Source: Pseudorhodoferax sp. Leaf267
Lineage (GTDB): Bacteria; Pseudomonadota; Gammaproteobacteria; Burkholderiales; Burkholderiaceae_C
Assembly (NCBI RefSeq): GCF_001422405.1
Contig: NZ_LMMV01000002.1
Location: 1-64,000, forward strand
Length of the DNA: 64,000 bases
Direction: 5' to 3'
The notes beneath the pieces were generated by a model. The model had not been told where the DNA came from. It made no database searches and saw only the letters and a list, made by a program, of their open reading frames with translations. Below, one piece after another: positions 1 through 64,000 of the stretch. A program made the translations under genes and the position numbers. Numbering within the stretch: position 1 is the first letter of the stretch; the number at the start of each line of letters is the position of its first letter.

Positions 1-68
1 TCTGAATGCGTAATTGAGCCGTCAGCGCCGAACGTCTGAATGCGTAATTGAGCCGTCAGCGCCGAACG
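1..68. repeat. Tandem direct repeat, two perfect 34-bp units
   Basis: Positions 1-34 and 35-68 are identical; each unit begins TCTGAATGCGTAATTG and ends GCGCCGAACG. The window starts exactly at a unit boundary, so more copies may lie to the left. The units abut without spacers, which does not fit a CRISPR array. No convincing coding frame runs through them. They lie downstream of the stop of the minus-strand RlpA-like gene. Function unknown. Confidence 0.85.
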
Positions 69-133
69 CCCTGCTGAATCCGCACTCTCACCGAGGTGAG
101 ACGAGCTGCGGCGTCGGGTATTTCAGCAGCCTG

Positions 134-529
134 CTAGGCGCGCTTGCGCTTGCCCCGACCGACCACTTCCAGCTTCGCATCCACCACGCCCGCGCCCGTC
201 ATGCGCAACTGGCGCGCCGCGGCCGGCGACAGGTCGCCCACGCGGTCGGCCGTGCTCGGGCCGCGGTCGTTCACGCGCACGACCACGCTGCGCTGGTTGG
301 CCGGGTTGGTCACGCGCACCAGCGTGCCGAAGGGCAGGGTCTTGTGCGCCATGGTCAGCGCCTGTGGGTTGAAGCGCTCGCCGTTGGCCGTCTTGCGGCC
401 GGCGAAGCGGCTGCCGTAGTAGGCGAGCTTGCCGTCTTCGGCAACGGGGCTTGCGGCCTGCTGGGCGTGCAGGGGCGCCGTGCTGACGAACAGCAGGGCG
501 GCGGCGAGGGCGGCGAGGGATTGGCGCAT
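134..529 (-). CDS. RlpA-like exported double-psi beta-barrel protein
   Basis: A 131-residue protein with a Sec signal peptide (hydrophobic stretch at residues 5-20, likely cleavage after LHAQ). It is followed by one RlpA-like double-psi beta-barrel domain with the family motifs YYGSRFAGRKTANGERFN and VRVNDRGP. Full RlpA proteins are septal-ring lytic transglycosylases that also carry a SPOR domain. This copy is short, has no SPOR domain and no lipobox, so it is probably a periplasmic cell-wall protein whose enzymatic activity is not assured. The C-terminus is very basic (GRGKRKRA). The ATG at 529 has GGAG about 6 bases upstream. It is divergent from the formate dehydrogenase operon. Confidence 0.85.
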   Translation of the reverse strand: MRQSLAALAAALLFVSTAPLHAQQAASPVAEDGKLAYYGSRFAGRKTANGERFNPQALTMAHKTLPFGTLVRVTNPANQRSVVVRVNDRGPSTADRVGDLSPAAARQLRMTGAGVVDAKLEVVGRGKRKRA

Positions 530-767
530 GGAGGCTCCGGTGTCGTGATTCTTGGATGCCGCGCAGCCCGGTGCCCCAGGCCGTGCGGCGCCGGATCGTA
601 CCCGGCGCCACGGCCCGGCTGGCAGTGGGGATGGCCCTCAAAACGTCAGCAAACGTAGCCGGCGTGCGCGGGCCATTCAGGCGCCGAATCGCCCCATGTA
701 CCGATTGAATTTGACCGGCCGCGAGCCGGCCGCCACACTGGCCGCGTCCCCCCGAACACAACCCCCG

Positions 768-1235
768 ATGAGCCAAGACACAACGATGGAGACCGTCCGC
801 CGCCTGGTGGACGCGCACCGGCGATTGCCCGGCGCCTTGCTGCCGCTGCTGCATGCGGTGCATGACGCGCTGGGCCATGTGCCCGACGAGGCCGTGCCCG
901 CCATTGCCGAGGGCCTGAACCTCTCGCGCGCCGAGGTGCACGGCGTCATCACCTACTACCACCACTTCCGGCGCGCGCCGGCCGGCCGCCATGTGCTGCA
1001 GGTCTGCCGCGCCGAGTCGTGCCAGGCCATGGGGGCCGATGCGCTGTGGCAGCATGCCTGCACGCGGCTGGGCGTGGCCGATGGCGGCACCAGCGCCGAT
1101 GGCGCTGTGACGCTGGAGCCGGTGTACTGCCTGGGGCTATGCGCGATGTCGCCGGCCGTGGCGCTGAACGAGGCGCCGCGCGCGCGCATGTCGGCCGCGC
1201 GGCTGGACACGCTGCTGCAAGGAGCGGGCGCATGA
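768..1235 (+). CDS. fdsG: NAD-dependent formate dehydrogenase gamma subunit
   Basis: A 155-residue NuoE-like subunit of the soluble formate dehydrogenase. It has a helical N-terminal part and a thioredoxin-like [2Fe-2S] domain with ligands C80, C85, C121 and C125 (VCRAESC and YCLGLC motifs). In the FdsGBACD complex it relays electrons near the FMN site of FdsB. The start at 768 (MSQDTTMETV) fits the family length; the open frame extends upstream, but that part does not look coding. Its stop overlaps the fdsB start (ATGA), so the two are translationally coupled. It is the first gene of the operon. No fdsR-type regulator lies directly upstream. Confidence 0.93.
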   Translation: MSQDTTMETVRRLVDAHRRLPGALLPLLHAVHDALGHVPDEAVPAIAEGLNLSRAEVHGVITYYHHFRRAPAGRHVLQVCRAESCQAMGADALWQHACTRLGVADGGTSADGAVTLEPVYCLGLCAMSPAVALNEAPRARMSAARLDTLLQGAGA

Positions 1236-2884
1236 GCGCCGCCCGGCCGCCCGAAGGCGCTCGCACCGCAGGCCAACTGGCCGAAGGTTCTTATTCCATC
1301 CGCATTTACGTGCCCTGCGACAGTGCCGCGTTGGCAGTCGGAGCCGATGAAGTCGCCGAGGCCTTGCAACGCAGCGCTGCCACTCGTGGTCAGAACATCG
1401 AGATCGTGCGCAACGGCTCGCGCGGCCTGTTCTGGCTGGAACCTTTGGTCGAGGTCGTCACGCCCCAGGGCCGCGTGGCTTACGGGCCGGTGGACGTGGC
1501 TGATGTGGACGGCCTGCTCGACGCCGGCCTGCTGCAGGGCGCACTGCATGCGCTGTCCCACGGACTCACCGAGCAGATGCCCTGGCTGCAGCAGCAGGAG
1601 CGCGTGACCTTCGCTCGCATGGGCATCACCGACCCGTTGTCGCTGGCCGACTACGAGGCGCATGGTGGCCTGGTCGGCCTGCGCCGCGCGCTCGAACTGA
1701 CGACCGCCGACGTCGTGCAGCAGGTGCTGGACTCCGGCCTGCGCGGGCGCGGCGGCGCGGCTTTCCCGGCCGGCATCAAGTGGAAGACCGTGGCGGGCGC
1801 GCAGGCCGCGCAGAAATACGTCTGCTGCAACGCCGACGAGGGCGACTCGGGCACCTACTCGGACCGCATGGTCATGGAGGGCGACCCGTTCATGCTGGTC
1901 GAGGGCATGGCGATTGCGGGCATCGCGACTGGCGCCACGCAGGGATACGTCTATGTGCGTTCCGAGTACCCGCACGCCATTGCCACGCTCAACGAAGCCA
2001 TCGCCCGCGCCAGGGCTGCCGGCTGGCTCGGCGCGAACATCCTGGGCAGTGGCCGCGCCTTCGACCTCGAAGTGCGCAAGGCCGCCGGCGCCTACGTCTG
2101 CGGCGAAGAGACCGCCATGCTGGAAAGCCTGGAGGGCAAGCGCGGCATCGTGCGCGCCAAGCCGCCGCTGCCGGCGCTGCAAGGCCTGTTCGGCCAGCCC
2201 ACGCTGATCCACAACGTGATCACGCTGGCGTCCGTCCCGCTGATCCTGGCGAAAGGGGCGGACTTCTACCGCGACTTCGGCATGGGCCGCTCGCGCGGCA
2301 CCCTGCCGATCCAGCTGGCCGGCAACATCAAGCACGGCGGCCTGGTCGAAAAGGCTTTCGGCGTCACCTTGCGCGAACTCGTCGAAGGCTTCGGCGGCGG
2401 CACGGCCAGCGGCCGGCCCGTCAAGGCCATTCAGGTCGGCGGCCCGCTAGGTGCTTATGTGCCGCCCGAACACTGGGACCTGCCGCTGGACTACGAGGCC
2501 TATGCGGCCGTGGGGGCGGTGGTCGGCCACGGCGGCATCGTGGTGCACGACGACACGGCTGACATGGCCAAGCTCGCGCGTTACGCCATGGAGTTTTGCG
2601 CCATCGAGTCCTGCGGCAAGTGCACGCCCTGCCGCATCGGCTCCACGCGCGGTGTCGAGGTCATCGACCGCATCACAGGCGGCAATGCGCAGACCCGGCC
2701 GCAGCAGGTCACCTTGCAGAACCAGAAATTGCAGCAGGTTGCCCTGCTGCGGGACCTGTGCGACACCATGGTCCACGGCTCGCTGTGCGCCATGGGCGGC
2801 ATGACGCCGTTCCCGGTGCTCTCGGCGCTGGACCATTACCCCGAAGACTTCGGCCTGGCCGCGCCCGCCCGGCGCGCCGCATAA
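1232..2884 (+). CDS. fdsB: NAD-dependent formate dehydrogenase beta subunit (FMN, NAD-binding)
   Basis: A 550-residue NuoF-like subunit that passes electrons from the Fe-S chain through FMN to NAD+. The N-terminal ~120 residues form a thioredoxin-like domain with only one cysteine (C29), so it cannot carry a cluster. The Rossmann-like core has the glycine-rich FMN/NAD motif GRGGAAFPAG at 172-181 and CNADEGDSGTYSDR at 199-212. The C-terminal [4Fe-4S] site is ESCGKCTPC (C461, C464, C467) plus C519. The start at 1232 overlaps the fdsG stop. It is followed after 10 bases by fdsA with AAGGAG as ribosome-binding site. Confidence 0.95.
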   Translation: MSAARPPEGARTAGQLAEGSYSIRIYVPCDSAALAVGADEVAEALQRSAATRGQNIEIVRNGSRGLFWLEPLVEVVTPQGRVAYGPVDVADVDGLLDAGLLQGALHALSHGLTEQMPWLQQQERVTFARMGITDPLSLADYEAHGGLVGLRRALELTTADVVQQVLDSGLRGRGGAAFPAGIKWKTVAGAQAAQKYVCCNADEGDSGTYSDRMVMEGDPFMLVEGMAIAGIATGATQGYVYVRSEYPHAIATLNEAIARARAAGWLGANILGSGRAFDLEVRKAAGAYVCGEETAMLESLEGKRGIVRAKPPLPALQGLFGQPTLIHNVITLASVPLILAKGADFYRDFGMGRSRGTLPIQLAGNIKHGGLVEKAFGVTLRELVEGFGGGTASGRPVKAIQVGGPLGAYVPPEHWDLPLDYEAYAAVGAVVGHGGIVVHDDTADMAKLARYAMEFCAIESCGKCTPCRIGSTRGVEVIDRITGGNAQTRPQQVTLQNQKLQQVALLRDLCDTMVHGSLCAMGGMTPFPVLSALDHYPEDFGLAAPARRAA

Positions 2885-2894
2885 GGAGACCGCC

Positions 2895-5756
2895 ATGCTC
2901 GACCATCTCAGAGAAACCGACTATGGCACCCCGGCCCGCCTCTCCACGGAAGAAGTCACGCTGACCATCGACGGCGCGCAGGTCACGGTCGCCAAGGGCA
3001 CCTCGCTCATGCGCGCCGCCATGGACGCCGGCGTGAGCGTTCCCAAGCTCTGCGCCACCGACAGCCTGGAGCCCTTCGGCTCGTGCCGGCTGTGCCTGGT
3101 CGAGGTCGAGGGCCGCAAGGGCTACCCCGCCTCCTGCACCACGCCCGCCGAGGCCGGCATGCAGGTGCGCACACAGTCGCCCAAATTGCAGCAGCTGCGC
3201 AAGGGCGTGATGGAACTCTACATCTCCGACCACCCGCTGGACTGCCTGACCTGCGCCGCCAACGGCGACTGCGAACTGCAGGACATGGCCGGCGTGACCG
3301 GCCTGCGCAACGTGCGCTACGGCGACGACGGCGCCAACCACCTGAAGGACCAGAAGGACGAGTCCAACCCGTACTTCACCTACGACCCGGCCAAGTGCAT
3401 CGTCTGCAACCGCTGCGTGCGCGCCTGCGAGGAAACGCAGGGCACCTTCGCACTCACGATCTCGGGCCGCGGCTTCGCGTCGCGCGTGTCGGCCGGGCAG
3501 GACGAGCCCTTCATGCAGAGCGATTGCGTGAGCTGTGGCGCCTGCGTGCAGGCCTGCCCCACGGCCACGCTGCAGGAAAAGACCGTCATCGAACTCGGCC
3601 AGGCCGAGCACAGCGTGACGACCACCTGCGCCTACTGCGGCGTGGGCTGCGGCTTCAAGGCCGAGATGAAGGGCATGCAGGTCGTGCGCATGACGCCGTG
3701 GAAAGACGGCAAGGCCAACGAAGGCCATTCCTGCGTGAAGGGCCGCTTCGCCTGGGGCTATGCCACGCACCCGGACCGCATCACCAAGCCCATGGTCCGC
3801 GCAAAGATCACCGACCCCTGGCGCGAGGTGAGCTGGGACGAAGCCATCGGCCACGCCGCTTCCGAGTTCCGCCGCATCCAGGCGCAGCATGGGCGCGATG
3901 CGATCGGCGGCATCACCTCCTCGCGCTGCACCAACGAAGAGGCCTACCTCGTGCAAAAGCTCGTGCGCACGGCCTTCGGCAACAACAACGTAGACACCTG
4001 CGCGCGCGTGTGCCATTCGCCCACGGGCTACGGCCTGGGCCAGACCTTCGGCACCTCGGCCGGCACGCAGACCTTCAAGTCGGTCGAGCACAGCGACGTG
4101 ATCATGGTCATCGGCGCCAACCCGGCCGCGGCGCACCCCGTGTTCGCCTCGCGCATGAAGAAGCGGCTGCGCCAGGGTGCGCAGCTCATCGTGGTCGACC
4201 CGCGCCAGATCGACATCGTGAAGTCGCCGCACATCCAGGCGGCCTACCACCTGCAGCTGAGGCCCGGCACCAACGTCGCGCTGATCACGGCGCTGGCCCA
4301 TGTGGTGGTGACCGAAGGCCTGCTGGCCGAGGGCTACATCGATGAGCGTTGCGATGCCAAGTCTTTCGGCCAGTGGAAGGACTTCGTGGCCCGCGAAGAG
4401 AACTCGCCCGAGGCGACGGCCGCCATCACCGGCGTGCCGGCCGAGCAAGTGCGCGGCGCCGCGCGGCTGTACGCGTCCAAAGGCAAGAACGGCGCCATCT
4501 ACTATGGCCTGGGCGTGACCGAGCACGCACAGGGCTCCACCATGGTCATGGGCATCGCCAACCTGGCCATGGCCACCGGCAACGTGGGCCGCGAAGGCGT
4601 GGGCGTGAACCCGCTGCGCGGGCAGAACAACGTGCAGGGCAGCTGCGACATGGGCTCGTTCCCGCACGAGCTACCGGGCTACCGCCATATCTCCGACAGC
4701 ACCGTGCGCGGCCAGTTCGAGGCCGCCTGGGGCGTCACGCTGAACCCCGAGCCCGGCCTGCGCATCCCCAACATGTTCGACGCGGCGCACGCGGGCAGCT
4801 TCAAGGCGCTGTACTGCGAGGGCGAGGACATCGTGCAGTCCGACCCCAACACCCAGCACGTGGCCGATGCGCTGATGGCCATGGAATGCCTGGTGGTGCA
4901 GGACATCTTCCTGAACGAGACCGCCAAGTACGCCCATGTGTTCCTGCCCGGCTGCTCGTTCCTGGAAAAGGACGGCACCTTCACCAATGCCGAGCGCCGC
5001 ATCTCGCGCGTGCGCAAGGTCATGCCGCCGCTGGCCGGCTATGCGGATTGGGAAGTGACGCAGCTGCTGTCCAACGCGCTGGGCTACCCCATGCACTACA
5101 GCCACCCCGAGGAGATCATGCAGGAGATCGCGGCGCTGACGCCGAGCTTTGCCGGTGTGAGCTACGCGCAGATCGACAAGCACACCAGCCTGCAATGGCC
5201 CTGCAATGCCGACACCGACGAGGCCGGCACCGCCACCATGCACATCGACAAGTTCGTGCGCGGCAAGGGCCGCTTCATCATCACGCAGTACGTGGCGACG
5301 GATGAGAAAGTCACGCAGCGCTACCCGCTGATCCTGACCACGGGCCGCATCCTGAGCCAGTACAACGTGGGCGCGCAGACCCGGCGCACGCCCAACAACC
5401 AGTGGCACGATGAGGACCGGCTCGAGATCCATCCGCAGGACGCCGAGGACCGCGGCATCCGCGAGGGCGACTGGGTGGGCATCGCCAGCCGCGCGGGCGA
5501 GACCGTGCTGCGCGCCACCGTCACCGAGCGCATCCAGCCCGGGGTGGTCTACACCACCTTCCACTTCCCCGAGTCCGGCGCCAACGTGATCACCACCGAC
5601 AGCTCGGACTGGGCGACCAACTGCCCCGAGTACAAGGTCACGGCTGTGCAGGTGATGCCGGTGGCCCAGCCCTCGGCCTGGCAGACGGGCTATGCGCGCT
5701 TCAACGCCGAACAGCTCGGACATCTGCAGGCTGCAACCGAAGTGGTGGGCAAGTAG
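2895..5756 (+). CDS. fdsA: NAD-dependent formate dehydrogenase alpha subunit (Mo-bisMGD catalytic)
   Basis: A 953-residue catalytic subunit oxidising formate to CO2. Order of domains: [2Fe-2S] plant-ferredoxin fold (C53, C64, C67, C81); NuoG-type His-Cys [4Fe-4S] (H113, C117, C120, C126); double [4Fe-4S] ferredoxin (CIVCNRC from 168 and CVSCGAC from 211); then the molybdopterin oxidoreductase with its own [4Fe-4S] (C245, C248, C252, C280). In the segment DTCARVCHSP, C373 aligns with the selenocysteine of E. coli FdhF and is the predicted Mo ligand, next to the conserved H374. It is therefore the cysteine form. The C-terminal ~130 residues are the MGD-binding domain. Bis-MGD supply is consistent with mobB/moeA in this window. 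Confidence 0.96.
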   Translation: MLDHLRETDYGTPARLSTEEVTLTIDGAQVTVAKGTSLMRAAMDAGVSVPKLCATDSLEPFGSCRLCLVEVEGRKGYPASCTTPAEAGMQVRTQSPKLQQLRKGVMELYISDHPLDCLTCAANGDCELQDMAGVTGLRNVRYGDDGANHLKDQKDESNPYFTYDPAKCIVCNRCVRACEETQGTFALTISGRGFASRVSAGQDEPFMQSDCVSCGACVQACPTATLQEKTVIELGQAEHSVTTTCAYCGVGCGFKAEMKGMQVVRMTPWKDGKANEGHSCVKGRFAWGYATHPDRITKPMVRAKITDPWREVSWDEAIGHAASEFRRIQAQHGRDAIGGITSSRCTNEEAYLVQKLVRTAFGNNNVDTCARVCHSPTGYGLGQTFGTSAGTQTFKSVEHSDVIMVIGANPAAAHPVFASRMKKRLRQGAQLIVVDPRQIDIVKSPHIQAAYHLQLRPGTNVALITALAHVVVTEGLLAEGYIDERCDAKSFGQWKDFVAREENSPEATAAITGVPAEQVRGAARLYASKGKNGAIYYGLGVTEHAQGSTMVMGIANLAMATGNVGREGVGVNPLRGQNNVQGSCDMGSFPHELPGYRHISDSTVRGQFEAAWGVTLNPEPGLRIPNMFDAAHAGSFKALYCEGEDIVQSDPNTQHVADALMAMECLVVQDIFLNETAKYAHVFLPGCSFLEKDGTFTNAERRISRVRKVMPPLAGYADWEVTQLLSNALGYPMHYSHPEEIMQEIAALTPSFAGVSYAQIDKHTSLQWPCNADTDEAGTATMHIDKFVRGKGRFIITQYVATDEKVTQRYPLILTTGRILSQYNVGAQTRRTPNNQWHDEDRLEIHPQDAEDRGIREGDWVGIASRAGETVLRATVTERIQPGVVYTTFHFPESGANVITTDSSDWATNCPEYKVTAVQVMPVAQPSAWQTGYARFNAEQLGHLQAATEVVGK

Positions 5757-5772
5757 TGAGAGACTGGCGCGC

Positions 5773-6600
5773 ATGAAGCCTGCCGACGCGCCCGTCTCCC
5801 TTCCCGCCGGCACGCGGCGCGTGACCGTGACGCGCGGCAGTGGCCGGGCGGCCGACGACGCCGTGGTCGACGAGGTGCCCATCGCGCTGGAATACAACGG
5901 CATCTCGCACGCCGTGATGCTGGCCACGCCGCTGGACCTGGAAGACTTCGCGCTCGGCTTCTCGCTGACCGAGGAGATCGTGGACAGCCGTGCCGACGTG
6001 CGCGACCTGGAGGTCGTCGACGGCTGCGGCGGCCTGACGGTGCAGCTGGAAATCGCCTCCGCCTGCTTCGCGCGCCTGAAAGACAAGCGCCGCAGCCTGG
6101 CCGGCCGCACCGGCTGCGGCCTGTGCGGCGCCGAGAGCCTGCCGCAGGCCGTGAAGCGGCCCGCCCCCTTGCACAGCGATGCGCGCTTCGGCGCCGCGTC
6201 CGTATCGCGCGCCATGCGTGCGCTGGATGGCTTGCAGCCGCTGCGCGCCGTGACCGGCGCCACGCACGCCGCCGGCTTCGCTGACGCGCAAGGCCAGGTG
6301 CTGCTGGTGCGCGAAGACGTGGGCCGGCACAACGCGCTGGACAAGCTGGTCGGCGCGATGCTCACGGCGGGACACGTGCCGCAAGACGGCTTCATCGTCG
6401 TCACCAGCCGCGCCAGCTACGAGATGGCCGGCAAGACCGTGCGCGCCGGCAGCGCGCTGCTGGCGGCCGTGTCGGGCGTCACCGGCCTGGCCATCGAACT
6501 CGCGCAGGACGCGCACCTCACGCTGATCGGCTTCGCACGCGGCGAGACCTTAAGCGTCTACACCCACCCCGAACGCATCGTATGGACACCGCCAACCTGA
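5773..6600 (+). CDS. fdsC: Formate dehydrogenase accessory sulfurtransferase FdhD/FdsC
   Basis: A 275-residue FdhD-family protein. Members transfer sulfur from the cysteine desulfurase IscS to the Mo-bisMGD cofactor, which is essential for formate dehydrogenase activity. The hallmark CxxC loop is GRTGCGLCG (C115 and C118). The conserved core VGRHNALDKLVG and SRASYEMAGK is also present. The ATG at 5773 starts 16 bases after the fdsA stop. The 3' end overlaps fdsD by 19 bases, supporting co-translation. This matches the fdsGBACD order known from Cupriavidus and Rhodobacter. Confidence 0.94.
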   Translation: MKPADAPVSLPAGTRRVTVTRGSGRAADDAVVDEVPIALEYNGISHAVMLATPLDLEDFALGFSLTEEIVDSRADVRDLEVVDGCGGLTVQLEIASACFARLKDKRRSLAGRTGCGLCGAESLPQAVKRPAPLHSDARFGAASVSRAMRALDGLQPLRAVTGATHAAGFADAQGQVLLVREDVGRHNALDKLVGAMLTAGHVPQDGFIVVTSRASYEMAGKTVRAGSALLAAVSGVTGLAIELAQDAHLTLIGFARGETLSVYTHPERIVWTPPT

Positions 6601-6809
6601 TCCGCATGGCCAACCGCATCGGCGACTTCTTCGCCGCCATGCCCGAGCGCGAGGAAGCCCTGCACGGCATCGCCGAGCACATCCGGAAGTTCTGGGAGCC
6701 GCGCATGCGGCGGGAGTTGCTGGCGGCCATGGACGCTGACGAGGCGGGGGCGCTGCAGGACATCGTGCGCGAAGCGCTCGCCACCCACAGGGACGCGCCG
6801 ACCGCCTGA
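6582..6809 (+). CDS. fdsD: NAD-dependent formate dehydrogenase delta subunit
   Basis: A 75-residue FdsD-family protein, the small last subunit of the soluble FDH operon. It is a short helical protein (IRMANRIGDFFAAMP, then HIRKFWEPRMRREL), matching the family in length and in the conserved NRIGDFF and KFWEPRMR segments. It starts inside the 3' end of fdsC. It stabilises the enzyme complex in characterised systems; its exact role is less clear than that of the other subunits. It closes the operon unless the protease gene starting at 6815 is read through. Confidence 0.92.
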   Translation: MDTANLIRMANRIGDFFAAMPEREEALHGIAEHIRKFWEPRMRRELLAAMDADEAGALQDIVREALATHRDAPTA

Positions 6810-6814
6810 CGCGC

Positions 6815-7657
6815 GTGCCGGCCGCGTTCGTCCTGCTGCTGCTCGCGATCTGCGTGTCGGGTGGGCCCGCGCCTGTGTGGCGCAGGCGGGCGGCCATGCT
6901 GTACGCGGCGGCCGTCATGGCCGGTCTGGTGGAAGGCGTGCTGCTGTGGCCGGCCGTGCTGGCGATCGTGCTGCTCGTGGCCGCCGCCGCATGGGCGGTG
7001 CGCGTGCGCGAGGCGCCAGGGTCCTGGCTGGCCACGGCCCTGGTGCTCGCGCTCCGCGCGGCCCTGGTGCTGCACCAAGTGCCGGGTTTCCACAGTCCTG
7101 TTTCCATCGACGCCGTGCGCTTCACGCCCGATGCGCTGCCGTTCACGCAGAGGCTGAACTTCGACAAGGGCTCGGTCGGGCTGGTGCTGCTGGCCTTGCT
7201 GGCGCCGCGCTTGCGGCGTGGCGATGCGCTCGGCTCCCTGGCGGCGACCACGGCGGTGGCGTGGCTCTTCACCACCTGCGCGGTGCTGGGCCTGGCGACG
7301 GCGATGGGCGTCGTGCAGCCCGACTTCAAGCTGCCCGAGCAGACGCGGCAGTTCCTGCTCGTGAACCTGCTGCTGACCTGCGTGGCCGAGCAGGCCTTGT
7401 TCCGCACGCTGGTGCAAGACCCACTGCGCCGCACGCGCGCCGGCCCCTGGGGTGCGGCCGTGCTGTCGGCGCTGCTGTTCGGTGCAGCCCATGCGGCGGG
7501 CGGTGCGCCCATGGTGCTGCTCTCGGCCCTGGCCGGCCTGGGCCATGCCTGGGTCTACGAGCGCACACGCCGCATCGAGGCGCCCATCCTCGTGCACTTC
7601 GGGCTGAACGCGGCGCACTTCCTGGGCTTCACCTACCCGGCGCTGGCGCTATCCTGA
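6815..7657 (+). CDS. CPBP-family intramembrane metalloprotease
   Basis: A 280-residue very hydrophobic protein with about seven or eight membrane segments and the three CPBP (Abi/Rce1-like) motifs near the C-terminus: E192-QALF-R197, F222-GAA-H226 and H261-FGL-N265. The usual EE pair is EQ here, the second Glu being replaced. These residues form the intramembrane active site in Rce1. The substrate is unknown. The start is GTG at 6815, only five bases after the fdsD stop, so it may be expressed with the formate dehydrogenase operon. That link is positional only. Confidence 0.8.
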   Translation: MPAAFVLLLLAICVSGGPAPVWRRRAAMLYAAAVMAGLVEGVLLWPAVLAIVLLVAAAAWAVRVREAPGSWLATALVLALRAALVLHQVPGFHSPVSIDAVRFTPDALPFTQRLNFDKGSVGLVLLALLAPRLRRGDALGSLAATTAVAWLFTTCAVLGLATAMGVVQPDFKLPEQTRQFLLVNLLLTCVAEQALFRTLVQDPLRRTRAGPWGAAVLSALLFGAAHAAGGAPMVLLSALAGLGHAWVYERTRRIEAPILVHFGLNAAHFLGFTYPALALS

Positions 7658-7688
7658 GGCGGCTCAAAAAATATCAGGAGACTCGACC

Positions 7689-9311
7689 ATGCCCTCGCTT
7701 CGCCACGCCGTGCCCGCGGCCCTGTGCGCCCTCGTGCTGTCCGCCTGCACGACCACGCCGCCGCCCCGGCCGCTCGCGCGCACCACGCCGCCCACCGACT
7801 GCACGGCCATGGTCGGCGTGGACCGCAACGCCGAGCTGCCCGGCTATCTGCTGCCGCAGTCCGACGGCCGCAGCGTCTGCGTGCCGCTGCTGGTCACGGC
7901 CCACAAACCGCCGGCCGGCTACATGGGCGACTTCTACGTCGACGAGTTCAGCGACGCCAAGCTCAAGCAGCGCTGGGCCGAGTGCAAAGCCAACACGGAA
8001 TGCGCGGCCCGCATCAACGCCCAGATGCAGCGCTGGCTGCCGCCCAACAAGGCCCGCGCAACGCGCGTGACGGGCTTGGTCGACCCCATCGGCAAGATCG
8101 ATTCCGACAGCGATGTGGACCTGCGCCAGATCCGCAAGCCCGGTTTCTTCGGCAAGGCGCCGTACCGCGAGGCCGTGGCCGAAGCCGACGGCCGCACGCA
8201 TGTGGTGGAGTTCACCGTGCCGCGCGACCCGCTGGAGCGGCTCAAGCTCGACATGCCGGGCGACATCAAGCTGCGCGGCTGGTACGTGGAGGGCGCGGGC
8301 GTGGCCGACGCGCAAGGCCGCAAGACGCGCGCGCTAGTCATCATGAGCGCGGGCGGCGGCGGCCAATTGACAGCGATCCGCCACCCGGCCGACAAACCCG
8401 TCGTGATCGACCCCGCCACGGGCCGCGCGACGGAGCAGCGCTTTCCCAATGCCACGACCGAGGGCATGGGCATGGACACCTGGCGCGACCATTTGTACGC
8501 GCTGAACCGTGCCGGCTTCGACGTGCTGGCCTACGACCGGCGCGGCGAGGGCCTGTCCGGTGGCTTCAGCGACACCAACACGCTGGAGCAGAGCGAAGAC
8601 ATCTTCCGCGTGCTGGAGCAGATGGAGCAGGGCACGGGCATGCGGCTGCTGACGCCGGACGGCCAGCTGTTGCAGGGCAGCGCTGCCGGTGGCCGATTGC
8701 TCGCCGGCCAGAAGGCGCGCCAGATCCCGCTGCTGCTGCTCGGCTACTCGCGCGGCTCCATGACCACCGGCTGGGCCATGACCAAGAATTTCGCGGGCGG
8801 TTGCAGCTACGACCTGCCGGTGGTGGCCTGCAGCGCGCCCAAGGGCTACCCCAACATCCGCGGCGCGCTGCTGTATGCGTCCTTCGTGAGCGGCGCCGGC
8901 TATCTGCCCGAGGCGCGCGACCTGGCCGACCGCAACCTGTTCCTGGGCGGCATGGCGGCCGAGAACCACGTGGCCTTCTATCCGAACTCGGCCGTGCTCG
9001 CGAACATGCACCGCTGGCCCGCCGTGTTCTTCGCCAAGGGCCTGTGGGACCGTGCCGAGAGCCTGGAGGGCACGGTCGCCGCCTACGACCGCGTGCCGGG
9101 CTTGAAAGAGATCGTGGTCGCGCGCGGCCCGCACTCCATGGAGACCTGGCCGCAGCCCGACATCGACCACGTGCGCGACCGCATGGTGGCGTTCGCGCAG
9201 GCGGCCGTGCAGGGGCGCAGCACAGTGCCGGGCGCCAAGCCGTGGAAGGACCTGAAGGAACTGGTGGCGACGACGCCGGAGCACTGGGAGCTGTCGTCGC
9301 AGCCGCGGTGA
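7689..9311 (+). CDS. Alpha/beta hydrolase lipoprotein
   Basis: A 540-residue exported lipoprotein: signal peptide with lipobox LSAC (C20), then a long N-terminal region and an alpha/beta-hydrolase fold. The nucleophile elbow is GYSRGS (S354). An oxyanion/HG-like region (IMSAGGGG) lies earlier, and a late GPHSME histidine is the probable catalytic base. The segment YDRRGEGLSGGFSDTNT resembles the substrate-loop region of hydrolases. The substrate cannot be predicted; an esterase is the simplest guess. AGGAG precedes the ATG by 8-9 bases. It is 31 bases after the protease gene on the same strand. Confidence 0.75.
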   Translation: MPSLRHAVPAALCALVLSACTTTPPPRPLARTTPPTDCTAMVGVDRNAELPGYLLPQSDGRSVCVPLLVTAHKPPAGYMGDFYVDEFSDAKLKQRWAECKANTECAARINAQMQRWLPPNKARATRVTGLVDPIGKIDSDSDVDLRQIRKPGFFGKAPYREAVAEADGRTHVVEFTVPRDPLERLKLDMPGDIKLRGWYVEGAGVADAQGRKTRALVIMSAGGGGQLTAIRHPADKPVVIDPATGRATEQRFPNATTEGMGMDTWRDHLYALNRAGFDVLAYDRRGEGLSGGFSDTNTLEQSEDIFRVLEQMEQGTGMRLLTPDGQLLQGSAAGGRLLAGQKARQIPLLLLGYSRGSMTTGWAMTKNFAGGCSYDLPVVACSAPKGYPNIRGALLYASFVSGAGYLPEARDLADRNLFLGGMAAENHVAFYPNSAVLANMHRWPAVFFAKGLWDRAESLEGTVAAYDRVPGLKEIVVARGPHSMETWPQPDIDHVRDRMVAFAQAAVQGRSTVPGAKPWKDLKELVATTPEHWELSSQPR

Positions 9312-9343
9312 GCTTGGCCGGGTGCCTGGGGCGACCCGCCTAA

Positions 9344-10714
<1,371 letters not shown>

Positions 10715-10733
10715 GCCTGGCCGCGGCGGCGCC

Positions 10734-11423
10734 ATGACGCTGGAACTGCTGGGGGCGTTGGGCAAGGGCTTCCTGTTCGCGTTCGTGACCGTGCTGCCCA
10801 TCCTGAACCCGGCCGCTGCGGCGCCGGTTTTCCTGAGCCTGACCGATGGCGCGTCCGAGCGCACGCGCGCATCGCTGGCCCGGCGCATTGCGCGCAACGT
10901 GGTCTGGCTCATGCTTGGCGCCATGTTGGTAGGCGTCTATGTGCTGGACTTTTTCGGCATCTCGCTGCCCATCGTGCGCGTGGGCGGCGGCCTGGTCGTC
11001 GCGGCCAGCGCCTGGCGGCTGCTGAGCACCTCCCAGACCACCAGCGACAGCCGGGCCCAGCTGGCCGAGGCCTACACACCCGAGATGGCCAGGCGCCAGG
11101 CCTTCTACCCGCTGACCTTCCCGATCACGTCGGGGCCGGGGTCGATCACGGCGGCGATCACGGTGGGCGTGTCGCTGGCCGACCCGAGGCTGTCGCTCGC
11201 GCTGGCGCGCACTGGCGGTGCCGTGCTGGCGCTGCTGGCCGTGGGCGTGCTGGTCTACCTGGCCTACCGCTACGCCGAGAAGCTGCTCAAGCCCCTGGGC
11301 GAGGCCGGCATGATCATCTTCCTGCGGCTGTCGGCCTTCATCCTGCTGTGCCTGGGCGTGCAGATCGTCTGGAATGGCTTCCACGAGCTGCTGGTGGCCG
11401 CGCTGCGCGAGGCCGCCGGCTAA
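10734..11423 (+). CDS. MarC-family (UPF0056) membrane protein, copy 1
   Basis: A 229-residue integral membrane protein of the MarC/UPF0056 family with six predicted membrane segments. Family landmarks are LPILNPAAAAPVFLSLT near the N-terminus, ARRQAFYPLTFP in the middle and LCLGVQIVWNG at the C-terminus. No molecular activity is established for the family; MarC was once wrongly linked to multiple antibiotic resistance. A paralogue (13201-13902), about 70-75% identical by eye, lies 1.8 kb downstream on the other side of a BCCT transporter, which suggests a local duplication. Confidence 0.9.
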   Translation: MTLELLGALGKGFLFAFVTVLPILNPAAAAPVFLSLTDGASERTRASLARRIARNVVWLMLGAMLVGVYVLDFFGISLPIVRVGGGLVVAASAWRLLSTSQTTSDSRAQLAEAYTPEMARRQAFYPLTFPITSGPGSITAAITVGVSLADPRLSLALARTGGAVLALLAVGVLVYLAYRYAEKLLKPLGEAGMIIFLRLSAFILLCLGVQIVWNGFHELLVAALREAAG

Positions 11424-11662
11424 AATCCGCGCCCCCTGGCGAACGACCTGGCATGCGCGGCCGATGCGGCATGTCTGCGTTGCGGTCCGCCGGCCCTTGC
11501 TGACAGCCGCTGCGCTCGCGCCGCCGGTCTCTGACACATCGGGCCCGCACCGCCGCCGTCCTTCACTGACATCTCGCCGGCACGCGGGTGCCGATGCCAT
11601 GCCGCATCGCACTGCCCACTGCTGCCTTCGCGGCGGTGGCGCCGGCCCACGAGGAAGCGCGC

Positions 11663-13204
11663 ATGCAGCTCATCGTCTCGGCCGGCTCCATCCTGGCCAT
11701 CGTCCTGTGGGGCATCTTCGCGCCCGGCCACCTGGGCGCCGTGTTCGACGGCGCGCTGGCGCTCATCACGCGCAACTTCGGCTGGCTCTACCTGTGGGTG
11801 GTGCTGGGCCTGGTGGTGCTGGCGCTGGTGCTGGCCATGAGCCGCTATGGCGACCTGAAGCTGGGCGCAGAGGACGAGGAGCCCGAGTTCTCCATGGGCA
11901 CCTGGTTCGCCATGCTGTTCGCCGCCGGCATGGGCATCGGCCTGGTGTTCTGGGGCGTGGCCGAGCCGATTTCGCACTACGGCACGCCGCCGCCCGGCAT
12001 CGCGCCCAACACGCCCGAGGCGGCCGGCGCGGCCATGCGCTACAGCTTCTTCCACTGGGGCATGCACCCCTGGGCGGTCTACAGCATCGTGGCGCTGACG
12101 ATCGCGTTCTTCCAGTTCCGTCGCGGTGGCTCGGCGCTGGTCAGCACGGCGGTGGAGGCGCTGCCCTGGGCGCCGGTGCGCAAGCTGGGGCCGGTGGTCA
12201 ACGTGCTGGCCGTGATCGCCACGGCCTTTGGCGTGGCGGCCTCGCTGGGCATGGGGGCGCTGCAGATCAACAGCGGCCTGCACGCGCTGCTGGGCGTGCC
12301 GATCAGCGAGTTCTCGCAGGTGGCCATCATCGTGGTGACCACCGTGCTGTTCCTGGGCTCGGCGCTGAGCGGCATCGGACGCGGCATCAAGTGGCTGTCG
12401 AACATCAATATCGGGCTGGCCGCGCTGCTGACGCTGGCCGTGTTCTTGCTCGGCCCCACGGTGGCCATCATCGACACGCTGACGACCACGCTGGGCAGCT
12501 ACGTGAGCGAGTTCGTGCGCATGAGCTTGCGCATGACCCCGTTCCGCGACAGCAACTGGGTGGGCGGCTGGACCATCTTCTACTGGGCCTGGTGGGTGTC
12601 CTGGTCGCCCTTCGTGGGCCTGTTCATCGCGCGCGTCTCGCGCGGGCGCACGGTGCGCGAGTTCGTGCTGGGCACGGTGCTGGCACCCAGCCTGGCGGCC
12701 TTCGTCTGGTTCTCGGTGTTCGGCGGCACGGCGCTGACCATGGAGATCATGCAGGGCGTGCCGATCGCGGACGCCGTGGCGGCCGATATCTCGACCGCGC
12801 TGTTCGCGATGTTCGACGCGCTACCGGGCGGCATGCTGATGTCCGGCGTGGCCACGGTGCTGGTGATGCTGTTCTTCGTGACCTCGGGCGACTCGGCCGT
12901 GCTGGTGCTGGGCACCATGAGCACGGGCGGCCAGGCCGACCCCAGCGCACGTGTGAAGATCGCCTGGGGCCTCTTGATCTCGGGCATCGCCATCAGCCTT
13001 CTGTTGGCTGGTGGCCTGAAGGCGGTGCAGACCGCCACCATCGTGTTCGCGCTGCCGTTCACGGTGGTCATCGTGCTGATGGCCGTGGCGCTGTGGCGCG
13101 GGCTGCGCGAGGATTACGAGGACGAGCAGCGGCGCGAGCGGGCCCTGCGCCGGCGCATGCGCGAGATCGTCGACCACCCGCCGGCGCCGGGCCGAGCACC
13201 ATGA
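11663..13204 (+). CDS. BCCT-family betaine/carnitine/choline-type transporter
   Basis: A 513-residue transporter with 12 predicted membrane helices. The BCCT signatures are present: MGIGLVFWGVAEPISHY in helix 3 and the tryptophan-rich TM8 segment (WTIFYWAWWVSWSPFVG), followed by ARVSRGRTVREF. These transporters import quaternary ammonium compounds such as glycine betaine, choline or carnitine, by Na+ or H+ symport or substrate exchange. The substrate is not predictable here. The start at ATG 11663 (MQLIVSAGS) has GGAAGCG upstream; an upstream ATG at 11588 would add an unlikely leader. The stop overlaps the start of the second MarC gene (ATGA). The C-terminus is charged and cytoplasmic. Confidence 0.92.
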   Translation: MQLIVSAGSILAIVLWGIFAPGHLGAVFDGALALITRNFGWLYLWVVLGLVVLALVLAMSRYGDLKLGAEDEEPEFSMGTWFAMLFAAGMGIGLVFWGVAEPISHYGTPPPGIAPNTPEAAGAAMRYSFFHWGMHPWAVYSIVALTIAFFQFRRGGSALVSTAVEALPWAPVRKLGPVVNVLAVIATAFGVAASLGMGALQINSGLHALLGVPISEFSQVAIIVVTTVLFLGSALSGIGRGIKWLSNINIGLAALLTLAVFLLGPTVAIIDTLTTTLGSYVSEFVRMSLRMTPFRDSNWVGGWTIFYWAWWVSWSPFVGLFIARVSRGRTVREFVLGTVLAPSLAAFVWFSVFGGTALTMEIMQGVPIADAVAADISTALFAMFDALPGGMLMSGVATVLVMLFFVTSGDSAVLVLGTMSTGGQADPSARVKIAWGLLISGIAISLLLAGGLKAVQTATIVFALPFTVVIVLMAVALWRGLREDYEDEQRRERALRRRMREIVDHPPAPGRAP

Positions 13205-13902
13205 CGCTCGAACTGCTGGGGGCCTTCGGCAAGAGCTTTCTCTTCGTGTTCGCCGCGCTGCTGCCCATCCTGAACCCGGCCGCCACCGCGCCCATCTTCC
13301 TGGGCCTGACGGAGGGCGCCGCGCCGCCCACGCGCGCGCTGCTGGCGCGGCGCATCGCGCGCAACATGTTCTGGCTGCTGCTGGGCGCCATGCTGGTCGG
13401 CTCGTACGTGCTGGATTTCTTCGGCATCTCGCTGCCCATCGTGCGCGTGGGCGGCGGCATGATCGTGGCGGCCACTGCCTGGCGGCTGCTGACGGCCACG
13501 CACGCCACGGTGGACAGCCGCACCGAGCTTGCCGAAAGCTTCACGCCCGACATGGCGCGGCGCCAGGCGTTCTATCCGCTGACCTTCCCGGTGAGCTGCG
13601 GGCCGGGCTCCATCGCCGCGGCCATCACGGTGGGTGTGTCGCTGGCCGATGCGCGGCTGTCGCTGTCGCTGGCGCGCATGGGCGGCGGTGTGCTGGCCCT
13701 GCTGGCCATCGGCGCGCTGCTGTACCTGGCGTTCCGCTATGCGCAGCAGTTGCTCAAGCCGCTGGGCGAGGCCGGCACGGTGATCTTCCTGCGCCTGACC
13801 GCTTTCATCCTGCTGTGCCTGGGTGTGCAGATCGTGTGGGATGGCATCTACGAGCTGGGCGTGGGCCTGCTGCGCGACGGGCTGCTGCCGGTGAACGCGT
13901 AG
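13201..13902 (+). CDS. MarC-family (UPF0056) membrane protein, copy 2
   Basis: A 233-residue paralogue of the protein at 10734-11423, with the same MTLELLGA start, LPILNPAATAP motif and MARRQAFYPLTFPVSCGPGS core. It is translationally coupled to the BCCT gene by an ATGA overlap. The two MarC copies flanking one transporter suggest a duplication, or insertion of the BCCT gene between duplicates. The coupling makes a functional link with the transporter plausible but unproven. Confidence 0.9.
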   Translation: MTLELLGAFGKSFLFVFAALLPILNPAATAPIFLGLTEGAAPPTRALLARRIARNMFWLLLGAMLVGSYVLDFFGISLPIVRVGGGMIVAATAWRLLTATHATVDSRTELAESFTPDMARRQAFYPLTFPVSCGPGSIAAAITVGVSLADARLSLSLARMGGGVLALLAIGALLYLAFRYAQQLLKPLGEAGTVIFLRLTAFILLCLGVQIVWDGIYELGVGLLRDGLLPVNA

Positions 13903-14008
13903 GCGACAGCGGGTTGGGAGGCAGGGCACCCGGGCAAGAGGGTGGCCTGGAAGTGGCGGGCCGGCAGATCGGCCGTTGAGCGCCGCATGTGTCGACATTG
14001 AAGATTGC

Positions 14009-14033
14009 AATTCTTCCATGGTGTGGAAGAATT
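14009..14033. promoter_or_regulatory. Perfect 10-bp inverted repeat in front of the DUF4143 ATPase gene
   Basis: Arms AATTCTTCCA (14009-14018) and TGGAAGAATT (14024-14033) are separated by five bases. The right arm ends six bases before the ATG at 14040. It lies in an AT-rich pocket of otherwise GC-rich DNA. It could be a dimeric repressor operator or an mRNA hairpin covering the ribosome-binding region (ACAGGGA). Confidence 0.6.
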
Positions 14034-14039
14034 ACAGGG

Positions 14040-15239
14040 ATGAATGCATTCCCTCGCCAGATCGCCAATGGGCTGCAGCAGTACTTGCAGGAGTTTCCGG
14101 CCGTCGCGATCCTCGGGCCGCGTCAGGTGGGAAAAACGACGCTGGCCCTGGAACTGGTGCAACGGACGGACCCAGGCACTCCAACGCTGTATCTGGATCT
14201 GGAGTCTCCATCGGATCTCGCGCGCCTGAGCGACCCCGAGGTGTTTTTCGCCGCCCATGCCGATCATCTGCTGGTGCTGGACGAGGTGCAGCGCGTGCCG
14301 GGCCTGTTCATGGTGCTGCGCGGGATCATCGACCGGCAGCGGCGCGCCGGGGCCGGCCATGGGCGCTTCCTGTTGCTGGGTTCGGCCAGCATCGATCTGC
14401 TCGCGCAGAGCGCCGAAAGCCTGGCCGGGCGGCTGGCCTATGTGGAACTCGCGCCTTTCGTCGTGACCGAACTGCCGACCGAGCAGGCTGCCACGCCGGG
14501 GGCGTTGTGGCTGCGCGGCGGCTTTCCACAGTCCTATCTGGCGCGCAGCGACGCGGCCAGCCTGCGCTGGCGCCAGCAGTTCATCACGACCTACCTGGAG
14601 CGCGACATCCCACAACTCGGGCCGCGCATTCCGGCCCTGACGCTGCGCCGGTTCTGGACCATGCTGGCGCACGAGCAGGCCCAGATGCTGAACGCGGCAC
14701 GGCTGGCCGCATCGCTGGCCGTCAGCGGTCAGACCATCGCGCGTTATCTCGACCTGCTGTGCGACCTGTTGCTGGTGCGCCAGTTGCCGCCGTGGGCACG
14801 CCAATCGAGCAAGCGCCTGGTCAAGGCGCCCAAGGTCTATGTGCGAGACAGTGGCCTCGTGCACGCGCTGCTGGGGCTGGAAACGGCGGATGCGCTGCTG
14901 TCCCATCCGGTGGTCGGCGGCAGTTGGGAGGGCTGGATCATCGAGAACCTGTTGGCCTGCGCGCCACTCGGAACGGAGGCCAGCTACTACCGTACAGCCG
15001 TGGGCGCCGAGATCGACCTCGTCCTTGAGCTGCCCGGCGGCGGTGTGTGGGCGCTGGAGATCAAGCGATCAAGCGCGCCGTCGGTCAGCAAGGGGTTTCA
15101 TCTCGCCTGCGACGACATCCAGCCGAGCAGGCGGCTCGTCGTCAGCAGCGCGAACGCGCGTTTTCCGATGGCTGGCGGTATCGAACACCTGCCACTGGTC
15201 GAACTGATGCAGGACTTGCTGGCCCTGCATGCAGCCTGA
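14040..15239 (+). CDS. AAA+ ATP-binding protein with C-terminal DUF4143
   Basis: A 399-residue protein of the AAA_14/DUF4143 family. The N-terminal ATPase domain has Walker A GPRQVGKTT and Walker B LLVLDEVQRVP. The C-terminal DUF4143 region includes YVRDSGLVHALLGL and the nuclease-like GAEIDLVLELPG...WALEIKRS, a PD-(D/E)xK-type D-(x)n-ExK pattern. These proteins are common in accessory regions of bacteria and archaea; their biological role is not established. The start at 14040 places the Walker A motif near residue 25, as usual. A strong palindrome sits directly upstream. No partner gene is coupled to it. Confidence 0.85.
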   Translation: MNAFPRQIANGLQQYLQEFPAVAILGPRQVGKTTLALELVQRTDPGTPTLYLDLESPSDLARLSDPEVFFAAHADHLLVLDEVQRVPGLFMVLRGIIDRQRRAGAGHGRFLLLGSASIDLLAQSAESLAGRLAYVELAPFVVTELPTEQAATPGALWLRGGFPQSYLARSDAASLRWRQQFITTYLERDIPQLGPRIPALTLRRFWTMLAHEQAQMLNAARLAASLAVSGQTIARYLDLLCDLLLVRQLPPWARQSSKRLVKAPKVYVRDSGLVHALLGLETADALLSHPVVGGSWEGWIIENLLACAPLGTEASYYRTAVGAEIDLVLELPGGGVWALEIKRSSAPSVSKGFHLACDDIQPSRRLVVSSANARFPMAGGIEHLPLVELMQDLLALHAA

Positions 15240-15240
15240 G

Positions 15241-16302
15241 TCAACCGTCCACCGGGGCCGCCGGTGTCGCGAGCAGCAACTGGTAGAAGCCCAGGTCCAG
15301 CCATCGGTTGAACTTGAACCCAGCCTGCTGGATCGTGCCCGCATGGGTGAAGCCCAGCTTCTCGTGCAACTGGATGCTGCCTGTGTTGGCCATGTCGATG
15401 CCGCCGACCATGAGGTGGTACTGATGGTCCACGGCGGCGGCGATGAGGCGCTGCATCAGTGCGCGGCCCAGGCCGTGCCCTCGGTGGTCCTTGTGGATGT
15501 AGACGGAATGTTCGACCGAGTATTTGTACGCGGGCCAGGCGCGAAAGGTTTCAAAGCTCGCGAAGCCCAGCAGCTTGCCGCTGCCATCGACTGCGCCGAT
15601 CACCGGGAAACGATGGGTCTCCTTGGTCTTGAACCAACCGGCCATGCTGTCGATGGTGCGTGGCTTGTAGTCGTAGAGCGCCGTCGAGTTCTCGATGGCT
15701 TCGTTGAAGATGTCCAGGATTTGCGCTGCGTGGGCTGCACGGGTGCAGGCGACGAACTGGACGGACGCTTCATCCAATTGCGACGCACGTGGCTCGAGTG
15801 CCTTGCAGTACATGCGTGTGCCGCAAGGCGCGCCATCTGGCATGAGCGCATAGCCGGGGATGTAGCCGCATTCCTGCCAGCCGCCGCGCGCATACAGGCG
15901 TTCGGCTTCCGGACTGGCGGTGTCAAGCACCAGCAGTCGCTTGCCTGCTGCATAGGCGGCATCCTCAGCGGCCTCGAGTAACGCAACGCCGACTCCACAG
16001 CGGCGTCCGCGTCGGTGCACCAGCATCTTGGCAAGGTCGCCTCGGTGGGGCTGGTTCTCAGGCTGGTCCAGGACGACCTGGACCGTGCCGACGATGCCCG
16101 CTGCGTCTTCGGCGACGAGCAGGATGCGCTCATGTCGCTCCACGCCCTCGGCCACGCCATGCCAGAACCGGGCGGCCTTCTCGCGCGTCATCGGCCGCAT
16201 GAAGCTGACCGATGCGCCGCCTTCCACGCAGTCGATGAGCACGTCCATGAGGCCATCGATGTCGGCCGGGGTGCAGTGGACGAGGGTACGGACGGTGGTC
16301 AT
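15241..16302 (-). CDS. Tandem double-GNAT N-acetyltransferase
   Basis: A 353-residue fusion of two GNAT acetyltransferase domains. Domain 1 (about 1-170) has an acetyl-CoA loop in HRRGRRCGVGVALLEAAE and the EAERLYARGGWQECG C-terminal strand. Domain 2 (about 180-345) resembles phosphinothricin/methionine-sulfoximine acetyltransferases (TALYDYKPRT, then VYIHKDHRGHGLGRALM and LHEKLGFTHAGT). Most relatives are single-domain proteins. It would acetylate small amines; substrates are unknown. It is the second gene of a two-gene operon with an Xre-cupin regulator (ATGA overlap), which suggests inducible detoxification or amino-compound use. Confidence 0.85.
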   Translation of the reverse strand: MTTVRTLVHCTPADIDGLMDVLIDCVEGGASVSFMRPMTREKAARFWHGVAEGVERHERILLVAEDAAGIVGTVQVVLDQPENQPHRGDLAKMLVHRRGRRCGVGVALLEAAEDAAYAAGKRLLVLDTASPEAERLYARGGWQECGYIPGYALMPDGAPCGTRMYCKALEPRASQLDEASVQFVACTRAAHAAQILDIFNEAIENSTALYDYKPRTIDSMAGWFKTKETHRFPVIGAVDGSGKLLGFASFETFRAWPAYKYSVEHSVYIHKDHRGHGLGRALMQRLIAAAVDHQYHLMVGGIDMANTGSIQLHEKLGFTHAGTIQQAGFKFNRWLDLGFYQLLLATPAAPVDG

Positions 16303-16913
16303 GCGGATCTCCGTGCGACTGGCGGCGAGAGGGTGACCAGGACCACGACATAGCGCGCCGGCTTGTCGGTGCGGTTGTGGTACGTGATGGTGGTGTCCAA
16401 CTGCATGGCCAGGCAGTCGCCCTTGGCGAGCTGGTGCACGGTGTCGCCGAGCGTGATCTCGATCCGGCCGTCCTGCACCCAGACCTGCTGGTGCACCACA
16501 TGGTCGCGGACGCCCGTCTCGAAGGCCACGCGGGCATGCGGTGGAAAAAGCACTTCGACGATCTGCAGCGGCGACGGGTAGCCGGGCGGCGAGATGTTCC
16601 AGCGCTGGTAGCCCGTCTCGGGATCCTTCCAGATGGCGCGGTCCACCTTGCGCGACACGGGACTGGCGTCGTCCCGCGAATGGTCGAACAGCCGCGCGAG
16701 CGGGACGCCAAGGGCGGTGGCGACCTTCTCCAGCACGACGGCGGTCGGGCTGGTTTCGCCGCGCTCGATGAGTGACAGCATGGAACGGCTCACGCCCGAC
16801 GCGGTGGCCAGCTCCTCCAACGAGAGCTTGCGGTCTGCGCGCCCACGGCGCACGGCGGCGGCGATGCGGGCATTGATGTCAAGCCCGGCACTGAGAGTAG
16901 ATTCATCCGTCAT
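16299..16913 (-). CDS. Xre-family transcriptional regulator with cupin sensor domain
   Basis: A 204-residue HTH_XRE protein (LSLEELATASGVSRSMLSLI, then RGETSPTAVVLEKVATALGV) followed by a C-terminal cupin_2 beta-barrel (VRDHVVHQQVWVQDGRIEI to the end). Such regulators sense small metabolites through the cupin. The ATG at 16913 is preferred; a TTG at 16931 would add six residues and cover the proposed operator. It is translationally coupled to the double-GNAT gene. It is divergent from parDE, with about 110 bases shared. Confidence 0.88.
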   Translation of the reverse strand: MTDESTLSAGLDINARIAAAVRRGRADRKLSLEELATASGVSRSMLSLIERGETSPTAVVLEKVATALGVPLARLFDHSRDDASPVSRKVDRAIWKDPETGYQRWNISPPGYPSPLQIVEVLFPPHARVAFETGVRDHVVHQQVWVQDGRIEITLGDTVHQLAKGDCLAMQLDTTITYHNRTDKPARYVVVLVTLSPPVARRSA

Positions 16914-16915
16914 AC

Positions 16916-16930
16916 TGGATAAATAATCCA
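16916..16930. promoter_or_regulatory. Inverted repeat TGGAT-AAATA-ATCCA, likely Xre operator
   Basis: A perfect 5-bp inverted repeat with an AT-only spacer lies immediately upstream of the Xre-cupin start codon at 16913. Its size and position fit an autoregulatory operator for an HTH_XRE dimer. The AT-rich core probably overlaps a -10 element. Confidence 0.5.
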
Positions 16931-16980
16931 ATATTCAGGAAAACATGTCAACCGAACCGGCCAGCGCATGCGGACTTAGA

Positions 16981-16997
16981 CTATCAATCATCGATAG
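16981..16997. promoter_or_regulatory. Inverted repeat CTATC-N7-GATAG upstream of parDE
   Basis: A short inverted repeat lies 25 bases before the parD start codon, with GGGAGGTGG as a strong ribosome-binding site between them. ParD-type antitoxins repress their own operon by binding such repeats, so this is a reasonable operator candidate. The arms are only 5 bp. Confidence 0.4.
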
Positions 16998-17021
16998 CTT
17001 CATTGGACGGGAGGTGGCGTC

Positions 17022-17282
17022 ATGCCCTCAAGCTATGTCATCGGCGATCACTTCGAGGCATTCGTCAAACAGCAGGTACAGCAAGGCCGCTATGCCAGTG
17101 CCAGCGAGGTGATTCGCGATGGGTTGCGCGTGCTGGAGGAACAGGAGCAGCTCCGCGTGGCCAAGCTCGAAGCGCTGCGTGCAGCGATCCAGCAGGGCAG
17201 CGACAGCGGGCCAGGGATTCCGGCCGAGGAGGTTTTCGCAGATGTCAGGGCGCGCATCCGCCAAGTCGTCAAGCGCACATGA
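17022..17282 (+). CDS. parD: Type II toxin-antitoxin antitoxin, ParD family
   Basis: An 86-residue protein with the N-terminal ribbon-helix-helix fold of ParD/CopG antitoxins (SYVIGDHFEAFVKQQVQQGR, then YASASEVIRDGLRVLEEQE). It has a flexible C-terminal tail that wraps the toxin. It neutralises the downstream ParE toxin and probably represses its own promoter. Its stop overlaps the toxin start (ATGA). Ribosome-binding site GGGAGGTGG precedes ATG 17022. Confidence 0.92.
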   Translation: MPSSYVIGDHFEAFVKQQVQQGRYASASEVIRDGLRVLEEQEQLRVAKLEALRAAIQQGSDSGPGIPAEEVFADVRARIRQVVKRT

Positions 17283-17575
17283 AGGTCAGGTTCGCCCCGG
17301 CTGCCCAGGCGGATCTGATCGAGATCGCCGCCTACATCGCACAGGACGACCCGACCCGTGCGCTGTCATTCGTGGATGAACTGGAGGCGCGGTGCTTCAA
17401 GCTGGGCCAGCACCCGAGCCTCGGCACGCGCCGGGACGATCTGGCCAGCGGGCTGCGCATGCTGCCGCATGGGCGGTACCTAGTCTTCTACCGCCAGCAG
17501 CCTGACGCATTGCGCATCGAGCGTGTCATGCACAGTGAACGCGACATCGATGGCGAGCACTTCGAGGATCGATGA
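17279..17575 (+). CDS. parE: Type II toxin-antitoxin toxin, RelE/ParE family
   Basis: A 98-residue ParE-like toxin. Landmarks are MKVRFAPAAQADLIEIAAYI, the central DELEARCFKLGQHPSLGTRR and the C-terminal strand GRYLVFYRQQPDALRIERVM. ParE toxins of the ParDE systems inhibit DNA gyrase; RelE relatives cut mRNA, but RelE catalytic residues are not obvious. The start at 17279 overlaps the parD stop. The gene ends ten bases before the convergent SMP-30 gene. Confidence 0.92.
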   Translation: MKVRFAPAAQADLIEIAAYIAQDDPTRALSFVDELEARCFKLGQHPSLGTRRDDLASGLRMLPHGRYLVFYRQQPDALRIERVMHSERDIDGEHFEDR

Positions 17576-17585
17576 GCCGAGCGCT

Positions 17586-18524
<939 letters not shown>

Positions 18525-18629
18525 GGTCGGATCTACGGGGGAAAGGGCTCCGCAGTATGCCCGCCGCGCCAGGGCCTTTGGTGTGCACAGCCCCCGCCGG
18601 GATAATCCGCCACTGCTTCGGAGCCGGCC

Positions 18630-21149
18630 TTGAATCAATCCTTTCTTTCCCTGGGGTGGCGCACCTTGTGGCGCGACCTGCGTTCGGGCGAACTGCGCCT
18701 GTTGCTCGTCGCCGTCACGCTGGCCGTGGCCGCGCTGACGGCCGTGGGCTTCTTCGCGGACCGCTTGCAGGGCGGCCTGCAGCGCGACGCGCGCCAGCTG
18801 ATCGGCGGCGACGCCGTGGTCGCCAGCGACAACCCACCGCCGGCCTCGTTCGAGGAACAGGCGCGCAGCCTGGGCTTGCAGACCGTGTCCACGCTGGGCT
18901 TTCCCACCATGGGCCGGGCCGGCGACGCCCAGGGCGGTGCCAGCCGCCTGGTGGCGCTGAAGGCCGTGCCCGTGGGCTACCCGCTGCGCGGCAGCCTCAA
19001 GGTGGCGCAGCAGCCGGGCGAGGAGGGCGGCCCCACGCGCGACATTCCCGCGCCGGGCGAGGCCTGGGTCGATGCGCCGCTGCTGCCGGCGCTGAACCTG
19101 CGGATGGGCGATGCGCTGCTGCTGGGCGACAGCAGCTTTCGCGTCACGCGGATCATCGTGATCGAGCCGGACCGCGGCGGCGGCTTCATGAGCTTTGCGC
19201 CGCGCGTGATGGTCAACGCGGCCGACTTGCCCGCCACGCACCTGGTGCAGCCGGCCAGCCGGATCACCTACCGCTTCGCCGTGGCCGGTGATGAGCCTTC
19301 TGTGCAGCGCTTCACGCGCTGGGCCGACGAGCAGATCAAGAAGCCCGAGGTGCGCGGCCTGCGGATCGAGTCCATCGAAAGCGGCCGGCCCGAGATGCGC
19401 CAGACGCTGGACCGGGCCGAGAAATTCCTGAGTCTGGTGGCGCTGCTGTCGGCGTTGCTCTCTGCGGTGGCCGTGGCGCTGGCCGCGCGTGCCTTCGCCT
19501 CCAAGCACCTGGACGACTGCGCCATGCTGCGCGTGCTGGGCCTGTCGCAACGCACGATTGCGCTTTCTTACAGCTTCGAGTTCGCGCTGGTCGGCCTGTT
19601 CGCCAGCCTGCTGGGCGTGGCCGTCGGCTTCGGCGTGCATTACGTGTTCGTGCTGCTGCTGGCCGGCCTGGTCGAGGCCACGCTGCCGGCCGCCACGTTG
19701 TGGCCCGTGGTCTACGGCGTAGGCATCGGGCTCACGCTGCTGTTCGCCTTCGGCCTGCCGCCCGTGCTGCAGCTGGCCAAGGTGCCGCCGCTGCGCGTGA
19801 TCCGGCGCGACGTGGGGCAGTTGAAGCCCGCCTCCATCGCCGTGCTGGCGCTGGGCGTGGCGGGTTTTGCGGGCCTGCTGCTGGCCGTCAGCAGCGACCT
19901 CAAGATGGGCGCCATCGCGGTCGGCGGCTTCGCAGGCGCGGTGCTGGTCTTCGCTGCGCTGTCGTGGGTGGCGGTGCGCGTGCTGCGTGCCAGCGTCAAC
20001 GAGAGCACGGCGCCGCGCTGGCTGGTGCTGGCCACGCGGCAGGTGTCGGCGCGGCCGGCCTACACCGTGGTGCAGGTCAGCGCGCTGTCGGTCGGCCTGC
20101 TGGCGCTGGTGCTGCTGGTGCTGCTGCGCACCGACCTGATCGGCGCCTGGCGCCAGGCCACGCCGCCCGATGCCCCCAACCGCTTCGTCATCAATATCCT
20201 GCCCGAGCAGGGCGACGCCTTCCGCAAGACGCTGAAGGAAGCCGGCGTCACCAGGTACGACTGGTACCCCATGTTCCGCGGCCGCCTGGTCGCCGTGAAC
20301 GACAAGCCCGTTAGCCCGGCCGACTACGTGGACGAGCGCGCCCAGCGCCTGATCGACCGCGAGTTCAACCTCTCGCATGCCGGCGAGCGGCCACCGCACA
20401 ACGAGCTGGTGGGCGGCCGCTGGACGCCCGAGGAGCAAGGCGCCGTAAGCGTGGAGGAGGGCATCGCCGTCACGCTGGGCTTGAAGCTCGGCGACAGCCT
20501 GCGCTTCGACATCGGCGGCGTGACCTCGGACGCGCGCATCACCTCGCTGCGCAAGGTGGACTGGGGCTCGCTGCACGCCAACTTCTTCGTGATGTACCCC
20601 GTGAGCGCCATGCCCGACGTGCCCATCACCTACCTGGCCGCCTACCGCGCGCCCGAGGCAGCCGGCTTCGACAACGCACTGGTGCGCACTTACCCCAACG
20701 TGACCAATGTGGACATGAGCACCGCGCTGGCCCAGGTGCAGCGCGTGCTGGACCAGGTGGTGCGCGCGGTGGAGTTCCTGTTCGGCTTCACGCTGGCGGC
20801 CGGCCTGGTGGTGCTGTTCGCCGCCATCACCGCCACGCGCGAGGAGCGCGCGCGCGAGTTCGCCATCATGCGCGCCGTGGGCGCCAGCAGCGTGCTGCTG
20901 CGCCAGGTGCAGCGCGCCGAGCTGGCCGGCGTGGGCGTGCTGGCCGGTCTGCTGGCCACCCTGGTGGCGATGGCTGTGGGCTGGGCGCTGGCGCGCTACG
21001 TGTTCGAGTTCGCCTGGTCCGGCTCGTTGTGGGTGCCGCTGCTCGGTGCCATCGCGGGTGCCGTGTTGGCGCTGGGCGCGGGCTGGTGGGGGCTGCGCGA
21101 CGTGCTGCGCCGGCCGGTGGTGGACACCTTGCGCAGGGCGGCGGCATGA
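18630..21149 (+). CDS. ABC transporter permease, FtsX/MacB fold (YbbP-like)
   Basis: An 839-residue membrane protein with an N-terminal membrane segment, a large periplasmic domain, and two FtsX-like permease blocks (about residues 255-450 and 700-830). This is the YbbP-type ten-helix layout. The C-terminal block ERAREFAIMRAVGASSVLL is the typical coupling-helix region. Such proteins work with a YbbA/LolD-like ATPase in lipid or lipoprotein handling, or with an esterase (TesA) encoded nearby. Here neither an ATPase nor tesA is adjacent, so the partner must be encoded elsewhere. The start is TTG 18630. Confidence 0.88.
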   Translation: MNQSFLSLGWRTLWRDLRSGELRLLLVAVTLAVAALTAVGFFADRLQGGLQRDARQLIGGDAVVASDNPPPASFEEQARSLGLQTVSTLGFPTMGRAGDAQGGASRLVALKAVPVGYPLRGSLKVAQQPGEEGGPTRDIPAPGEAWVDAPLLPALNLRMGDALLLGDSSFRVTRIIVIEPDRGGGFMSFAPRVMVNAADLPATHLVQPASRITYRFAVAGDEPSVQRFTRWADEQIKKPEVRGLRIESIESGRPEMRQTLDRAEKFLSLVALLSALLSAVAVALAARAFASKHLDDCAMLRVLGLSQRTIALSYSFEFALVGLFASLLGVAVGFGVHYVFVLLLAGLVEATLPAATLWPVVYGVGIGLTLLFAFGLPPVLQLAKVPPLRVIRRDVGQLKPASIAVLALGVAGFAGLLLAVSSDLKMGAIAVGGFAGAVLVFAALSWVAVRVLRASVNESTAPRWLVLATRQVSARPAYTVVQVSALSVGLLALVLLVLLRTDLIGAWRQATPPDAPNRFVINILPEQGDAFRKTLKEAGVTRYDWYPMFRGRLVAVNDKPVSPADYVDERAQRLIDREFNLSHAGERPPHNELVGGRWTPEEQGAVSVEEGIAVTLGLKLGDSLRFDIGGVTSDARITSLRKVDWGSLHANFFVMYPVSAMPDVPITYLAAYRAPEAAGFDNALVRTYPNVTNVDMSTALAQVQRVLDQVVRAVEFLFGFTLAAGLVVLFAAITATREERAREFAIMRAVGASSVLLRQVQRAELAGVGVLAGLLATLVAMAVGWALARYVFEFAWSGSLWVPLLGAIAGAVLALGAGWWGLRDVLRRPVVDTLRRAAA

Positions 21150-21214
21150 CCCCCACGCGCATCGCTGCCCCCCAAAAGGGCGCTCAATGCCTTCGGGCGG
21201 CCGGGCGGCATTGA
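21150..21214. repeat. Dispersed intergenic palindromic element, copy A
   Basis: This element fills the whole gap between the permease stop and the globin start. It shares with copy B (34497-34570) the order CCCCCACG, CTGCCCCCCAA, GGGCGCTCA, TTCGGGCGGCCGGGCG. Its outer hairpin pairs TCAATGCC (21184-21191) with GGCATTGA (21207-21214), ending one base before the globin ATG. Copy B has the opposite central base pair. Confidence 0.75.
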
Positions 21215-21215
21215 C

Positions 21216-21620
21216 ATGAAGATCGAAGAGAAACCGGCATTCGCCACCCCCTTCGAATGGATCGGTGGTGAGCCCAAGGTGCGCGCGTTGGTCGACCGCT
21301 TCTACGACCTCATGGACCTGGAGCCCGGCTACACCAATTTGCGCGCCGCGCACGGCGACACGCTGGACAACGCGCGCCAGCGGCTGTTTTGGTTCCTGTG
21401 CGGCTGGCTGGGTGGCCCGTCTTACTACACCGACCAGTTCGGCCACCCGCGCCTGCGCGCGCGCCACATGCCGTTTTCCATCGGGATCCTGGAGCGCGAC
21501 CAATGGCTGGCCTGCATGGACCAGGCGATGGGCGAGACCGGCGTGCCCGAGGACCTGCGCACGCGGCTCAAGGACAGCTTTTTCCAGACCGCGGACTGGA
21601 TGCGCAACAAGGGCGCCTAG
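21216..21620 (+). CDS. Group II truncated haemoglobin
   Basis: A 134-residue trHb2 globin. It has TyrB10 (Y30 in RFYDLM), the proximal His F8 (H84 in RARHMPF) and TrpG8 (W97 in ERDQWLACM), all diagnostic for group II. These proteins bind O2 or NO and are thought to act in oxygen or nitric-oxide chemistry in the cytoplasm. It follows the ABC permease through a 66-base gap filled by a dispersed repeat. Its stop overlaps the convergent LysR stop by four bases. Confidence 0.92.
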   Translation: MKIEEKPAFATPFEWIGGEPKVRALVDRFYDLMDLEPGYTNLRAAHGDTLDNARQRLFWFLCGWLGGPSYYTDQFGHPRLRARHMPFSIGILERDQWLACMDQAMGETGVPEDLRTRLKDSFFQTADWMRNKGA

Positions 21621-22549
21621 GCGCCGCGTTCCAGCAGCAACGCGCGAAACTGCTGCGCCGCGGGCGACAGCGGTCGCTCGCGCGGCACGATGACGTCGAT
21701 GGCCGGCAGCCGGATCGGCAAGGTGATCGGCGCCGCGCGCAGCGCGCCCAGCCTGGCGTAGTGCGCGGCCAGCGACGCCGGCATCAGGGCCGCCATGTCC
21801 GAGCTGGCGACCAGGGCGGTGGTGACGGTGGTGGACGCCGTCTCGATGTAGTCCAGCCGCTGGTGCACGCCCACCTCGCGCAATGCCGCCTCCAGCCGGC
21901 CGCGCTGCGGCGAGCCGGCCGGCTGCAGCACCCAGGACCAGTCGCCGAGCTCGTGCAGCTGCAGGCGCTTGCGTGCGAACGCCGGGTGGCCCTTGCGCAC
22001 CACCACCTGCATCGCCTCTTCGAGCAGCGGCGTGATGGCGAATTGCTCTTCGCTGAAGCCCTCGGTCAGCCGGCCGAGCACCAGGTCCACATCGCCGCGC
22101 GCCAGCTGCGCCAGCACCATGTCGCTGGTGTCCACGGCCACGGCCAGTGCCACCTGGGGGTGGCGGCGCCGGTACTCCAGCAGGGCCGGCGCCAGCAGCG
22201 CGGGCACGGCGCCGGGCACGGCGGCCAGCCGCAACGCGCCGGACAAGCCGGAACGCAGCGCGCCCATCTCCTCGCGCACTGCGCCGAAGTCGGTGAGCAC
22301 GCGGCGGGCGTAGCGGATCAGCACCTCGCCGGCCGGCGTGGGCCGCATGCCGCGCGCCAGCCGGTCGAACAGCTTCTCGCCCAGCGATTCCTCCAGCTGC
22401 AGCAGCAGCTTGGTGGCGGCCGGCTGCGTGACGTTCATGGCGGCCGCGGCACGGCCGAGGTGGCGCTCCGCATCCAGTGTGGCCAGCAGCAGCAACTGGC
22501 GCGGGCGCACGCGCAGCAGCAGGGCCTGGTCGGTGAGGATGTCTGTCAT
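21617..22549 (-). CDS. LysR-family transcriptional regulator
   Basis: A 310-residue LTTR with N-terminal winged HTH (LGRAAAAMNVTQPAATKLLL, LEESLGEKLFDRLARGMRPT) and a C-terminal periplasmic-binding-protein-like inducer domain. It is divergent from a Bug-PdxA-MFS gene set, the classic arrangement for a local activator. ATG 22549 is preferred over a TTG at 22555. A GGATT-N11-AATCC box lies in the divergent promoter region. Confidence 0.92.
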   Translation of the reverse strand: MTDILTDQALLLRVRPRQLLLLATLDAERHLGRAAAAMNVTQPAATKLLLQLEESLGEKLFDRLARGMRPTPAGEVLIRYARRVLTDFGAVREEMGALRSGLSGALRLAAVPGAVPALLAPALLEYRRRHPQVALAVAVDTSDMVLAQLARGDVDLVLGRLTEGFSEEQFAITPLLEEAMQVVVRKGHPAFARKRLQLHELGDWSWVLQPAGSPQRGRLEAALREVGVHQRLDYIETASTTVTTALVASSDMAALMPASLAAHYARLGALRAAPITLPIRLPAIDVIVPRERPLSPAAQQFRALLLERGA

Positions 22550-22585
22550 ATCCAAAAGGTGATGGATTGTTCGGCAAGCGCGATT

Positions 22586-22606
22586 GGATTGATGCGGCGG
22601 AAATCC
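22586..22606. promoter_or_regulatory. LysR-type binding box (T-N11-A)
   Basis: GGATT (22586-22590) and AATCC (22602-22606) form a perfect 5-bp inverted repeat around an 11-base spacer, the textbook T-N11-A geometry of LysR activators. It sits between the divergent LysR (start 22549) and Bug (start 22641) genes. Confidence 0.6.
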
Positions 22607-22640
22607 CTAGGCTCGGGCCATCACGATAAGGAGACAAGCG

Positions 22641-23618
22641 ATGCCCCACATCCACCCGACCCGGCGCAGCGCGCTAGCCGCGCTGGCCCTCATGGGCTTG
22701 GGCGCGCCCGCGCTGGCCCAGGGCTTTCCCGACAAGCCGCTGCGCATCCTGGTCGGCGCCTCGCCAGGCGGCGGGACCGACATCCTGGCGCGCGTGCTGG
22801 CCGACAAGCTGGCGCCCGCGCTCAAGCAGTCGGTGGTCGTGGAGAACCGGCCCGGCGCCTCCAACACCATCGCGGCCGAGCTGGCCGCGCGGGCCGCGCC
22901 GGACGGCAGCACGCTGCTGCTGGCCACCAACACGGCGCAGGCCGTGGCGCCGCACATGCTCAAGCTCAAGTACGACCCGCTCAAGGACCTGCAGCCCATC
23001 GGGCTGGTGGCGGTGATGCCCAACGTGCTGGTGGTCGCGAGCAGTGCGCCGTACAGGAGCGTGAAAGAGGTGCAGGCCGCACTGGCCGCCCGGCCCGGCG
23101 AGATGAAGTACGCCTCGTCGGGCATCGGCAGCACACAGCACATCGGCGGCGAGGCCTTCGGGCTGGCCACCGGCACGCGTGCCATCCACGTGCCCTACAA
23201 AGGCAGCGCGCAGGCGCATGTGGACATCATCGGCGGCTCGGTCGACCTGATGTTCGACAGCACTTCGTCGGCCATGACGCAGATCCGCGGCGGCAAGCTG
23301 CGCGCACTGGCCGTGAGCTCGCCCACGCGCTCGCCCGAGATGCCCGACGTGCCCACGCTGGCGGAGCTCGGCATCCAGGGCGCGGACGTGTCGACCTGGT
23401 ACGGCTTGTATGTCACGGCCGGCACGCCGCGCGCGGCCGTGGAGCGGCTGACGGCCGAGCTCACGCACGCGCTGCAACTGCCCGACGTGCAGGCCCGCAT
23501 CAAGGCCCTGGGCGGCGAGCTCGGCACGCTGACCGGCGAGCGCTTCGCCGAGATGAACCGCAACGAATACGAACACTACGGCCGCCTGGTGCGCGGCGCC
23601 AACATCAAGGCGGAGTAG
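22641..23618 (+). CDS. Bug-family tripartite tricarboxylate transporter binding protein
   Basis: A 325-residue periplasmic solute-binding protein with a signal peptide (ALMGLGAPALAQ). It has the Bug hallmarks: FPDKPLRILVGASPGGGTDI near the mature N-terminus, VENRPGASNTIAAE, YASSGIGSTQHI, and HVPYKGSAQAHVDIIGGSVD. Bug proteins bind carboxylates such as citrate, nicotinate or aromatic acids. No TctA/TctB membrane genes are adjacent, as is common for Bug genes. AAGGAG precedes ATG 22641. It is divergent from LysR and upstream of a PdxA-like dehydrogenase. Confidence 0.93.
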   Translation: MPHIHPTRRSALAALALMGLGAPALAQGFPDKPLRILVGASPGGGTDILARVLADKLAPALKQSVVVENRPGASNTIAAELAARAAPDGSTLLLATNTAQAVAPHMLKLKYDPLKDLQPIGLVAVMPNVLVVASSAPYRSVKEVQAALAARPGEMKYASSGIGSTQHIGGEAFGLATGTRAIHVPYKGSAQAHVDIIGGSVDLMFDSTSSAMTQIRGGKLRALAVSSPTRSPEMPDVPTLAELGIQGADVSTWYGLYVTAGTPRAAVERLTAELTHALQLPDVQARIKALGGELGTLTGERFAEMNRNEYEHYGRLVRGANIKAE

Positions 23619-23622
23619 CGGA

Positions 23623-23722
23623 CCACCCCCGTTCGGACTTCTCACTGCGTGTAGAAGTCCCATCCCCCTCGAGGGGGCGCCGCCAGCGGCCTGGCAGAGC
23701 CAGTTCCGTGGCGGCCGCTGGC
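23623..23722. repeat. Dispersed intergenic palindromic element, copy C (variant)
   Basis: This GC-rich intergenic tract has three nested palindromes: GGACTTCT/AGAAGTCC (23635-23642 and 23653-23660), CCCCCTCGAGGGGG (23664-23677) and GCCAGCGGCC/GGCCGCTGGC (23682-23691 and 23713-23722). It starts with CCACCCCCGTTC and has the CACTGC and GGGGGCGC blocks of copies A and B, so it looks like a more distant member of the family. It lies between the Bug and pdxA-like genes and could also end or attenuate transcription. Confidence 0.6.
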
Positions 23723-23806
23723 CTGGCCAGTTCCGCGGCTGCTCGATCCTTGGGTGGCGAGCCTGTTTTTGAAACTGCGCATGCTGCGCTTTGCACGGAG
23801 AACCGA

Positions 23807-24778
23807 ATGAATCTTCCACAACGCCCCCGCATCGCCGTGCTGCTCGGCGACCCCAGTGGCGTCGGCCCCGAGATGGCCGTCAAGCTGCTCGCGCGCGAGC
23901 GCAACCTGGCCGCGGCCGACATCCTGCTGATCGCCGACGCGCATGCGCTGGCCTCGGGCCAGGCGATTGCCGGCGCGCAGGTGGACCTGCAGCGCCTGCG
24001 CCTGCAGCCGTGCAATGCGCTGGCCGGCGCGCCGGAGCTGGGCAGCTCGAACGAAGCCTCGGGCCTGGCCAGCATGCGCGCGCTGGACGCGGCCATCGAC
24101 GCCGTGCGCGCCGGCCAGGCCGACGCCATCCTGTTCGCGCCGCTGAACAAGCATTCGCTGCGCCTGGGCGGGCTCACGCAGGAGGACGAACTGCGCCACC
24201 TGCAGGAGCGCTTCGGCGTGACCGGCTTCACGAGCGAGTTCAACCTGACAGGCGCCCTGTGGACCTCGCGCGTGACTTCGCACATCCCGCTCAAGGACGT
24301 GGCGGCCCACATCACGGGCGAGGGCGTGTGCAGCGCCGTCAAGCTCATCGATGCGGCGTTGCGCGCCAGTGGCGTGGCCAGGCCGCGCATCGCGGTGTCG
24401 GGCCTGAACCCGCATGCCGGCGACGGTGGCTCCATCGGCATGGAGGAGATCGAGGTCATCGCGCCCGCCGTGCAGCGGCTGCAGGCCGAGGGGCTGGACG
24501 CGCGCGGCCCGTTCTCGCCCGACACGGTGTTCATCGGCGCGCGCCGTGGCGATGTGGACGCCGTGGTCTCCATGTACCACGACCAGGGCCAGATCGCGAT
24601 GAAGCTGATGGGCTTCGAAAGGGGTGTGACCTTGCATGGCGGCCTGCCCGTGCCGGTGGCCACGTCTGCCAGCGGCAGCGCCTTCGACATCGCGGGCCGC
24701 GGCATCGCGCAGATCGAGGGCTTGCAGGAGGCTTTCGACCTGTGTGTGCGTATGGCCGGGAGCATGCGTACCGCCTGA
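23807..24778 (+). CDS. PdxA-family 4-phospho-hydroxyacid dehydrogenase (PdxA/PdxA2-like)
   Basis: A 323-residue NAD-dependent dehydrogenase/decarboxylase of the PdxA family. Landmarks are LGDPSGVGPEMAVKLL at the N-terminus, the metal-site histidines in VTSHIPLKDVAAHI and VSMYHDQGQIAMK, SGLNPHAGDGGSIG, and TSASGSAFDIAGRG near the C-terminus. Authentic PdxA makes the pyridoxal precursor; PdxA2-type relatives oxidise D-threonate/D-erythronate 4-phosphate or act in acid catabolism. The setting (LysR, Bug, MFS) favours a catabolic role. No pdxJ or ksgA is next to it. ATG 23807 chosen for family length. Confidence 0.85.
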   Translation: MNLPQRPRIAVLLGDPSGVGPEMAVKLLARERNLAAADILLIADAHALASGQAIAGAQVDLQRLRLQPCNALAGAPELGSSNEASGLASMRALDAAIDAVRAGQADAILFAPLNKHSLRLGGLTQEDELRHLQERFGVTGFTSEFNLTGALWTSRVTSHIPLKDVAAHITGEGVCSAVKLIDAALRASGVARPRIAVSGLNPHAGDGGSIGMEEIEVIAPAVQRLQAEGLDARGPFSPDTVFIGARRGDVDAVVSMYHDQGQIAMKLMGFERGVTLHGGLPVPVATSASGSAFDIAGRGIAQIEGLQEAFDLCVRMAGSMRTA

Positions 24779-24863
24779 GTCGCATCGCAGGAGGCCCGCG
24801 TCGCGCAAGCCGCAGGTGCGGCGCGAGGGTGCCGCTACAGTCGGCGCCCATGGAAGAACACCG

Positions 24864-26054
24864 ATGACCGGCCCCTGGATGACCCTGGCCATCACGCTGG
24901 CCGTGCAGGCCATGGTGTCGATGGCGCTGCTGACCTTGCCGGTCATGGCGCCCGTGGTGGGGCCGGCTCTGGGCGTATCGGCCGCGTTGGTCGGCGTCTA
25001 CGTCGCCATCGTGTATGCCGGCGCCATGGTGGCCAGCCTGGGCGCCGGTGCGGTCGTCGGGCGCTTCGGCGCCATCCGCGTCAGCCAGGCCGGGCTGGTG
25101 GTGTGTGCCGCCGGGCTGGCCTTGTGCGCCGTGCCGCATGTGGCGCCGGTGGCGTTGGGCGCATTCCTGATCGGCCTGGGTTACGGGCCGATCACGCCGG
25201 CCAGCTCGCACCTGCTGAGCCGCAGCACGCCGGCCCATCGCATGTCGCTGGTGTTCTCGATCAAGCAGACCGGTGTGCCGCTCGGTGGTGTGCTGGCCGG
25301 CGCGCTGGTGCCCACCCTGATGCTGTTGGCCACCTAGCAGGGCGCGCTGCTGGTGTCGGCCGCGGCCAACCTGCTGTGCGCCGTGGTCGCCCAGCCGCTG
25401 CGCGCCCAGCTCGATGCCGACCGCAAGAGCGGCATGCCGCTGGCGCTTGGGAACCTGGCGCACCCGATCCGGCTGGTGCTGGGGCATCCGGCGCTGAAGA
25501 TGCTGGCCGCCTGCTCCTTCGTGTTCTCGATCGCGCAGCTGTCGCTGACGACCTACCTCGTCACCTACCTGACCGAGTCGCTGGCCTACGGCCTGGTCGC
25601 TGCCGGGCTGGCGCTGTCGATCGCGCAGTTCGGTGGCGTGGCCGGCCGCATCCTGTGGGGCTGGGTGGCCGACCGCGGCCTGGGCGCGCGGCGCATGCTG
25701 GCCCTGCTGGCCGCGCTCATGGCCTTGAGCAGCGTGGCCACGGCGGTGCTGATGCCCAGCCTGCCAGGCGTCGTGGTGCTGGCCGTGCTGGTGGTGTTCG
25801 GCGCCTCGGCCGTGGGCTGGAATGGTGTGTACTTGGCCGAGGTCGCGCGCCAGGCGCCCAGGGGCCTGGCCAGCGTGGCGACCGGTGGCACGCTGGCCTT
25901 CACCTTTTTCGGTGTGGTGCTGGGGCCGCCGGTGTTCGGCGCGATCTCCAGCCTGTTCCAGAGCTACCGGGCCGGCTATGTGGCCTTGGCCGTGCCCACC
26001 GTGCTGTGCTGCGTGGCGCTGTGGCGCGCGCGCATGGCGCCACCTGGGCCGTGA
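24864..26054 (+). pseudogene. MFS transporter interrupted by an in-frame amber codon
   Basis: One frame from ATG 24864 to 26054 encodes a 12-helix major facilitator of about 396 residues, broken by TAG at 25335-25337 after LVPTLMLLAT. The frame continues without shift (QGALLVSAAANLLCAVVAQP). The TAG is one change from TGG, giving TWQGALL, which fits an MFS loop-to-helix junction. Both halves keep normal transporter sequence: VGRFGAIRVSQAG in the N-half and GRILWGWVADRGLGARRM in the C-half. Either a recent nonsense mutation or a sequencing error. It belongs to the LysR-Bug-PdxA group. A five-codon frame (24850-24867) ends in the ATGA of the start. Confidence 0.85.
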
Positions 26055-26066
26055 GGGCCTGGCGCC

Positions 26067-26702
26067 TCAGGTCGCCATCAGCAGCACCACCAGCGCCCCG
26101 GCGCCGCCTTCGTCCGCGCGGGCCTGCACGAAGGCCATCACCTCGTTCTTCTGGATCAGCCAGGCCTGGACCTTGGACTTCAGCACGGGCACGCGACCCG
26201 GTGAGCCCAGGCCCTTTCCATGCACCACGCGCAGGCAGCGCAGGCCGCGCCGGTGCGCGTCGCGGATGAAGGCCGACAGGGCCTCGCGCGCGTCTTCGCG
26301 GCGCAGGCCGTGCAGGTCGATCTCGCGCTGGATGCTCCACTCGCCCTTGCGGAGCCGACGCGTCACGTCGGCGCCGATGCCGGCGCGCCGGTAGCTCATG
26401 GCGTCGTCGACGTCCAGCAGGGTGGTGACGTCGAACTCGTCGCTGAGGCTTTCGTGCAGCACGCGCTGCTCGTCCAGCTGCTGCTGCACAGGAATGGGTG
26501 GCGGCTGCTCGGCCCCGCTTGGCGCGCGCGCGCTCTGGCGCAAGGGCTGCACCACGCCTGCCGCGCGCGCAAACAGGTTGCGTTCGGCGTCGGCGCGGCG
26601 TTGAGCCTCCAGCAGCCGGGCTTCGCGCAGGGCTGCCTGCTGCCGGCGCTCTGCCAGGTGCTGGCGGATGCCCTGCAGGTCCTGCAGCGAGCCGGCCCTC
26701 AC
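26067..26702 (-). CDS. Smr-domain protein
   Basis: A 211-residue protein with a charged, probably coiled-coil N-terminal region ([19 protein letters not shown]) and a C-terminal Smr domain bearing the [13 protein letters not shown] and [11 protein letters not shown] signatures. Stand-alone Smr proteins such as YdaL and SmrB have nuclease activity on DNA or on colliding-ribosome mRNA. Its start overlaps the radC stop by an ATGA, so the two are co-translated. Confidence 0.9.
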
Positions 26703-27385
26703 ATCAGACCCCGTTCCGCGAACGACAGGGCCTGGCCCGGCGCCACGACCACGTGGTCCAGCACCCGCACGTCGATCAGCCCCAGCGCAGCCTTCAGGTT
26801 GTGCGTGAGCGCCTCGTCGGCGCGCGAAGGCTCCACGCTCCCGCTGGGATGGTTGTGCGCCAGCACCACGGCCGCGGCCTGGTGGTGCAGCGCGCGCACC
26901 GCCACCTCGCGTGGGTAGACGCTGGTCTGCGTCAGCGTGCCGCGAAACATTTCTTCGAGCGCCAGCAGGCGGTGTTGCGAGTCCAGGAAGAGCACGGCGA
27001 ATACCTCATGGTGGCGCGCTGCCAGATGCAGCTGCACATAGTGCTTCACGTCATTCGGCGATTGCAGCACGGCGCGTTCGCGCAACTGCTCGGCCAGTGC
27101 GCGGCGCGCCAGCTCCAGCACCGCCACGAGCTCGGCACGCTTGGCCGGGCCCAGGCCCTTGATGCGCGCCAGGTCGGCCGCCGTCGCATGCAGCAGGCCG
27201 GCGACACCGCCGAAGCCCAGCGGCGGCGGCGCCAGCAGCTCACTGGCCATCTGCAGCACGTTCTTGCCCATGATGCCGGTGCGCAGCAGCAGGGCCAGCA
27301 ACTCGGCGTCGGCCAGCGCCTGCGGCCCGCGCGCCAGCAGCTTTTCGCGCGGCTGCGCATCGGCGGGAAGGTCTTTCAGAACCAT
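26699..27385 (-). CDS. radC: RadC/YicR JAB-domain protein
   Basis: A 228-residue RadC-family protein. It has an N-terminal helix-hairpin-helix region ([15 protein letters not shown]) and a C-terminal JAB/MPN metalloprotease-like domain with E144 ([18 protein letters not shown]) and the HNHPSG...D metal motif (H177, H179, D190). The historical DNA-repair role of RadC is doubtful; the metal-binding site suggests a peptidase or deubiquitinase-like fold. It is the first gene of the radC-smr pair and divergent from the FKBP gene. Confidence 0.93.
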
Positions 27386-27442
27386 GGGGCGGGTCCAGCA
27401 GGCCGGGTTTCTACAATGTCGGCCAGTTTATCGAGACTCCCC

Positions 27443-27904
27443 ATGACCCCCCTTTCCCCTGCCGAGCCTGTGGTGCGCGCCGGCTCCTTCCTGACGCTGC
27501 ACTACCGCCTGGCCGGCCCGGGCGGCGACATCATCAACACCTTCGGCGGCAAGCCGGCCACGCTGTCGCTGGGCGCGGGCGAGTTGTCGCCGGCCGTGGA
27601 GGACAAGCTGATGGGCCTGGCCGAGGGCACGCACACCAGCTTCGAGCTGCCGGCCGGCGTCGCCTTCGGCGAGCGCAATCCCGAGATGCAGCAGTGGGTC
27701 GCGCGTGCGCTGCTGGCCAGGCTGGGCGACCCGGACGAGCAGTACAAGCCCGGCGATGTGGTGCAGTTCCCCACGCCGGACGGCGCGGGCACTTACGCCG
27801 GCGCCGTGATCGAGTGCAAGGAGACGGCCGTGCGCTTCGACTTCAACCACCCGCTGGCGGGCCAGCCCGTGACCTTCGAGGTCCGGCTGATCGGTGTGCT
27901 CTGA
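27443..27904 (+). CDS. FKBP-type peptidyl-prolyl isomerase, SlpA/FkpB-like
   Basis: A 153-residue cytoplasmic FKBP of the SlyD/SlpA class: [19 protein letters not shown], then the [16 protein letters not shown] flap region with an inserted chaperone (IF) domain, and [14 protein letters not shown] at the C-terminus. It catalyses proline isomerisation and assists folding. The fkpB-ispH gene order is widely conserved in proteobacteria. The ispH start is one base after its stop. A TACAAT hexamer (27412-27417) may be its -10 element. Confidence 0.9.
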
Positions 27905-27905
27905 C

Positions 27906-28856
27906 ATGGCAGGGCCCGACACCGTGAACGACATCATCCTGGCCGAGCCGCGTGGCTTTTGCGCCGGTGTGGACCGCGCGATCGAGATCGTCGACCGCGC
28001 GCTGGCCAAGTTCGGTGCGCCGATCTACGTGCGCCATGAAATCGTGCACAACACCTATGTGGTCAACGACCTGAAGTCGCGCGGCGCGATCTTCATCGAA
28101 GACCTGGACGAGGTGCCGCCCGGCGCCACGCTGGTCTTCTCGGCCCACGGTGTCAGCAAGGAAGTGCAGCGCGAGGCCGAGCGCCGCGGCTTTCGCATCT
28201 TCGACGCGACCTGCCCGCTGGTGACCAAGGTGCATGTCGAGGTCGCCAAGCTGCACAAGGAAGGCTACGAGTTCATCATGATCGGCCACAAGGGCCACCC
28301 CGAGGTCGAGGGCACCATGGGCCAGCTCGACAGCGGCATCCACCTGGTCGAGGACGTGGAGGATGTGGCCAAGGTGCAGCCAGGCCAGACCGAGCGCCTG
28401 GCCGTGGTCACGCAGACCACGCTGTCGGTGGACGACGCGGCCGAGATCGCTGCGGCCGTGAAGGCGCGCTTTCCGCTGGTGCGCGAGCCCAAGCAGCAGG
28501 ACATCTGCTATGCCACGCAGAACCGGCAGGACGCGGTCAAGGTGCTGAGCCCGCAGGTCGACATCCTGATCGTGGTCGGCAGCCCGACCAGTTCCAACAG
28601 CAACCGCCTGCGTGAGTTGGCACGCAAGCTGGGCACCGAGAGCTACATGGTCGACAGCGCCGAAGAACTGCGGGCCGAGTGGTTCGAAGGTAAGCCCCGC
28701 GTGGGCCTGACGGCCGGTGCATCGGCACCCGACGTGCTGGTGCAGCAGGTGATCGAACGCCTGCGCGCGCTGGGCGCGCAGGCCGTGCGCAAGATGGAGG
28801 GCATCCAGGAAACGGTGAAGTTCCCATTGCCCAAGGGGCTCAGGCTCGACGCCTGA
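27906..28856 (+). CDS. ispH: 4-hydroxy-3-methylbut-2-enyl diphosphate reductase
   Basis: A 316-residue IspH (LytB), the last enzyme of the MEP isoprenoid pathway, making IPP and DMAPP. The [4Fe-4S] ligands are C19 ([13 protein letters not shown]), C103 ([12 protein letters not shown]) and C201 ([10 protein letters not shown]). Substrate-site residues are in [30 protein letters not shown] and [13 protein letters not shown]. The start ATG 27906 follows the FKBP stop by one base. A strong terminator hairpin follows eight bases after the stop. Confidence 0.97.
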
Positions 28857-28863
28857 AAACAAG

Positions 28864-28892
28864 CGCCCCTGCACGCGGCGCGTGCAGGGGCG
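28864..28892. terminator. Perfect 13-bp hairpin between convergent ispH and phoH-like genes
   Basis: Arms 28864-28876 and 28880-28892 (CGCCCCTGCACGC and its complement) are perfectly paired around a 3-base loop. Short T/A tracts flank it on either side (TTGG downstream; GAAAAC upstream, which reads as GTTTTC on the other strand). It serves as a likely bidirectional terminator. Confidence 0.8.
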
Positions 28893-28913
28893 TTGGGATG
28901 CAAGGTGCGGCGT

Positions 28914-30641
28914 TTAAAGCACTTCGCTCGCGAAGTCTGCCAGGCGCGAACGTTCACCGCGCGCCAGCATGATGTGGCCGCTGTGCGGCCAGCCCTTGAA
29001 CTTGTCGACCGCGAAGGTCAGGCCCGAGGAGCCTTCGGTCAGGTAGGGCGTGTCGATCTGCTGCAGGTTGCCCATGCAGACGATCTTGGTGCCCGGGCCG
29101 GCGCGCGTGATCAGGGTCTTCATCTGCTTGGGCGTCAGGTTCTGCGCCTCGTCGATGATCACGTACTTGTTCAGGAACGTGCGGCCGCGCATGAAGTTCA
29201 TGCTCTTGATCTTGATGCGCGAGCGGATCAGCTCGTTGGTGGCCGCGCGGCCCCATTCGCCGGCGCTGGTCTCGGTCTTGGCCAGCACTTCGAGGTTGTC
29301 GTCCAGCGCGCCCATCCAGGGGCCCATCTTCTCTTCCTCGGTGCCGGGCAGAAAGCCGATGTCCTCGCCCACGCTGACGGTGGCGCGGGTCATGATGATC
29401 TCGGTGTAGCGGCGGTCGTCCAGCACCTGCGTGAGGCCCGAGGCCAGGGCCATCAGCGTCTTGCCGGTGCCGGCGTTGCCGGTCAGCGTGACGAAGTCGA
29501 CCTCAGGGTCGAGCAGCAGGTTCATCGCGAAGTTCTGTTCGCGGTTGCGCGTGGTCACGCCCCACACGGCGTGCTTCAGGTGGTTGTAGTCCTTCAGCGT
29601 CTTGAGCACCGCCGTTTTGGCGCGGATCTCGGTCACGCGTGCGTACAGGCTGGGCTCGCCGGGCGCTTCGAAGTACACGAACTGGTTGATCATCAGGCTG
29701 GGCACGATAGGCCCGGCGATGCGGTAGAAGGTGTGCAGGCCTTGCTGCCAGCTTTCCACGGTCTTGCCGTGCTTGGCCCAGAAGTCGGGCGGCAGCGCCA
29801 GCGCGCCGGAGTACAGGAACTCGCCGTCTTCCAGCGCCTTGTCGCTCTCGTAGTCCTCGGCAGCCAGGCCCAGCGCGCGCGCCTTGACGCGCATGTTGAT
29901 GTCCTTGGACACCAGCACCACTTCGCGCGGCGCATGTTCGCGCCGCAGCGCCTCGACCACGCCCAGGATCTGGTTATCGGCCTTGCCCTGTGGCAGGCTG
30001 GCCGGCAGCGACTCGTTCAGCGCCTGCGTCTGGAAGAACAGCTTGCCACCGGCTTCCTGGTGGCCCGTGGTGTCGAGCTTCAGGCCGACCGCGATGTCGG
30101 CCTTGGGCGAGCCGGCCAGGCCGTCCAGCGTGCGGCTGGACTGGCGCGCGTTGCGCGCGACTTCGCTCATGCCCTTCTTGTTGCTGTCGAGCTCCTCGAG
30201 CACGATCATGGGCAGGTAGATGTCGTGTTCCTCGAAGCGGAACAGGCACATCGGATCGTGCATCAGCACGTTGGTGTCCAGCACGAAGAGTTTGGTCGGC
30301 CCGTCCGATTTGGCGCTCTTGCGTTTGCCATTGGTGACGGGCGCCGTCAGCAGGGCTGCGTCACGCGCCGGTGCGCGGCGGCCGCGCGGGGCCGGCGATT
30401 GCACCGGCTCGCGCACCATCGGTGCGTCGTCCAGCGCTTGGGTGGCAAGCACCGGCACCGCGATGTCGTCGACCACGGCCTGCTCGGCCTCGCTTGCCAC
30501 CTGGGGAATGCCCTGGGGCGCAGGCTCGGCATACCGGGCGCGGGCCACGCGGGCGGGTTTGGAACTGGCTCTGGCGGGCGCGTCGTACGCGTCGGGGGAC
30601 AGGGTGGCAGCGCGCTTCGCGGGAGGTGGGGGCAGAGGCAT
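28914..30641 (-). CDS. PhoH-family ATPase with N-terminal PIN domain (PhoH2/YlaK-like)
   Basis: A 575-residue protein. A Pro/Ala-rich, probably disordered leader (1-115) is followed by a PIN ribonuclease domain (FVLDTNVLMHD with D122; acidic residues near E149, D222 and D247). The PhoH ATPase domain has Walker A GNAGTGKT (388-395) and YVIIDEAQN as Walker B. Such PIN-PhoH fusions couple RNA unwinding to RNA cleavage in vitro. It stands alone, with terminators on both sides. Confidence 0.92.
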   Translation of the reverse strand: MPLPPPPAKRAATLSPDAYDAPARASSKPARVARARYAEPAPQGIPQVASEAEQAVVDDIAVPVLATQALDDAPMVREPVQSPAPRGRRAPARDAALLTAPVTNGKRKSAKSDGPTKLFVLDTNVLMHDPMCLFRFEEHDIYLPMIVLEELDSNKKGMSEVARNARQSSRTLDGLAGSPKADIAVGLKLDTTGHQEAGGKLFFQTQALNESLPASLPQGKADNQILGVVEALRREHAPREVVLVSKDINMRVKARALGLAAEDYESDKALEDGEFLYSGALALPPDFWAKHGKTVESWQQGLHTFYRIAGPIVPSLMINQFVYFEAPGEPSLYARVTEIRAKTAVLKTLKDYNHLKHAVWGVTTRNREQNFAMNLLLDPEVDFVTLTGNAGTGKTLMALASGLTQVLDDRRYTEIIMTRATVSVGEDIGFLPGTEEEKMGPWMGALDDNLEVLAKTETSAGEWGRAATNELIRSRIKIKSMNFMRGRTFLNKYVIIDEAQNLTPKQMKTLITRAGPGTKIVCMGNLQQIDTPYLTEGSSGLTFAVDKFKGWPHSGHIMLARGERSRLADFASEVL

Positions 30642-30692
30642 AGGTCTTCGTGGTTCCTGATGACGAGATCGAAGGGACAGGCAGAAAACAAA

Positions 30693-30720
30693 AAAGCCGC
30701 CCGGTCGCCAGGGCGGCTTT
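30693..30720 (-). terminator. Rho-independent terminator of the peroxiredoxin gene
   Basis: Arms AAAGCCGCCC (30693-30702) and GGGCGGCTTT (30711-30720) form a 10-bp stem with an 8-base loop. Read on the minus strand, the hairpin is followed by six or more T residues. It ends transcripts coming from the peroxiredoxin gene before the PhoH-like gene begins. Confidence 0.9.
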
Positions 30721-30808
30721 AGTGGGGATGCGCTTGGGTACTTCCAACAGGCATGAGCCCATTATGCATGAGCCATGCAGGCCCAAAAATGCGCCGTCGC
30801 CAGCGCTT

Positions 30809-31285
30809 TCAGACGGGCTTTTTCAGTGCCTTGACAGCCAACAACACCTCGTCGACATGGCCTGGCACCTTCAGCCCGCGCCACTCGGCCTGCAAGGTGC
30901 CGTCAGCGCCGATCAGGAAGGTGCTGCGCTCGATGCCCTTGACCTTCTTGCCGTACATGATCTTGTTCTTGACCACGCCGAACATGTGGCACATCTTCTC
31001 TTCGGTGTCCGCGATGAGCTCGAAGGGGAGCTCAAGCTTGGTCTTGAACTCGTCGTGCGACTTCATGTTGTCGCGCGACACGCCGAACACGGCGGCACCG
31101 GCTTTCACGAAATCCTTGTACTTGTCCCGAAACTGCATGGCTTCGGTGGTACAACCGGGCGTGTTGTCCTTGGGGTAGAAATACAGCACCAGGACTTGGC
31201 CCAGATGCGATGTGTTGGAGACCTTCACGCCGCCCGTGGCGTTCGCTTCGAATTCCGGAATGGGTTTGTTGACAACGATCGCCAT
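30809..31285 (-). CDS. bcp: Thioredoxin-dependent peroxiredoxin, Bcp/PrxQ family
   Basis: A 158-residue PrxQ/Bcp peroxiredoxin reducing hydroperoxides. The peroxidatic cysteine is C45 in DNTPGCTTEAMQFRD. The resolving cysteine five residues later in E. coli Bcp (C50) is replaced by Met, so it probably works as a one-Cys enzyme or uses another residue; the only other cysteine is in EEKMCHMFGV. Start MAIVVNKP at 31285. A Rho-independent terminator follows. Confidence 0.93.
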   Translation of the reverse strand: MAIVVNKPIPEFEANATGGVKVSNTSHLGQVLVLYFYPKDNTPGCTTEAMQFRDKYKDFVKAGAAVFGVSRDNMKSHDEFKTKLELPFELIADTEEKMCHMFGVVKNKIMYGKKVKGIERSTFLIGADGTLQAEWRGLKVPGHVDEVLLAVKALKKPV

Positions 31286-31351
31286 ATGTTTGAGTCTCGG
31301 TCGTAAAGTGCGCGTTGGCCACGGCGGCGGCCCATGCGACAACCTTCGATT

Positions 31352-31771
31352 TTACCCTGAAAACGAGTCGTTTCGACGGCTCCCGCTCGGGCTTGAGTCT
31401 GCGGGCTCCAGTAACAGGGCCACGATCACGTCACGACCTTCCTGCGCCAGGATGTTGTAGGTGCGGCAGGCGGCGGCCGTGTCCATGGTCTCCACACCGA
31501 TACGCTTGGCGATCAGCGGGCGCAACCAGGCCGGTTGCGGAAAGCGCAACTTCGCGCCGCTGCCGAAGATCACGACCTCGCTGCCCAACTCGGCCAGCTG
31601 CGCGAAATGCTCGGCGTTCAGATCTTCGAAGCGCTCGCAGGGCCAGGCGATGCGCTGGCCGCGCGAGCCGATCACCACGCTGTGCCCGATGCGGTCCGCC
31701 TGCACGCCGATCCAGCCCGGGCCATGGGCCGTGATGGTCTGGACGGTGGACTTGTCGGGCTGCAATTTCAT
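31352..31771 (-). CDS. Mth938-like domain-containing protein
   Basis: A 139-residue protein of the Mth938/NDUFAF3-like (DUF498) fold, a small alpha/beta domain conserved in proteobacteria and in mitochondrial complex I assembly factor 3. Typical segments are ITAHGPGWIGVQAD, PWPCERFEDL-like SRGQRIAWPCERF, VVIFGSGAKLRFP and METMDTAAACRTYNIL-like VETMDTAAACRTYN. The bacterial function is unknown. It is upstream of and parallel to the peroxiredoxin gene (66-base gap). Confidence 0.88.
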   Translation of the reverse strand: MKLQPDKSTVQTITAHGPGWIGVQADRIGHSVVIGSRGQRIAWPCERFEDLNAEHFAQLAELGSEVVIFGSGAKLRFPQPAWLRPLIAKRIGVETMDTAAACRTYNILAQEGRDVIVALLLEPADSSPSGSRRNDSFSG

Positions 31772-31897
31772 GGGGATGGTTGGGGGTGCGGCAGGGCCAG
31801 GCTGGCCCGTGAACTGTGGTCAAATTATAGGTTTTCGCTCTCGCGGAGCCCTTGCGGCCCTGCTCGCGCGATGCCTTTCCAGCCTGCGGAGGAGCAC

Positions 31898-33166
31898 ATG
31901 AAAACCATCCACAAATCAGCCAAGCTCGCCAGCGTGTGCTACGACATCCGCGGCCCCATCATGGACGCTGCGCGCCAGATGGAAGAAGAAGGCCAGAAGA
32001 TCATCAAGCTCAACATCGGCAACCTTGCGGTGTTCGGCTTCGACTCGCCCGAGGAGATCCAGCAGGACATGATCCGCAACCTGCCGAACTCGGCGGGTTA
32101 CTCGGACAGCAAGGGCATCTTCGCGGCGCGCAAGGCCGTGATGCACGAAACCCAGAAGCAGAACATCAAAGGCGTGACGCTGGACGACATCTACCTGGGC
32201 AATGGCGCCAGTGAACTGATCGTGATGGCCACCAACGCACTGCTCGACGATGGCGACGAACTGTTGCTTCCATCGCCCGACTACCCGCTGTGGACCGCGG
32301 CCGTGAGCCTGTCCGGTGGCACGCCCGTGCACTACCGCTGCGACGAGGCGAATGGCTGGATGCCGGACATGGACGACCTCCGCGCCAAGATCACGCCGCG
32401 CACCAAGGGCATCGTCGTCATCAATCCCAACAACCCGACCGGCGCGCTGTACTCAGACGCGCTGCTGCAGTCCATCGTCGAACTCGCGCGCACGCACGGC
32501 CTGGTGCTGTTCGCCGACGAGGTCTACGACAAAGTGCTGTATGACGGTGTCAAGCACACGGCGATCGCCAGCATGTCCGACGACGTGCTTACGCTGACCT
32601 TCAACTCGCTGTCCAAGAGCTACCGCTCCTGCGGCTACCGCGCCGGCTGGCTCGTGGTGTCGGGCGACAAGAAGCCCGCGCGCGACTACATCGAGGGCCT
32701 GAACATGCTTTCGAACATGCGGCTGTGCGCCAACGTGCCCGGCCAGTGGGCGATCCAGACCGCGCTGGGCGGCTACCAGAGCATCAACGACCTGGTGGGC
32801 GAAGGGGGCCGTTTGCGCCGCCAGCGCGACCTGGCCTACGAGCTGATCACGGCCATTCCAGGCGTCAGCTGCGTCAAGCCCAGCGCAGCGCTGTACATGT
32901 TCCCCAGGCTCGACCCCAAGATGTACCCGATCGAGGACGACCAGGAATTCATTCTGGAGCTGCTGCAGGAAACCAAGGTCATGCTGGTGCAGGGCACGGG
33001 CTTCAACTGGCCGACCCCGGACCACTTCCGCATCGTGTTCCTGCCGCATGAGGACGACCTGCGGCTGGCCATCGGGCGCATCGCCACCTTCCTGGAGCAC
33101 TACCGCAAGCGCGTGCGCTCCGCTCCTTCTTCTTCCTCATCCTCTTCGATCGCGGCACTCGCATGA
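31898..33166 (+). CDS. alaA: Alanine transaminase AlaA-like (pyridoxal-phosphate aminotransferase)
   Basis: A 422-residue class I aminotransferase very like E. coli AlaA (YfbQ), which makes alanine from pyruvate and glutamate. The PLP lysine is K240 (NSLSKSYR), with NPNNPTG at 176-182 and the IKLNIGNLAVFGFDSP start region. Start ATG 31898 with GGAGGAG upstream. The C-terminus ends in an unusual serine run (RSAPSSSSSSSIAALA), overlapping the hom start. Coupling to hom by ATGA suggests a shared amino-acid operon. Confidence 0.93.
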   Translation: MKTIHKSAKLASVCYDIRGPIMDAARQMEEEGQKIIKLNIGNLAVFGFDSPEEIQQDMIRNLPNSAGYSDSKGIFAARKAVMHETQKQNIKGVTLDDIYLGNGASELIVMATNALLDDGDELLLPSPDYPLWTAAVSLSGGTPVHYRCDEANGWMPDMDDLRAKITPRTKGIVVINPNNPTGALYSDALLQSIVELARTHGLVLFADEVYDKVLYDGVKHTAIASMSDDVLTLTFNSLSKSYRSCGYRAGWLVVSGDKKPARDYIEGLNMLSNMRLCANVPGQWAIQTALGGYQSINDLVGEGGRLRRQRDLAYELITAIPGVSCVKPSAALYMFPRLDPKMYPIEDDQEFILELLQETKVMLVQGTGFNWPTPDHFRIVFLPHEDDLRLAIGRIATFLEHYRKRVRSAPSSSSSSSIAALA

Positions 33167-34485
33167 AACCCATCCAAGTCGGCCTGCTCGGCATCGGCAC
33201 CGTCGGCAGCGGCGTCTTCAACGTCCTGGCCCGTAACCAGCAAGAGATCCGCCGCCGCTCCGGGCGCGGCATCGCGATCACTGCCGTCGCGGACCTGGAT
33301 GTCGCACGCGCCAAGACCATCGTCGGCGACCAGGTCCAGGTCGTCGCCGATGCGCGCCAGGTCATCGCCAACCCGGACATCGACATCGTCGTCGAGCTGA
33401 TCGGCGGCTACGGCATCGCCAAGCAGCTCGTGCTGGAGGCGATTGCCGCCGGCAAGCACGTTGTCACGGCCAACAAGGCATTGCTGGCCGTGCATGGCAC
33501 CGAGATCTTCGAGGCCGCGCACAAGCAGGGTGTGATGGTCGCGTTCGAGGCGGCCGTGGCCGGTGGCATCCCCATCATCAAGGCGCTGCGCGAGGGCCTT
33601 ACGGCCAACAGCATCCAGTGGATCGCCGGCATCATCAACGGCACGACCAACTTCATCCTGTCGGAGATGCGCAGCAAGGGGCTGGACTTCGACGTGGTGC
33701 TCAAGGAGGCGCAACGCCTGGGCTATGCCGAGGCCGACCCGACCTTCGACATCGAAGGCGTGGACGCCGCGCACAAGGCCACCATCATGTCGGCCATCGC
33801 GTTCGGCATCCCCGTGCAGTTCGACAAGGCCTATGTCGAAGGCATCACCAAGCTGGCCGCGCAGGACATCCGCTACGCCGAGCAACTGGGCTACCGCATC
33901 AAGCTGCTGGGCATCACCAAGCGCACGCCTCAGGGCGTGGAGCTGCGCGTGCACCCCAGCCTGGTGCCGAGCAAGCGCCTGATCGCCAATGTCGAAGGCG
34001 CGATGAACGCCGTCGTCGTGCAGGGCGATGCCGTCGGCACCACGCTGTACTACGGCAAGGGTGCGGGCAGCGAGCCCACCGCCAGCGCCGTGATCGCCGA
34101 CCTGGTCGACATCGCGCGCCTGCACACGGCCGATGCCGAGCACCGCGTGCCGCACCTGGCCTTCCAGCCCAACGAGATGAGCGACCTGAAGGTGCTGCCC
34201 ATGGGCGAGGTCGTCACCAGCTACTACCTGCGCCTGCGCGTGGCCGACCAGGCCGGCGTGCTGGCCAAGGTCACGGGCCTGCTGGCCGAGGCCGACATCA
34301 GCATCGACGCCGTGCTGCAGCGCGAGGCCGACGAAGTAGGCGGCGAGGGCTCCACCCAGACCGACCTCATCATCCTGACGCACGACTGCCAGGAGGCCAA
34401 GATGAATGCCGCCATTGCCAGCATGCAGTCGCTGCCGACCGTGCTCGCGCCCATCACGCGCATCCGCAAGGAAGAGTTGGCCTGA
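33163..34485 (+). CDS. hom: Homoserine dehydrogenase
   Basis: A 440-residue NAD(P)-dependent enzyme reducing aspartate semialdehyde to homoserine for threonine and methionine. It has the N-terminal Rossmann motif LLGIGTVGSGVF, the catalytic region AGIINGTTNFILSEM with EADPTFDIEGVDAAHK, and a C-terminal ACT domain (YYLRLRVADQAGVLAKVTGL) for threonine feedback. It is monofunctional, without an aspartate kinase part. It overlaps alaA by ATGA and precedes thrC by 80 bases. Confidence 0.97.
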   Translation: MKPIQVGLLGIGTVGSGVFNVLARNQQEIRRRSGRGIAITAVADLDVARAKTIVGDQVQVVADARQVIANPDIDIVVELIGGYGIAKQLVLEAIAAGKHVVTANKALLAVHGTEIFEAAHKQGVMVAFEAAVAGGIPIIKALREGLTANSIQWIAGIINGTTNFILSEMRSKGLDFDVVLKEAQRLGYAEADPTFDIEGVDAAHKATIMSAIAFGIPVQFDKAYVEGITKLAAQDIRYAEQLGYRIKLLGITKRTPQGVELRVHPSLVPSKRLIANVEGAMNAVVVQGDAVGTTLYYGKGAGSEPTASAVIADLVDIARLHTADAEHRVPHLAFQPNEMSDLKVLPMGEVVTSYYLRLRVADQAGVLAKVTGLLAEADISIDAVLQREADEVGGEGSTQTDLIILTHDCQEAKMNAAIASMQSLPTVLAPITRIRKEELA

Positions 34486-34496
34486 AGTATGTCCAA

Positions 34497-34570
34497 CCCC
34501 CACGTTCACTTCGTTCACTGCCCCCCAAGGGGGCGCTCATTGCCCTTCGGGCGGCCGGGCGCGCAATGAG
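34497..34570. repeat. Dispersed intergenic palindromic element, copy B
   Basis: This element fills the hom-thrC gap and runs into thrC. It shares CCCCCACG, CTGCCCCCCAA, GGGCGCTCA and TTCGGGCGGCCGGGCG with copy A. The outer stem CTCATTGC (34536-34543) pairs with GCAATGAG (34563-34570), and the right arm contains the thrC start codon (34566-34568). The mid-stem base pair is reversed relative to copy A, a compensatory change. Confidence 0.75.
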
Positions 34571-35981
34571 ATATCTCTCGACCCGCGGCCACGCAGACCG
34601 CAAGCAGTTCTGCGAGATCCTGCTCGAAGGCCTGGCGCCGGACGGCGGCCTGTACCTGCCCGAGCAGTACCCGCAAGTCGATACGGCCACGCTGGCGCGC
34701 TGGCGTCAGCTGCCGTACGCCGAACTGGCGTTCGAGATCCTGTCGCTCTACATCGACGACATCCCGGCCGCCGACCTCAAGGCGCTGTGTGCCAAGACCT
34801 ACACGCGCGACGTGTTCGGCACCGATGCCATCGTGCCGCTGCGCCAACTCGAGGACGGCGTGTACCTCGAAGCCCTGTCCAACGGCCCCACGCTGGCCTT
34901 CAAGGACATGGCCATGCAACTGCTGGGCAACCTGTTCGAGTACGAGCTGGGCCGCCGCGGCGAAGAGCTCAACATCCTGGGCGCGACCAGTGGAGACACC
35001 GGCAGCGCGGCCGAGTACGCCATGCGCGGCAAGAAGGGCGTGCGCGTGTTCATGACCTCGCCGCATGGCCGCATGAGCCCGTTCCAGCAGGCGCAGATGT
35101 TCAGCCTGCTCGACGCCAACATCCACAACCTGGCTGTGGACGGCGTGTTCGACGACTGCCAGGACATCGTGAAGGCCGTCTCCAACGACCTGGACTTCAA
35201 GCGCAAGTACCGCATCGGCACGGTCAACTCGATCAACTGGGCGCGGCTGCTGGCGCAGGTGGTCTATTACTTTGCGGGCTACTTCCAGGCGACCCAGAAG
35301 GATGGCGACCCCGTCAGCTTCACCGTCCCCTCCGGCAACTTCGGCAACGTCTGCGCTGGCCACGTGGCGCGCATGATGGGCCTGCCGATCGCCAGGCTGG
35401 TGGTGGCCACGAACGAGAACGACGTGCTCGACGAGTTCTTCCGCACCGGCGTCTACCGCGTGCGCGGCAGCGCGGATACGCATGAGACCAGCAGCCCGTC
35501 GATGGACATCTCCAAGGCGTCCAACTTCGAGCGCTTCGTGTTCGACCTGCTGGGCCGCGACGGCCAGCGCACCGGGCAGCTGTTCGGCCAGCGCCTGGCC
35601 GAGAGCGGCAGTTTCGACCTGCACCTGGACCCGGCGTTCGCGGCCGCGGCCGAGCGCTTCGGCTTCGTGAGCGGCAAGAGCACGCACGCCGACCGGTTGG
35701 CGACCATTCAGGACACCTGGCAGCGCTTCGGCCAGATGATCGACACGCACACGGCCGATGGCCTGAAGGTGGCGCGCGAGCAGGTGCAGGCCGGCATCCC
35801 CATGGTCGTGCTAGAAACGGCCCTGCCCATCAAGTTCGCCGAGACCATCGTCGAAGCCCTGGGCCGCTCGCCCGAGCGCCCGGCCAGGTTCGAAGGCATC
35901 GAAGACCTGCCGCGCCGCGTCGAGCGCGTGGCGGCCGACGTGGACGTGGTCAAGGCCTACATCGCCACGCACTGCGACTGA
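34566..35981 (+). CDS. thrC: Threonine synthase
   Basis: A 471-residue PLP enzyme converting O-phosphohomoserine to threonine (the long gamma-proteobacteria/yeast type). N-terminal MRYLSTRG and EGLAPDGGLYLPE are typical. The PLP lysine is K113 in GPTLAFKDMAMQ, with LGATSGDTGSAAEYA and FTVPSGNFGNVCAGH. The start codon lies inside the stem of the dispersed repeat copy B. No clear Shine-Dalgarno is visible apart from the repeat itself, so translation may depend on coupling or on unfolding of the hairpin. Confidence 0.96.
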   Translation: MRYLSTRGHADRKQFCEILLEGLAPDGGLYLPEQYPQVDTATLARWRQLPYAELAFEILSLYIDDIPAADLKALCAKTYTRDVFGTDAIVPLRQLEDGVYLEALSNGPTLAFKDMAMQLLGNLFEYELGRRGEELNILGATSGDTGSAAEYAMRGKKGVRVFMTSPHGRMSPFQQAQMFSLLDANIHNLAVDGVFDDCQDIVKAVSNDLDFKRKYRIGTVNSINWARLLAQVVYYFAGYFQATQKDGDPVSFTVPSGNFGNVCAGHVARMMGLPIARLVVATNENDVLDEFFRTGVYRVRGSADTHETSSPSMDISKASNFERFVFDLLGRDGQRTGQLFGQRLAESGSFDLHLDPAFAAAAERFGFVSGKSTHADRLATIQDTWQRFGQMIDTHTADGLKVAREQVQAGIPMVVLETALPIKFAETIVEALGRSPERPARFEGIEDLPRRVERVAADVDVVKAYIATHCD

Positions 35982-35988
35982 CCGGGTG

Positions 35989-36510
35989 ATGCACGTCGTC
36001 GGCTTCGCCGGTTACTCGGGTGCCGGCAAGACCACGCTGATCGAACAACTGATCCCGGCGCTCAAGGCCCGGGGCCTGCGTGTCTCGGTCGTCAAGCACG
36101 CGCACCACGGGTTCGACATCGACCACCCGGGCAAGGACAGCTACAGGCACCGCGAGGCGGGCGCTTTCGAGGTCGTCGTGGCCTCCAGCCGCCGCCTGGC
36201 GCTGGTGCGCGAGTACGAAGCCGAGCAGGAGCCCAGCGTCGCCATGCTCATCGCCGAATTGCGCCGCGACGTGGACTGGGTGCTGGTCGAAGGCTTCAAG
36301 CACGACGACATTCCGCGCATCGAATTGCGCCGCGCCGGCGACCCGCGGCCCCCGCGCTACCCTGAAGACGCCCGCGTGCTCGCCGTGGCCACCGACGCGC
36401 CTGCCGAACTGCAGCCCCAGCCCCTGGGCGCGGTGCTGGATCTGAACGACGTGCCGGCGCTGGTGCGCTGGCTGCTCGACAATGCCGCGCTGTTCGAGAA
36501 CACCCCATGA
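35989..36510 (+). CDS. mobB: Molybdopterin-guanine dinucleotide biosynthesis adaptor MobB
   Basis: A 173-residue P-loop GTP-binding protein with Walker A GYSGAGKTT near the N-terminus, the HAHHGFDIDHPGKDSYRHRE segment and DWVLVEGFKHDDIPRIE. It assists MobA in forming MGD and bis-MGD cofactors. ATG 35989 is chosen; a GTG at 35986 is an alternative. It begins eight bases after thrC and overlaps moeA by ATGA. It serves enzymes such as FdsA in this window. Confidence 0.93.
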   Translation: MHVVGFAGYSGAGKTTLIEQLIPALKARGLRVSVVKHAHHGFDIDHPGKDSYRHREAGAFEVVVASSRRLALVREYEAEQEPSVAMLIAELRRDVDWVLVEGFKHDDIPRIELRRAGDPRPPRYPEDARVLAVATDAPAELQPQPLGAVLDLNDVPALVRWLLDNAALFENTP

Positions 36511-37742
36511 CCGCTTCCACGCCCAAGTCCCTCGACGACGCCCTGGCCGAGCTGCTGGCCTATGCCGCGGCGCTGCCCGACGTCGACACCGTCTCCACCT
36601 TCGACGCCGACGGCCGCGTGCTGGCGGCCGACCTGCGCTCTGAGCTGCAGGTGCCGCCGCTGGACAACAGCGCCATGGACGGTTACGCCATGCGCTGCGC
36701 CGACGCGGCGGTGGACGGCGCCGTGCTGCCGGTCTCGCAGCGGATTGCGGCCGGCAGCACCGGCACGCCGCTGGCCTCGGGCACGGCGGCGCGCATCTTC
36801 ACGGGTGCGCCCGTGCCCGATGGCGCCGACGCGGTCGTGATGCAGGAAGACTGCGAGTTGCTGGACGACGGCCGCATCCGCGTGCGCCGCGCGCCCACGC
36901 CGGGGCTGGCGATCCGTCGCGCCGGCGAGGACATCGCGCACGGCGCCGTGGTGCTGGCGCGCGGTACGCGCCTGTCGCCGGCCGCGCTGGGGCTGGCGGC
37001 CAGCATCGGCTCGGCCGAGCTGCCCGTGGCGCGCCGGCCGCGCGTGGCGCTGTTCTCGACCGGCGACGAGCTCGTGATGCCGGGCACCGTGGCGCCCGCG
37101 CAGATGCGGCCCGGTGCCATCTACAACTCCAACCGCTATTTCCTGCGCAGCCTGCTGCAGCGCCAGGGCTGCGAGGTGCAGGACTTGGGCGTGGTGCCGG
37201 ACCAGCGCGAGGCGACCATCGCCGCGCTGCGCGAGGCCAGCGCCCGCAACGACGTGATCCTGACCAGCGGCGGCGTTTCGGTCGGCGAGGAAGACCACGT
37301 GAAGCCTGCGGTGCAGGCCCTCGGCCGGCTGGACCTGTGGCAGATCGCGATCAAGCCCGGCAAGCCGTTCGCCTATGGCAGCCTGGACGGCGGCCGCGGT
37401 GCCTGCCATTTCATCGGCCTGCCAGGCAACCCGGTGTCCAGCCTGGTCACGTTCATCGTGCTGGTGCGCCCCTTTTTGCTCAAGCTGCAGGGCGCATCGA
37501 CCCTGCAGCCTCACGTGTTGAACCTGCCGGCCCATTTCGACTGGCCGCGCGCCGACCGTCGCCGCGAGTTCCTGCGCGCGCGGCGCAACGAGCGTGGCGG
37601 GTTGGACCTGTTCCCGAACCAGGGCTCGGGCGTGCTGACTTCCACCGTCTGGGGCGACGGCCTCGTCGACACCGGCCCGGGCCAGACCATCGCGCAGGGC
37701 GACACGGTGCGCTTCCTGCCGTTCGCCGAGCTGTTCGCATGA
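36507..37742 (+). CDS. moeA: Molybdopterin molybdenumtransferase
   Basis: A 411-residue MoeA that inserts molybdate into adenylated molybdopterin. It has the N-terminal VPPLDNSAMDGYAMR motif, the MPT-binding fold with VALFSTGDELV and NSNRYFL, and TSGGVSVGEEDHVK with IKPGKPFAYG and FIGLPGNPVSSLVTF. All are family signatures. It is in the middle of the thrC-mobB-moeA-moaD run, overlapping both neighbours by ATGA. Confidence 0.96.
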   Translation: MTASTPKSLDDALAELLAYAAALPDVDTVSTFDADGRVLAADLRSELQVPPLDNSAMDGYAMRCADAAVDGAVLPVSQRIAAGSTGTPLASGTAARIFTGAPVPDGADAVVMQEDCELLDDGRIRVRRAPTPGLAIRRAGEDIAHGAVVLARGTRLSPAALGLAASIGSAELPVARRPRVALFSTGDELVMPGTVAPAQMRPGAIYNSNRYFLRSLLQRQGCEVQDLGVVPDQREATIAALREASARNDVILTSGGVSVGEEDHVKPAVQALGRLDLWQIAIKPGKPFAYGSLDGGRGACHFIGLPGNPVSSLVTFIVLVRPFLLKLQGASTLQPHVLNLPAHFDWPRADRRREFLRARRNERGGLDLFPNQGSGVLTSTVWGDGLVDTGPGQTIAQGDTVRFLPFAELFA

Positions 37743-37990
37743 AGCTGCACGTGCGCTATTTCGCCTCCATCCGCGAGGGCCTGGGCCTGGGCGCGGAGCA
37801 GGTCGACACGCAGGCCGCCACCCTGGGCGCGCTGCGCGACGAGCTGCTGGCACGCGGTGGCGCCTACGCCGAGCACCTGGCCCGCGGCCGCGCCGTGCGC
37901 ATGGCGCTGGACCAGGCCATGTGCGCGGAAACCGCTGCCCTGCGCGAGGGCGGCGAGGTCGCGTTCTTCCCGCCCGTCACGGGCGGCTGA
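37739..37990 (+). CDS. moaD: Molybdopterin synthase small subunit (sulfur carrier MoaD)
   Basis: An 83-residue ubiquitin-like sulfur carrier ending in the required diglycine (FFPPVTGG), which is adenylated and thiocarboxylated by MoeB. Start MKLHVRYFASIREGLG at 37739 overlaps moeA. It works with MoaE, whose gene is 1.1 kb downstream, separated by an inverted dapA-like gene. Its last 14 bases overlap that convergent gene. Confidence 0.95.
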   Translation: MKLHVRYFASIREGLGLGAEQVDTQAATLGALRDELLARGGAYAEHLARGRAVRMALDQAMCAETAALREGGEVAFFPPVTGG

Positions 37991-38867
37991 AGCCTTCCTG
38001 CAGCGCGAGCAGACGCTGCAGCAACCCGTCCGAAGCCGGCGTCATCGGCGCGCGCAGACCGGGCCCGATGGCGCCCGCATGCGCCAGCAAGGCCTTGATG
38101 GGCCCCGGGTTCGGCTCGCTGAAGATGGCGCGGATCCACGGCTGCAGCGGCTGCCACAGCGCACGCGCCTCCTGCAGCCGGTCGTCGGCCAGCAAGGACA
38201 TCACGTGCACGAAGCGCGCGGTGTGCAGGTGCGCGCTGGCGGCGATCGCGCCGGCGCCGCCCAGGGCCAGCGTGCCGAAGAGTTGCGCGTCCTCGCCGGC
38301 CAGCACGGCCAGGCGGCCATCGGCGATCAGCGCCTGGGTCTTGGCCGCGTCGCCGCCGCAGTCCTTCACGGCCCAGATGCGCGGGTGCTCGGCCAGGGCC
38401 AGCAGGGTCGGCAAATGCAGCTCCGCGCCGGTGCGGTAAGGGATGTCGTAGAGCATCACGGGCACCGGGCTCGCATCGGCCAGGGTGCGAAACCAGTCCA
38501 GCAGCCCGGCCTGCGCGGGCCGCACATAGCAGGGCGGCGCGATGAGCAGGCCGGCGATCTGCCGCTTGCCGGCCTCTGCCACGGCTGCCAGTGCGCGCGG
38601 CAGGTGGTAGCCGCCGATGCCCATGACCACGGGCAACCCGTCGGCTGCGGCCAGCACGGTATCCAGCACAGCCAATTGTTCGTCCGCGTCCAGCGCAGCG
38701 GCCTCGCCAGTGCTGCCGCAGGCCACGAAGCCGGCGATGCCGCAGGGCCTGAGCCCGCGCACCAGTGCCGCGAGCGCGGCATGGTCGACGGTGCCGTCCA
38801 GGAACGGCGTGATGAGAGGGATCCACAACCCCGTGAACGGGGCGGGCACATTCGATTGCAGACGCAT
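37977..38867 (-). CDS. Dihydrodipicolinate synthase/N-acetylneuraminate lyase-family aldolase
   Basis: A 296-residue class I aldolase (TIM barrel). The Schiff-base lysine is K168 (WAVKDCGG), with Y140 in VMLYDIPYRTG and the GSTGE substrate loop (51-55). R145 in the DIPYRTG segment aligns with the conserved arginine of true DHDPS. It could be a DapA paralogue for lysine synthesis or a catabolic aldolase; no lysine genes are adjacent. The start MRLQSNVPAPFTG at 38867 matches the family length. It sits inverted between moaD and moaE and has a large hairpin in its leader. Confidence 0.88.
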   Translation of the reverse strand: MRLQSNVPAPFTGLWIPLITPFLDGTVDHAALAALVRGLRPCGIAGFVACGSTGEAAALDADEQLAVLDTVLAAADGLPVVMGIGGYHLPRALAAVAEAGKRQIAGLLIAPPCYVRPAQAGLLDWFRTLADASPVPVMLYDIPYRTGAELHLPTLLALAEHPRIWAVKDCGGDAAKTQALIADGRLAVLAGEDAQLFGTLALGGAGAIAASAHLHTARFVHVMSLLADDRLQEARALWQPLQPWIRAIFSEPNPGPIKALLAHAGAIGPGLRAPMTPASDGLLQRLLALQEGFSRP

Positions 38868-38938
38868 GGCTTTCCTTGTCGAGAACACGACCGAAGGGTC
38901 ACCGTCGACAGGATGTGCGCGAAACGAGAAGCGGGGGT

Positions 38939-38986
38939 GGGGCTGCCAGGTTTCCGTCGCGCATCCGACGACGGAACCGCAGCCCC
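38939..38986. promoter_or_regulatory. Long imperfect hairpin in the dapA-like / moaE divergent region
   Basis: GGGGCTGC (38939-38946) pairs with GCAGCCCC (38979-38986), and GG-TT-CCGTCG (38949-38959) pairs with CGACGG-AACC (38969-38978). Small bulges of two bases and one base and a nine-base loop give about 18 pairs. It begins 72 bases upstream of the dapA-like start. It may be a structured leader, an attenuator or a protein-binding palindrome. There is no T-tract. Confidence 0.5.
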
Positions 38987-39124
38987 GGTCAGACGAGCAG
39001 CGGTTTGTCCAGTTGTTTCGCAGCGCGGGTGGCCGTCCCGACACGGGCGTGCAGGGCAATGGCGTGGCGGCGGGTCGACATGGACATGGCGCGCAAGTCT
39101 AATCGCCTGCCCCACAATCGCGCC

Positions 39125-39607
39125 ATGCCCCTGCCCCGCGTTGCCATCCAGACCGCCGACTTCGACCTGGGCGCCGAGGTCGCCGCGCTGCGCGCGCAGG
39201 ACGCGCGCATCGGCGCCGTCTGCAGCTTCCTGGGCACGGTGCGCGACCGCCATCCCGACGTGGCCGGCGCCGTCACGGCCTTGGAGCTGGAGCACTACCC
39301 CGGCATGACCGAGCGCGCCATCGAGGCCATGGTCGACGAGGCCTTCGCGCGCTTCGACATCCACGCCGCGCGCGTGGTGCACCGCGTCGGCCCGCTGCTG
39401 CCGCTGGACCAGATCGTGCTGGTGGCCGTGGCGTCTGCGCACCGCGGCGTGGCCTTCCAGGCCTGCGAATTCCTGATGGACTACCTCAAGACCCAGGCGC
39501 CCTTCTGGAAGAAGGAGCAGACGGCCCAGGGCGCACGCTGGGTCGATGCACGCGTCAGCGACGACCAGGCCCTGGCGCGCTGGGGCATCGCGGCGCGCAA
39601 CGCCTGA
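39125..39607 (+). CDS. moaE: Molybdopterin synthase catalytic subunit
   Basis: A 160-residue MoaE. It has FLGTVRDRHPDVAGAVTALE, LELEHYPGMTERAI, VHRVGPLLPLDQIVLVAVAS and the active-site region APFWKKEQTAQGARWVDAR with catalytic lysines. With MoaD-thiocarboxylate it converts cPMP to molybdopterin. It has its own upstream region, unlike the usual tight moaD-moaE pair. It ends 15 bases before the convergent regulator gene. Confidence 0.95.
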   Translation: MPLPRVAIQTADFDLGAEVAALRAQDARIGAVCSFLGTVRDRHPDVAGAVTALELEHYPGMTERAIEAMVDEAFARFDIHAARVVHRVGPLLPLDQIVLVAVASAHRGVAFQACEFLMDYLKTQAPFWKKEQTAQGARWVDARVSDDQALARWGIAARNA

Positions 39608-39621
39608 ACGGGGCGGGCGGG

Positions 39622-42057
39622 TCAGCGCGGCGCTGCCGGGGGCGTGTCGGCGCGCTCCAGGGCGGCGCGCGCCTCGGCCACGGCCAGCCGCCTGTCCAGC
39701 GCATAGCCCTCGGCCATCGCGGTCTCGAACGCGACCATGCCCAGTGCCGCGCGCAGCTGGGCGATGCGCGGCAGCAGCAGGGCTTCGATCGCGGGCTGGC
39801 GGCGCTGGCGCATCTGGTCGATGCAGGCCTGCCCGGCGCCGTACAGGCGTGCGGCCTGCGCGCTCTGGCCGGCCAGCGCGGCCCAGCCGGCGAACGCGTC
39901 CAGCGCCATCTGCTCCAGCGACTCGTGGTGGATGTCCTGCGCGATCCGGATCGCGTCCAGCAGGTAGCTGGCCCCGGCCGCCACGTCGCCCAGGCCGATC
40001 GACACCCAGGCCACGTTGAGCAGGCTCAGGCCCACGTGGATCGGCGTGCCGCGCGCATGGGCCAGCACCAGCGATTCCTCGAACAGGGGGCGCGCCGCGG
40101 CCAGCTCGTTGAACGCCAGGTGCACCACGCCCATGGCCAGGATGGCCTGGTTCAGCACCGCGCGGTCACCGGTGCTGCGCGCCAGCGCCAGCGCGGCCGC
40201 GCAGTGCGTGCGCGCGGCCGGGCGGTCGCCATGGCCCAGGCAGGCGATGCCCAGCCACAGCTGCGACTGCGCCATCTGGCGCTGCCCGCCCAGGCTGCGC
40301 GCCAGCTCCAGGCTGTCCTTCAGCAGCGCGATGGCGTCGGCGTACTGGCCCAGGAAGTAGGCCAGTTCGCCGACCGCGGAGATGGCCTGGGCCTTGGTCA
40401 GGCTGGGCGCGGCGTCCCGCGCCGAGACCAGCGCGCGCATGCCGACCTGGTAGCCCAGGTCCGCCGTGCCGCGGCTGCGCCAGTAGCCTTGCAGGCAGGC
40501 GACCAGGCGCAGCACGCAGTCGTCCGTGGGCGGTGTCTCGTCGCCCCAGGCATGGGCCAGCAGCAGGTTCTCGCGGTCCGCGTCCAGCTGCAGCAGCCAC
40601 TCGCGCTGCCGCGGCCCCTGCAGCTTGGCCACGCCCGACTCGACCCAGCCCGCCATGTAGTGCAGGTGCCGCATGCGCGCCGCCGCGGCCTCGCCGTGCA
40701 GCTGCAGCTGTTCGCTGGCGAACAGGCGCACCGTCTCCAGCAGGCCGTAGCGTGACTCGTCGTCGGTCTGCGGCACCACCACCACCAGCGACTGGTCGAC
40801 CAGGGCCGACAGCGCATCGAGCACCTCCAGCTCGTCGGCCTCGTCGCCGGACACCGCCACCATCGCCTGCAGCGTCCAGCTGCCTGCGAACATGCCTGCG
40901 CAGCGGAACAGCCGCTGCAGTGGCGGCGGCAGCTGGTCGTAGCTCCACTGGATCGTGGCGCGCAGCGTCTGCACGCGCGGCTGGTTGCGCGCCGCACCGG
41001 TCAGCAGCCGGAAACGGTCGCCCAGGCGTTCCTGGATCTGCGGCAGCGACAGCACGTTGGCGCGCGCCGCCGCCAGCTCCAGCGCCAGCGGGATGCCGTC
41101 CAGGTGCCGGCAGATGTCGGCCACCACGCGCGCATTGCCCTCGCCGAGCCGGAACTCGGGGTTCACCCATTGCAGCCGGTCGACGAACAGGCGCACGGCG
41201 TCGAAGCCGTCGGCCGCGGCCGGTGCGCTGGCCGGCGGGCAGGCCAGCGGCGGCAGCAGGAACACGCGCTCGTCGGCCAGGTTCAGCGGGATGCGGCTGG
41301 TGGCCAGCACGCGCACCTGCGGGCAGGTGCGCAGCAGCGTGGCAATGAGGGCGCCTGCCGTGGCGGCCACATGCTCGCAGTTGTCCATGACGATCAGGCA
41401 CTGGCGCGCCGCGAGGTGCTGCACCAGGCGATCGAGCAGTGTGGTGCCCGGCTTTTCGAACACGCCCAGCGCGGCGCCCAGCACCAGCGGCACGCGCGTG
41501 GCGTCCTGCAGCGGCGCCAGGTCGATGAACCACGCGCCGTCGGCCTGGGCGGGCAGCAGCTGGCGCGCCAGCTGCATGGCCATGCGCGTCTTGCCGCAGC
41601 CGCCGATGGCCACCAGCGTCAGCAGCCGCGCGTCGGCCAGCACTTGCCGGCACTCGGCCAGTTCGTGCGCGCGGCCGATGAAGCGGCTGCGCTCGGGCGC
41701 CAGGTTGTGCCGCAGCGCCGTGTCGGCCGGCGCGGCCGCGGCGTCCGTCGCGGCACCCTGTTCCACCACCGGCATGACGAGCCGGTAGCCACGGCCGGCC
41801 ACCGTCGCGATGGCCTGCGCACCCAGCACCTTGCGCAGGGACGAAATCTGCACCTGCAGGTTGTTCTCTTCGACGACGAGCCCGGGCCACACGCGGTCGA
41901 GCAGCTCGCTCTTGCCGACCACGCGGTCGCGGTGCTGCAGCAACACCTCCAGCAAATCGAAAGCCCGGGCACCGATGGCGACAGAAATGCCATCGACGAG
42001 GATTCGGCGTTCCTGCAGCCGGATCTCGGTCCGTCCAGAGCGGTACAGCGAAGCCAT
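39622..42057 (-). CDS. Winged-helix transcriptional regulator with P-loop NTPase and TPR-like C-terminus
   Basis: An 811-residue cytoplasmic regulator. Residues 1-97 form an OmpR/PhoB-type winged helix (LLEVLLQHRDRVVGKSELLD, then VAGRGYRLVMPV). Next is a STAND-like AAA+ ATPase with Walker A GGCGKT (152-157) and Walker B LIVMDNCEHV. The remaining ~450 residues are alpha-helical TPR-like repeats (AKAQAISAVGELAYFLGQYA, ARSLGGQRQMAQSQLWLG) ending near 800. There is no receiver domain, so it is likely controlled by a ligand sensed by the TPR part. It lies downstream of, and parallel to, the lodA/lodB-like pair after a 106-base gap, with its own start at 42057. Confidence 0.88.
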   Translation of the reverse strand: MASLYRSGRTEIRLQERRILVDGISVAIGARAFDLLEVLLQHRDRVVGKSELLDRVWPGLVVEENNLQVQISSLRKVLGAQAIATVAGRGYRLVMPVVEQGAATDAAAAPADTALRHNLAPERSRFIGRAHELAECRQVLADARLLTLVAIGGCGKTRMAMQLARQLLPAQADGAWFIDLAPLQDATRVPLVLGAALGVFEKPGTTLLDRLVQHLAARQCLIVMDNCEHVAATAGALIATLLRTCPQVRVLATSRIPLNLADERVFLLPPLACPPASAPAAADGFDAVRLFVDRLQWVNPEFRLGEGNARVVADICRHLDGIPLALELAAARANVLSLPQIQERLGDRFRLLTGAARNQPRVQTLRATIQWSYDQLPPPLQRLFRCAGMFAGSWTLQAMVAVSGDEADELEVLDALSALVDQSLVVVVPQTDDESRYGLLETVRLFASEQLQLHGEAAAARMRHLHYMAGWVESGVAKLQGPRQREWLLQLDADRENLLLAHAWGDETPPTDDCVLRLVACLQGYWRSRGTADLGYQVGMRALVSARDAAPSLTKAQAISAVGELAYFLGQYADAIALLKDSLELARSLGGQRQMAQSQLWLGIACLGHGDRPAARTHCAAALALARSTGDRAVLNQAILAMGVVHLAFNELAAARPLFEESLVLAHARGTPIHVGLSLLNVAWVSIGLGDVAAGASYLLDAIRIAQDIHHESLEQMALDAFAGWAALAGQSAQAARLYGAGQACIDQMRQRRQPAIEALLLPRIAQLRAALGMVAFETAMAEGYALDRRLAVAEARAALERADTPPAAPR

Positions 42058-42163
42058 CCTTCCCCCTGTGGTGCAAGCGTGCGATGCGCGTCCCGCCGTC
42101 GACGGGATGCCGCCGTCGCCGAAGCGGACGGCTGGCGGGCATTGTGCATGGGAAGGGGCGCGC

Positions 42164-43267
42164 TCAGGAACTCGCGACGGCCTCGCGCTGGCGCCGCTGC
42201 CAGTAGGGCTGGCCGGCGAAACGCACGGCCTCGCGGTACAAGCCCAGCCGCATGCGCGCATACAGCGCATGGGCGTGGTCGAGTGCGTCCGCATAGCGCT
42301 GCACGGCGGTGCCATCGCCGGCCAGGCTGGCAGACAGCGCCTGCCCGGCCTCGATGCCGCTGTGCAGCGCCACGGTCAAGCCGTGGGCCGACAGCGGGTC
42401 GTAGCGCATGGCGGCGTCGCCCACCGCCAGCCAGCCCGGGCCTGCGAACCGGGCCAGGCGCGCGCTGGCAGCCGGCGTGAAGGCGGGCGCGCCGGCCAGC
42501 ACCGCGCCATGCTGCTGCAGCCGCGTCCACGTCAGCGGCGCGCCGGCCAGCAGCGCCTGCCAGCCGGCGGCCGTGCGCAGCGCGCGGTGGTCGTGCAGAT
42601 CGGCGTCGGTAAAGAACATGGCGGACCACCGCCCCTGCGGCAGCGGCGCGCAATACCACCAGCCCCGGGGCACGGCCTCGATCAGGCTCGCGGTGTCGGC
42701 CGGCAGGCCAGGCGCCTGCAGCGTCGCCACCAGGGCCACCTGGGCATCGTCCTGCAGCCGGGCCACGCCCTGGTGACGTGCGAACCAGCTGGCCTGGCCG
42801 CTGGCGTCGACGACCCAGCGCGCCTGCCAGCGGCGCGGGCCATGCTGGCCCTGCCAGCCAGCAGCGTCTGGCACGATGGCCGGCGGCGCATCGAAGCTGT
42901 CGATGTCGGCGCCCAGCGCGCGCGCCCGCTCCACGAGGCGGCGGTCGAACACCGCGCGGTCGATGTGGAACCCATGGCCTTGCGGGTGGTGGATGAAGTC
43001 GAAGTGCCGGGGCGTGGACGTGGCCCAGGCCGAGCGGTTGCCGTGGCAGGCCAGATGCCCGTCGGCCTCGAACGCCTGCCACACGCCCAGGCGGCGCAGC
43101 AGGTGCTTGGCGTCCGGCGCCAGGCTGTCGCCCGGGGGCGTCGGGGCGGGCCGTGCGGGCGCCAGCACCAGCACGCGGTGCGCCGCGCGGCGCAGGCTGA
43201 TGGCCGCGGCCATGGCCGCCGGGCCGCGGCCCAGCACGGCCACGTCGAAGCATTCGGCCGGGTTCAA
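42164..43267 (-). CDS. LodB-like FAD-dependent oxidoreductase (quinocofactor maturation)
   Basis: A 367-residue flavoprotein with the N-terminal dinucleotide-binding motif FDVAVLGRGPAAMAAA and the late WLAVGDAAMRYDPLSAHG (GD) motif of FAD monooxygenases/halogenases. Beside a LodA-like gene it is the expected LodB partner, needed to build the cysteine tryptophylquinone cofactor of LodA-type oxidases. The start is not an ATG: TTG at 43267 overlaps the upstream stop (TTGA), implying tight translational coupling; a GTG farther upstream is possible. Confidence 0.83.
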   Translation of the reverse strand: MNPAECFDVAVLGRGPAAMAAAISLRRAAHRVLVLAPARPAPTPPGDSLAPDAKHLLRRLGVWQAFEADGHLACHGNRSAWATSTPRHFDFIHHPQGHGFHIDRAVFDRRLVERARALGADIDSFDAPPAIVPDAAGWQGQHGPRRWQARWVVDASGQASWFARHQGVARLQDDAQVALVATLQAPGLPADTASLIEAVPRGWWYCAPLPQGRWSAMFFTDADLHDHRALRTAAGWQALLAGAPLTWTRLQQHGAVLAGAPAFTPAASARLARFAGPGWLAVGDAAMRYDPLSAHGLTVALHSGIEAGQALSASLAGDGTAVQRYADALDHAHALYARMRLGLYREAVRFAGQPYWQRRQREAVASS

Positions 43268-45129
43268 CGCTCGCGCGCCGGGTCGTGCGTCCACAGCGGC
43301 GTCGTCGCCGCGCCCTGCGCCGTGCCAGGCAGCGTGCGGCCGGTCTCCACCCACAGCCGGGCCGGCAGCGCGGGCTGGTCGCTGGGCCCGGGCCGGCGCG
43401 TCACCATGCCGATGTGCGGCCATTCTGTGATGAACACGGCGCGCGGGTTGGGGTCGGTGATCAACGCCGGCGGGTCGCTGTCGGGCTGGTAGACGATGCC
43501 GCGCAGCCATTTGGGCCGGTGCACCGGGTCGAACGCGCGCATCCGCTCGTCCAGCGGCAGCGCCGGGTCCATCAGGGTCTGGTACTGCGCCTCGGTCAGC
43601 ACGTCGTTGGGCACACGCGCGGGCCAGAAGGTCGGCAGGTATTCGCCGCTCCAGGGCCGGTAGGCGGACAGGCAGCTGGCGGTGTCGGTCTGCCACGGGC
43701 AGGCCATCCAGCGCGTCAGGCTCCCGGGCGCGCAGCCGTCCAGCGGGCCGCCTGGGGCCATGGCGCCGGCGGAGGTCAACACCGGGCCGGCGTCGGGCTC
43801 CTCTCCCTGGCGGCGGCGCAACCGGAACGGCGCGGAGTACAGCGTGGGCTGGCGCATCGGCCATGTGAACTCGCAGCCGGGGTGGAACGGCCCGCCCGTG
43901 GTCTCGTCGAGCACGGCGCGGTCCAGGCCCTGGGCCTGCTCGGCCGGCGTGCGCTCGTCCCAGGGCTTGGGCGGGGGCGGCAGGCCGTCGGCGATGAAGT
44001 CGCCCCCGGCCCATTGCGCCAGCAGCGCGTACTGCGTGGGCAGGATCGCCATCCAGTTGCGCGGGTCGGTCGAGCCTGCGTCCACGGTGGCGGCATCGCC
44101 GTAGACACCCGGCCAGGCATCGGCCTGCTGCCATCCGTAGTCCGCATGCCGGAAGCGGTTGAACACGGCGCTGCGCAGCGGCTGGGCAGCCGGCGACGGG
44201 TCGTTCAGCCGCCGCAGCAGCTCCGCGCCGCGAAAGTCGTTGGCCGCGCCCCAGCCGAACTCCAGCGCGAAGCCGGCGTTGACCCATTGCGCGTCCGAGA
44301 AGCGCGACAGCAGCGGAAAGATGTCGGTGGAAAAGCGCGGACGCGGCGGCCGCAGCGTCGTGTCCAGCGCGCAGCCCACCTCGCGCAGCAGGTCCCAGCC
44401 CGTCACCAGCGCCTGCACGCCAGGCGCGAAGTCCGGCGGCGCCACGACCACCCAGGCACCGTCGGCCTGCAGCGCACGGCCATCGAGCACCACGCTCGCC
44501 TGCACCGGCCCGTCGCAGGTGTCGTCGTGCCAGCCGTCGTTGTTGGCAAAGCCGCTGGGCGGCACATCGTCGTGCGAGGCCGACTTGCCGTGGCCGCCCA
44601 GGAAGATCAGCCGGCCGGCCTCGTCGGTGCGCAGCTCGCCCAGATAGACCGGCCTGCCGTAGAAGCAGCCGTCATCGAATGCCTGGCCGCTCTGGCGGCT
44701 GCCGCCGATGGAGCGCGGCCGCGGCCGGATGCGCAGCTGCTCGCGCGCTGCTCCCTGCACGCTGCGGTTGCGGCGCAGGCTGGCCAGCGCGGGCACGCCC
44801 GGCAGGTCGCCGCGGCTGGCCGGAATGTCCATGGCCTGGTCGAAGTTGAACCAGGCAGCCTTCTCGTTGGCCACCTGCACGCTCCAGGTGATGGGCCCGT
44901 CGGCAAGCGTCACCTCGCGTACGACCTGGCCCGCGGCGTCCAGCCCGTACAGCCGAAAGCGCGCCGCCTGTCGCTTGATGCGGCCCTGTGCGTCGCGGTA
45001 GTTCTCGCCATCGCCAGGCTGCTGGCCGGGCACCTCGGGGCCGAAGAAGAATGCATCGGGGCTGTCGCCCACGCGTGCAATGCCGATGGACGGATAGATG
45101 GCCACGCGTTCGACGCGGTTCGTTGTCAT
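43264..45129 (-). CDS. LodA-like cysteine tryptophylquinone-dependent amino-acid oxidase
   Basis: A 621-residue LodA/GoxA-family protein. It shows the family N-terminus (VERVAIYPSIGIARVGDSPD, RIKRQAARFRLYG), FLGGHGKSASHDDV, NDGWHDDTCDGPV, and the C-terminal block GGPFHPGCEFTW (C419) ... LTRWMACPWQTDT (W479) ... YLPTFWPARVPNDVL. C419 and W479, 60 residues apart, are candidates for the CTQ crosslink, by analogy with LodA C516 and W581. Known members oxidise L-lysine (epsilon), glycine or other amino acids, releasing H2O2, which can be antibacterial. No signal peptide is obvious. The substrate here is unknown. GGGAG precedes ATG 45129. Confidence 0.88.
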   Translation of the reverse strand: MTTNRVERVAIYPSIGIARVGDSPDAFFFGPEVPGQQPGDGENYRDAQGRIKRQAARFRLYGLDAAGQVVREVTLADGPITWSVQVANEKAAWFNFDQAMDIPASRGDLPGVPALASLRRNRSVQGAAREQLRIRPRPRSIGGSRQSGQAFDDGCFYGRPVYLGELRTDEAGRLIFLGGHGKSASHDDVPPSGFANNDGWHDDTCDGPVQASVVLDGRALQADGAWVVVAPPDFAPGVQALVTGWDLLREVGCALDTTLRPPRPRFSTDIFPLLSRFSDAQWVNAGFALEFGWGAANDFRGAELLRRLNDPSPAAQPLRSAVFNRFRHADYGWQQADAWPGVYGDAATVDAGSTDPRNWMAILPTQYALLAQWAGGDFIADGLPPPPKPWDERTPAEQAQGLDRAVLDETTGGPFHPGCEFTWPMRQPTLYSAPFRLRRRQGEEPDAGPVLTSAGAMAPGGPLDGCAPGSLTRWMACPWQTDTASCLSAYRPWSGEYLPTFWPARVPNDVLTEAQYQTLMDPALPLDERMRAFDPVHRPKWLRGIVYQPDSDPPALITDPNPRAVFITEWPHIGMVTRRPGPSDQPALPARLWVETGRTLPGTAQGAATTPLWTHDPARER

Positions 45130-45200
45130 GTCTGCTCCCGGGCTGCCTGGTGGCGGGAGCCGCTTGTCCCACGGCGCGCAGGCCAGGGCAAGCGTTTTAG

Positions 45201-45216
45201 CGGTGGCGCGCCACCG
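45201..45216. promoter_or_regulatory. Perfect 16-bp palindrome upstream of the lodA-like gene
   Basis: CGGTGGCG/CGCCACCG is a perfect palindrome with outer arms AGCGTT (45191-45196) and AACGCT (45224-45229), offset by three bases. It lies 72 bases before the lodA-like start and 20 bases after the stop of the preceding minus-strand gene. It could be an operator or a hairpin terminator, but no T-tract follows. Confidence 0.5.
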
Positions 45217-45235
45217 ATTTCAGAACGCTTCAGGT

Positions 45236-45808
45236 TCAGTTGAGATAGCGCCGCGGTGGCTCCAGCGGCCCCGGCCCGGTGTCGGGCTCGGCCAGCTCGC
45301 CGGGCACGCCCGCGCGCCACTGCGCGGCCGCGATGGCCTGCTCCAGCAGGTGCGTGAAGCCATGGATCAGCGCCCCGCGCAGCTCGAGCTGGAAACCGCG
45401 CGGCGTCGGCAGGTCGGGCAGCTTTTCCTGGAACGCGATCTGCAGGGCCCCGCTGGCGTGCGGCGTGATGCGCACCTCGCTGACCAGCAGCGGCTCGGCG
45501 CCCAGCGGCAGCGCGGCCTTCTCGGCGCTCTGGTAGGGCGCCGTGAAGTTGGCCTTGCTCAGGGCCGCCTCGCGCTCGAAGGCGCCGATGGCCTGGCGTG
45601 CCGCCTGGTCGGCCGGCGCCGGCCGGCCCGCGGCCACGGCGGCCAGCTCCCCGGCCTGGACCACGGCCTTGTTCAGCACGGGCCACAGGCCCAGCACCAG
45701 CCGGCGTGTGAACCACAGGCGCAGCTCTTCGCCCTGCGCGGTGTTGATGCGCACGAGGATGCGGTCCTGCTCCTCGCGGTAGGTGACGGAGACCTGGCGG
45801 ATGTCCAT
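45236..45808 (-). CDS. Conserved hypothetical protein
   Basis: A 190-residue soluble protein I do not recognise by family. The N-terminus (MDIRQVSVTYREEQDRILVR, then INTAQGEELRLWFTRRLVLG) looks like a beta-rich domain. The middle is Ala-rich and helical. The C-terminal part has LELRGALIHGFTHLLEQAIA and a Pro-rich tail. Coding bias is strong and the segment matches a type of protein often seen in Burkholderiales, but no function is assigned. It is divergent from clpB and upstream of the lodA-like gene. Confidence 0.7.
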   Translation of the reverse strand: MDIRQVSVTYREEQDRILVRINTAQGEELRLWFTRRLVLGLWPVLNKAVVQAGELAAVAAGRPAPADQAARQAIGAFEREAALSKANFTAPYQSAEKAALPLGAEPLLVSEVRITPHASGALQIAFQEKLPDLPTPRGFQLELRGALIHGFTHLLEQAIAAAQWRAGVPGELAEPDTGPGPLEPPRRYLN

Positions 45809-45857
45809 GGCCGGCGATTGTAGGCAGCCACCCACGGCCATCCGCGGGCGGCGGGCT

Positions 45858-45885
45858 CTTGAAAAACCCTGTTGCCGCCCTATGT
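45858..45885 (+). promoter_or_regulatory. Sigma-32 heat-shock promoter of clpB
   Basis: The -35 element CTTGAAA (45858-45864) and the -10-like CCCTATGT (45878-45885) are separated by 13 bases. This is close to the RpoH consensus CTTGAAA-N11-16-CCCCATNT. It is about 25 bases upstream of the clpB start codon, with AGGAG between them. Confidence 0.75.
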
Positions 45886-45910
45886 TTTGGGGAATCAGGA
45901 GAACGCACCC

Positions 45911-48510
<2,600 letters not shown>

Positions 48511-48511
<1 letters not shown>

Positions 48512-48879
48512 TGCAAGCCAGCTTTGAAGGGAGTGCAAGGCCTGTGGGTGATGTGATCGGAGGCCTGGTGCGCCTGGTGCTGCAAGTGGTCCTGCTGCTG
48601 GCGGGGCTGGTCGTGGCCGCCGGCATCTTCGTGGCCGTCGCCGTGCTGGCCGTGGTGTTCGGCCTGCGCGTGCTGTGGGCGCGCATCACGGGCAAGCCCG
48701 TGATCGCGTTCGGCATGGGCATCGACCCCTCGCAGAGCTGGCGCCGCTACCGCGACTGGCAGCAGCAGGCCACGCGGCGCGGCCCGCGTGGCGCGCCGGG
48801 CGCCGACACCGGCGCGCGCGCCGAACCCTCGCAGGACGTCGAAGACGTGCAGATCAAGGAAGTGCGCCCGCCGCGGTAA
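48511..48879 (+). CDS. Small membrane protein of unknown function
   Basis: A 122-residue protein. It has one long or two short membrane segments (residues 14-52; LVRLVLQVVLLLAGLVVAAG), then a basic region (KPVIAFGMGIDPSQSWRRYR) and a charged tail ending VEDVQIKEVRPPR. Its ATG overlaps the clpB stop (TGATG), so expression is probably coupled to clpB and heat shock. I do not recognise the family. Confidence 0.7.
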
Positions 48880-48957
48880 GCCTGTCCGCACTGGCCGATC
48901 TCGCATCGGCATGACGCAGGTCCAACCGCGGCGCCTGGGCGTGTAGGAGCATCGCGC

Positions 48958-49136
48958 ATGCCCCAGGCACCGGCTGCCAAGGCCCTGCAGGAAGCCGCCG
49001 TTTCGGCACCCGGTCCCTCCGCGTGCCCCGGCCACTGCGTTGGCTGGTGCCGGGTTGGCGCGACCTGTGGCGCTGCCCGGTGCCGGGGCTGGTGCACGGC
49101 ATCGTGCTGGCCGTGCTCGGGGCCGCATCATCGTGA
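48958..49136 (+). pseudogene. Truncated and frameshifted DUF2189 membrane-protein gene
   Basis: An ATG at 48958 with AGGAG nine bases upstream starts a frame (MPQAPAAKALQEA). The recognisable DUF2189 N-terminus (VPRPLRWLVPGWRDLW...VHGIVLAVLGA) is in another frame, which has no in-frame ATG and ends at TGA 49134-49136 just as the first membrane segment begins. DUF2189 proteins are normally over 200 residues with several membrane helices, so most of the gene is missing. The assignment is by recall of the RPLRWL...GWRDL motif and needs a search. Confidence 0.5.
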
Positions 49137-49145
49137 ACGGATGGC

Positions 49146-49439
49146 CTATTGCAGCAGTCTGCGCATTTCGTTGCGGTAACTCAGATTGGCTGCCGTGCAC
49201 ATGGCCGTGCCGCTCGTCAAGCCTGCCAGGAAACCGGCCAGCCCAGCTGAGATCGTTCCGACGCCAGGGACCACGACCGTCCCTCCTTTGGCACTCGCAA
49301 CGCCAATGGCCACGCCGAGCGGCAGTCCGGCAATGGCCGCGCAACGCTTGGCGATGCTCCACAGGGTGTCCTGCTCGCTGTAGGAAATGAAGCCCAGTTT
49401 CAGCAGTTCGCGTTGGAACTGCTCGTTCATGCCTGCCAT
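49146..49439 (-). CDS. Small glycine-zipper-like hydrophobic protein, unknown
   Basis: A 97-residue protein. It has a helical amphipathic N-terminus (MNEQFQRELLKLGFISYSEQ), then a Gly/Ala-rich double hydrophobic segment (AIAGLPLGVAIGVASAKGG and GVGTISAGLAGFLAGLTSG) resembling a glycine-zipper hairpin, and a polar end. AAAGGAC stands before ATG 49439. Codon use is less GC-biased than its neighbours. It abuts the decayed DUF2189 fragment (nine bases) and may have arrived with the rearrangement. Bacteriocin-like, immunity-like or small membrane protein roles are all guesses. Confidence 0.55.
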   Translation of the reverse strand: MAGMNEQFQRELLKLGFISYSEQDTLWSIAKRCAAIAGLPLGVAIGVASAKGGTVVVPGVGTISAGLAGFLAGLTSGTAMCTAANLSYRNEMRRLLQ

Positions 49440-49556
49440 GTCGCCCGTCCTTTCGGTGTGTGTCCAAGCGGAAAGGCAAGTCTGCCGCCGGCCTGCATGG
49501 CGATCAAACCGGGCTTGCGCAATGTGGGGGACGGGCGCGAACTGCGCTGTCGTGCA

Positions 49557-50771
49557 TCAGCGGGCTGCCCGGGCTTGCTCCCCATACAACCACGGCATGT
49601 CCAGCACGCGTTCTCCCAACAGCCGCAGCGACAGATTGCGCCCCAAGCGCACCGGGCCCGTGGCGTGGAAGATCACGCCGTTGCGCAGTGCGCGGGCCTG
49701 CACGCGCGCATTGCGCTGCCAGCGCGCCTGCGCGTAGGCGGCGAGCGCTCCCGGCACATCGCTGCCGCCGTGCAGCAGCGCCCGGCCCAGTGCATCGGCA
49801 TCCTCCACCGCCATGCCCGCGCCCTGCGCGAGATACGGGCGCATCGGGTGCGCCGCATCGCCCAGCAGCGCCACGCGGCCACGCGCATGCTGCGCGGCCG
49901 ATGACATCGGCGGCCGGTCGGCCAGCACCCACAGGCGCCAGGCCGGCACGGTGCGCACCAGGTCCTGCAGCGGTGCGCAGCAACCGGCCAGGGCGGCCTG
50001 CACGTCGGCGGCATTGGTCGCGTGGTTCCAGTCGGCCAGGGCATCGGGCGTCGCGCCCCGTGCGCCACCCGGCGGCGCTCCGTGCACGAAGGCCACGACG
50101 TTCAGCGCCGCGCCGGCCTGCACGGGATAGCACACGACGTGCAGCCGAGGCCCCAGCCAGGCCGTGACGGCATCGCTGCGCAGCGCGGCTGGCAAGGCGG
50201 CCTGCAGCAGCAGCGCGCGGTAGGCCAGGTGGCCCGTCAGGCGCGGTGGGCCGTCGTCCAGCAGCTGGGTGCGCACGCCGCTCCACAGGCCGTCGGCGCC
50301 CACCAGCGCGGCGCCCTCGGCCGTGCCACCAGCGGTGTGCAGCCGCACGCGCCCGCCATCGTCCTCAAAGCCCTGCACGCGCTGGCCCAGCTGCAGCGCC
50401 ACATCGGCCCGCGTCGCCACGGCCGCATGCAGCAGCGCCAGCAGATCGGCGCGGTGGACGGTGGCGTAGGGCGCGCCGTAGCGCGCCGGCATGTCGGCCA
50501 GACCGAGGCTGGCCAGGGCCTGGCCGCTGGCCGCGTCACGCACCTGCAGCCGCGGCGGGAACGCGGCCACGGCGCGCAGGGCAGCGTCCAGCCCCCAGCC
50601 CTGCAGCACGCGCACCACGTTGGGCCCCAGCTGCACGCCGGCGCCCACCTCGCTGAAGGCGGCGGAGCGCTCGAACACGCGCACCGGCCAGCCCGCGCGC
50701 GCGCCCGCCAGCGCAGCGGCCAGGCCGCCGATGCCGCCGCCGGCGACCAGGAGTTGAGGGGGAGATGCCAT
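49557..50771 (-). CDS. FAD-dependent monooxygenase (UbiH/salicylate-hydroxylase type)
   Basis: A 404-residue class A flavoprotein hydroxylase. The N-terminal FAD motif is LLVAGGGIGGLAAALAGARAG, with the conserved VGADGLWSGVR (DG motif) and RVALLGDAAHPMRPYLAQGA (GD motif). The order and length match 3-hydroxybenzoate 6-hydroxylase/salicylate hydroxylase relatives. It would hydroxylate an aromatic acid with NAD(P)H; the substrate is unknown, and no ring-cleavage genes are adjacent. Start MASPPQLL at 50771. Confidence 0.88.
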   Translation of the reverse strand: MASPPQLLVAGGGIGGLAAALAGARAGWPVRVFERSAAFSEVGAGVQLGPNVVRVLQGWGLDAALRAVAAFPPRLQVRDAASGQALASLGLADMPARYGAPYATVHRADLLALLHAAVATRADVALQLGQRVQGFEDDGGRVRLHTAGGTAEGAALVGADGLWSGVRTQLLDDGPPRLTGHLAYRALLLQAALPAALRSDAVTAWLGPRLHVVCYPVQAGAALNVVAFVHGAPPGGARGATPDALADWNHATNAADVQAALAGCCAPLQDLVRTVPAWRLWVLADRPPMSSAAQHARGRVALLGDAAHPMRPYLAQGAGMAVEDADALGRALLHGGSDVPGALAAYAQARWQRNARVQARALRNGVIFHATGPVRLGRNLSLRLLGERVLDMPWLYGEQARAAR

Positions 50772-50903
50772 GGGGCCGGGATTGTGCCCCGGGCTCTGGT
50801 GGGCGCGGGCGCCCGGTGCGCGGGCCACGCCCCGCGACCGTGGCTGTGTCAGTCCACCGCCGTCTGCATGGGCTGCGCTCGGGCCGCAGCGGCGCGCCGG
50901 ACG

Positions 50904-51218
50904 TCAGGCCAGCGCATCGCCGAACCGGCCGGCAAACGCCGCGCAGAATGCCTCGGACCCACCGATCGACAGCGTGTACACGCGGCGTGCGATGCCGCCA
51001 TCGGCCTCGTCCGTGACCTGCAGCTCGGCGTCCCAGTCGCCACCGTCCTCCACCGGCGCGCGGCCGCCCGGGAACTGTGCTTCGGCCCAGGCCAGCACCT
51101 GCGCGATCTCGGCCTCGACAGCGGCCGCGTGCGCAGGCGCCACGGCCGCCATGGCTTCGAACAGGCCGGTGCCGTCGCTGCCTTCGCTGGTGTCGAACAG
51201 CAGGTAGTCCAGCGTCAT
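50904..51218 (-). CDS. Small acidic conserved hypothetical protein
   Basis: A 104-residue acidic protein (MTLDYLLFDTSEGSDGTGLF, QVLAWAEAQFPG, EDGGDWDAELQVTDEADGG). The family is not recognised. Its start overlaps the helicase stop (ATGA), so the two are co-translated. No membrane segment or known motif. The pattern of a central acidic loop and a VYTLSIGGSEAF strand suggests a small alpha/beta fold. Confidence 0.7.
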   Translation of the reverse strand: MTLDYLLFDTSEGSDGTGLFEAMAAVAPAHAAAVEAEIAQVLAWAEAQFPGGRAPVEDGGDWDAELQVTDEADGGIARRVYTLSIGGSEAFCAAFAGRFGDALA

Positions 51219-52471
51219 GCCGTCTTGCCCGGCGTGGGTGCCTGGGCTGCTGCGGCGGCGCGCAGCTTGTCCTTCTTGCTGGGCCGCTTGCCCTTGATGC
51301 CGCCCACGTGGGGCACGGCTGGCGGCAGCTCCACCGGCTCGAAACCGGCGACCTGCTCGCGCGCCACGGGTTTGCCCTGGCGTTTTTCGATGAGCCTGAA
51401 ATGCGCCTCGGACGCGGCCGGCACGAAGCTGATGGCCAGCCCCGCAGCGCCGGCGCGGCCGGTGCGGCCGATGCGGTGCAGGTGGTCGGTGGCCGAGCGG
51501 GCCAGGTCGTAGTTCACGACGGCCGGCAATTGCGCCACGTCGATGCCGCGCGCGGCCAGGTCGGTCGCCACGACCACCTGCACGCGGCCGGCCTTCAGGT
51601 CGGCCAGCACCTGCGTGCGTTTGCCCTGGCTCAGCTCGCCGTGCAGCGGCTCGGCCAGGATGTCGGCCTTGCGCAGCTTGTCGGCCACGGTCTCGCAGGC
51701 GTGCTTGGTCGCCACGAACACCAGCACCTGCGGCCAGGGCTCGGTCGCGATCAGATGGCGCAGCAACTGCGTGCGGCGGGCCTGGTCGACGGCGATGGCG
51801 CGCTGCGTGATGTCGGGCACCGAGGCGGGCAGGGCTGCCACCTCGATGCTGGCCGCATCGCGCAGCAGGCTGTCGGCCAGCGCCTTGGCAGCAGGCGGGA
51901 AGGTGGCCGAGAAGAACAGCGTCTGGCGCTCGCTGGGCAGCAGCGCCAGCACGCGGTTCAGCTCGTCGGCAAAGCCCAGGTCGAGCAGACGGTCGGCCTC
52001 GTCGAGCACCAGCACCGCCAGATCGCCCAGCTTGAGCGCGTTGCGCTCGGCCAGGTCGAGCACGCGGCCCGGCGTGCCGATCACGAAATCGGCGCCACCG
52101 CGCAGCGCCAGCATCTGTGGGTTGACCGACAGGCCGCCGATCGCGCGCACGACCTTGGGCCGCTCGGGCAGTTGCGCGGCCAGCGCATGCAGGCTGTCGG
52201 CCACCTGGGCGGCCAGCTCGCGCGTGGGCACCAGAACCAGCGTGTGCAGCCGGCGCTGCGAGCGGTGGCGCGGCGTGGTGTGCCAGCGTTGCAGCAGCGG
52301 CAGCAGGTAAGCCGCGGTCTTGCCCGATCCCGTGTGTGCGCCGGCGCGCAGGTCCTGGCCGCGCAGCACGACGGGGATGGCCTCGGCCTGGATGGGCGTG
52401 GGCGCGGCGTAGCCTTGTTCGGCAGCGGCCTGGGCCAGGGCGGGCAGCAGCCCGAGGGAGGAGAAGGGCAT
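51215..52471 (-). CDS. DEAD-box ATP-dependent RNA helicase, RhlE-like
   Basis: A 418-residue DEAD-box helicase with all core motifs: Q motif (GYAAPTPIQAEAI), Walker A AHTGSGKT (45-52), PTRELA, GTPGR, DEAD (157-160), SAT (188-190), DLAARGIDV and HRIGRTGR. It unwinds RNA in ribosome assembly or decay. The C-terminus is basic (GIKGKRPSKKDKLRAAAA). It is the first gene of a pair with the small acidic protein. Confidence 0.93.
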   Translation of the reverse strand: MPFSSLGLLPALAQAAAEQGYAAPTPIQAEAIPVVLRGQDLRAGAHTGSGKTAAYLLPLLQRWHTTPRHRSQRRLHTLVLVPTRELAAQVADSLHALAAQLPERPKVVRAIGGLSVNPQMLALRGGADFVIGTPGRVLDLAERNALKLGDLAVLVLDEADRLLDLGFADELNRVLALLPSERQTLFFSATFPPAAKALADSLLRDAASIEVAALPASVPDITQRAIAVDQARRTQLLRHLIATEPWPQVLVFVATKHACETVADKLRKADILAEPLHGELSQGKRTQVLADLKAGRVQVVVATDLAARGIDVAQLPAVVNYDLARSATDHLHRIGRTGRAGAAGLAISFVPAASEAHFRLIEKRQGKPVAREQVAGFEPVELPPAVPHVGGIKGKRPSKKDKLRAAAAAQAPTPGKTA

Positions 52472-52649
52472 GGAGGTTCGCGCGGGGGCGCGGGACTGGC
52501 GGGCGGCTGGGCAGTGTACGAGCGCGCCGTGCTTCGGTGCTGCAGAGCCTGGGCTCGCTGGGCCTGGACTGTGGCGGCCGCGGCCTGCGCTGGTCGCACG
52601 ACGCCTCGACGATTGCCCTGGGCGTAAGCACTTGCCACAAGAGCGCGGT

Positions 52650-53004
52650 CTCGCCCACGGCCGGGCTGTTGCGCGGTGGTGTTGCGCCGGCCGCCGCCGA
52701 GAACGGTGACGAAGTCTTCGCGCCGCAGAAGTCCAGGCAGTACGAAGTCGGTGGGAAAGCGGACCGAGGAAAGCTGAGGACGCAGGTGGCGGTCCATGAG
52801 ATCAGGTGGCCCGTTGCGATCAACGCCGCCTGGCCAATGACCCCGACAGGTTCAGCGCACGCTACGCGACCAAGGTGTCGGGCAAGCCCGTCACGCTGCG
52901 CGCCAGCCTGGAGAACGTCGTTCGGCTCCGAATACTGGATCACCAGCACCTCCGTGACCTTCGCCGCGCCACGCATGCCGATGCTGTCCGGCTCGGTGGA
53001 CTTC
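52650..53004 (+). pseudogene. Relic of a TonB-dependent siderophore receptor (C-terminal part)
   Basis: Within the 626-base gap between the helicase and the Bug gene, fragments of a FhuA/FpvA-like receptor remain on the plus strand. NGDEVFAPQKSRQYEVG (52702-52752) is a typical late-barrel strand. After an internal deletion, RYATKVSGKPVTLRASLEN (from 52860) leads to the C-terminal strands FGSEYWITSTSV and PMLSGSVDF (to 53004), in another frame because of an extra G at 52920. The final Phe is the classic outer-membrane barrel end. Over 500 N-terminal residues and part of the barrel are absent. Confidence 0.75.
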
Positions 53005-53097
53005 CAGGCGAAAACAAGGCGGGTGCGCGGGTGCGGCGTCTGCTGCGCGACACCAGCTTCGCCCCTGCCATGCACGTGCGCCGTACCATCCGGTGCC

Positions 53098-54099
53098 ATG
53101 CCCGTCGTCACTCTGCGCTCCGCTGCAACACAGGCCCGCTGGTGCGCGCTGGCGCTGTGGACGGCTGTTCCCGCAGCCTTCGCCTGCCCCACCGGCCCCA
53201 TCTCCCTGGTCGTCCCCTACCCAGCGGGCGGCTCCATGGATGCCGTCATGCGCGTGGTGGCCGACGCCGCCGGCCGCGCCGCGGAACGCAGCTTCCTCGT
53301 GCGCAACATCGGCGGTGCATCGGGCGCCGTTGCCGTGCAGCACGTGCTGCGCCAGCCCGACGACGGCTGCACGGTGCTGGCCGGCAACGTCAACACAGTC
53401 ATCCTCGCGCCGTTCCAGATGCCCCACGTGGGCTACACCGCGCAGGACCTCGCGCCCGTGGGGCAGGTGGGCAGCAGCGACTTCGTGGTGATCGCCGCGT
53501 CCACGCTGCCGGTCGAAGGCCTGGAGGACCTGCCCGGCTTGGTGGAGCAACGCGGCAAGGCCCTGTCGGCCGGCCACCCCGGCACCGAGACGCTGCAGTA
53601 CATGGCCCTGCCGACCATCGCGCGGCAACTGCGCATGGACCTGCTGCACGTGCCTTACAAGGGCTCGTCGGTGCTGATCAACGACCTGATCGGCGGCCAC
53701 ATCGACATGGCCGTCGTGGCCGCGCCGGCCGCCACCGTGGCCGTGGAGCGCGGCCAGGTCAAGGTGCTGGCCAACCTCACGCAATGGATGGCCAGCCCGG
53801 CCGGCGGTGCGCAGGCGCCGCTCGTGGGCTGGGCCGGATGGTTCGTCGCGCAGGGCACGCCGCCGGCTGCACGTGCGCCGCTGCAGGCCGCGCTGCGCGG
53901 CGCGCTGGCCATGCCCGAGGTGCAGCGCAAGCTGCAGGCGCTGGGCTCGGCCGTGCCGTCGGCCGCGCAGCAGCAGGCCTTTGCCGAGACCGTCGCGGCC
54001 GACGTGCCGCGCTTCAGGCAGCGCTTCGGCGAGGCCCTCGCGTCGCGCGCGGCGGCGTCGGCGCAGGTGCCAGCGCCTGATGCCGGGCGTGGGCGATGA
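53098..54099 (+). CDS. Bug-family tripartite tricarboxylate transporter binding protein
   Basis: A 333-residue exported Bug protein: signal peptide (WCALALWTAVPAAFA), then PTGPISLVVPYPAGGSMDAV, the family start. Later come HVPYKGSSVLINDLIGGHID and LVGWAGWFVAQGTPPAARAP. The usual GGGTD is GGSMD here, so ligand contacts may differ. The last 86 bases overlap the convergent LysR gene, and the tail after the normal Bug end is extra (RAAASAQVPAPDAGRGR). No other catabolic gene is adjacent. Confidence 0.88.
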   Translation: MPVVTLRSAATQARWCALALWTAVPAAFACPTGPISLVVPYPAGGSMDAVMRVVADAAGRAAERSFLVRNIGGASGAVAVQHVLRQPDDGCTVLAGNVNTVILAPFQMPHVGYTAQDLAPVGQVGSSDFVVIAASTLPVEGLEDLPGLVEQRGKALSAGHPGTETLQYMALPTIARQLRMDLLHVPYKGSSVLINDLIGGHIDMAVVAAPAATVAVERGQVKVLANLTQWMASPAGGAQAPLVGWAGWFVAQGTPPAARAPLQAALRGALAMPEVQRKLQALGSAVPSAAQQQAFAETVAADVPRFRQRFGEALASRAAASAQVPAPDAGRGR

Positions 54100-55009
54100 A
54101 GCGCTGCACGGCCTCGCTGCAACGGGCCTGATCGCGCGGCACCACCAGGCCTACGGGCGGCAGCGTGGCCCGGAACGCGGGGCCGCAGGGCAGCTCGACC
54201 AACAGGCCCGTGTCCAGCAGCTGCACGATGGTGTTGCGTGGAATGAAGACCAGCAGGTCGCGCTGCTGCAGCATGGCCAGCGTGAGCAGCACCGAGCGCC
54301 CGCTGATCCAGCAGGCCGGCGGCACGATGCCCAGGGCCTGGCATAGCAGGTCGAAGTCGCGCGCCGCGATGCCGGTGGGCGGCGGCACCAGCCAGGTCGC
54401 CTGCGCCAGTTGATCGATGGCTACGGACTTGCGCCGGGCCAGCGGGTGCCCGGCGCGGCAGGCCACGGTGTAGCGGTCGTCCAGCAGCGGCACGAAGTCC
54501 AGGTCGCCGGGCAGCTGCGCGGGTGCGCGGCAGGCCAGCAGGTCCACGCTGTGCTCTTCCATGAGCTTGAGCAACTCGTCCACCGACGCGGGCCGCACGT
54601 CGACGGCCACCTCGGCATGCGCCGTGCTGAACGACGGCAGCACCTGGGCCAGCAGCCCCGACACGGCCGCACCGATGGCGGCGATGCGCACCATGCCGGC
54701 CGCGCCGTTGTTCATCGACGCCACGGTCTCGGCGCAAGCCTGCAGCTGGCGCAGCGCCACGCGCACCAGGGGCAGCAGCGCATGGCCGAAGGCGCTGGGC
54801 CGCATGCCGCGCGAGTGGCGCTCGAACAGCGGCACGCCCAGGATGGTCTCGATCTCGGCCAGCGCATGCGTGGCGCCGGGCTGGCTCATGCCGATGGACT
54901 CGGCCGCCTTCTGCAAGCTTTCGAGCTCGGCGATGCGCACCAGCAGCTGCAGGTGGCGCAGCCGGGCGCGGGCCATGAGGCGTGCCAACAGAACGGCGGG
55001 TGCGGCCAT
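54014..55009 (-). CDS. LysR-family transcriptional regulator
   Basis: A 331-residue LTTR with N-terminal HTH (RIAELESLQKAAESIGMSQ, then GATHALAEIETILGVPLFER) and an effector domain. It is convergent with the Bug gene (86-base 3' overlap) and divergent from the large lipoprotein gene. The tail after about residue 310 (ALAPAPTPPRATRGPRRSAA) is probably a non-conserved extension caused by that overlap. Start at ATG 55009. A palindrome sits 14 bases upstream. Confidence 0.9.
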   Translation of the reverse strand: MAAPAVLLARLMARARLRHLQLLVRIAELESLQKAAESIGMSQPGATHALAEIETILGVPLFERHSRGMRPSAFGHALLPLVRVALRQLQACAETVASMNNGAAGMVRIAAIGAAVSGLLAQVLPSFSTAHAEVAVDVRPASVDELLKLMEEHSVDLLACRAPAQLPGDLDFVPLLDDRYTVACRAGHPLARRKSVAIDQLAQATWLVPPPTGIAARDFDLLCQALGIVPPACWISGRSVLLTLAMLQQRDLLVFIPRNTIVQLLDTGLLVELPCGPAFRATLPPVGLVVPRDQARCSEAVQRFIAHARHQALAPAPTPPRATRGPRRSAA

Positions 55010-55022
55010 CGCTGCATTCTAG

Positions 55023-55050
55023 ATTCGAATGACAGAGGTCATATTTGAAT
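55023..55050. promoter_or_regulatory. Inverted repeat in the LysR / lipoprotein divergent region
   Basis: ATGAC (55029-55033) and GTCAT (55038-55042) form a perfect repeat with a 4-base spacer, extended by imperfect flanks ATTCGA and TTGAAT. Its place 14 bases upstream of the LysR start fits an autoregulatory or activator site. It is AT-rich relative to the neighbourhood. Confidence 0.45.
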
Positions 55051-55166
55051 TGGACGCCTGGGCGCGACGCTTGGAGAATCTGCCCGGCTCGCGAGCCAAC
55101 CATTCACGCCTTCAATGCCAGCGGGACGCCGCGCGGCATACCAGGCGCCTCACACGGAGACACACC

Positions 55167-57047
55167 ATGACCATCACGCGCAGCTCTGCGTGGCGCTTCG
55201 GCGCACTCGCACTGGCCACCACGCTCGTCGCCTGCAACGGCGGCTCCGGCGACGACGACAAAGCCACCGGCAACTTCGACACGCGGCTCACCACCGTCGA
55301 CAAGGCACAGCTCATCAGCCCCGCCGACGCGACCGCCTGGTTCCAGGCCAAGGCGTCCTGGGGCGCCACCTACACCGGATCGCCGGCCTGGAAGTCCTAC
55401 ATGGGCTTCATCGAGCAGCGCCTGGAGGAATACGGCGCGCAGAACATCACCCGCGCGCGCTTCCCCTATGAGCGCTGGTACACCACCGAATACCCCGACA
55501 AGACGGGCTGGTCGCTGACCTCCGACGGCACGGCCGTGGACGTGGCCTCCTACGCCACGCAGTCCGGCTCCACCGGCCCGAACGGCGTCACTGCCGCCAT
55601 GGTGCTGTACGACCTGTCCGTGCCCGCTGCCAGCCGCCCCACGGCGGCGCAGATGGCCGGCAAGATCGTGGTCGTGAAGCAGGCACCCTATACCTACACG
55701 GGCAACAGCGCGGGTTACACGGACTACGAATTCCGCACCAACGAAGACCAGTTCCTGGCCCCGTTCCAGGCGGTCGACCCGAGCTACGAGGCCAGCTACC
55801 GCAACCGCCAGCAGTACGGCCAGATGGGCACCACCATCAACAACTTCTTCCGCAGTGCCACCAACAAGCCGGTCGGTCATGTGGTGGTGATGGACATGCC
55901 GCCCGGTGCCGCGCAGGGCGGGCGCCAGCACGGCACGCCGAACCGCTATGAGGTGCCTGGCCTGTTGCTGGACAAGGTGAACGGCGCCAAGGTCATCGAG
56001 GACGCCCGCGCCGGCAAGACCGCCACGCTGAAGCTCGACGCCCAGGTCGAGCAGGACGCACTGGCCTACACGCTGGTGGCCACGCTGCCGGGCAAGGACT
56101 TCGGCACCGCCAAGGACACGGCCGTCATGATGGCCACGCACGTGGACGGCCCCGCGCTGATCCAGGACGCCGGCGCTCTCGGCATCCTGGCCGTGGTGAA
56201 GTACTACGCGCAGATCCCGCAGGCCGAGCGGCCGCGCAGCATCTTCATGGTGTTCGACACGCGGCATTTCGTGCCGGGTGCCGAGCGCACCTACCCCTAT
56301 GACTTCGTGGAGGACAACCACGACCGGCTCAGCAAGTACGTGATCGGCGGCGTGTCCATGGAACACGTGGGCGGTGCGCAGATGGCCGATGCGGGCAACG
56401 AGTTCCGCGCCACGGGCCGCGCCATGACCACCTACATCAACACGCATGGCAACGACATCAACGTCGAGAAGGCGATCGAGGCCGTGAAGATGGCTGCACT
56501 GCCGCGGGCGCAGGTCAACGCTGAGGAACGCCCCGGCGTGAACGGCCAGGCGCAGAACAACTGGTTCGGCCGCAACTTCGCAGCCCACCTCGAATCGCTG
56601 GGCAACCACCCGGTGTGGCATGTGACGGGCGACTGGCCCAGTTCGGGCTACCAGGCCTTCTACCCAGGCCTGGACCGCTTCATGCCCGAGGTCTTCATCG
56701 CCCAGGCCGGCACGGCCGCCAGGCTGGTCGGCACGCTGATGACGACGACCGACCTGGTGCCCATGTCGTCCTCCTGGTCCAAGATCGACCAGGGCATCCG
56801 CGCGCTGGCCGATGCCGACTTCACGACGCCCGCCAACGCAGCGGCCAGCCGTGCCGCACTGCTGGCCCAGAGCAAGGCCATGTTCGCGTCGGTGAAGAAG
56901 AGTGACTACAGCAAGACGCCGGCCGAGCTCGATGCCCTGAAGGCGGCTGTGACAGCGGGCACCGTGGCCAACGCGCGGCAAAAGACCATCCTCGACCTGA
57001 TCGAGGATGTGCGGGCCCGCGCGGCCCGGGCCGTCGCCAAGGGTTGA
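55167..57047 (+). CDS. Large exported lipoprotein with distant M28-peptidase/PA-domain resemblance
   Basis: A 626-residue lipoprotein (lipobox LVAC, C23). The middle (about 140-320) resembles a protease-associated insert. Residues ~330-420 recall the M28 aminopeptidase core (AVMMATHVDGPALIQDAGAL, then SIFMVFDTRHFVPGAERTYP). Of the usual metal ligands, the first His and Asp are in THVDG, but the DN pair reads DA and the catalytic EE pair is missing (DTRHF). It may be a binding protein or an inactive peptidase. GGAG stands nine bases before ATG 55167. It is divergent from LysR. Confidence 0.65.
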   Translation: MTITRSSAWRFGALALATTLVACNGGSGDDDKATGNFDTRLTTVDKAQLISPADATAWFQAKASWGATYTGSPAWKSYMGFIEQRLEEYGAQNITRARFPYERWYTTEYPDKTGWSLTSDGTAVDVASYATQSGSTGPNGVTAAMVLYDLSVPAASRPTAAQMAGKIVVVKQAPYTYTGNSAGYTDYEFRTNEDQFLAPFQAVDPSYEASYRNRQQYGQMGTTINNFFRSATNKPVGHVVVMDMPPGAAQGGRQHGTPNRYEVPGLLLDKVNGAKVIEDARAGKTATLKLDAQVEQDALAYTLVATLPGKDFGTAKDTAVMMATHVDGPALIQDAGALGILAVVKYYAQIPQAERPRSIFMVFDTRHFVPGAERTYPYDFVEDNHDRLSKYVIGGVSMEHVGGAQMADAGNEFRATGRAMTTYINTHGNDINVEKAIEAVKMAALPRAQVNAEERPGVNGQAQNNWFGRNFAAHLESLGNHPVWHVTGDWPSSGYQAFYPGLDRFMPEVFIAQAGTAARLVGTLMTTTDLVPMSSSWSKIDQGIRALADADFTTPANAAASRAALLAQSKAMFASVKKSDYSKTPAELDALKAAVTAGTVANARQKTILDLIEDVRARAARAVAKG

Positions 57048-57054
57048 TCGACGG

Positions 57055-57077
57055 GCTGCCGGTGCTACACCGGCAGC
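57055..57077. terminator. Hairpin between convergent lipoprotein and DUF421 genes
   Basis: GCTGCCGGTG (57055-57064) pairs perfectly with CACCGGCAGC (57068-57077) around loop CTA. The hairpin begins eight bases after the lipoprotein stop and overlaps the last codons and stop of the DUF421 gene. A T-rich stretch (TTGCCGTCCTTCTTGG) follows on the plus strand, so it is a plausible bidirectional terminator. Confidence 0.6.
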
Positions 57078-57595
57078 TTGCCGTCCTTCTTGGGCGCCGC
57101 ATCGTCGCTGTCTTCGTCGCGGCGGATGATGCTGATCTCACCGTCCTTTTCCATGCGCGCGCTCTTGACCTGGTCGATGCACTCCACGCCGTGCTCGCGC
57201 AGCGCGGCCATCAGGTCGTCCATGGTCATGAGCTCGCGGCGCATGCTGCGCCGGTCCACCTTGCCATTGCGCACCAGGTGCAGGGGCTCGCCCTCCACGA
57301 AATGCCGCACCGGCAGCCAGTGGTAGGCGGCCCAGTCCAGCGCATAGTTCCAGAACGCGATGGTCGAGACCAGCAGCACGCCGTCGGTGATCGAGGTGTA
57401 TTCGCCGGCCATCGCGTTCTGCGCGGCGTCGGCGATGACGACCAGCAACAGCACGTCGGTGATCGCCATCGCGCCCGTGTCGCGCCGCAGCACGAAGCGG
57501 AACAGCAAAAACAAAAACCAGTAGACCGCCGTGCCGCGGATCAGGATCTCGGCCGGCGGCAGCGACAGGCCGAACAGCGCGGCGAGATCTGGCAT
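57065..57595 (-). CDS. DUF421-domain membrane protein (YetF/YcaP-like)
   Basis: A 176-residue protein with three N-terminal membrane helices (EILIRGTAVYWFLFLLFRFV, AITDVLLLVVIADAAQNAM) and a cytoplasmic DUF421 domain (LVRNGKVDRRSMRRELMTMD). Function unknown; Bacillus YetF-type relatives influence spore and membrane properties. The acidic C-terminus ends KKDGKLPV. It starts 16 bases after the preceding sugar-dehydrogenase-like gene on the same strand. Confidence 0.88.
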   Translation of the reverse strand: MPDLAALFGLSLPPAEILIRGTAVYWFLFLLFRFVLRRDTGAMAITDVLLLVVIADAAQNAMAGEYTSITDGVLLVSTIAFWNYALDWAAYHWLPVRHFVEGEPLHLVRNGKVDRRSMRRELMTMDDLMAALREHGVECIDQVKSARMEKDGEISIIRRDEDSDDAAPKKDGKLPV

Positions 57596-57611
57596 GGTTT
57601 AGACCACGGTG

Positions 57612-58955
57612 TCATGGCGCAGCGGGTGCCACGCGCCACACGGCGTTGCCCACGTCGTCGGCCACCAGCAGTGCGCCCTTGGCATCGAACACCACGCCCA
57701 CGGGCCGGCCCAGGGCCTCGCCGTCGGCGTTCAGGAACCCCGTCAACACATCCTGCGGCATGCCCGACGGGATGCCGTGCATGAAGGGCACGAACACCAC
57801 CTTGTAGCCGCTGACCGGCTTGCGGTTCCACGAGCCGTGCTCGCCGATGAAGGCGCCCGCGCCGTACCGGCCCACCATCTGCTTGCCGTCGGAGATCGCC
57901 AGGCCCAGTGCGGCCACGTGCGAGCCCAGCGCGTAGTCGGGCTTGATGGCCTTGGCGACCATGTCGGGCATGGGCGGCTTCACGCGCTCGTCCACATGCT
58001 GGCCGTAGTAGCTCCAGGGCCAACCGTAGAAGCCTCCGTCCTGCACCGAGGTCATGTAGTCGGGCACCAGGTCGTTGCCCAGCTCGTCGCGCTCGTTGAC
58101 CACCGTCCACAGCTTGCCCGTCACGGGCTCCCAGGCCAGGCCGTTGGGGTTGCGCAGGCCCGAGGCGAAGATGCGGTGCGTGCCGGTCTTGGCGTCGACC
58201 TCCCAGATCGCGGCGCGGCCTTCCTCGTTCTCCAGACCGTTCTCGCCGATGTTGCTGTTCGAGCCCACGGTCACGTAGAGCTTGCTGCCGTCGGCATTGG
58301 GCAGCAGGTTCTTCGTCCAGTGGTGGTTGATCTTCGAGGGCAGGTCGGCCACCTTGGTCGCGGCCGCCGTGATGCTGGTCTGGCCCTGCGTGAACGGGAA
58401 CTTGACGACCGCGTCGGCGTTCGCGACGAACAGCTCGTTGCCCACCAGCGCCATGCCAAAGGGCGAGGTCAGGCCTTGCAGCAACACAGTCTTGACCTCT
58501 GCCACGCCGTCGCCGTCGGCGTCGCGCAGCAGCGTGATGCGGTCGGCGCTGGGCACGGCGGCACCGGCACGCTTCATGAACAGGCCCTGCACCCAGCCGC
58601 GGATCGAGGGCTTCTTGCCTTCGCCCGCGTTGGCCGGCTTGTTGGACTCGGCCACCAGCACGTCGCCGTTGGGCAGTGTGTACAGCCAGCGGGGGTGGTC
58701 CAGCCCGGTCGCGAAGGCCTGCACCTTGGTGCCGGCGGCCGGCGTGGGCATGGTGCCCGCGGGCCAGCCCTTGACGGGCGCGACCTTGACGGTGGGGATC
58801 AGGCTGCCCCCAGGCGCCGGCAGCTGGGGCGCAGAGCCGATCCCTGTCGTGTCGGGCAGCTTGGAGGTCTCGCCACAGCCGACCAGCGCAAGCCCCAGCA
58901 GCAGGGCGATCGGCGCTTTGTACAAGTGGGCCGAGGGCGCGGGGCGATGGGTCAT
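57612..58955 (-). CDS. Glucose/sorbosone dehydrogenase-like lipoprotein
   Basis: A 447-residue lipoprotein (lipobox LVGC, C27) with a six-bladed beta-propeller of the GSDH/L-sorbosone dehydrogenase family. Landmarks are ATGLDHPRWLYTLPNGDVLVA, SPFGMALVGNELFVANADAV, ASGLRNPNGLAWEP and GSWNRKPVSGYKV (metal and PQQ-site region in relatives). Possibly a PQQ-dependent periplasmic sugar or aldehyde dehydrogenase; PQQ synthesis genes are not in the window. Start ATG 58955 chosen over an upstream TTG-type frame extension. Confidence 0.87.
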   Translation of the reverse strand: MTHRPAPSAHLYKAPIALLLGLALVGCGETSKLPDTTGIGSAPQLPAPGGSLIPTVKVAPVKGWPAGTMPTPAAGTKVQAFATGLDHPRWLYTLPNGDVLVAESNKPANAGEGKKPSIRGWVQGLFMKRAGAAVPSADRITLLRDADGDGVAEVKTVLLQGLTSPFGMALVGNELFVANADAVVKFPFTQGQTSITAAATKVADLPSKINHHWTKNLLPNADGSKLYVTVGSNSNIGENGLENEEGRAAIWEVDAKTGTHRIFASGLRNPNGLAWEPVTGKLWTVVNERDELGNDLVPDYMTSVQDGGFYGWPWSYYGQHVDERVKPPMPDMVAKAIKPDYALGSHVAALGLAISDGKQMVGRYGAGAFIGEHGSWNRKPVSGYKVVFVPFMHGIPSGMPQDVLTGFLNADGEALGRPVGVVFDAKGALLVADDVGNAVWRVAPAAP

Positions 58956-59103
58956 GCGGGAAGCTCCTGGAAATTGGTTCGCCATCCTCGCGTACAGGGA
59001 TGGGGCTGTCTGCCATCATGCGGCCAGTGTGGTTGTGGGCGCTGTCCCACCGGTGCAAAGCATGCGCCGCCCACATCCATCGACACCATGGCGGAGACCA
59101 CCC

Positions 59104-60006
59104 TTGGACCTGCGCGATCTGCAGTATTTCGAAGTCATCGCCGAGCTCGAGCACATGGGCCGCGCGTCCGAGCGGCTGCACCGCACGCAGCCCGCGCTCA
59201 CGAGCTGCGTGCGCCGCCTGGAGGAGGCCTGCGGCGCCGCGCTGTTCGAGAAGACCGGGCGCGGCATCAAGCTCACGGCTGCCGGCCATGCGCTGCTGCG
59301 CTGGGCGCAGCGCACGCGGCTGGACGTGGAGAGCGCGCGGCGCGAGATCGGCGACATCGGCCGCGGCCTGTCGGGCCATGTCAAGCTGGGCATCGTGCCG
59401 ACGGCCGCGCAGTTCCTGCTGCCGCCCGTGGCGCGCGACCTGATCGCCGAGGCGCCCGAGGTCACGCTCAAGACGCACGTGGGCCTGGTCGACGTGCTCA
59501 CGCCGCTGCTGCGCTCCGGCGACATCGACCTCATGGTCGGCACCGAGGGTGCGCGCGAGTCCGGCTTCGCCTCGCAGTACCTGGCAGAGGACTTGATCGT
59601 GGTCGCAGCCAGCGCTGGCCACCCGGTGTTCGACAGGCCTCGGCCGGCCTTGAAAGACCTCGCGCGCTGGCGCTGGGTGCTGCAACCGCCCGGCGCGCCC
59701 ACGCGCGACTGGCTGGACCAGACCTTCGACCGCCACAACCTGCCGCGGCCGGTGGTGCAGGTGGAAAGCACCATGCTCCTGATGCTGCCCGCGCTGATCG
59801 GCGAGACCGGCCTCCTGAGCTTCATCTCGCGCCTGCACCTGCAGGCCGGGCGCTCGGGCGCGGCGCTGCGCGAGGTCGGCATCCCGGCCACCACGATGCG
59901 GCGCCGGCTGGTGGCCACCTGGCGCGACACCGGCTACGTTTCGCCGGCTGCGCAGCGGCTGATGGCTTTGCTTGCACGGCACGCCAGCCACGAGACGCCA
60001 GCCTGA
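59104..60006 (+). CDS. LysR-family transcriptional regulator
   Basis: A 300-residue LTTR starting at TTG 59104 (MDLRDLQYFEVIAELEHMGR). The HTH is ASERLHRTQPALTSCVRRLE, the effector domain follows (LGIVPTAAQFLLPPVARDLI). It is the likely regulator of the Bug-RraA-dehydrogenase-Bug genes directly downstream. Same strand as its target cluster, which is less usual than divergent. Confidence 0.92.
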   Translation: MDLRDLQYFEVIAELEHMGRASERLHRTQPALTSCVRRLEEACGAALFEKTGRGIKLTAAGHALLRWAQRTRLDVESARREIGDIGRGLSGHVKLGIVPTAAQFLLPPVARDLIAEAPEVTLKTHVGLVDVLTPLLRSGDIDLMVGTEGARESGFASQYLAEDLIVVAASAGHPVFDRPRPALKDLARWRWVLQPPGAPTRDWLDQTFDRHNLPRPVVQVESTMLLMLPALIGETGLLSFISRLHLQAGRSGAALREVGIPATTMRRRLVATWRDTGYVSPAAQRLMALLARHASHETPA

Positions 60007-60047
60007 ATACCCCAAGCACCATTTATCGATTGCAAGAAAGTTTCGAT

Positions 60048-60065
60048 TGGACCTATTGCAGTCCA
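60048..60065. promoter_or_regulatory. Inverted repeat TGGAC-N8-GTCCA upstream of the Bug gene cluster
   Basis: The 135-base gap between LysR and Bug holds this repeat and two nearby copies of TCGATTG (about 60026 and 60043). The region is AT-richer than the genes and is where a promoter and a LysR binding site are expected. Spacing differs from the standard T-N11-A. Confidence 0.35.
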
Positions 60066-60141
60066 GCACGAATACTTGCCTCCATCGAACGCCCGCCACG
60101 CAACGGTTGCGCCAGGGCAGTTCCCAACCGGAGACAAGACT

Positions 60142-61125
60142 ATGCACCTGCCACGCCGCCGCCACCTCGTCCTGATCGCCTCGGCGTTCGCCACCCTGGC
60201 CAGCGCCCCCGCGTGGTCGCAGGCACCTTATCCCTCACGCCCCATCCGCCTCGTCGTGCCGTTCCCGGCCGGCGGCGGCACCGACCTCATCGCGCGTGAA
60301 GTCGCCAACAAGGTGGCCACGGCCAACGGTTGGACCATCATCATCGACAACAAGCCCGGCTCTGGCGGCAACCTGGGCGTGGACACGGCCGCCAAGGCCC
60401 CGGCCGACGGCTACACGCTGGTGCTGGGCCAGACCAGCAACCTGGCCATCAACCCCACGCTGTACCCCAAGCTGCCCTACAAGCCCGAGACCGACCTGGC
60501 CCCGGTCGGCCTGGTCGCGCAAGCGCCGCTGGTGCTCGTGGTCGCGGCCAACTCGCCGTACAAGACCCTGGCCGACGTGGTCGCCGCGGCCAAGGCCAAG
60601 CCCGAGACACTGAACTACGCGAGCTCGGGCAACGGCACCGTGGCCCACCTGGCGGCCGAGCTGCTGCAGAAGCAGGCCGGCGTGAAGTTCACGCACGTGC
60701 CGTACAAGGGCGCGGCCCAGGGCTCCACCGACCTGATCGGCGGCCAGATCCAGATGTACATGTCGTCCGTGCCCACGCTGATCGGCTACATCAAGAACGG
60801 CAAGATGCGCGCCATCGCCGTCACCTCGCAGCAGCGCACGGCCGACCTGCCCAACGTGCCCACCGTCGCCGAGTCCGGCTACAAGGGCTTCGAGGCCGTG
60901 ACCTGGTTCGGCGTGGCCGGCCCGGACGGCCTGCCCAAGGATGCGGTGGCCAGGCTGAACACCGCTTTCAACCAGGCGCTCGGCGACGCCGAGATCAAGA
61001 AGAAGCTGGCCGCACAAGGCGCCGAGGTGCGCGGCAGCACGCCCGAGCAGTTCGGCGCCTTGATCAAGAGCGAGATCGTGCGTTGGGGCAAGGTCGTCCA
61101 GGAATCCGGCGCCAAGGTCGACTGA
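60142..61125 (+). CDS. Bug-family tripartite tricarboxylate transporter binding protein
   Basis: A 327-residue periplasmic binding protein: signal peptide (LVLIASAFATLASAPAWSQA), then YPSRPIRLVVPFPAGGGTDL, DNKPGSGGNLGVDTAAK, NYASSGNGTVAHLAAELL and HVPYKGAAQGSTDLIGGQIQ, all Bug hallmarks. Start 60142 with CCGGAGA upstream. It opens the cluster with an RraA-like aldolase and a 2-hydroxyacid dehydrogenase. Confidence 0.94.
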   Translation: MHLPRRRHLVLIASAFATLASAPAWSQAPYPSRPIRLVVPFPAGGGTDLIAREVANKVATANGWTIIIDNKPGSGGNLGVDTAAKAPADGYTLVLGQTSNLAINPTLYPKLPYKPETDLAPVGLVAQAPLVLVVAANSPYKTLADVVAAAKAKPETLNYASSGNGTVAHLAAELLQKQAGVKFTHVPYKGAAQGSTDLIGGQIQMYMSSVPTLIGYIKNGKMRAIAVTSQQRTADLPNVPTVAESGYKGFEAVTWFGVAGPDGLPKDAVARLNTAFNQALGDAEIKKKLAAQGAEVRGSTPEQFGALIKSEIVRWGKVVQESGAKVD

Positions 61126-61241
61126 GTCTCCGGCGCCAGGGCTGCGCCACCCTTTCTCCACTGCTGCTGCAAGCGGGTTCCAGCACCCGCGTGGGCAGCG
61201 CCATGCCCGAACCCTTCTTCCACCGCATCGAAAGACCCGAC

Positions 61242-61928
61242 ATGTCCACTCTTCCCGACATCATCCGCAGCTTCGAACGTGTGCCCGCCGACCTCGTCGC
61301 GCAGGCCGCCCAGTTCCAGCCCGCCATCTTTGCAGACGTCGCCGGCCGCCGCGGCGCGCTGCACGGCCGCATCAAGCCGCTGCACCCCCGCATGAAGCTG
61401 GCCGGCACCGCCATCACGGTGGAAGTGCGCCCCGGCGACAACCTCATGATCCACGCCGCCATCGCGCTGGCCAAGCCGGGCGACGTGCTGGTCATCGACG
61501 GCAAGGGCGACCAGACCTCCGCGCTCATGGGCACCATCATGATGACGGCCTGCCGCCAGCTCGGCATCGCCGGCGTGGTGATGGACGGTGCCGCGCGCGA
61601 CAGCATCGAGATCGACGAGATGGACTACCCCGTGTTCAGCGTGGGCACCAACCCCAACGGCCCGACCAAGAACGTGGGCGGCCGCATCGGCCACCCGGTG
61701 TCGGTGGGCGGCGTGACGGTCTACCCCGGCGACTTCGTGATCGGCGATGCCGATGGCGTGGTCGTGGTCGAGCGCGACAAGCTTGCCGGCCTGCTGCCGC
61801 TGGCCGCCAAGAAGGTCAAGGACGAAGCCGCGCGGATTGCGGCCATCAAGGAAGGCGACACCGCCGCGAAATGGCTGACCGCCGCGCTGCGCAATGCCGG
61901 CGTGCTGAAGGAAGGGGAGACGCTGTGA
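61242..61928 (+). CDS. RraA-family aldolase/decarboxylase (HMG/CHA-aldolase-like)
   Basis: A 228-residue RraA-fold protein. PGDVLVIDGKGDQTSALMG and GIAGVVMDGAARDSIEID contain the Gly-rich substrate loop and the RD metal/substrate motif of class II 4-hydroxy-4-methyl-2-oxoglutarate (4-carboxy-4-hydroxy-2-oxoadipate) aldolases, which also decarboxylate oxaloacetate. Lies between Bug and a D-2-hydroxyacid dehydrogenase, so a carboxylic-acid catabolic role is likely rather than RNase E control. ATG 61242 preferred; ATG 61203 is an alternative. Confidence 0.88.
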   Translation: MSTLPDIIRSFERVPADLVAQAAQFQPAIFADVAGRRGALHGRIKPLHPRMKLAGTAITVEVRPGDNLMIHAAIALAKPGDVLVIDGKGDQTSALMGTIMMTACRQLGIAGVVMDGAARDSIEIDEMDYPVFSVGTNPNGPTKNVGGRIGHPVSVGGVTVYPGDFVIGDADGVVVVERDKLAGLLPLAAKKVKDEAARIAAIKEGDTAAKWLTAALRNAGVLKEGETL

Positions 61929-62851
61929 GCGCCGTACTCGTCACTGGCGCCGACCTTGCGCCGCAGGCCCTGGCCCTGCTCGAAGGCCATGACGTCCTCT
62001 ATGCCGGCAAGACGCCGACCGAGGACGACCTGGTCGCGCTGTGCCGCGCGCACGACCCCGTGGCCATCATCGTGCGCTACGGCAAGGTCGGCGCCACGGT
62101 CATGGACGCGGCGCCGTCGCTGAAGGTGATCTCCAAGCACGGCAGCGGCACCGACACCATCGACAAGGTGGCGGCCAAGGCGCGCGGCATCGAGGTGGTG
62201 GCGGCTGCGGGTGCCAATGCAGCGGCTGTGGCCGAGCAGGCCCTGGCGCTGTTGCTGGCCTGCGCCAAGTCCGTGGTGGCGCTGGACGCGCGCATGCACG
62301 CCGGCCACTGGGACAAGGCCACGCACAAGAGCCTGGAACTGGGTGGCCGCACGGTCGGCCTGGTCGGCCTGGGCGCCATCGGCCTGCGCTTCGCACGCAT
62401 GGCCGACGCCCTGGGCATGCGCGTGATCGGCTTCGACCCGTTTGCCAAGAACCTGCCCGACTACGTGCAGAGCGTGGACCTGGCGACGATCTGGCGCGAG
62501 TCCGACGCCATCTCGCTGCACTGCCCGCTGATGGACGAGAACCGCGGCCTGCTCAATGCCGACACGCTGGCGCAGTGCAAGCGCGGCGTGATCGTGGTGA
62601 ACACCGCGCGCGGCGGCTTGATCGACGAGGCCGCGCTGCTGGCCGCGGTGCGGTCGGGCCAGGTCGCGTCGGCCGGGCTGGACAGCTTCGCCGTCGAGCC
62701 CATGGTGGCAGGCCACCCGTTCCAGGGCGAAAAGAACATCGTGCTGAGCCCGCACATCGGCGGCGTGACCAGCGACGCCTACGTGAACATGGGCGTGGCG
62801 GCTGCGCAGAACCTGCTGGCCGTGCTGGCACGGCAGACGGCCGCTGCGTGA
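61925..62851 (+). CDS. D-2-hydroxyacid dehydrogenase (NAD-dependent)
   Basis: A 308-residue enzyme of the D-isomer-specific 2-hydroxyacid dehydrogenase family. The NAD motif is VGLVGLGAIG (144-153), and the catalytic Arg-Glu-His set is R229 (NTARGGLID), E258 (FAVEPM) and H277 (SPHIGG). It is closest to the phosphoglycerate-dehydrogenase/hydroxypyruvate-reductase group. GTG start at 61925 overlaps the aldolase stop (GTGA). A partner step to the RraA-like aldolase, for example reducing or oxidising a 2-oxo acid. Confidence 0.92.
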   Translation: MSAVLVTGADLAPQALALLEGHDVLYAGKTPTEDDLVALCRAHDPVAIIVRYGKVGATVMDAAPSLKVISKHGSGTDTIDKVAAKARGIEVVAAAGANAAAVAEQALALLLACAKSVVALDARMHAGHWDKATHKSLELGGRTVGLVGLGAIGLRFARMADALGMRVIGFDPFAKNLPDYVQSVDLATIWRESDAISLHCPLMDENRGLLNADTLAQCKRGVIVVNTARGGLIDEAALLAAVRSGQVASAGLDSFAVEPMVAGHPFQGEKNIVLSPHIGGVTSDAYVNMGVAAAQNLLAVLARQTAAA

Positions 62852-62875
62852 CGCGCTGAGCGCGCTTTGGCTCCT

Positions 62876-62894
62876 CTCTCCCCGTGTGGGAGAG
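62876..62894. repeat. Short hairpin CTCTCCC-CGTGT-GGGAGAG in the dehydrogenase-Bug gap
   Basis: A perfect 7-bp stem with a 5-base loop and a following G-run lies in the 69-base gap. Similar CTCTCCC/GGGAGAG hairpins are frequent between Burkholderiales genes. It may be a dispersed repeat or a weak processing site; no T-tract follows. Confidence 0.5.
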
Positions 62895-62920
62895 GGGGCA
62901 AGACATTCTCCGGAGACACC

Positions 62921-63907
62921 ATGACATTCACCTGTGCATCCATCGGCGCGCGCCTGGCCTTGGCACTCACGGCGCTGCTCGCGGCGGGCACGGCCAGCGC
63001 GCAGGCCGCCTGGCCCGCCAAGCCCGTGCGCCTGGTCGTCGGCTTCTCGGCCGGCGGCCCGACCGACGTGGTGGCGCGCGCCTTTGCCGACCATGCCGCG
63101 CGTGCGCTGGGCCAGCCCTTCGTCGTGGACAACAAGCCCGGCGCCAACACCATCCTGGCGGCCGAGGCCGTGGCCAGCGCGCCGCCCGACGGCTACACGT
63201 TGCTGCTGGGCGCGACCAACCACACCATGATCCCGGCGCTGTACGCGAGCCGCGTGAAATTCGACGCGGTCAAGTCGTTCGCGCCGGTCTGCACGCTGGC
63301 GGTCAGCCCCACGGTGCTAGCGGTCGGCCCGGCCCTGCCGGTCAAGACGCTCGCGGACTTCTTGCAGAAGGTCAAGGCTGAGCCCGGCGCGCGCACCTAT
63401 GCCACGCCGGGCAGCGGCAGCTCGGGCCATTTCGCCAGCGCGCAGTTCACGCGGCTGACCGGCACGGCGATGAACCACATCCCGTACAAGGGCGCGGCGC
63501 AGGCCGTGACCGACCTCATCGGCGGCCAGGTCGACAGCTCGTTCGCCACGCTGGGCTCGGTGCTGCCGCAGGTGCAGTCCGGCAAGCTCACGGCGCTGGC
63601 CGTGGCCTCGCCCCGCCGTTCGCCGCTGCTGCCCGACGTGCCGACCTTCGAAGAGGCCGGCGTGAAAGGCTACAGCGCCGACGCCTGGTATGGCCTGCTG
63701 GCGCCGGCCGGCGCGCCGGCCGCGGTGCTGGCCGCGCTCGAGCGCGTCGCGCAGGAGTTCGTGCGCGCCCCCGCCACCGTCGACAAGCTGCGCGGCATGG
63801 GCATGCAAGCCCAGGGCCTGTGCGGCGCACCGTTCGCCGCGCAGCTGCAGCGCGAGGTGCGCGACTACAGCCAGCTGGCCCGCGCGCTCGACCTCAAGGC
63901 CGAGTGA
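62921..63907 (+). CDS. Bug-family tripartite tricarboxylate transporter binding protein
   Basis: A 328-residue Bug protein: signal peptide (LALALTALLAAGTASAQA), then WPAKPVRLVVGFSAGGPTDV, DNKPGANTILAAEAVA, GSSGHFASAQFTRLTG and HIPYKGAAQAVTDLIGGQVD. Second Bug in the same cluster, so the pathway may take up two related acids. CCGGAG stands before ATG 62921. Confidence 0.94.
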   Translation: MTFTCASIGARLALALTALLAAGTASAQAAWPAKPVRLVVGFSAGGPTDVVARAFADHAARALGQPFVVDNKPGANTILAAEAVASAPPDGYTLLLGATNHTMIPALYASRVKFDAVKSFAPVCTLAVSPTVLAVGPALPVKTLADFLQKVKAEPGARTYATPGSGSSGHFASAQFTRLTGTAMNHIPYKGAAQAVTDLIGGQVDSSFATLGSVLPQVQSGKLTALAVASPRRSPLLPDVPTFEEAGVKGYSADAWYGLLAPAGAPAAVLAALERVAQEFVRAPATVDKLRGMGMQAQGLCGAPFAAQLQREVRDYSQLARALDLKAE

Positions 63908-63951
63908 ACGCCTGCCATCCGAACACCATCGAACCCTCAGGAGATCCATCC

Positions 63952-64000
63952 ATGAAGACCATCGTCCGAAGCCTCGTCGTCGCCTGCGCCCTCGTGGCCG
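63952..64000 (+). CDS. Exported protein, N-terminal fragment cut by window end
   Basis: ATG 63952 with CAGGAGA upstream starts MKTIVRSLVVACALVA, the beginning of a signal peptide. The rest lies outside the window. Given the cluster it may be another periplasmic binding protein or exported enzyme; only the leader can be seen. Confidence 0.7.
   Translation, partial: MKTIVRSLVVACALVA

Follow-up and report, generated by a model that had tools for sequence, protein, structure and literature searches.

A probable LodA-like quinocofactor oxidase operon with an adjoining STAND-like regulator and a conserved direct repeat, a candidate operator, in Pseudorhodoferax sp. Leaf267

Oxidases that use cysteine tryptophylquinone (CTQ) are treated in PMC4417212 and PMC4699246 as being of interest as antimicrobial and biofilm-related sources of H2O2. 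On contig NZ_LMMV01000002.1 of Pseudorhodoferax sp. Leaf267 a gene for a predicted oxidase of this kind is followed by a gene for a flavoprotein maturase and by one for a large STAND-like regulator. Does the regulator belong to the oxidase and, if so, how might it act on it? The features that bear on this question are collected in Table 1; the window named there and below is the whole stretch of DNA that was analysed, with a length of 64,000 nucleotides.

Table 1. Features of the oxidase locus, in positions of the window
Feature	Position	Strand	Remarks
Block absent from five congeners	39608..45235		moaE-clpB comparison
Regulator gene	39622..42057	minus	811 aa (P0003); OmpR-type winged helix, P-loop NTPase (GGCGKT), TPR
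lodB-like flavoprotein maturase gene	42164..43267	minus	367 aa (P0001); FAD_binding_3
lodA-like gene	43264..45129	minus	621 aa (P0002), CTQ-dependent oxidase; LodA_N and LodA_C (Pfam)
Codon of W502, predicted CTQ tryptophan	43624..43626	minus	aligned with residue 697 of PlGoxA, an X in 6eer
Codon of C486, predicted CTQ cysteine	43672..43674	minus	aligned with PlGoxA C682, column of LodA C516
Promoter-like pair CTTGCC (-63) / GGGACAA (-41)	45164..45192	minus	conserved in three cassettes
Candidate operator CTGAAGCGTTCTGAAATCGG	45214..45233	minus	begins 104 nt before the lodA start codon
190-aa conserved gene, no Pfam family	45236..45808	minus	older moaE-clpB resident, outside the cassette

The TTG start of lodB overlaps the stop codon of lodA, the junction reading TTGA. 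Between lodB and the regulator gene there is a gap of 106 nt, and thus a separate promoter for the regulator could sit there. A preliminary description had already given the three reading frames with their strand, order, the 811-residue length and the TTGA junction, and had assigned them to a LodA-type oxidase, a LodB-type maturase and an adjoining STAND-like regulator. All of this was borne out and the Pfam domains agree. Its boundaries enclosed the three genes but left the promoter region with the candidate operator outside. Searches with Rfam at gathering scores and with PADLOC gave no match. In general, the oxidase and the maturase are ordinary members of their families, and what is new is the coupling to the regulator, the conserved repeat, and the corrected cofactor residues.

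The lodA product matches LodA_N (270.7 bits, E 1.4e-80) and LodA_C (156 bits, E 7.2e-46), both above the Pfam cut-offs. The best NCBIfam model is GoxA, which with 404.7 bits does not reach the equivalog cut-off of 750, and the LodA model scores 196 bits against an equivalog cut-off of 600. Because these scores are far under the cut-offs, the oxidase is a member of the family but neither a LodA nor a GoxA equivalog. The AlphaFold2 model of the oxidase has a pLDDT of 88.9 (35 sequences), and the closest solved folds among Foldseek's top 1000 are GoxA (Z 36.7) and LodA (Z 32.4), followed by quinohemoprotein amine dehydrogenase (Z 7.2) and antibody domains (about 7). As modelled, the fold is LodA/GoxA-like.

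Which residues form the cofactor can be predicted by alignment with the two characterised enzymes. The crosslinked residues of LodA are C516 and W581 (PMC4417212). In the LodA chain 3weu, C516 lies in PWQADFFNC, and an alignment with a LodA relative assigns W581 to the second Trp of YWW in YWWPPQ. The cofactor columns of PlGoxA are C682 and W697, with an X in 6eer at that Trp; the residue numbers of LodA (3weu) and PlGoxA were obtained by counting along the aligned chains. In the window oxidase these columns hold C486, in PWQTDTASC, and W502, in PTFW. None of the 97 aligned relatives departs from either residue, and W479 and D482 are equally invariant, the latter matching D678 of PlGoxA; the 97 rows are 100 loci minus L001 and L002, which are the query's own, and the unaligned L011, and include a few duplicates such as L013/L081 and L004/L083. 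The preliminary description had instead proposed C419 and W479 as the pair, which has to be rejected on the alignments with LodA and PlGoxA. The column of C419 has Cys in 81 of the 97 relatives, Ala in both closest orthologs, and Val in PlGoxA, while W479 is the Trp of PWQ and stands outside the cofactor column. The spacing of 60 residues that had been likened to the 65 of LodA is a coincidence, since the cofactor pair is 16 residues apart, as compared to 15 in PlGoxA and 65 in LodA. The correction keeps experimenters from mutating the wrong Cys and Trp. Column 419 directly follows an FHPG motif, the nearest orthologs carrying Ala there, and column 410, before the motif, has Cys in 80 of the 97 relatives and Thr in the window oxidase and its nearest orthologs.

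Compared to the GoxA of Pseudoalteromonas luteoviolacea (6byw), a CTQ-dependent glycine oxidase, the window oxidase has the same predicted fold (Z 35.3-36.7 over 567-575 residues), the CTQ Cys and Trp, the Asp before the Cys, and equivalents of F194 and H416. In contrast, identity over the fold is only 30-32%, the protein has 621 instead of 816 residues, it stays under the NCBIfam cut-off, the YH motif is unmatched in the alignment, and in the window a regulator gene comes after lodB. With the L-lysine 6-oxidase LodA of Marinomonas mediterranea (3weu, 2ymw) it shares the fold (Z 31.3-32.4), the CTQ pair, and the order lodA-lodB. It differs from LodA in its score (196 bits, cut-off 600), in the Cys-Trp spacing (16 instead of 65), and in having H416 and F194 where LodA has C448 and Y211 (motif-matched, with counted numbers).

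These comparisons bear on the substrate, which the preliminary description had left unassigned, and this stands, the oxidase being under both the LodA and the GoxA NCBIfam cut-offs. The protein could be a glycine oxidase and thus a GoxA ortholog, given that GoxA is the top NCBIfam model (405 bits) and that F194, H416, and D482 match F316, H583, and D678 of PlGoxA, sites whose mutants appear in PDB titles. However, 405 bits are far under the cut-off of 750, and the YH of Martelella GoxA, which corresponds to Y766/H767 of PlGoxA, lacks a counterpart His in the MAFFT alignment, where the window oxidase reads VYQ. In addition, of 98 family rows 85 have F at the column of F194 and 90 have H at that of H416, and because these residues are so frequent across the family they are no marker of glycine. 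We therefore regard a glycine oxidase as improbable. In a quickly built tree of 105 rows, in which long branches were flagged, the window oxidase groups with those of G781 and G473 (SH-aLRT 99), and Corallococcus praedator joins this group less surely (SH-aLRT 80). The window falls into a branch of 26 rows (SH-aLRT 86) beside a branch of 70 rows with the Streptomyces afghaniensis locus L046, the join having a support of 97. The S. afghaniensis protein has a catalase fusion, and according to PMC4417212 all such fusions belong to group III (Campillo-Brocal 2015), of which, as that paper states, no protein had been characterised by 2015.

The maturase scores 249.2 bits with the NCBIfam model GoxB and 183.8 bits with LodB, both below the cut-off of 400, and is, as judged by these models, a relative of LodB and GoxB and not an equivalog. 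Like LodB, GoxB, and QhpG it is related to flavoprotein monooxygenases and its gene adjoins lodA, but it stays under all three equivalog cut-offs (400, 400, and 240). A lodB-like gene lies within 4.5 kb of lodA in 104 of 107 loci; in two of the remaining three the contig ends there, and in L016 the gene narrowly misses the E cut-off. For LodA and GoxA the first hydroxylation of the Trp is thought in PMC7876137 to be spontaneous, and the flavoprotein to add the second hydroxyl and the crosslink.

The regulator matches Trans_reg_C (60.8 bits) and TPR_12 (34.2 bits) above the Pfam cut-offs. AAA_22 remains at 26.0 bits, slightly below its cut-off of 27, with the P-loop GGCGKT present, and nSTAND1 matches, also sub-cut-off, are listed for the relatives L077 and L205 only. 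A BTAD domain after the winged helix was not found in P0003 by Pfam at E 0.001. The structure model is confident for the TPR part and poor elsewhere (pLDDT 53). The architecture combines a DNA-binding effector domain with a repeat sensor, as is the case in STAND regulators. MalT has a C-terminal HTH of the LuxR type, whereas the OmpR-type winged helix of the window regulator is at its N end. The logic of an NTPase with a sensor is common to both, MalT being a STAND activator that requires inducer and ATP (PMC10936776). AfsR, the STAND/SARP activator of Streptomyces, is also alike in its N-terminal DNA-binding part, NTPase, and TPR (PMC10936776), but the window regulator has no listed BTAD and adjoins an oxidase operon. 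In AfsR, as described in PMC10936776, the NTPase and TPR parts restrain the DNA-binding part, which is freed by ATP. At another locus (L205:6615-10310) a frame of 1231 residues with GMC oxidoreductase and alpha/beta hydrolase domains lies tail-to-tail with a paralog regulator from the window's own genome.

The oxidase is sparsely distributed. LodA_C was found in two of 60 near relatives, ten of 369 class genomes, and 11 of 399 family genomes, one of them sub-cut-off and the window genome always counted, and an oxidase match is absent from all five congeners. There, moaE and clpB are separated by about 80 nt, and in the window by some 6.3 kb. Part of this distance is taken up by the conserved 190-aa gene, which is also found between clpB and moaE in L179, L181, and L182, from several genera, and was not found in the five congeners. 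Because this gene is older, lodA, lodB, and the regulator gene were either inserted between moaE and the 190-aa gene, or they were retained here while the congeners lost them along with that gene. A gain of the cassette is the likelier course in view of its sporadic distribution, and it would thus have been acquired rather than lost elsewhere. Repeats at the ends of the insert were not found in the end stretches 39560-39680 and 45780-45960. The G+C content of the block (about 0.71-0.76) is similar to or slightly above that of the left flank and above that of the right flank, and thus says little. To the right of the inserted block, a TTGAAA-16-TATGTT stretch precedes clpB (45859-45886), with a similar stretch in the congeners, and we take this to be, perhaps, the heat-shock promoter of clpB.

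Is the regulator tied to lodA and lodB? As a general partner of lodA it has to be dismissed, because 104 of 107 lodA-like loci are without such a regulator (81 of the 107 offer at least 4 kb after and at least 3 kb before lodA, and at least two pairs are duplicates). The three loci that have it nearby are L124 (G781), L126 (G473), and L077. L124 and L126, from two other genera of the same family, have the gene order and strand of the window, with identities of 64.5 and 63% for LodA, 50 and 49% for LodB, and 53 and 51% for the regulator (range 51-55%). They are the only two orthologs found whose LodA is more than 60% identical, and both have the regulator in the same place, starting 12 nt after lodB in L124, where the contig ends inside the regulator gene, and 38 nt after it in L126. 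The preliminary description had tied its case to the regulator accompanying lodA and lodB in relatives, which fails across the family (three of 107) and holds in the two nearest orthologs. The locus L077 is of a different kind, with a regulator of 36% identity that is divergent from a lodA of another branch. In a search of 398 family genomes, in which two candidates were scored per genome and matches at E 1e-100 were listed, the regulators of G781 and G473 are the best matches (757 and 713 bits); the next one has 515 bits and 42% identity. Such a match is present in 30 of the 398 genomes, the window genome counted, and the window genome itself has a 42% identical paralog elsewhere. Searches centred on G473 and on G781, with 249 genomes in each, yielded no more cassettes, and the lodA matches that were added from G795 and G860 are 46-47% identical, their loci L203 and L204 being without such a regulator. 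Besides lodB, the neighbours common in the wider clade are only shadow frames and sets of three to four loci.

Given that most lodA-like loci do without it and that such regulators are common in the family, the regulator might be a passenger behind lodAB that controls something else. However, it is placed alike in the three closest members found, the other two regulators are the best matches of the window regulator among the 398 genomes, and in these two the gap to lodB is short (12 and 38 nt). Together with the confinement of the repeat described below to these lodA promoters, among those scanned, this makes a passenger very unlikely, and a regulator dedicated to the oxidase genes is the preferred reading. 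Among the matches listed in our search of the open-access literature we found no description of a lodA-lodB-STAND operon, and the word 'regulator' does not occur in the main text of PMC4417212. In its reference list the sensor kinase PpoS is given as a controller of the enzyme from M. mediterranea. Another form of adjacent control is seen in the Janthinobacterium loci L058, L063, and L070, where a two-component pair of response regulator and histidine kinase is divergent upstream of lodA. A hybrid histidine kinase is divergent from lodA in G473 (L126:4924-7719); it matches GAF and HAMP and, below the cut-off, Cache.

A site at which the regulator could act is suggested by a direct repeat, CTGAA-N5-CTGAA, that is present before lodA in all three cassettes: CTGAAGCGTTCTGAAATCGG in the window (-104), CTGAAGCGTCCTGAATTCGG in L124 (-102), and CTGAATCGTGCTGAATCCGC in L126 (-101). 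Fifteen of its 20 columns are identical across the three cassette genomes known, and 400 dinucleotide shuffles gave at most nine. The pattern CTGAANCGNNCTGAANNCG has a single match in the window (0.02 expected), and the three cassette places are its only matches among 214 loci. CTGAA-N5-CTGAA is found in none of the 320-nt stretches that precede the lodA match at 77 loci outside the cassettes; in its strict form it occurs once in the window and three times in 1.3 Mb (L077, L124, and L126). Each cassette has different genes upstream of lodA, and thus the conservation of the repeat goes with lodA. A sigma-70 consensus promoter was not matched before the window lodA. The promoter-like pair has counterparts in the other two cassettes, CTTGCA/CTTGCC at -61 and -60 and GGCACAA/GGGACAA at -38 and -37. 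A palindrome, CGGTGGCGCGCCACCG at 45201-45216, is the best in the lodA upstream of the window and overlaps the end of the repeat, but it was discarded because the palindromes listed for the other cassettes do not include it; as RNA, this stretch folds unremarkably (z -1.3).

Sister regulators offer a comparison for this repeat. The regulator of L077, which has the same ENNLQV helix as the window regulator, has CTGAATCGTTCTGAA before its own gene, the repeat facing the regulator about 540 nt from lodA. In L214, with an NNLQV helix, CTGAAATCAAGCTGAA is found upstream with a spacing of N6. The other eight of the ten NNLQV regulators (L142-L146, L152, L205, and L212) are without a CTGAA pair in the 350 nt before their own start, and none is present in the aligned upstream stretches of the paralogs from the window's own genus. 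A second helix type shows another repeat. Just upstream of six of seven sister regulators with an [EP]HN[IV] helix (L206, L207, L208, L209, L211, and L213) TTGA half-sites recur in tandem three or four times at a period of 10-11 bp and point away from the regulator, while a TTGA triple precedes only one of 22 regulators with other helices. The exceptions are L198, which has the helix without the triple, and L165, which has the triple with another helix. The count covers 29 distinct homologs with a readable winged helix; the two cassette regulators were set aside, duplicates were counted once, and ten loci without a winged helix were omitted. TTGA triples are absent from 877,720 bases of high-GC loci, and the 1,339,744 bases of all 80 named lodA loci contain two. 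Because the sister regulators are related, these helix and repeat counts are not independent, and they suggest a correspondence rather than test it. In L206, L207, L211, and L213 the TTGA triples are directed towards a conserved gene that is divergent from the regulator and has about 315-355 residues as called; the one from L207, the sole member scanned, matches an AurF N-oxygenase with 22.9 bits, under the cut-off of 29.6.

Direct repeats with a period of 10-11 bp suit winged helices of the OmpR type, and the repeat of the cassettes fits this period. The repeat might instead belong to the core promoter or serve some other factor as its site, because its pairing with the regulator is a prediction, the conserved CTTGCC/GGGACAA pair is close by, and eight of the ten sister regulators with the NNLQV helix lack a CTGAA pair upstream. 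Apart from the fitting period, the accompaniment of TTGA triples by the [EP]HN[IV] helix in six of seven sister regulators and the recurrence of the CTGAA pattern before the L077 regulator argue against this, so that we consider such a site unlikely, though less so than a passenger regulator. An operator bound by the window regulator is thus the reading that we follow.

Taken together, it is likely, though well short of certain, that the locus is a horizontally acquired operon of a CTQ oxidase with a dedicated STAND-type regulator that activates it from the direct repeat. C486 and W502 would be converted to cysteine tryptophylquinone with the help of the LodB-like flavoprotein, and the mature enzyme would oxidise a primary amine or amino acid to an aldehyde or keto acid, ammonia, and H2O2. 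The N-terminal OmpR-type winged helix of the regulator would bind CTGAA-N5-CTGAA about 100 nt before lodA and activate transcription once an effector has arrived at the TPR part and ATP at the NTPase part. The amine, the amino acid, or its product may be what switches on the regulator, so that lodA, lodB, and the regulator gene, presumably transcribed together, would be activated. Because the regulator gene closes the operon, positive feedback would result. Since the sequence gives no direction of control, the regulator could also repress the operon and be relieved by the effector. However, the repeat is about 22 nt upstream of the promoter-like pair and not on it, and the STAND regulators of PMC10936776, AfsR and MalT, are activators; repression is accordingly quite unlikely and activation is to be preferred.

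The sister regulators allow a wider and more tentative view, which we hold to be possible but not yet probable: the window regulator may belong to a class of proteobacterial one-component switches that recurs in the family and is undescribed in the sense that no description was found in the literature searched. In this class an OmpR-type winged helix, a STAND NTPase, and TPR would stand beside redox enzymes, and a helix-to-operator code would assign CTGAA pairs to NNLQV and three or four TTGA half-sites to [EP]HN[IV], the period being 10-11 bp in both. The branch of the window would have captured a CTQ oxidase, thereby making its H2O2 output inducible. If true, the correspondence between helix and repeat would predict targets for a large class of regulators. 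Most groups of CTQ oxidases have no assigned substrate, and the dedicated regulator together with its predicted site offers a way in, because with a dedicated regulator the inducer of the operon is likely to be the substrate or a close relative of the substrate.
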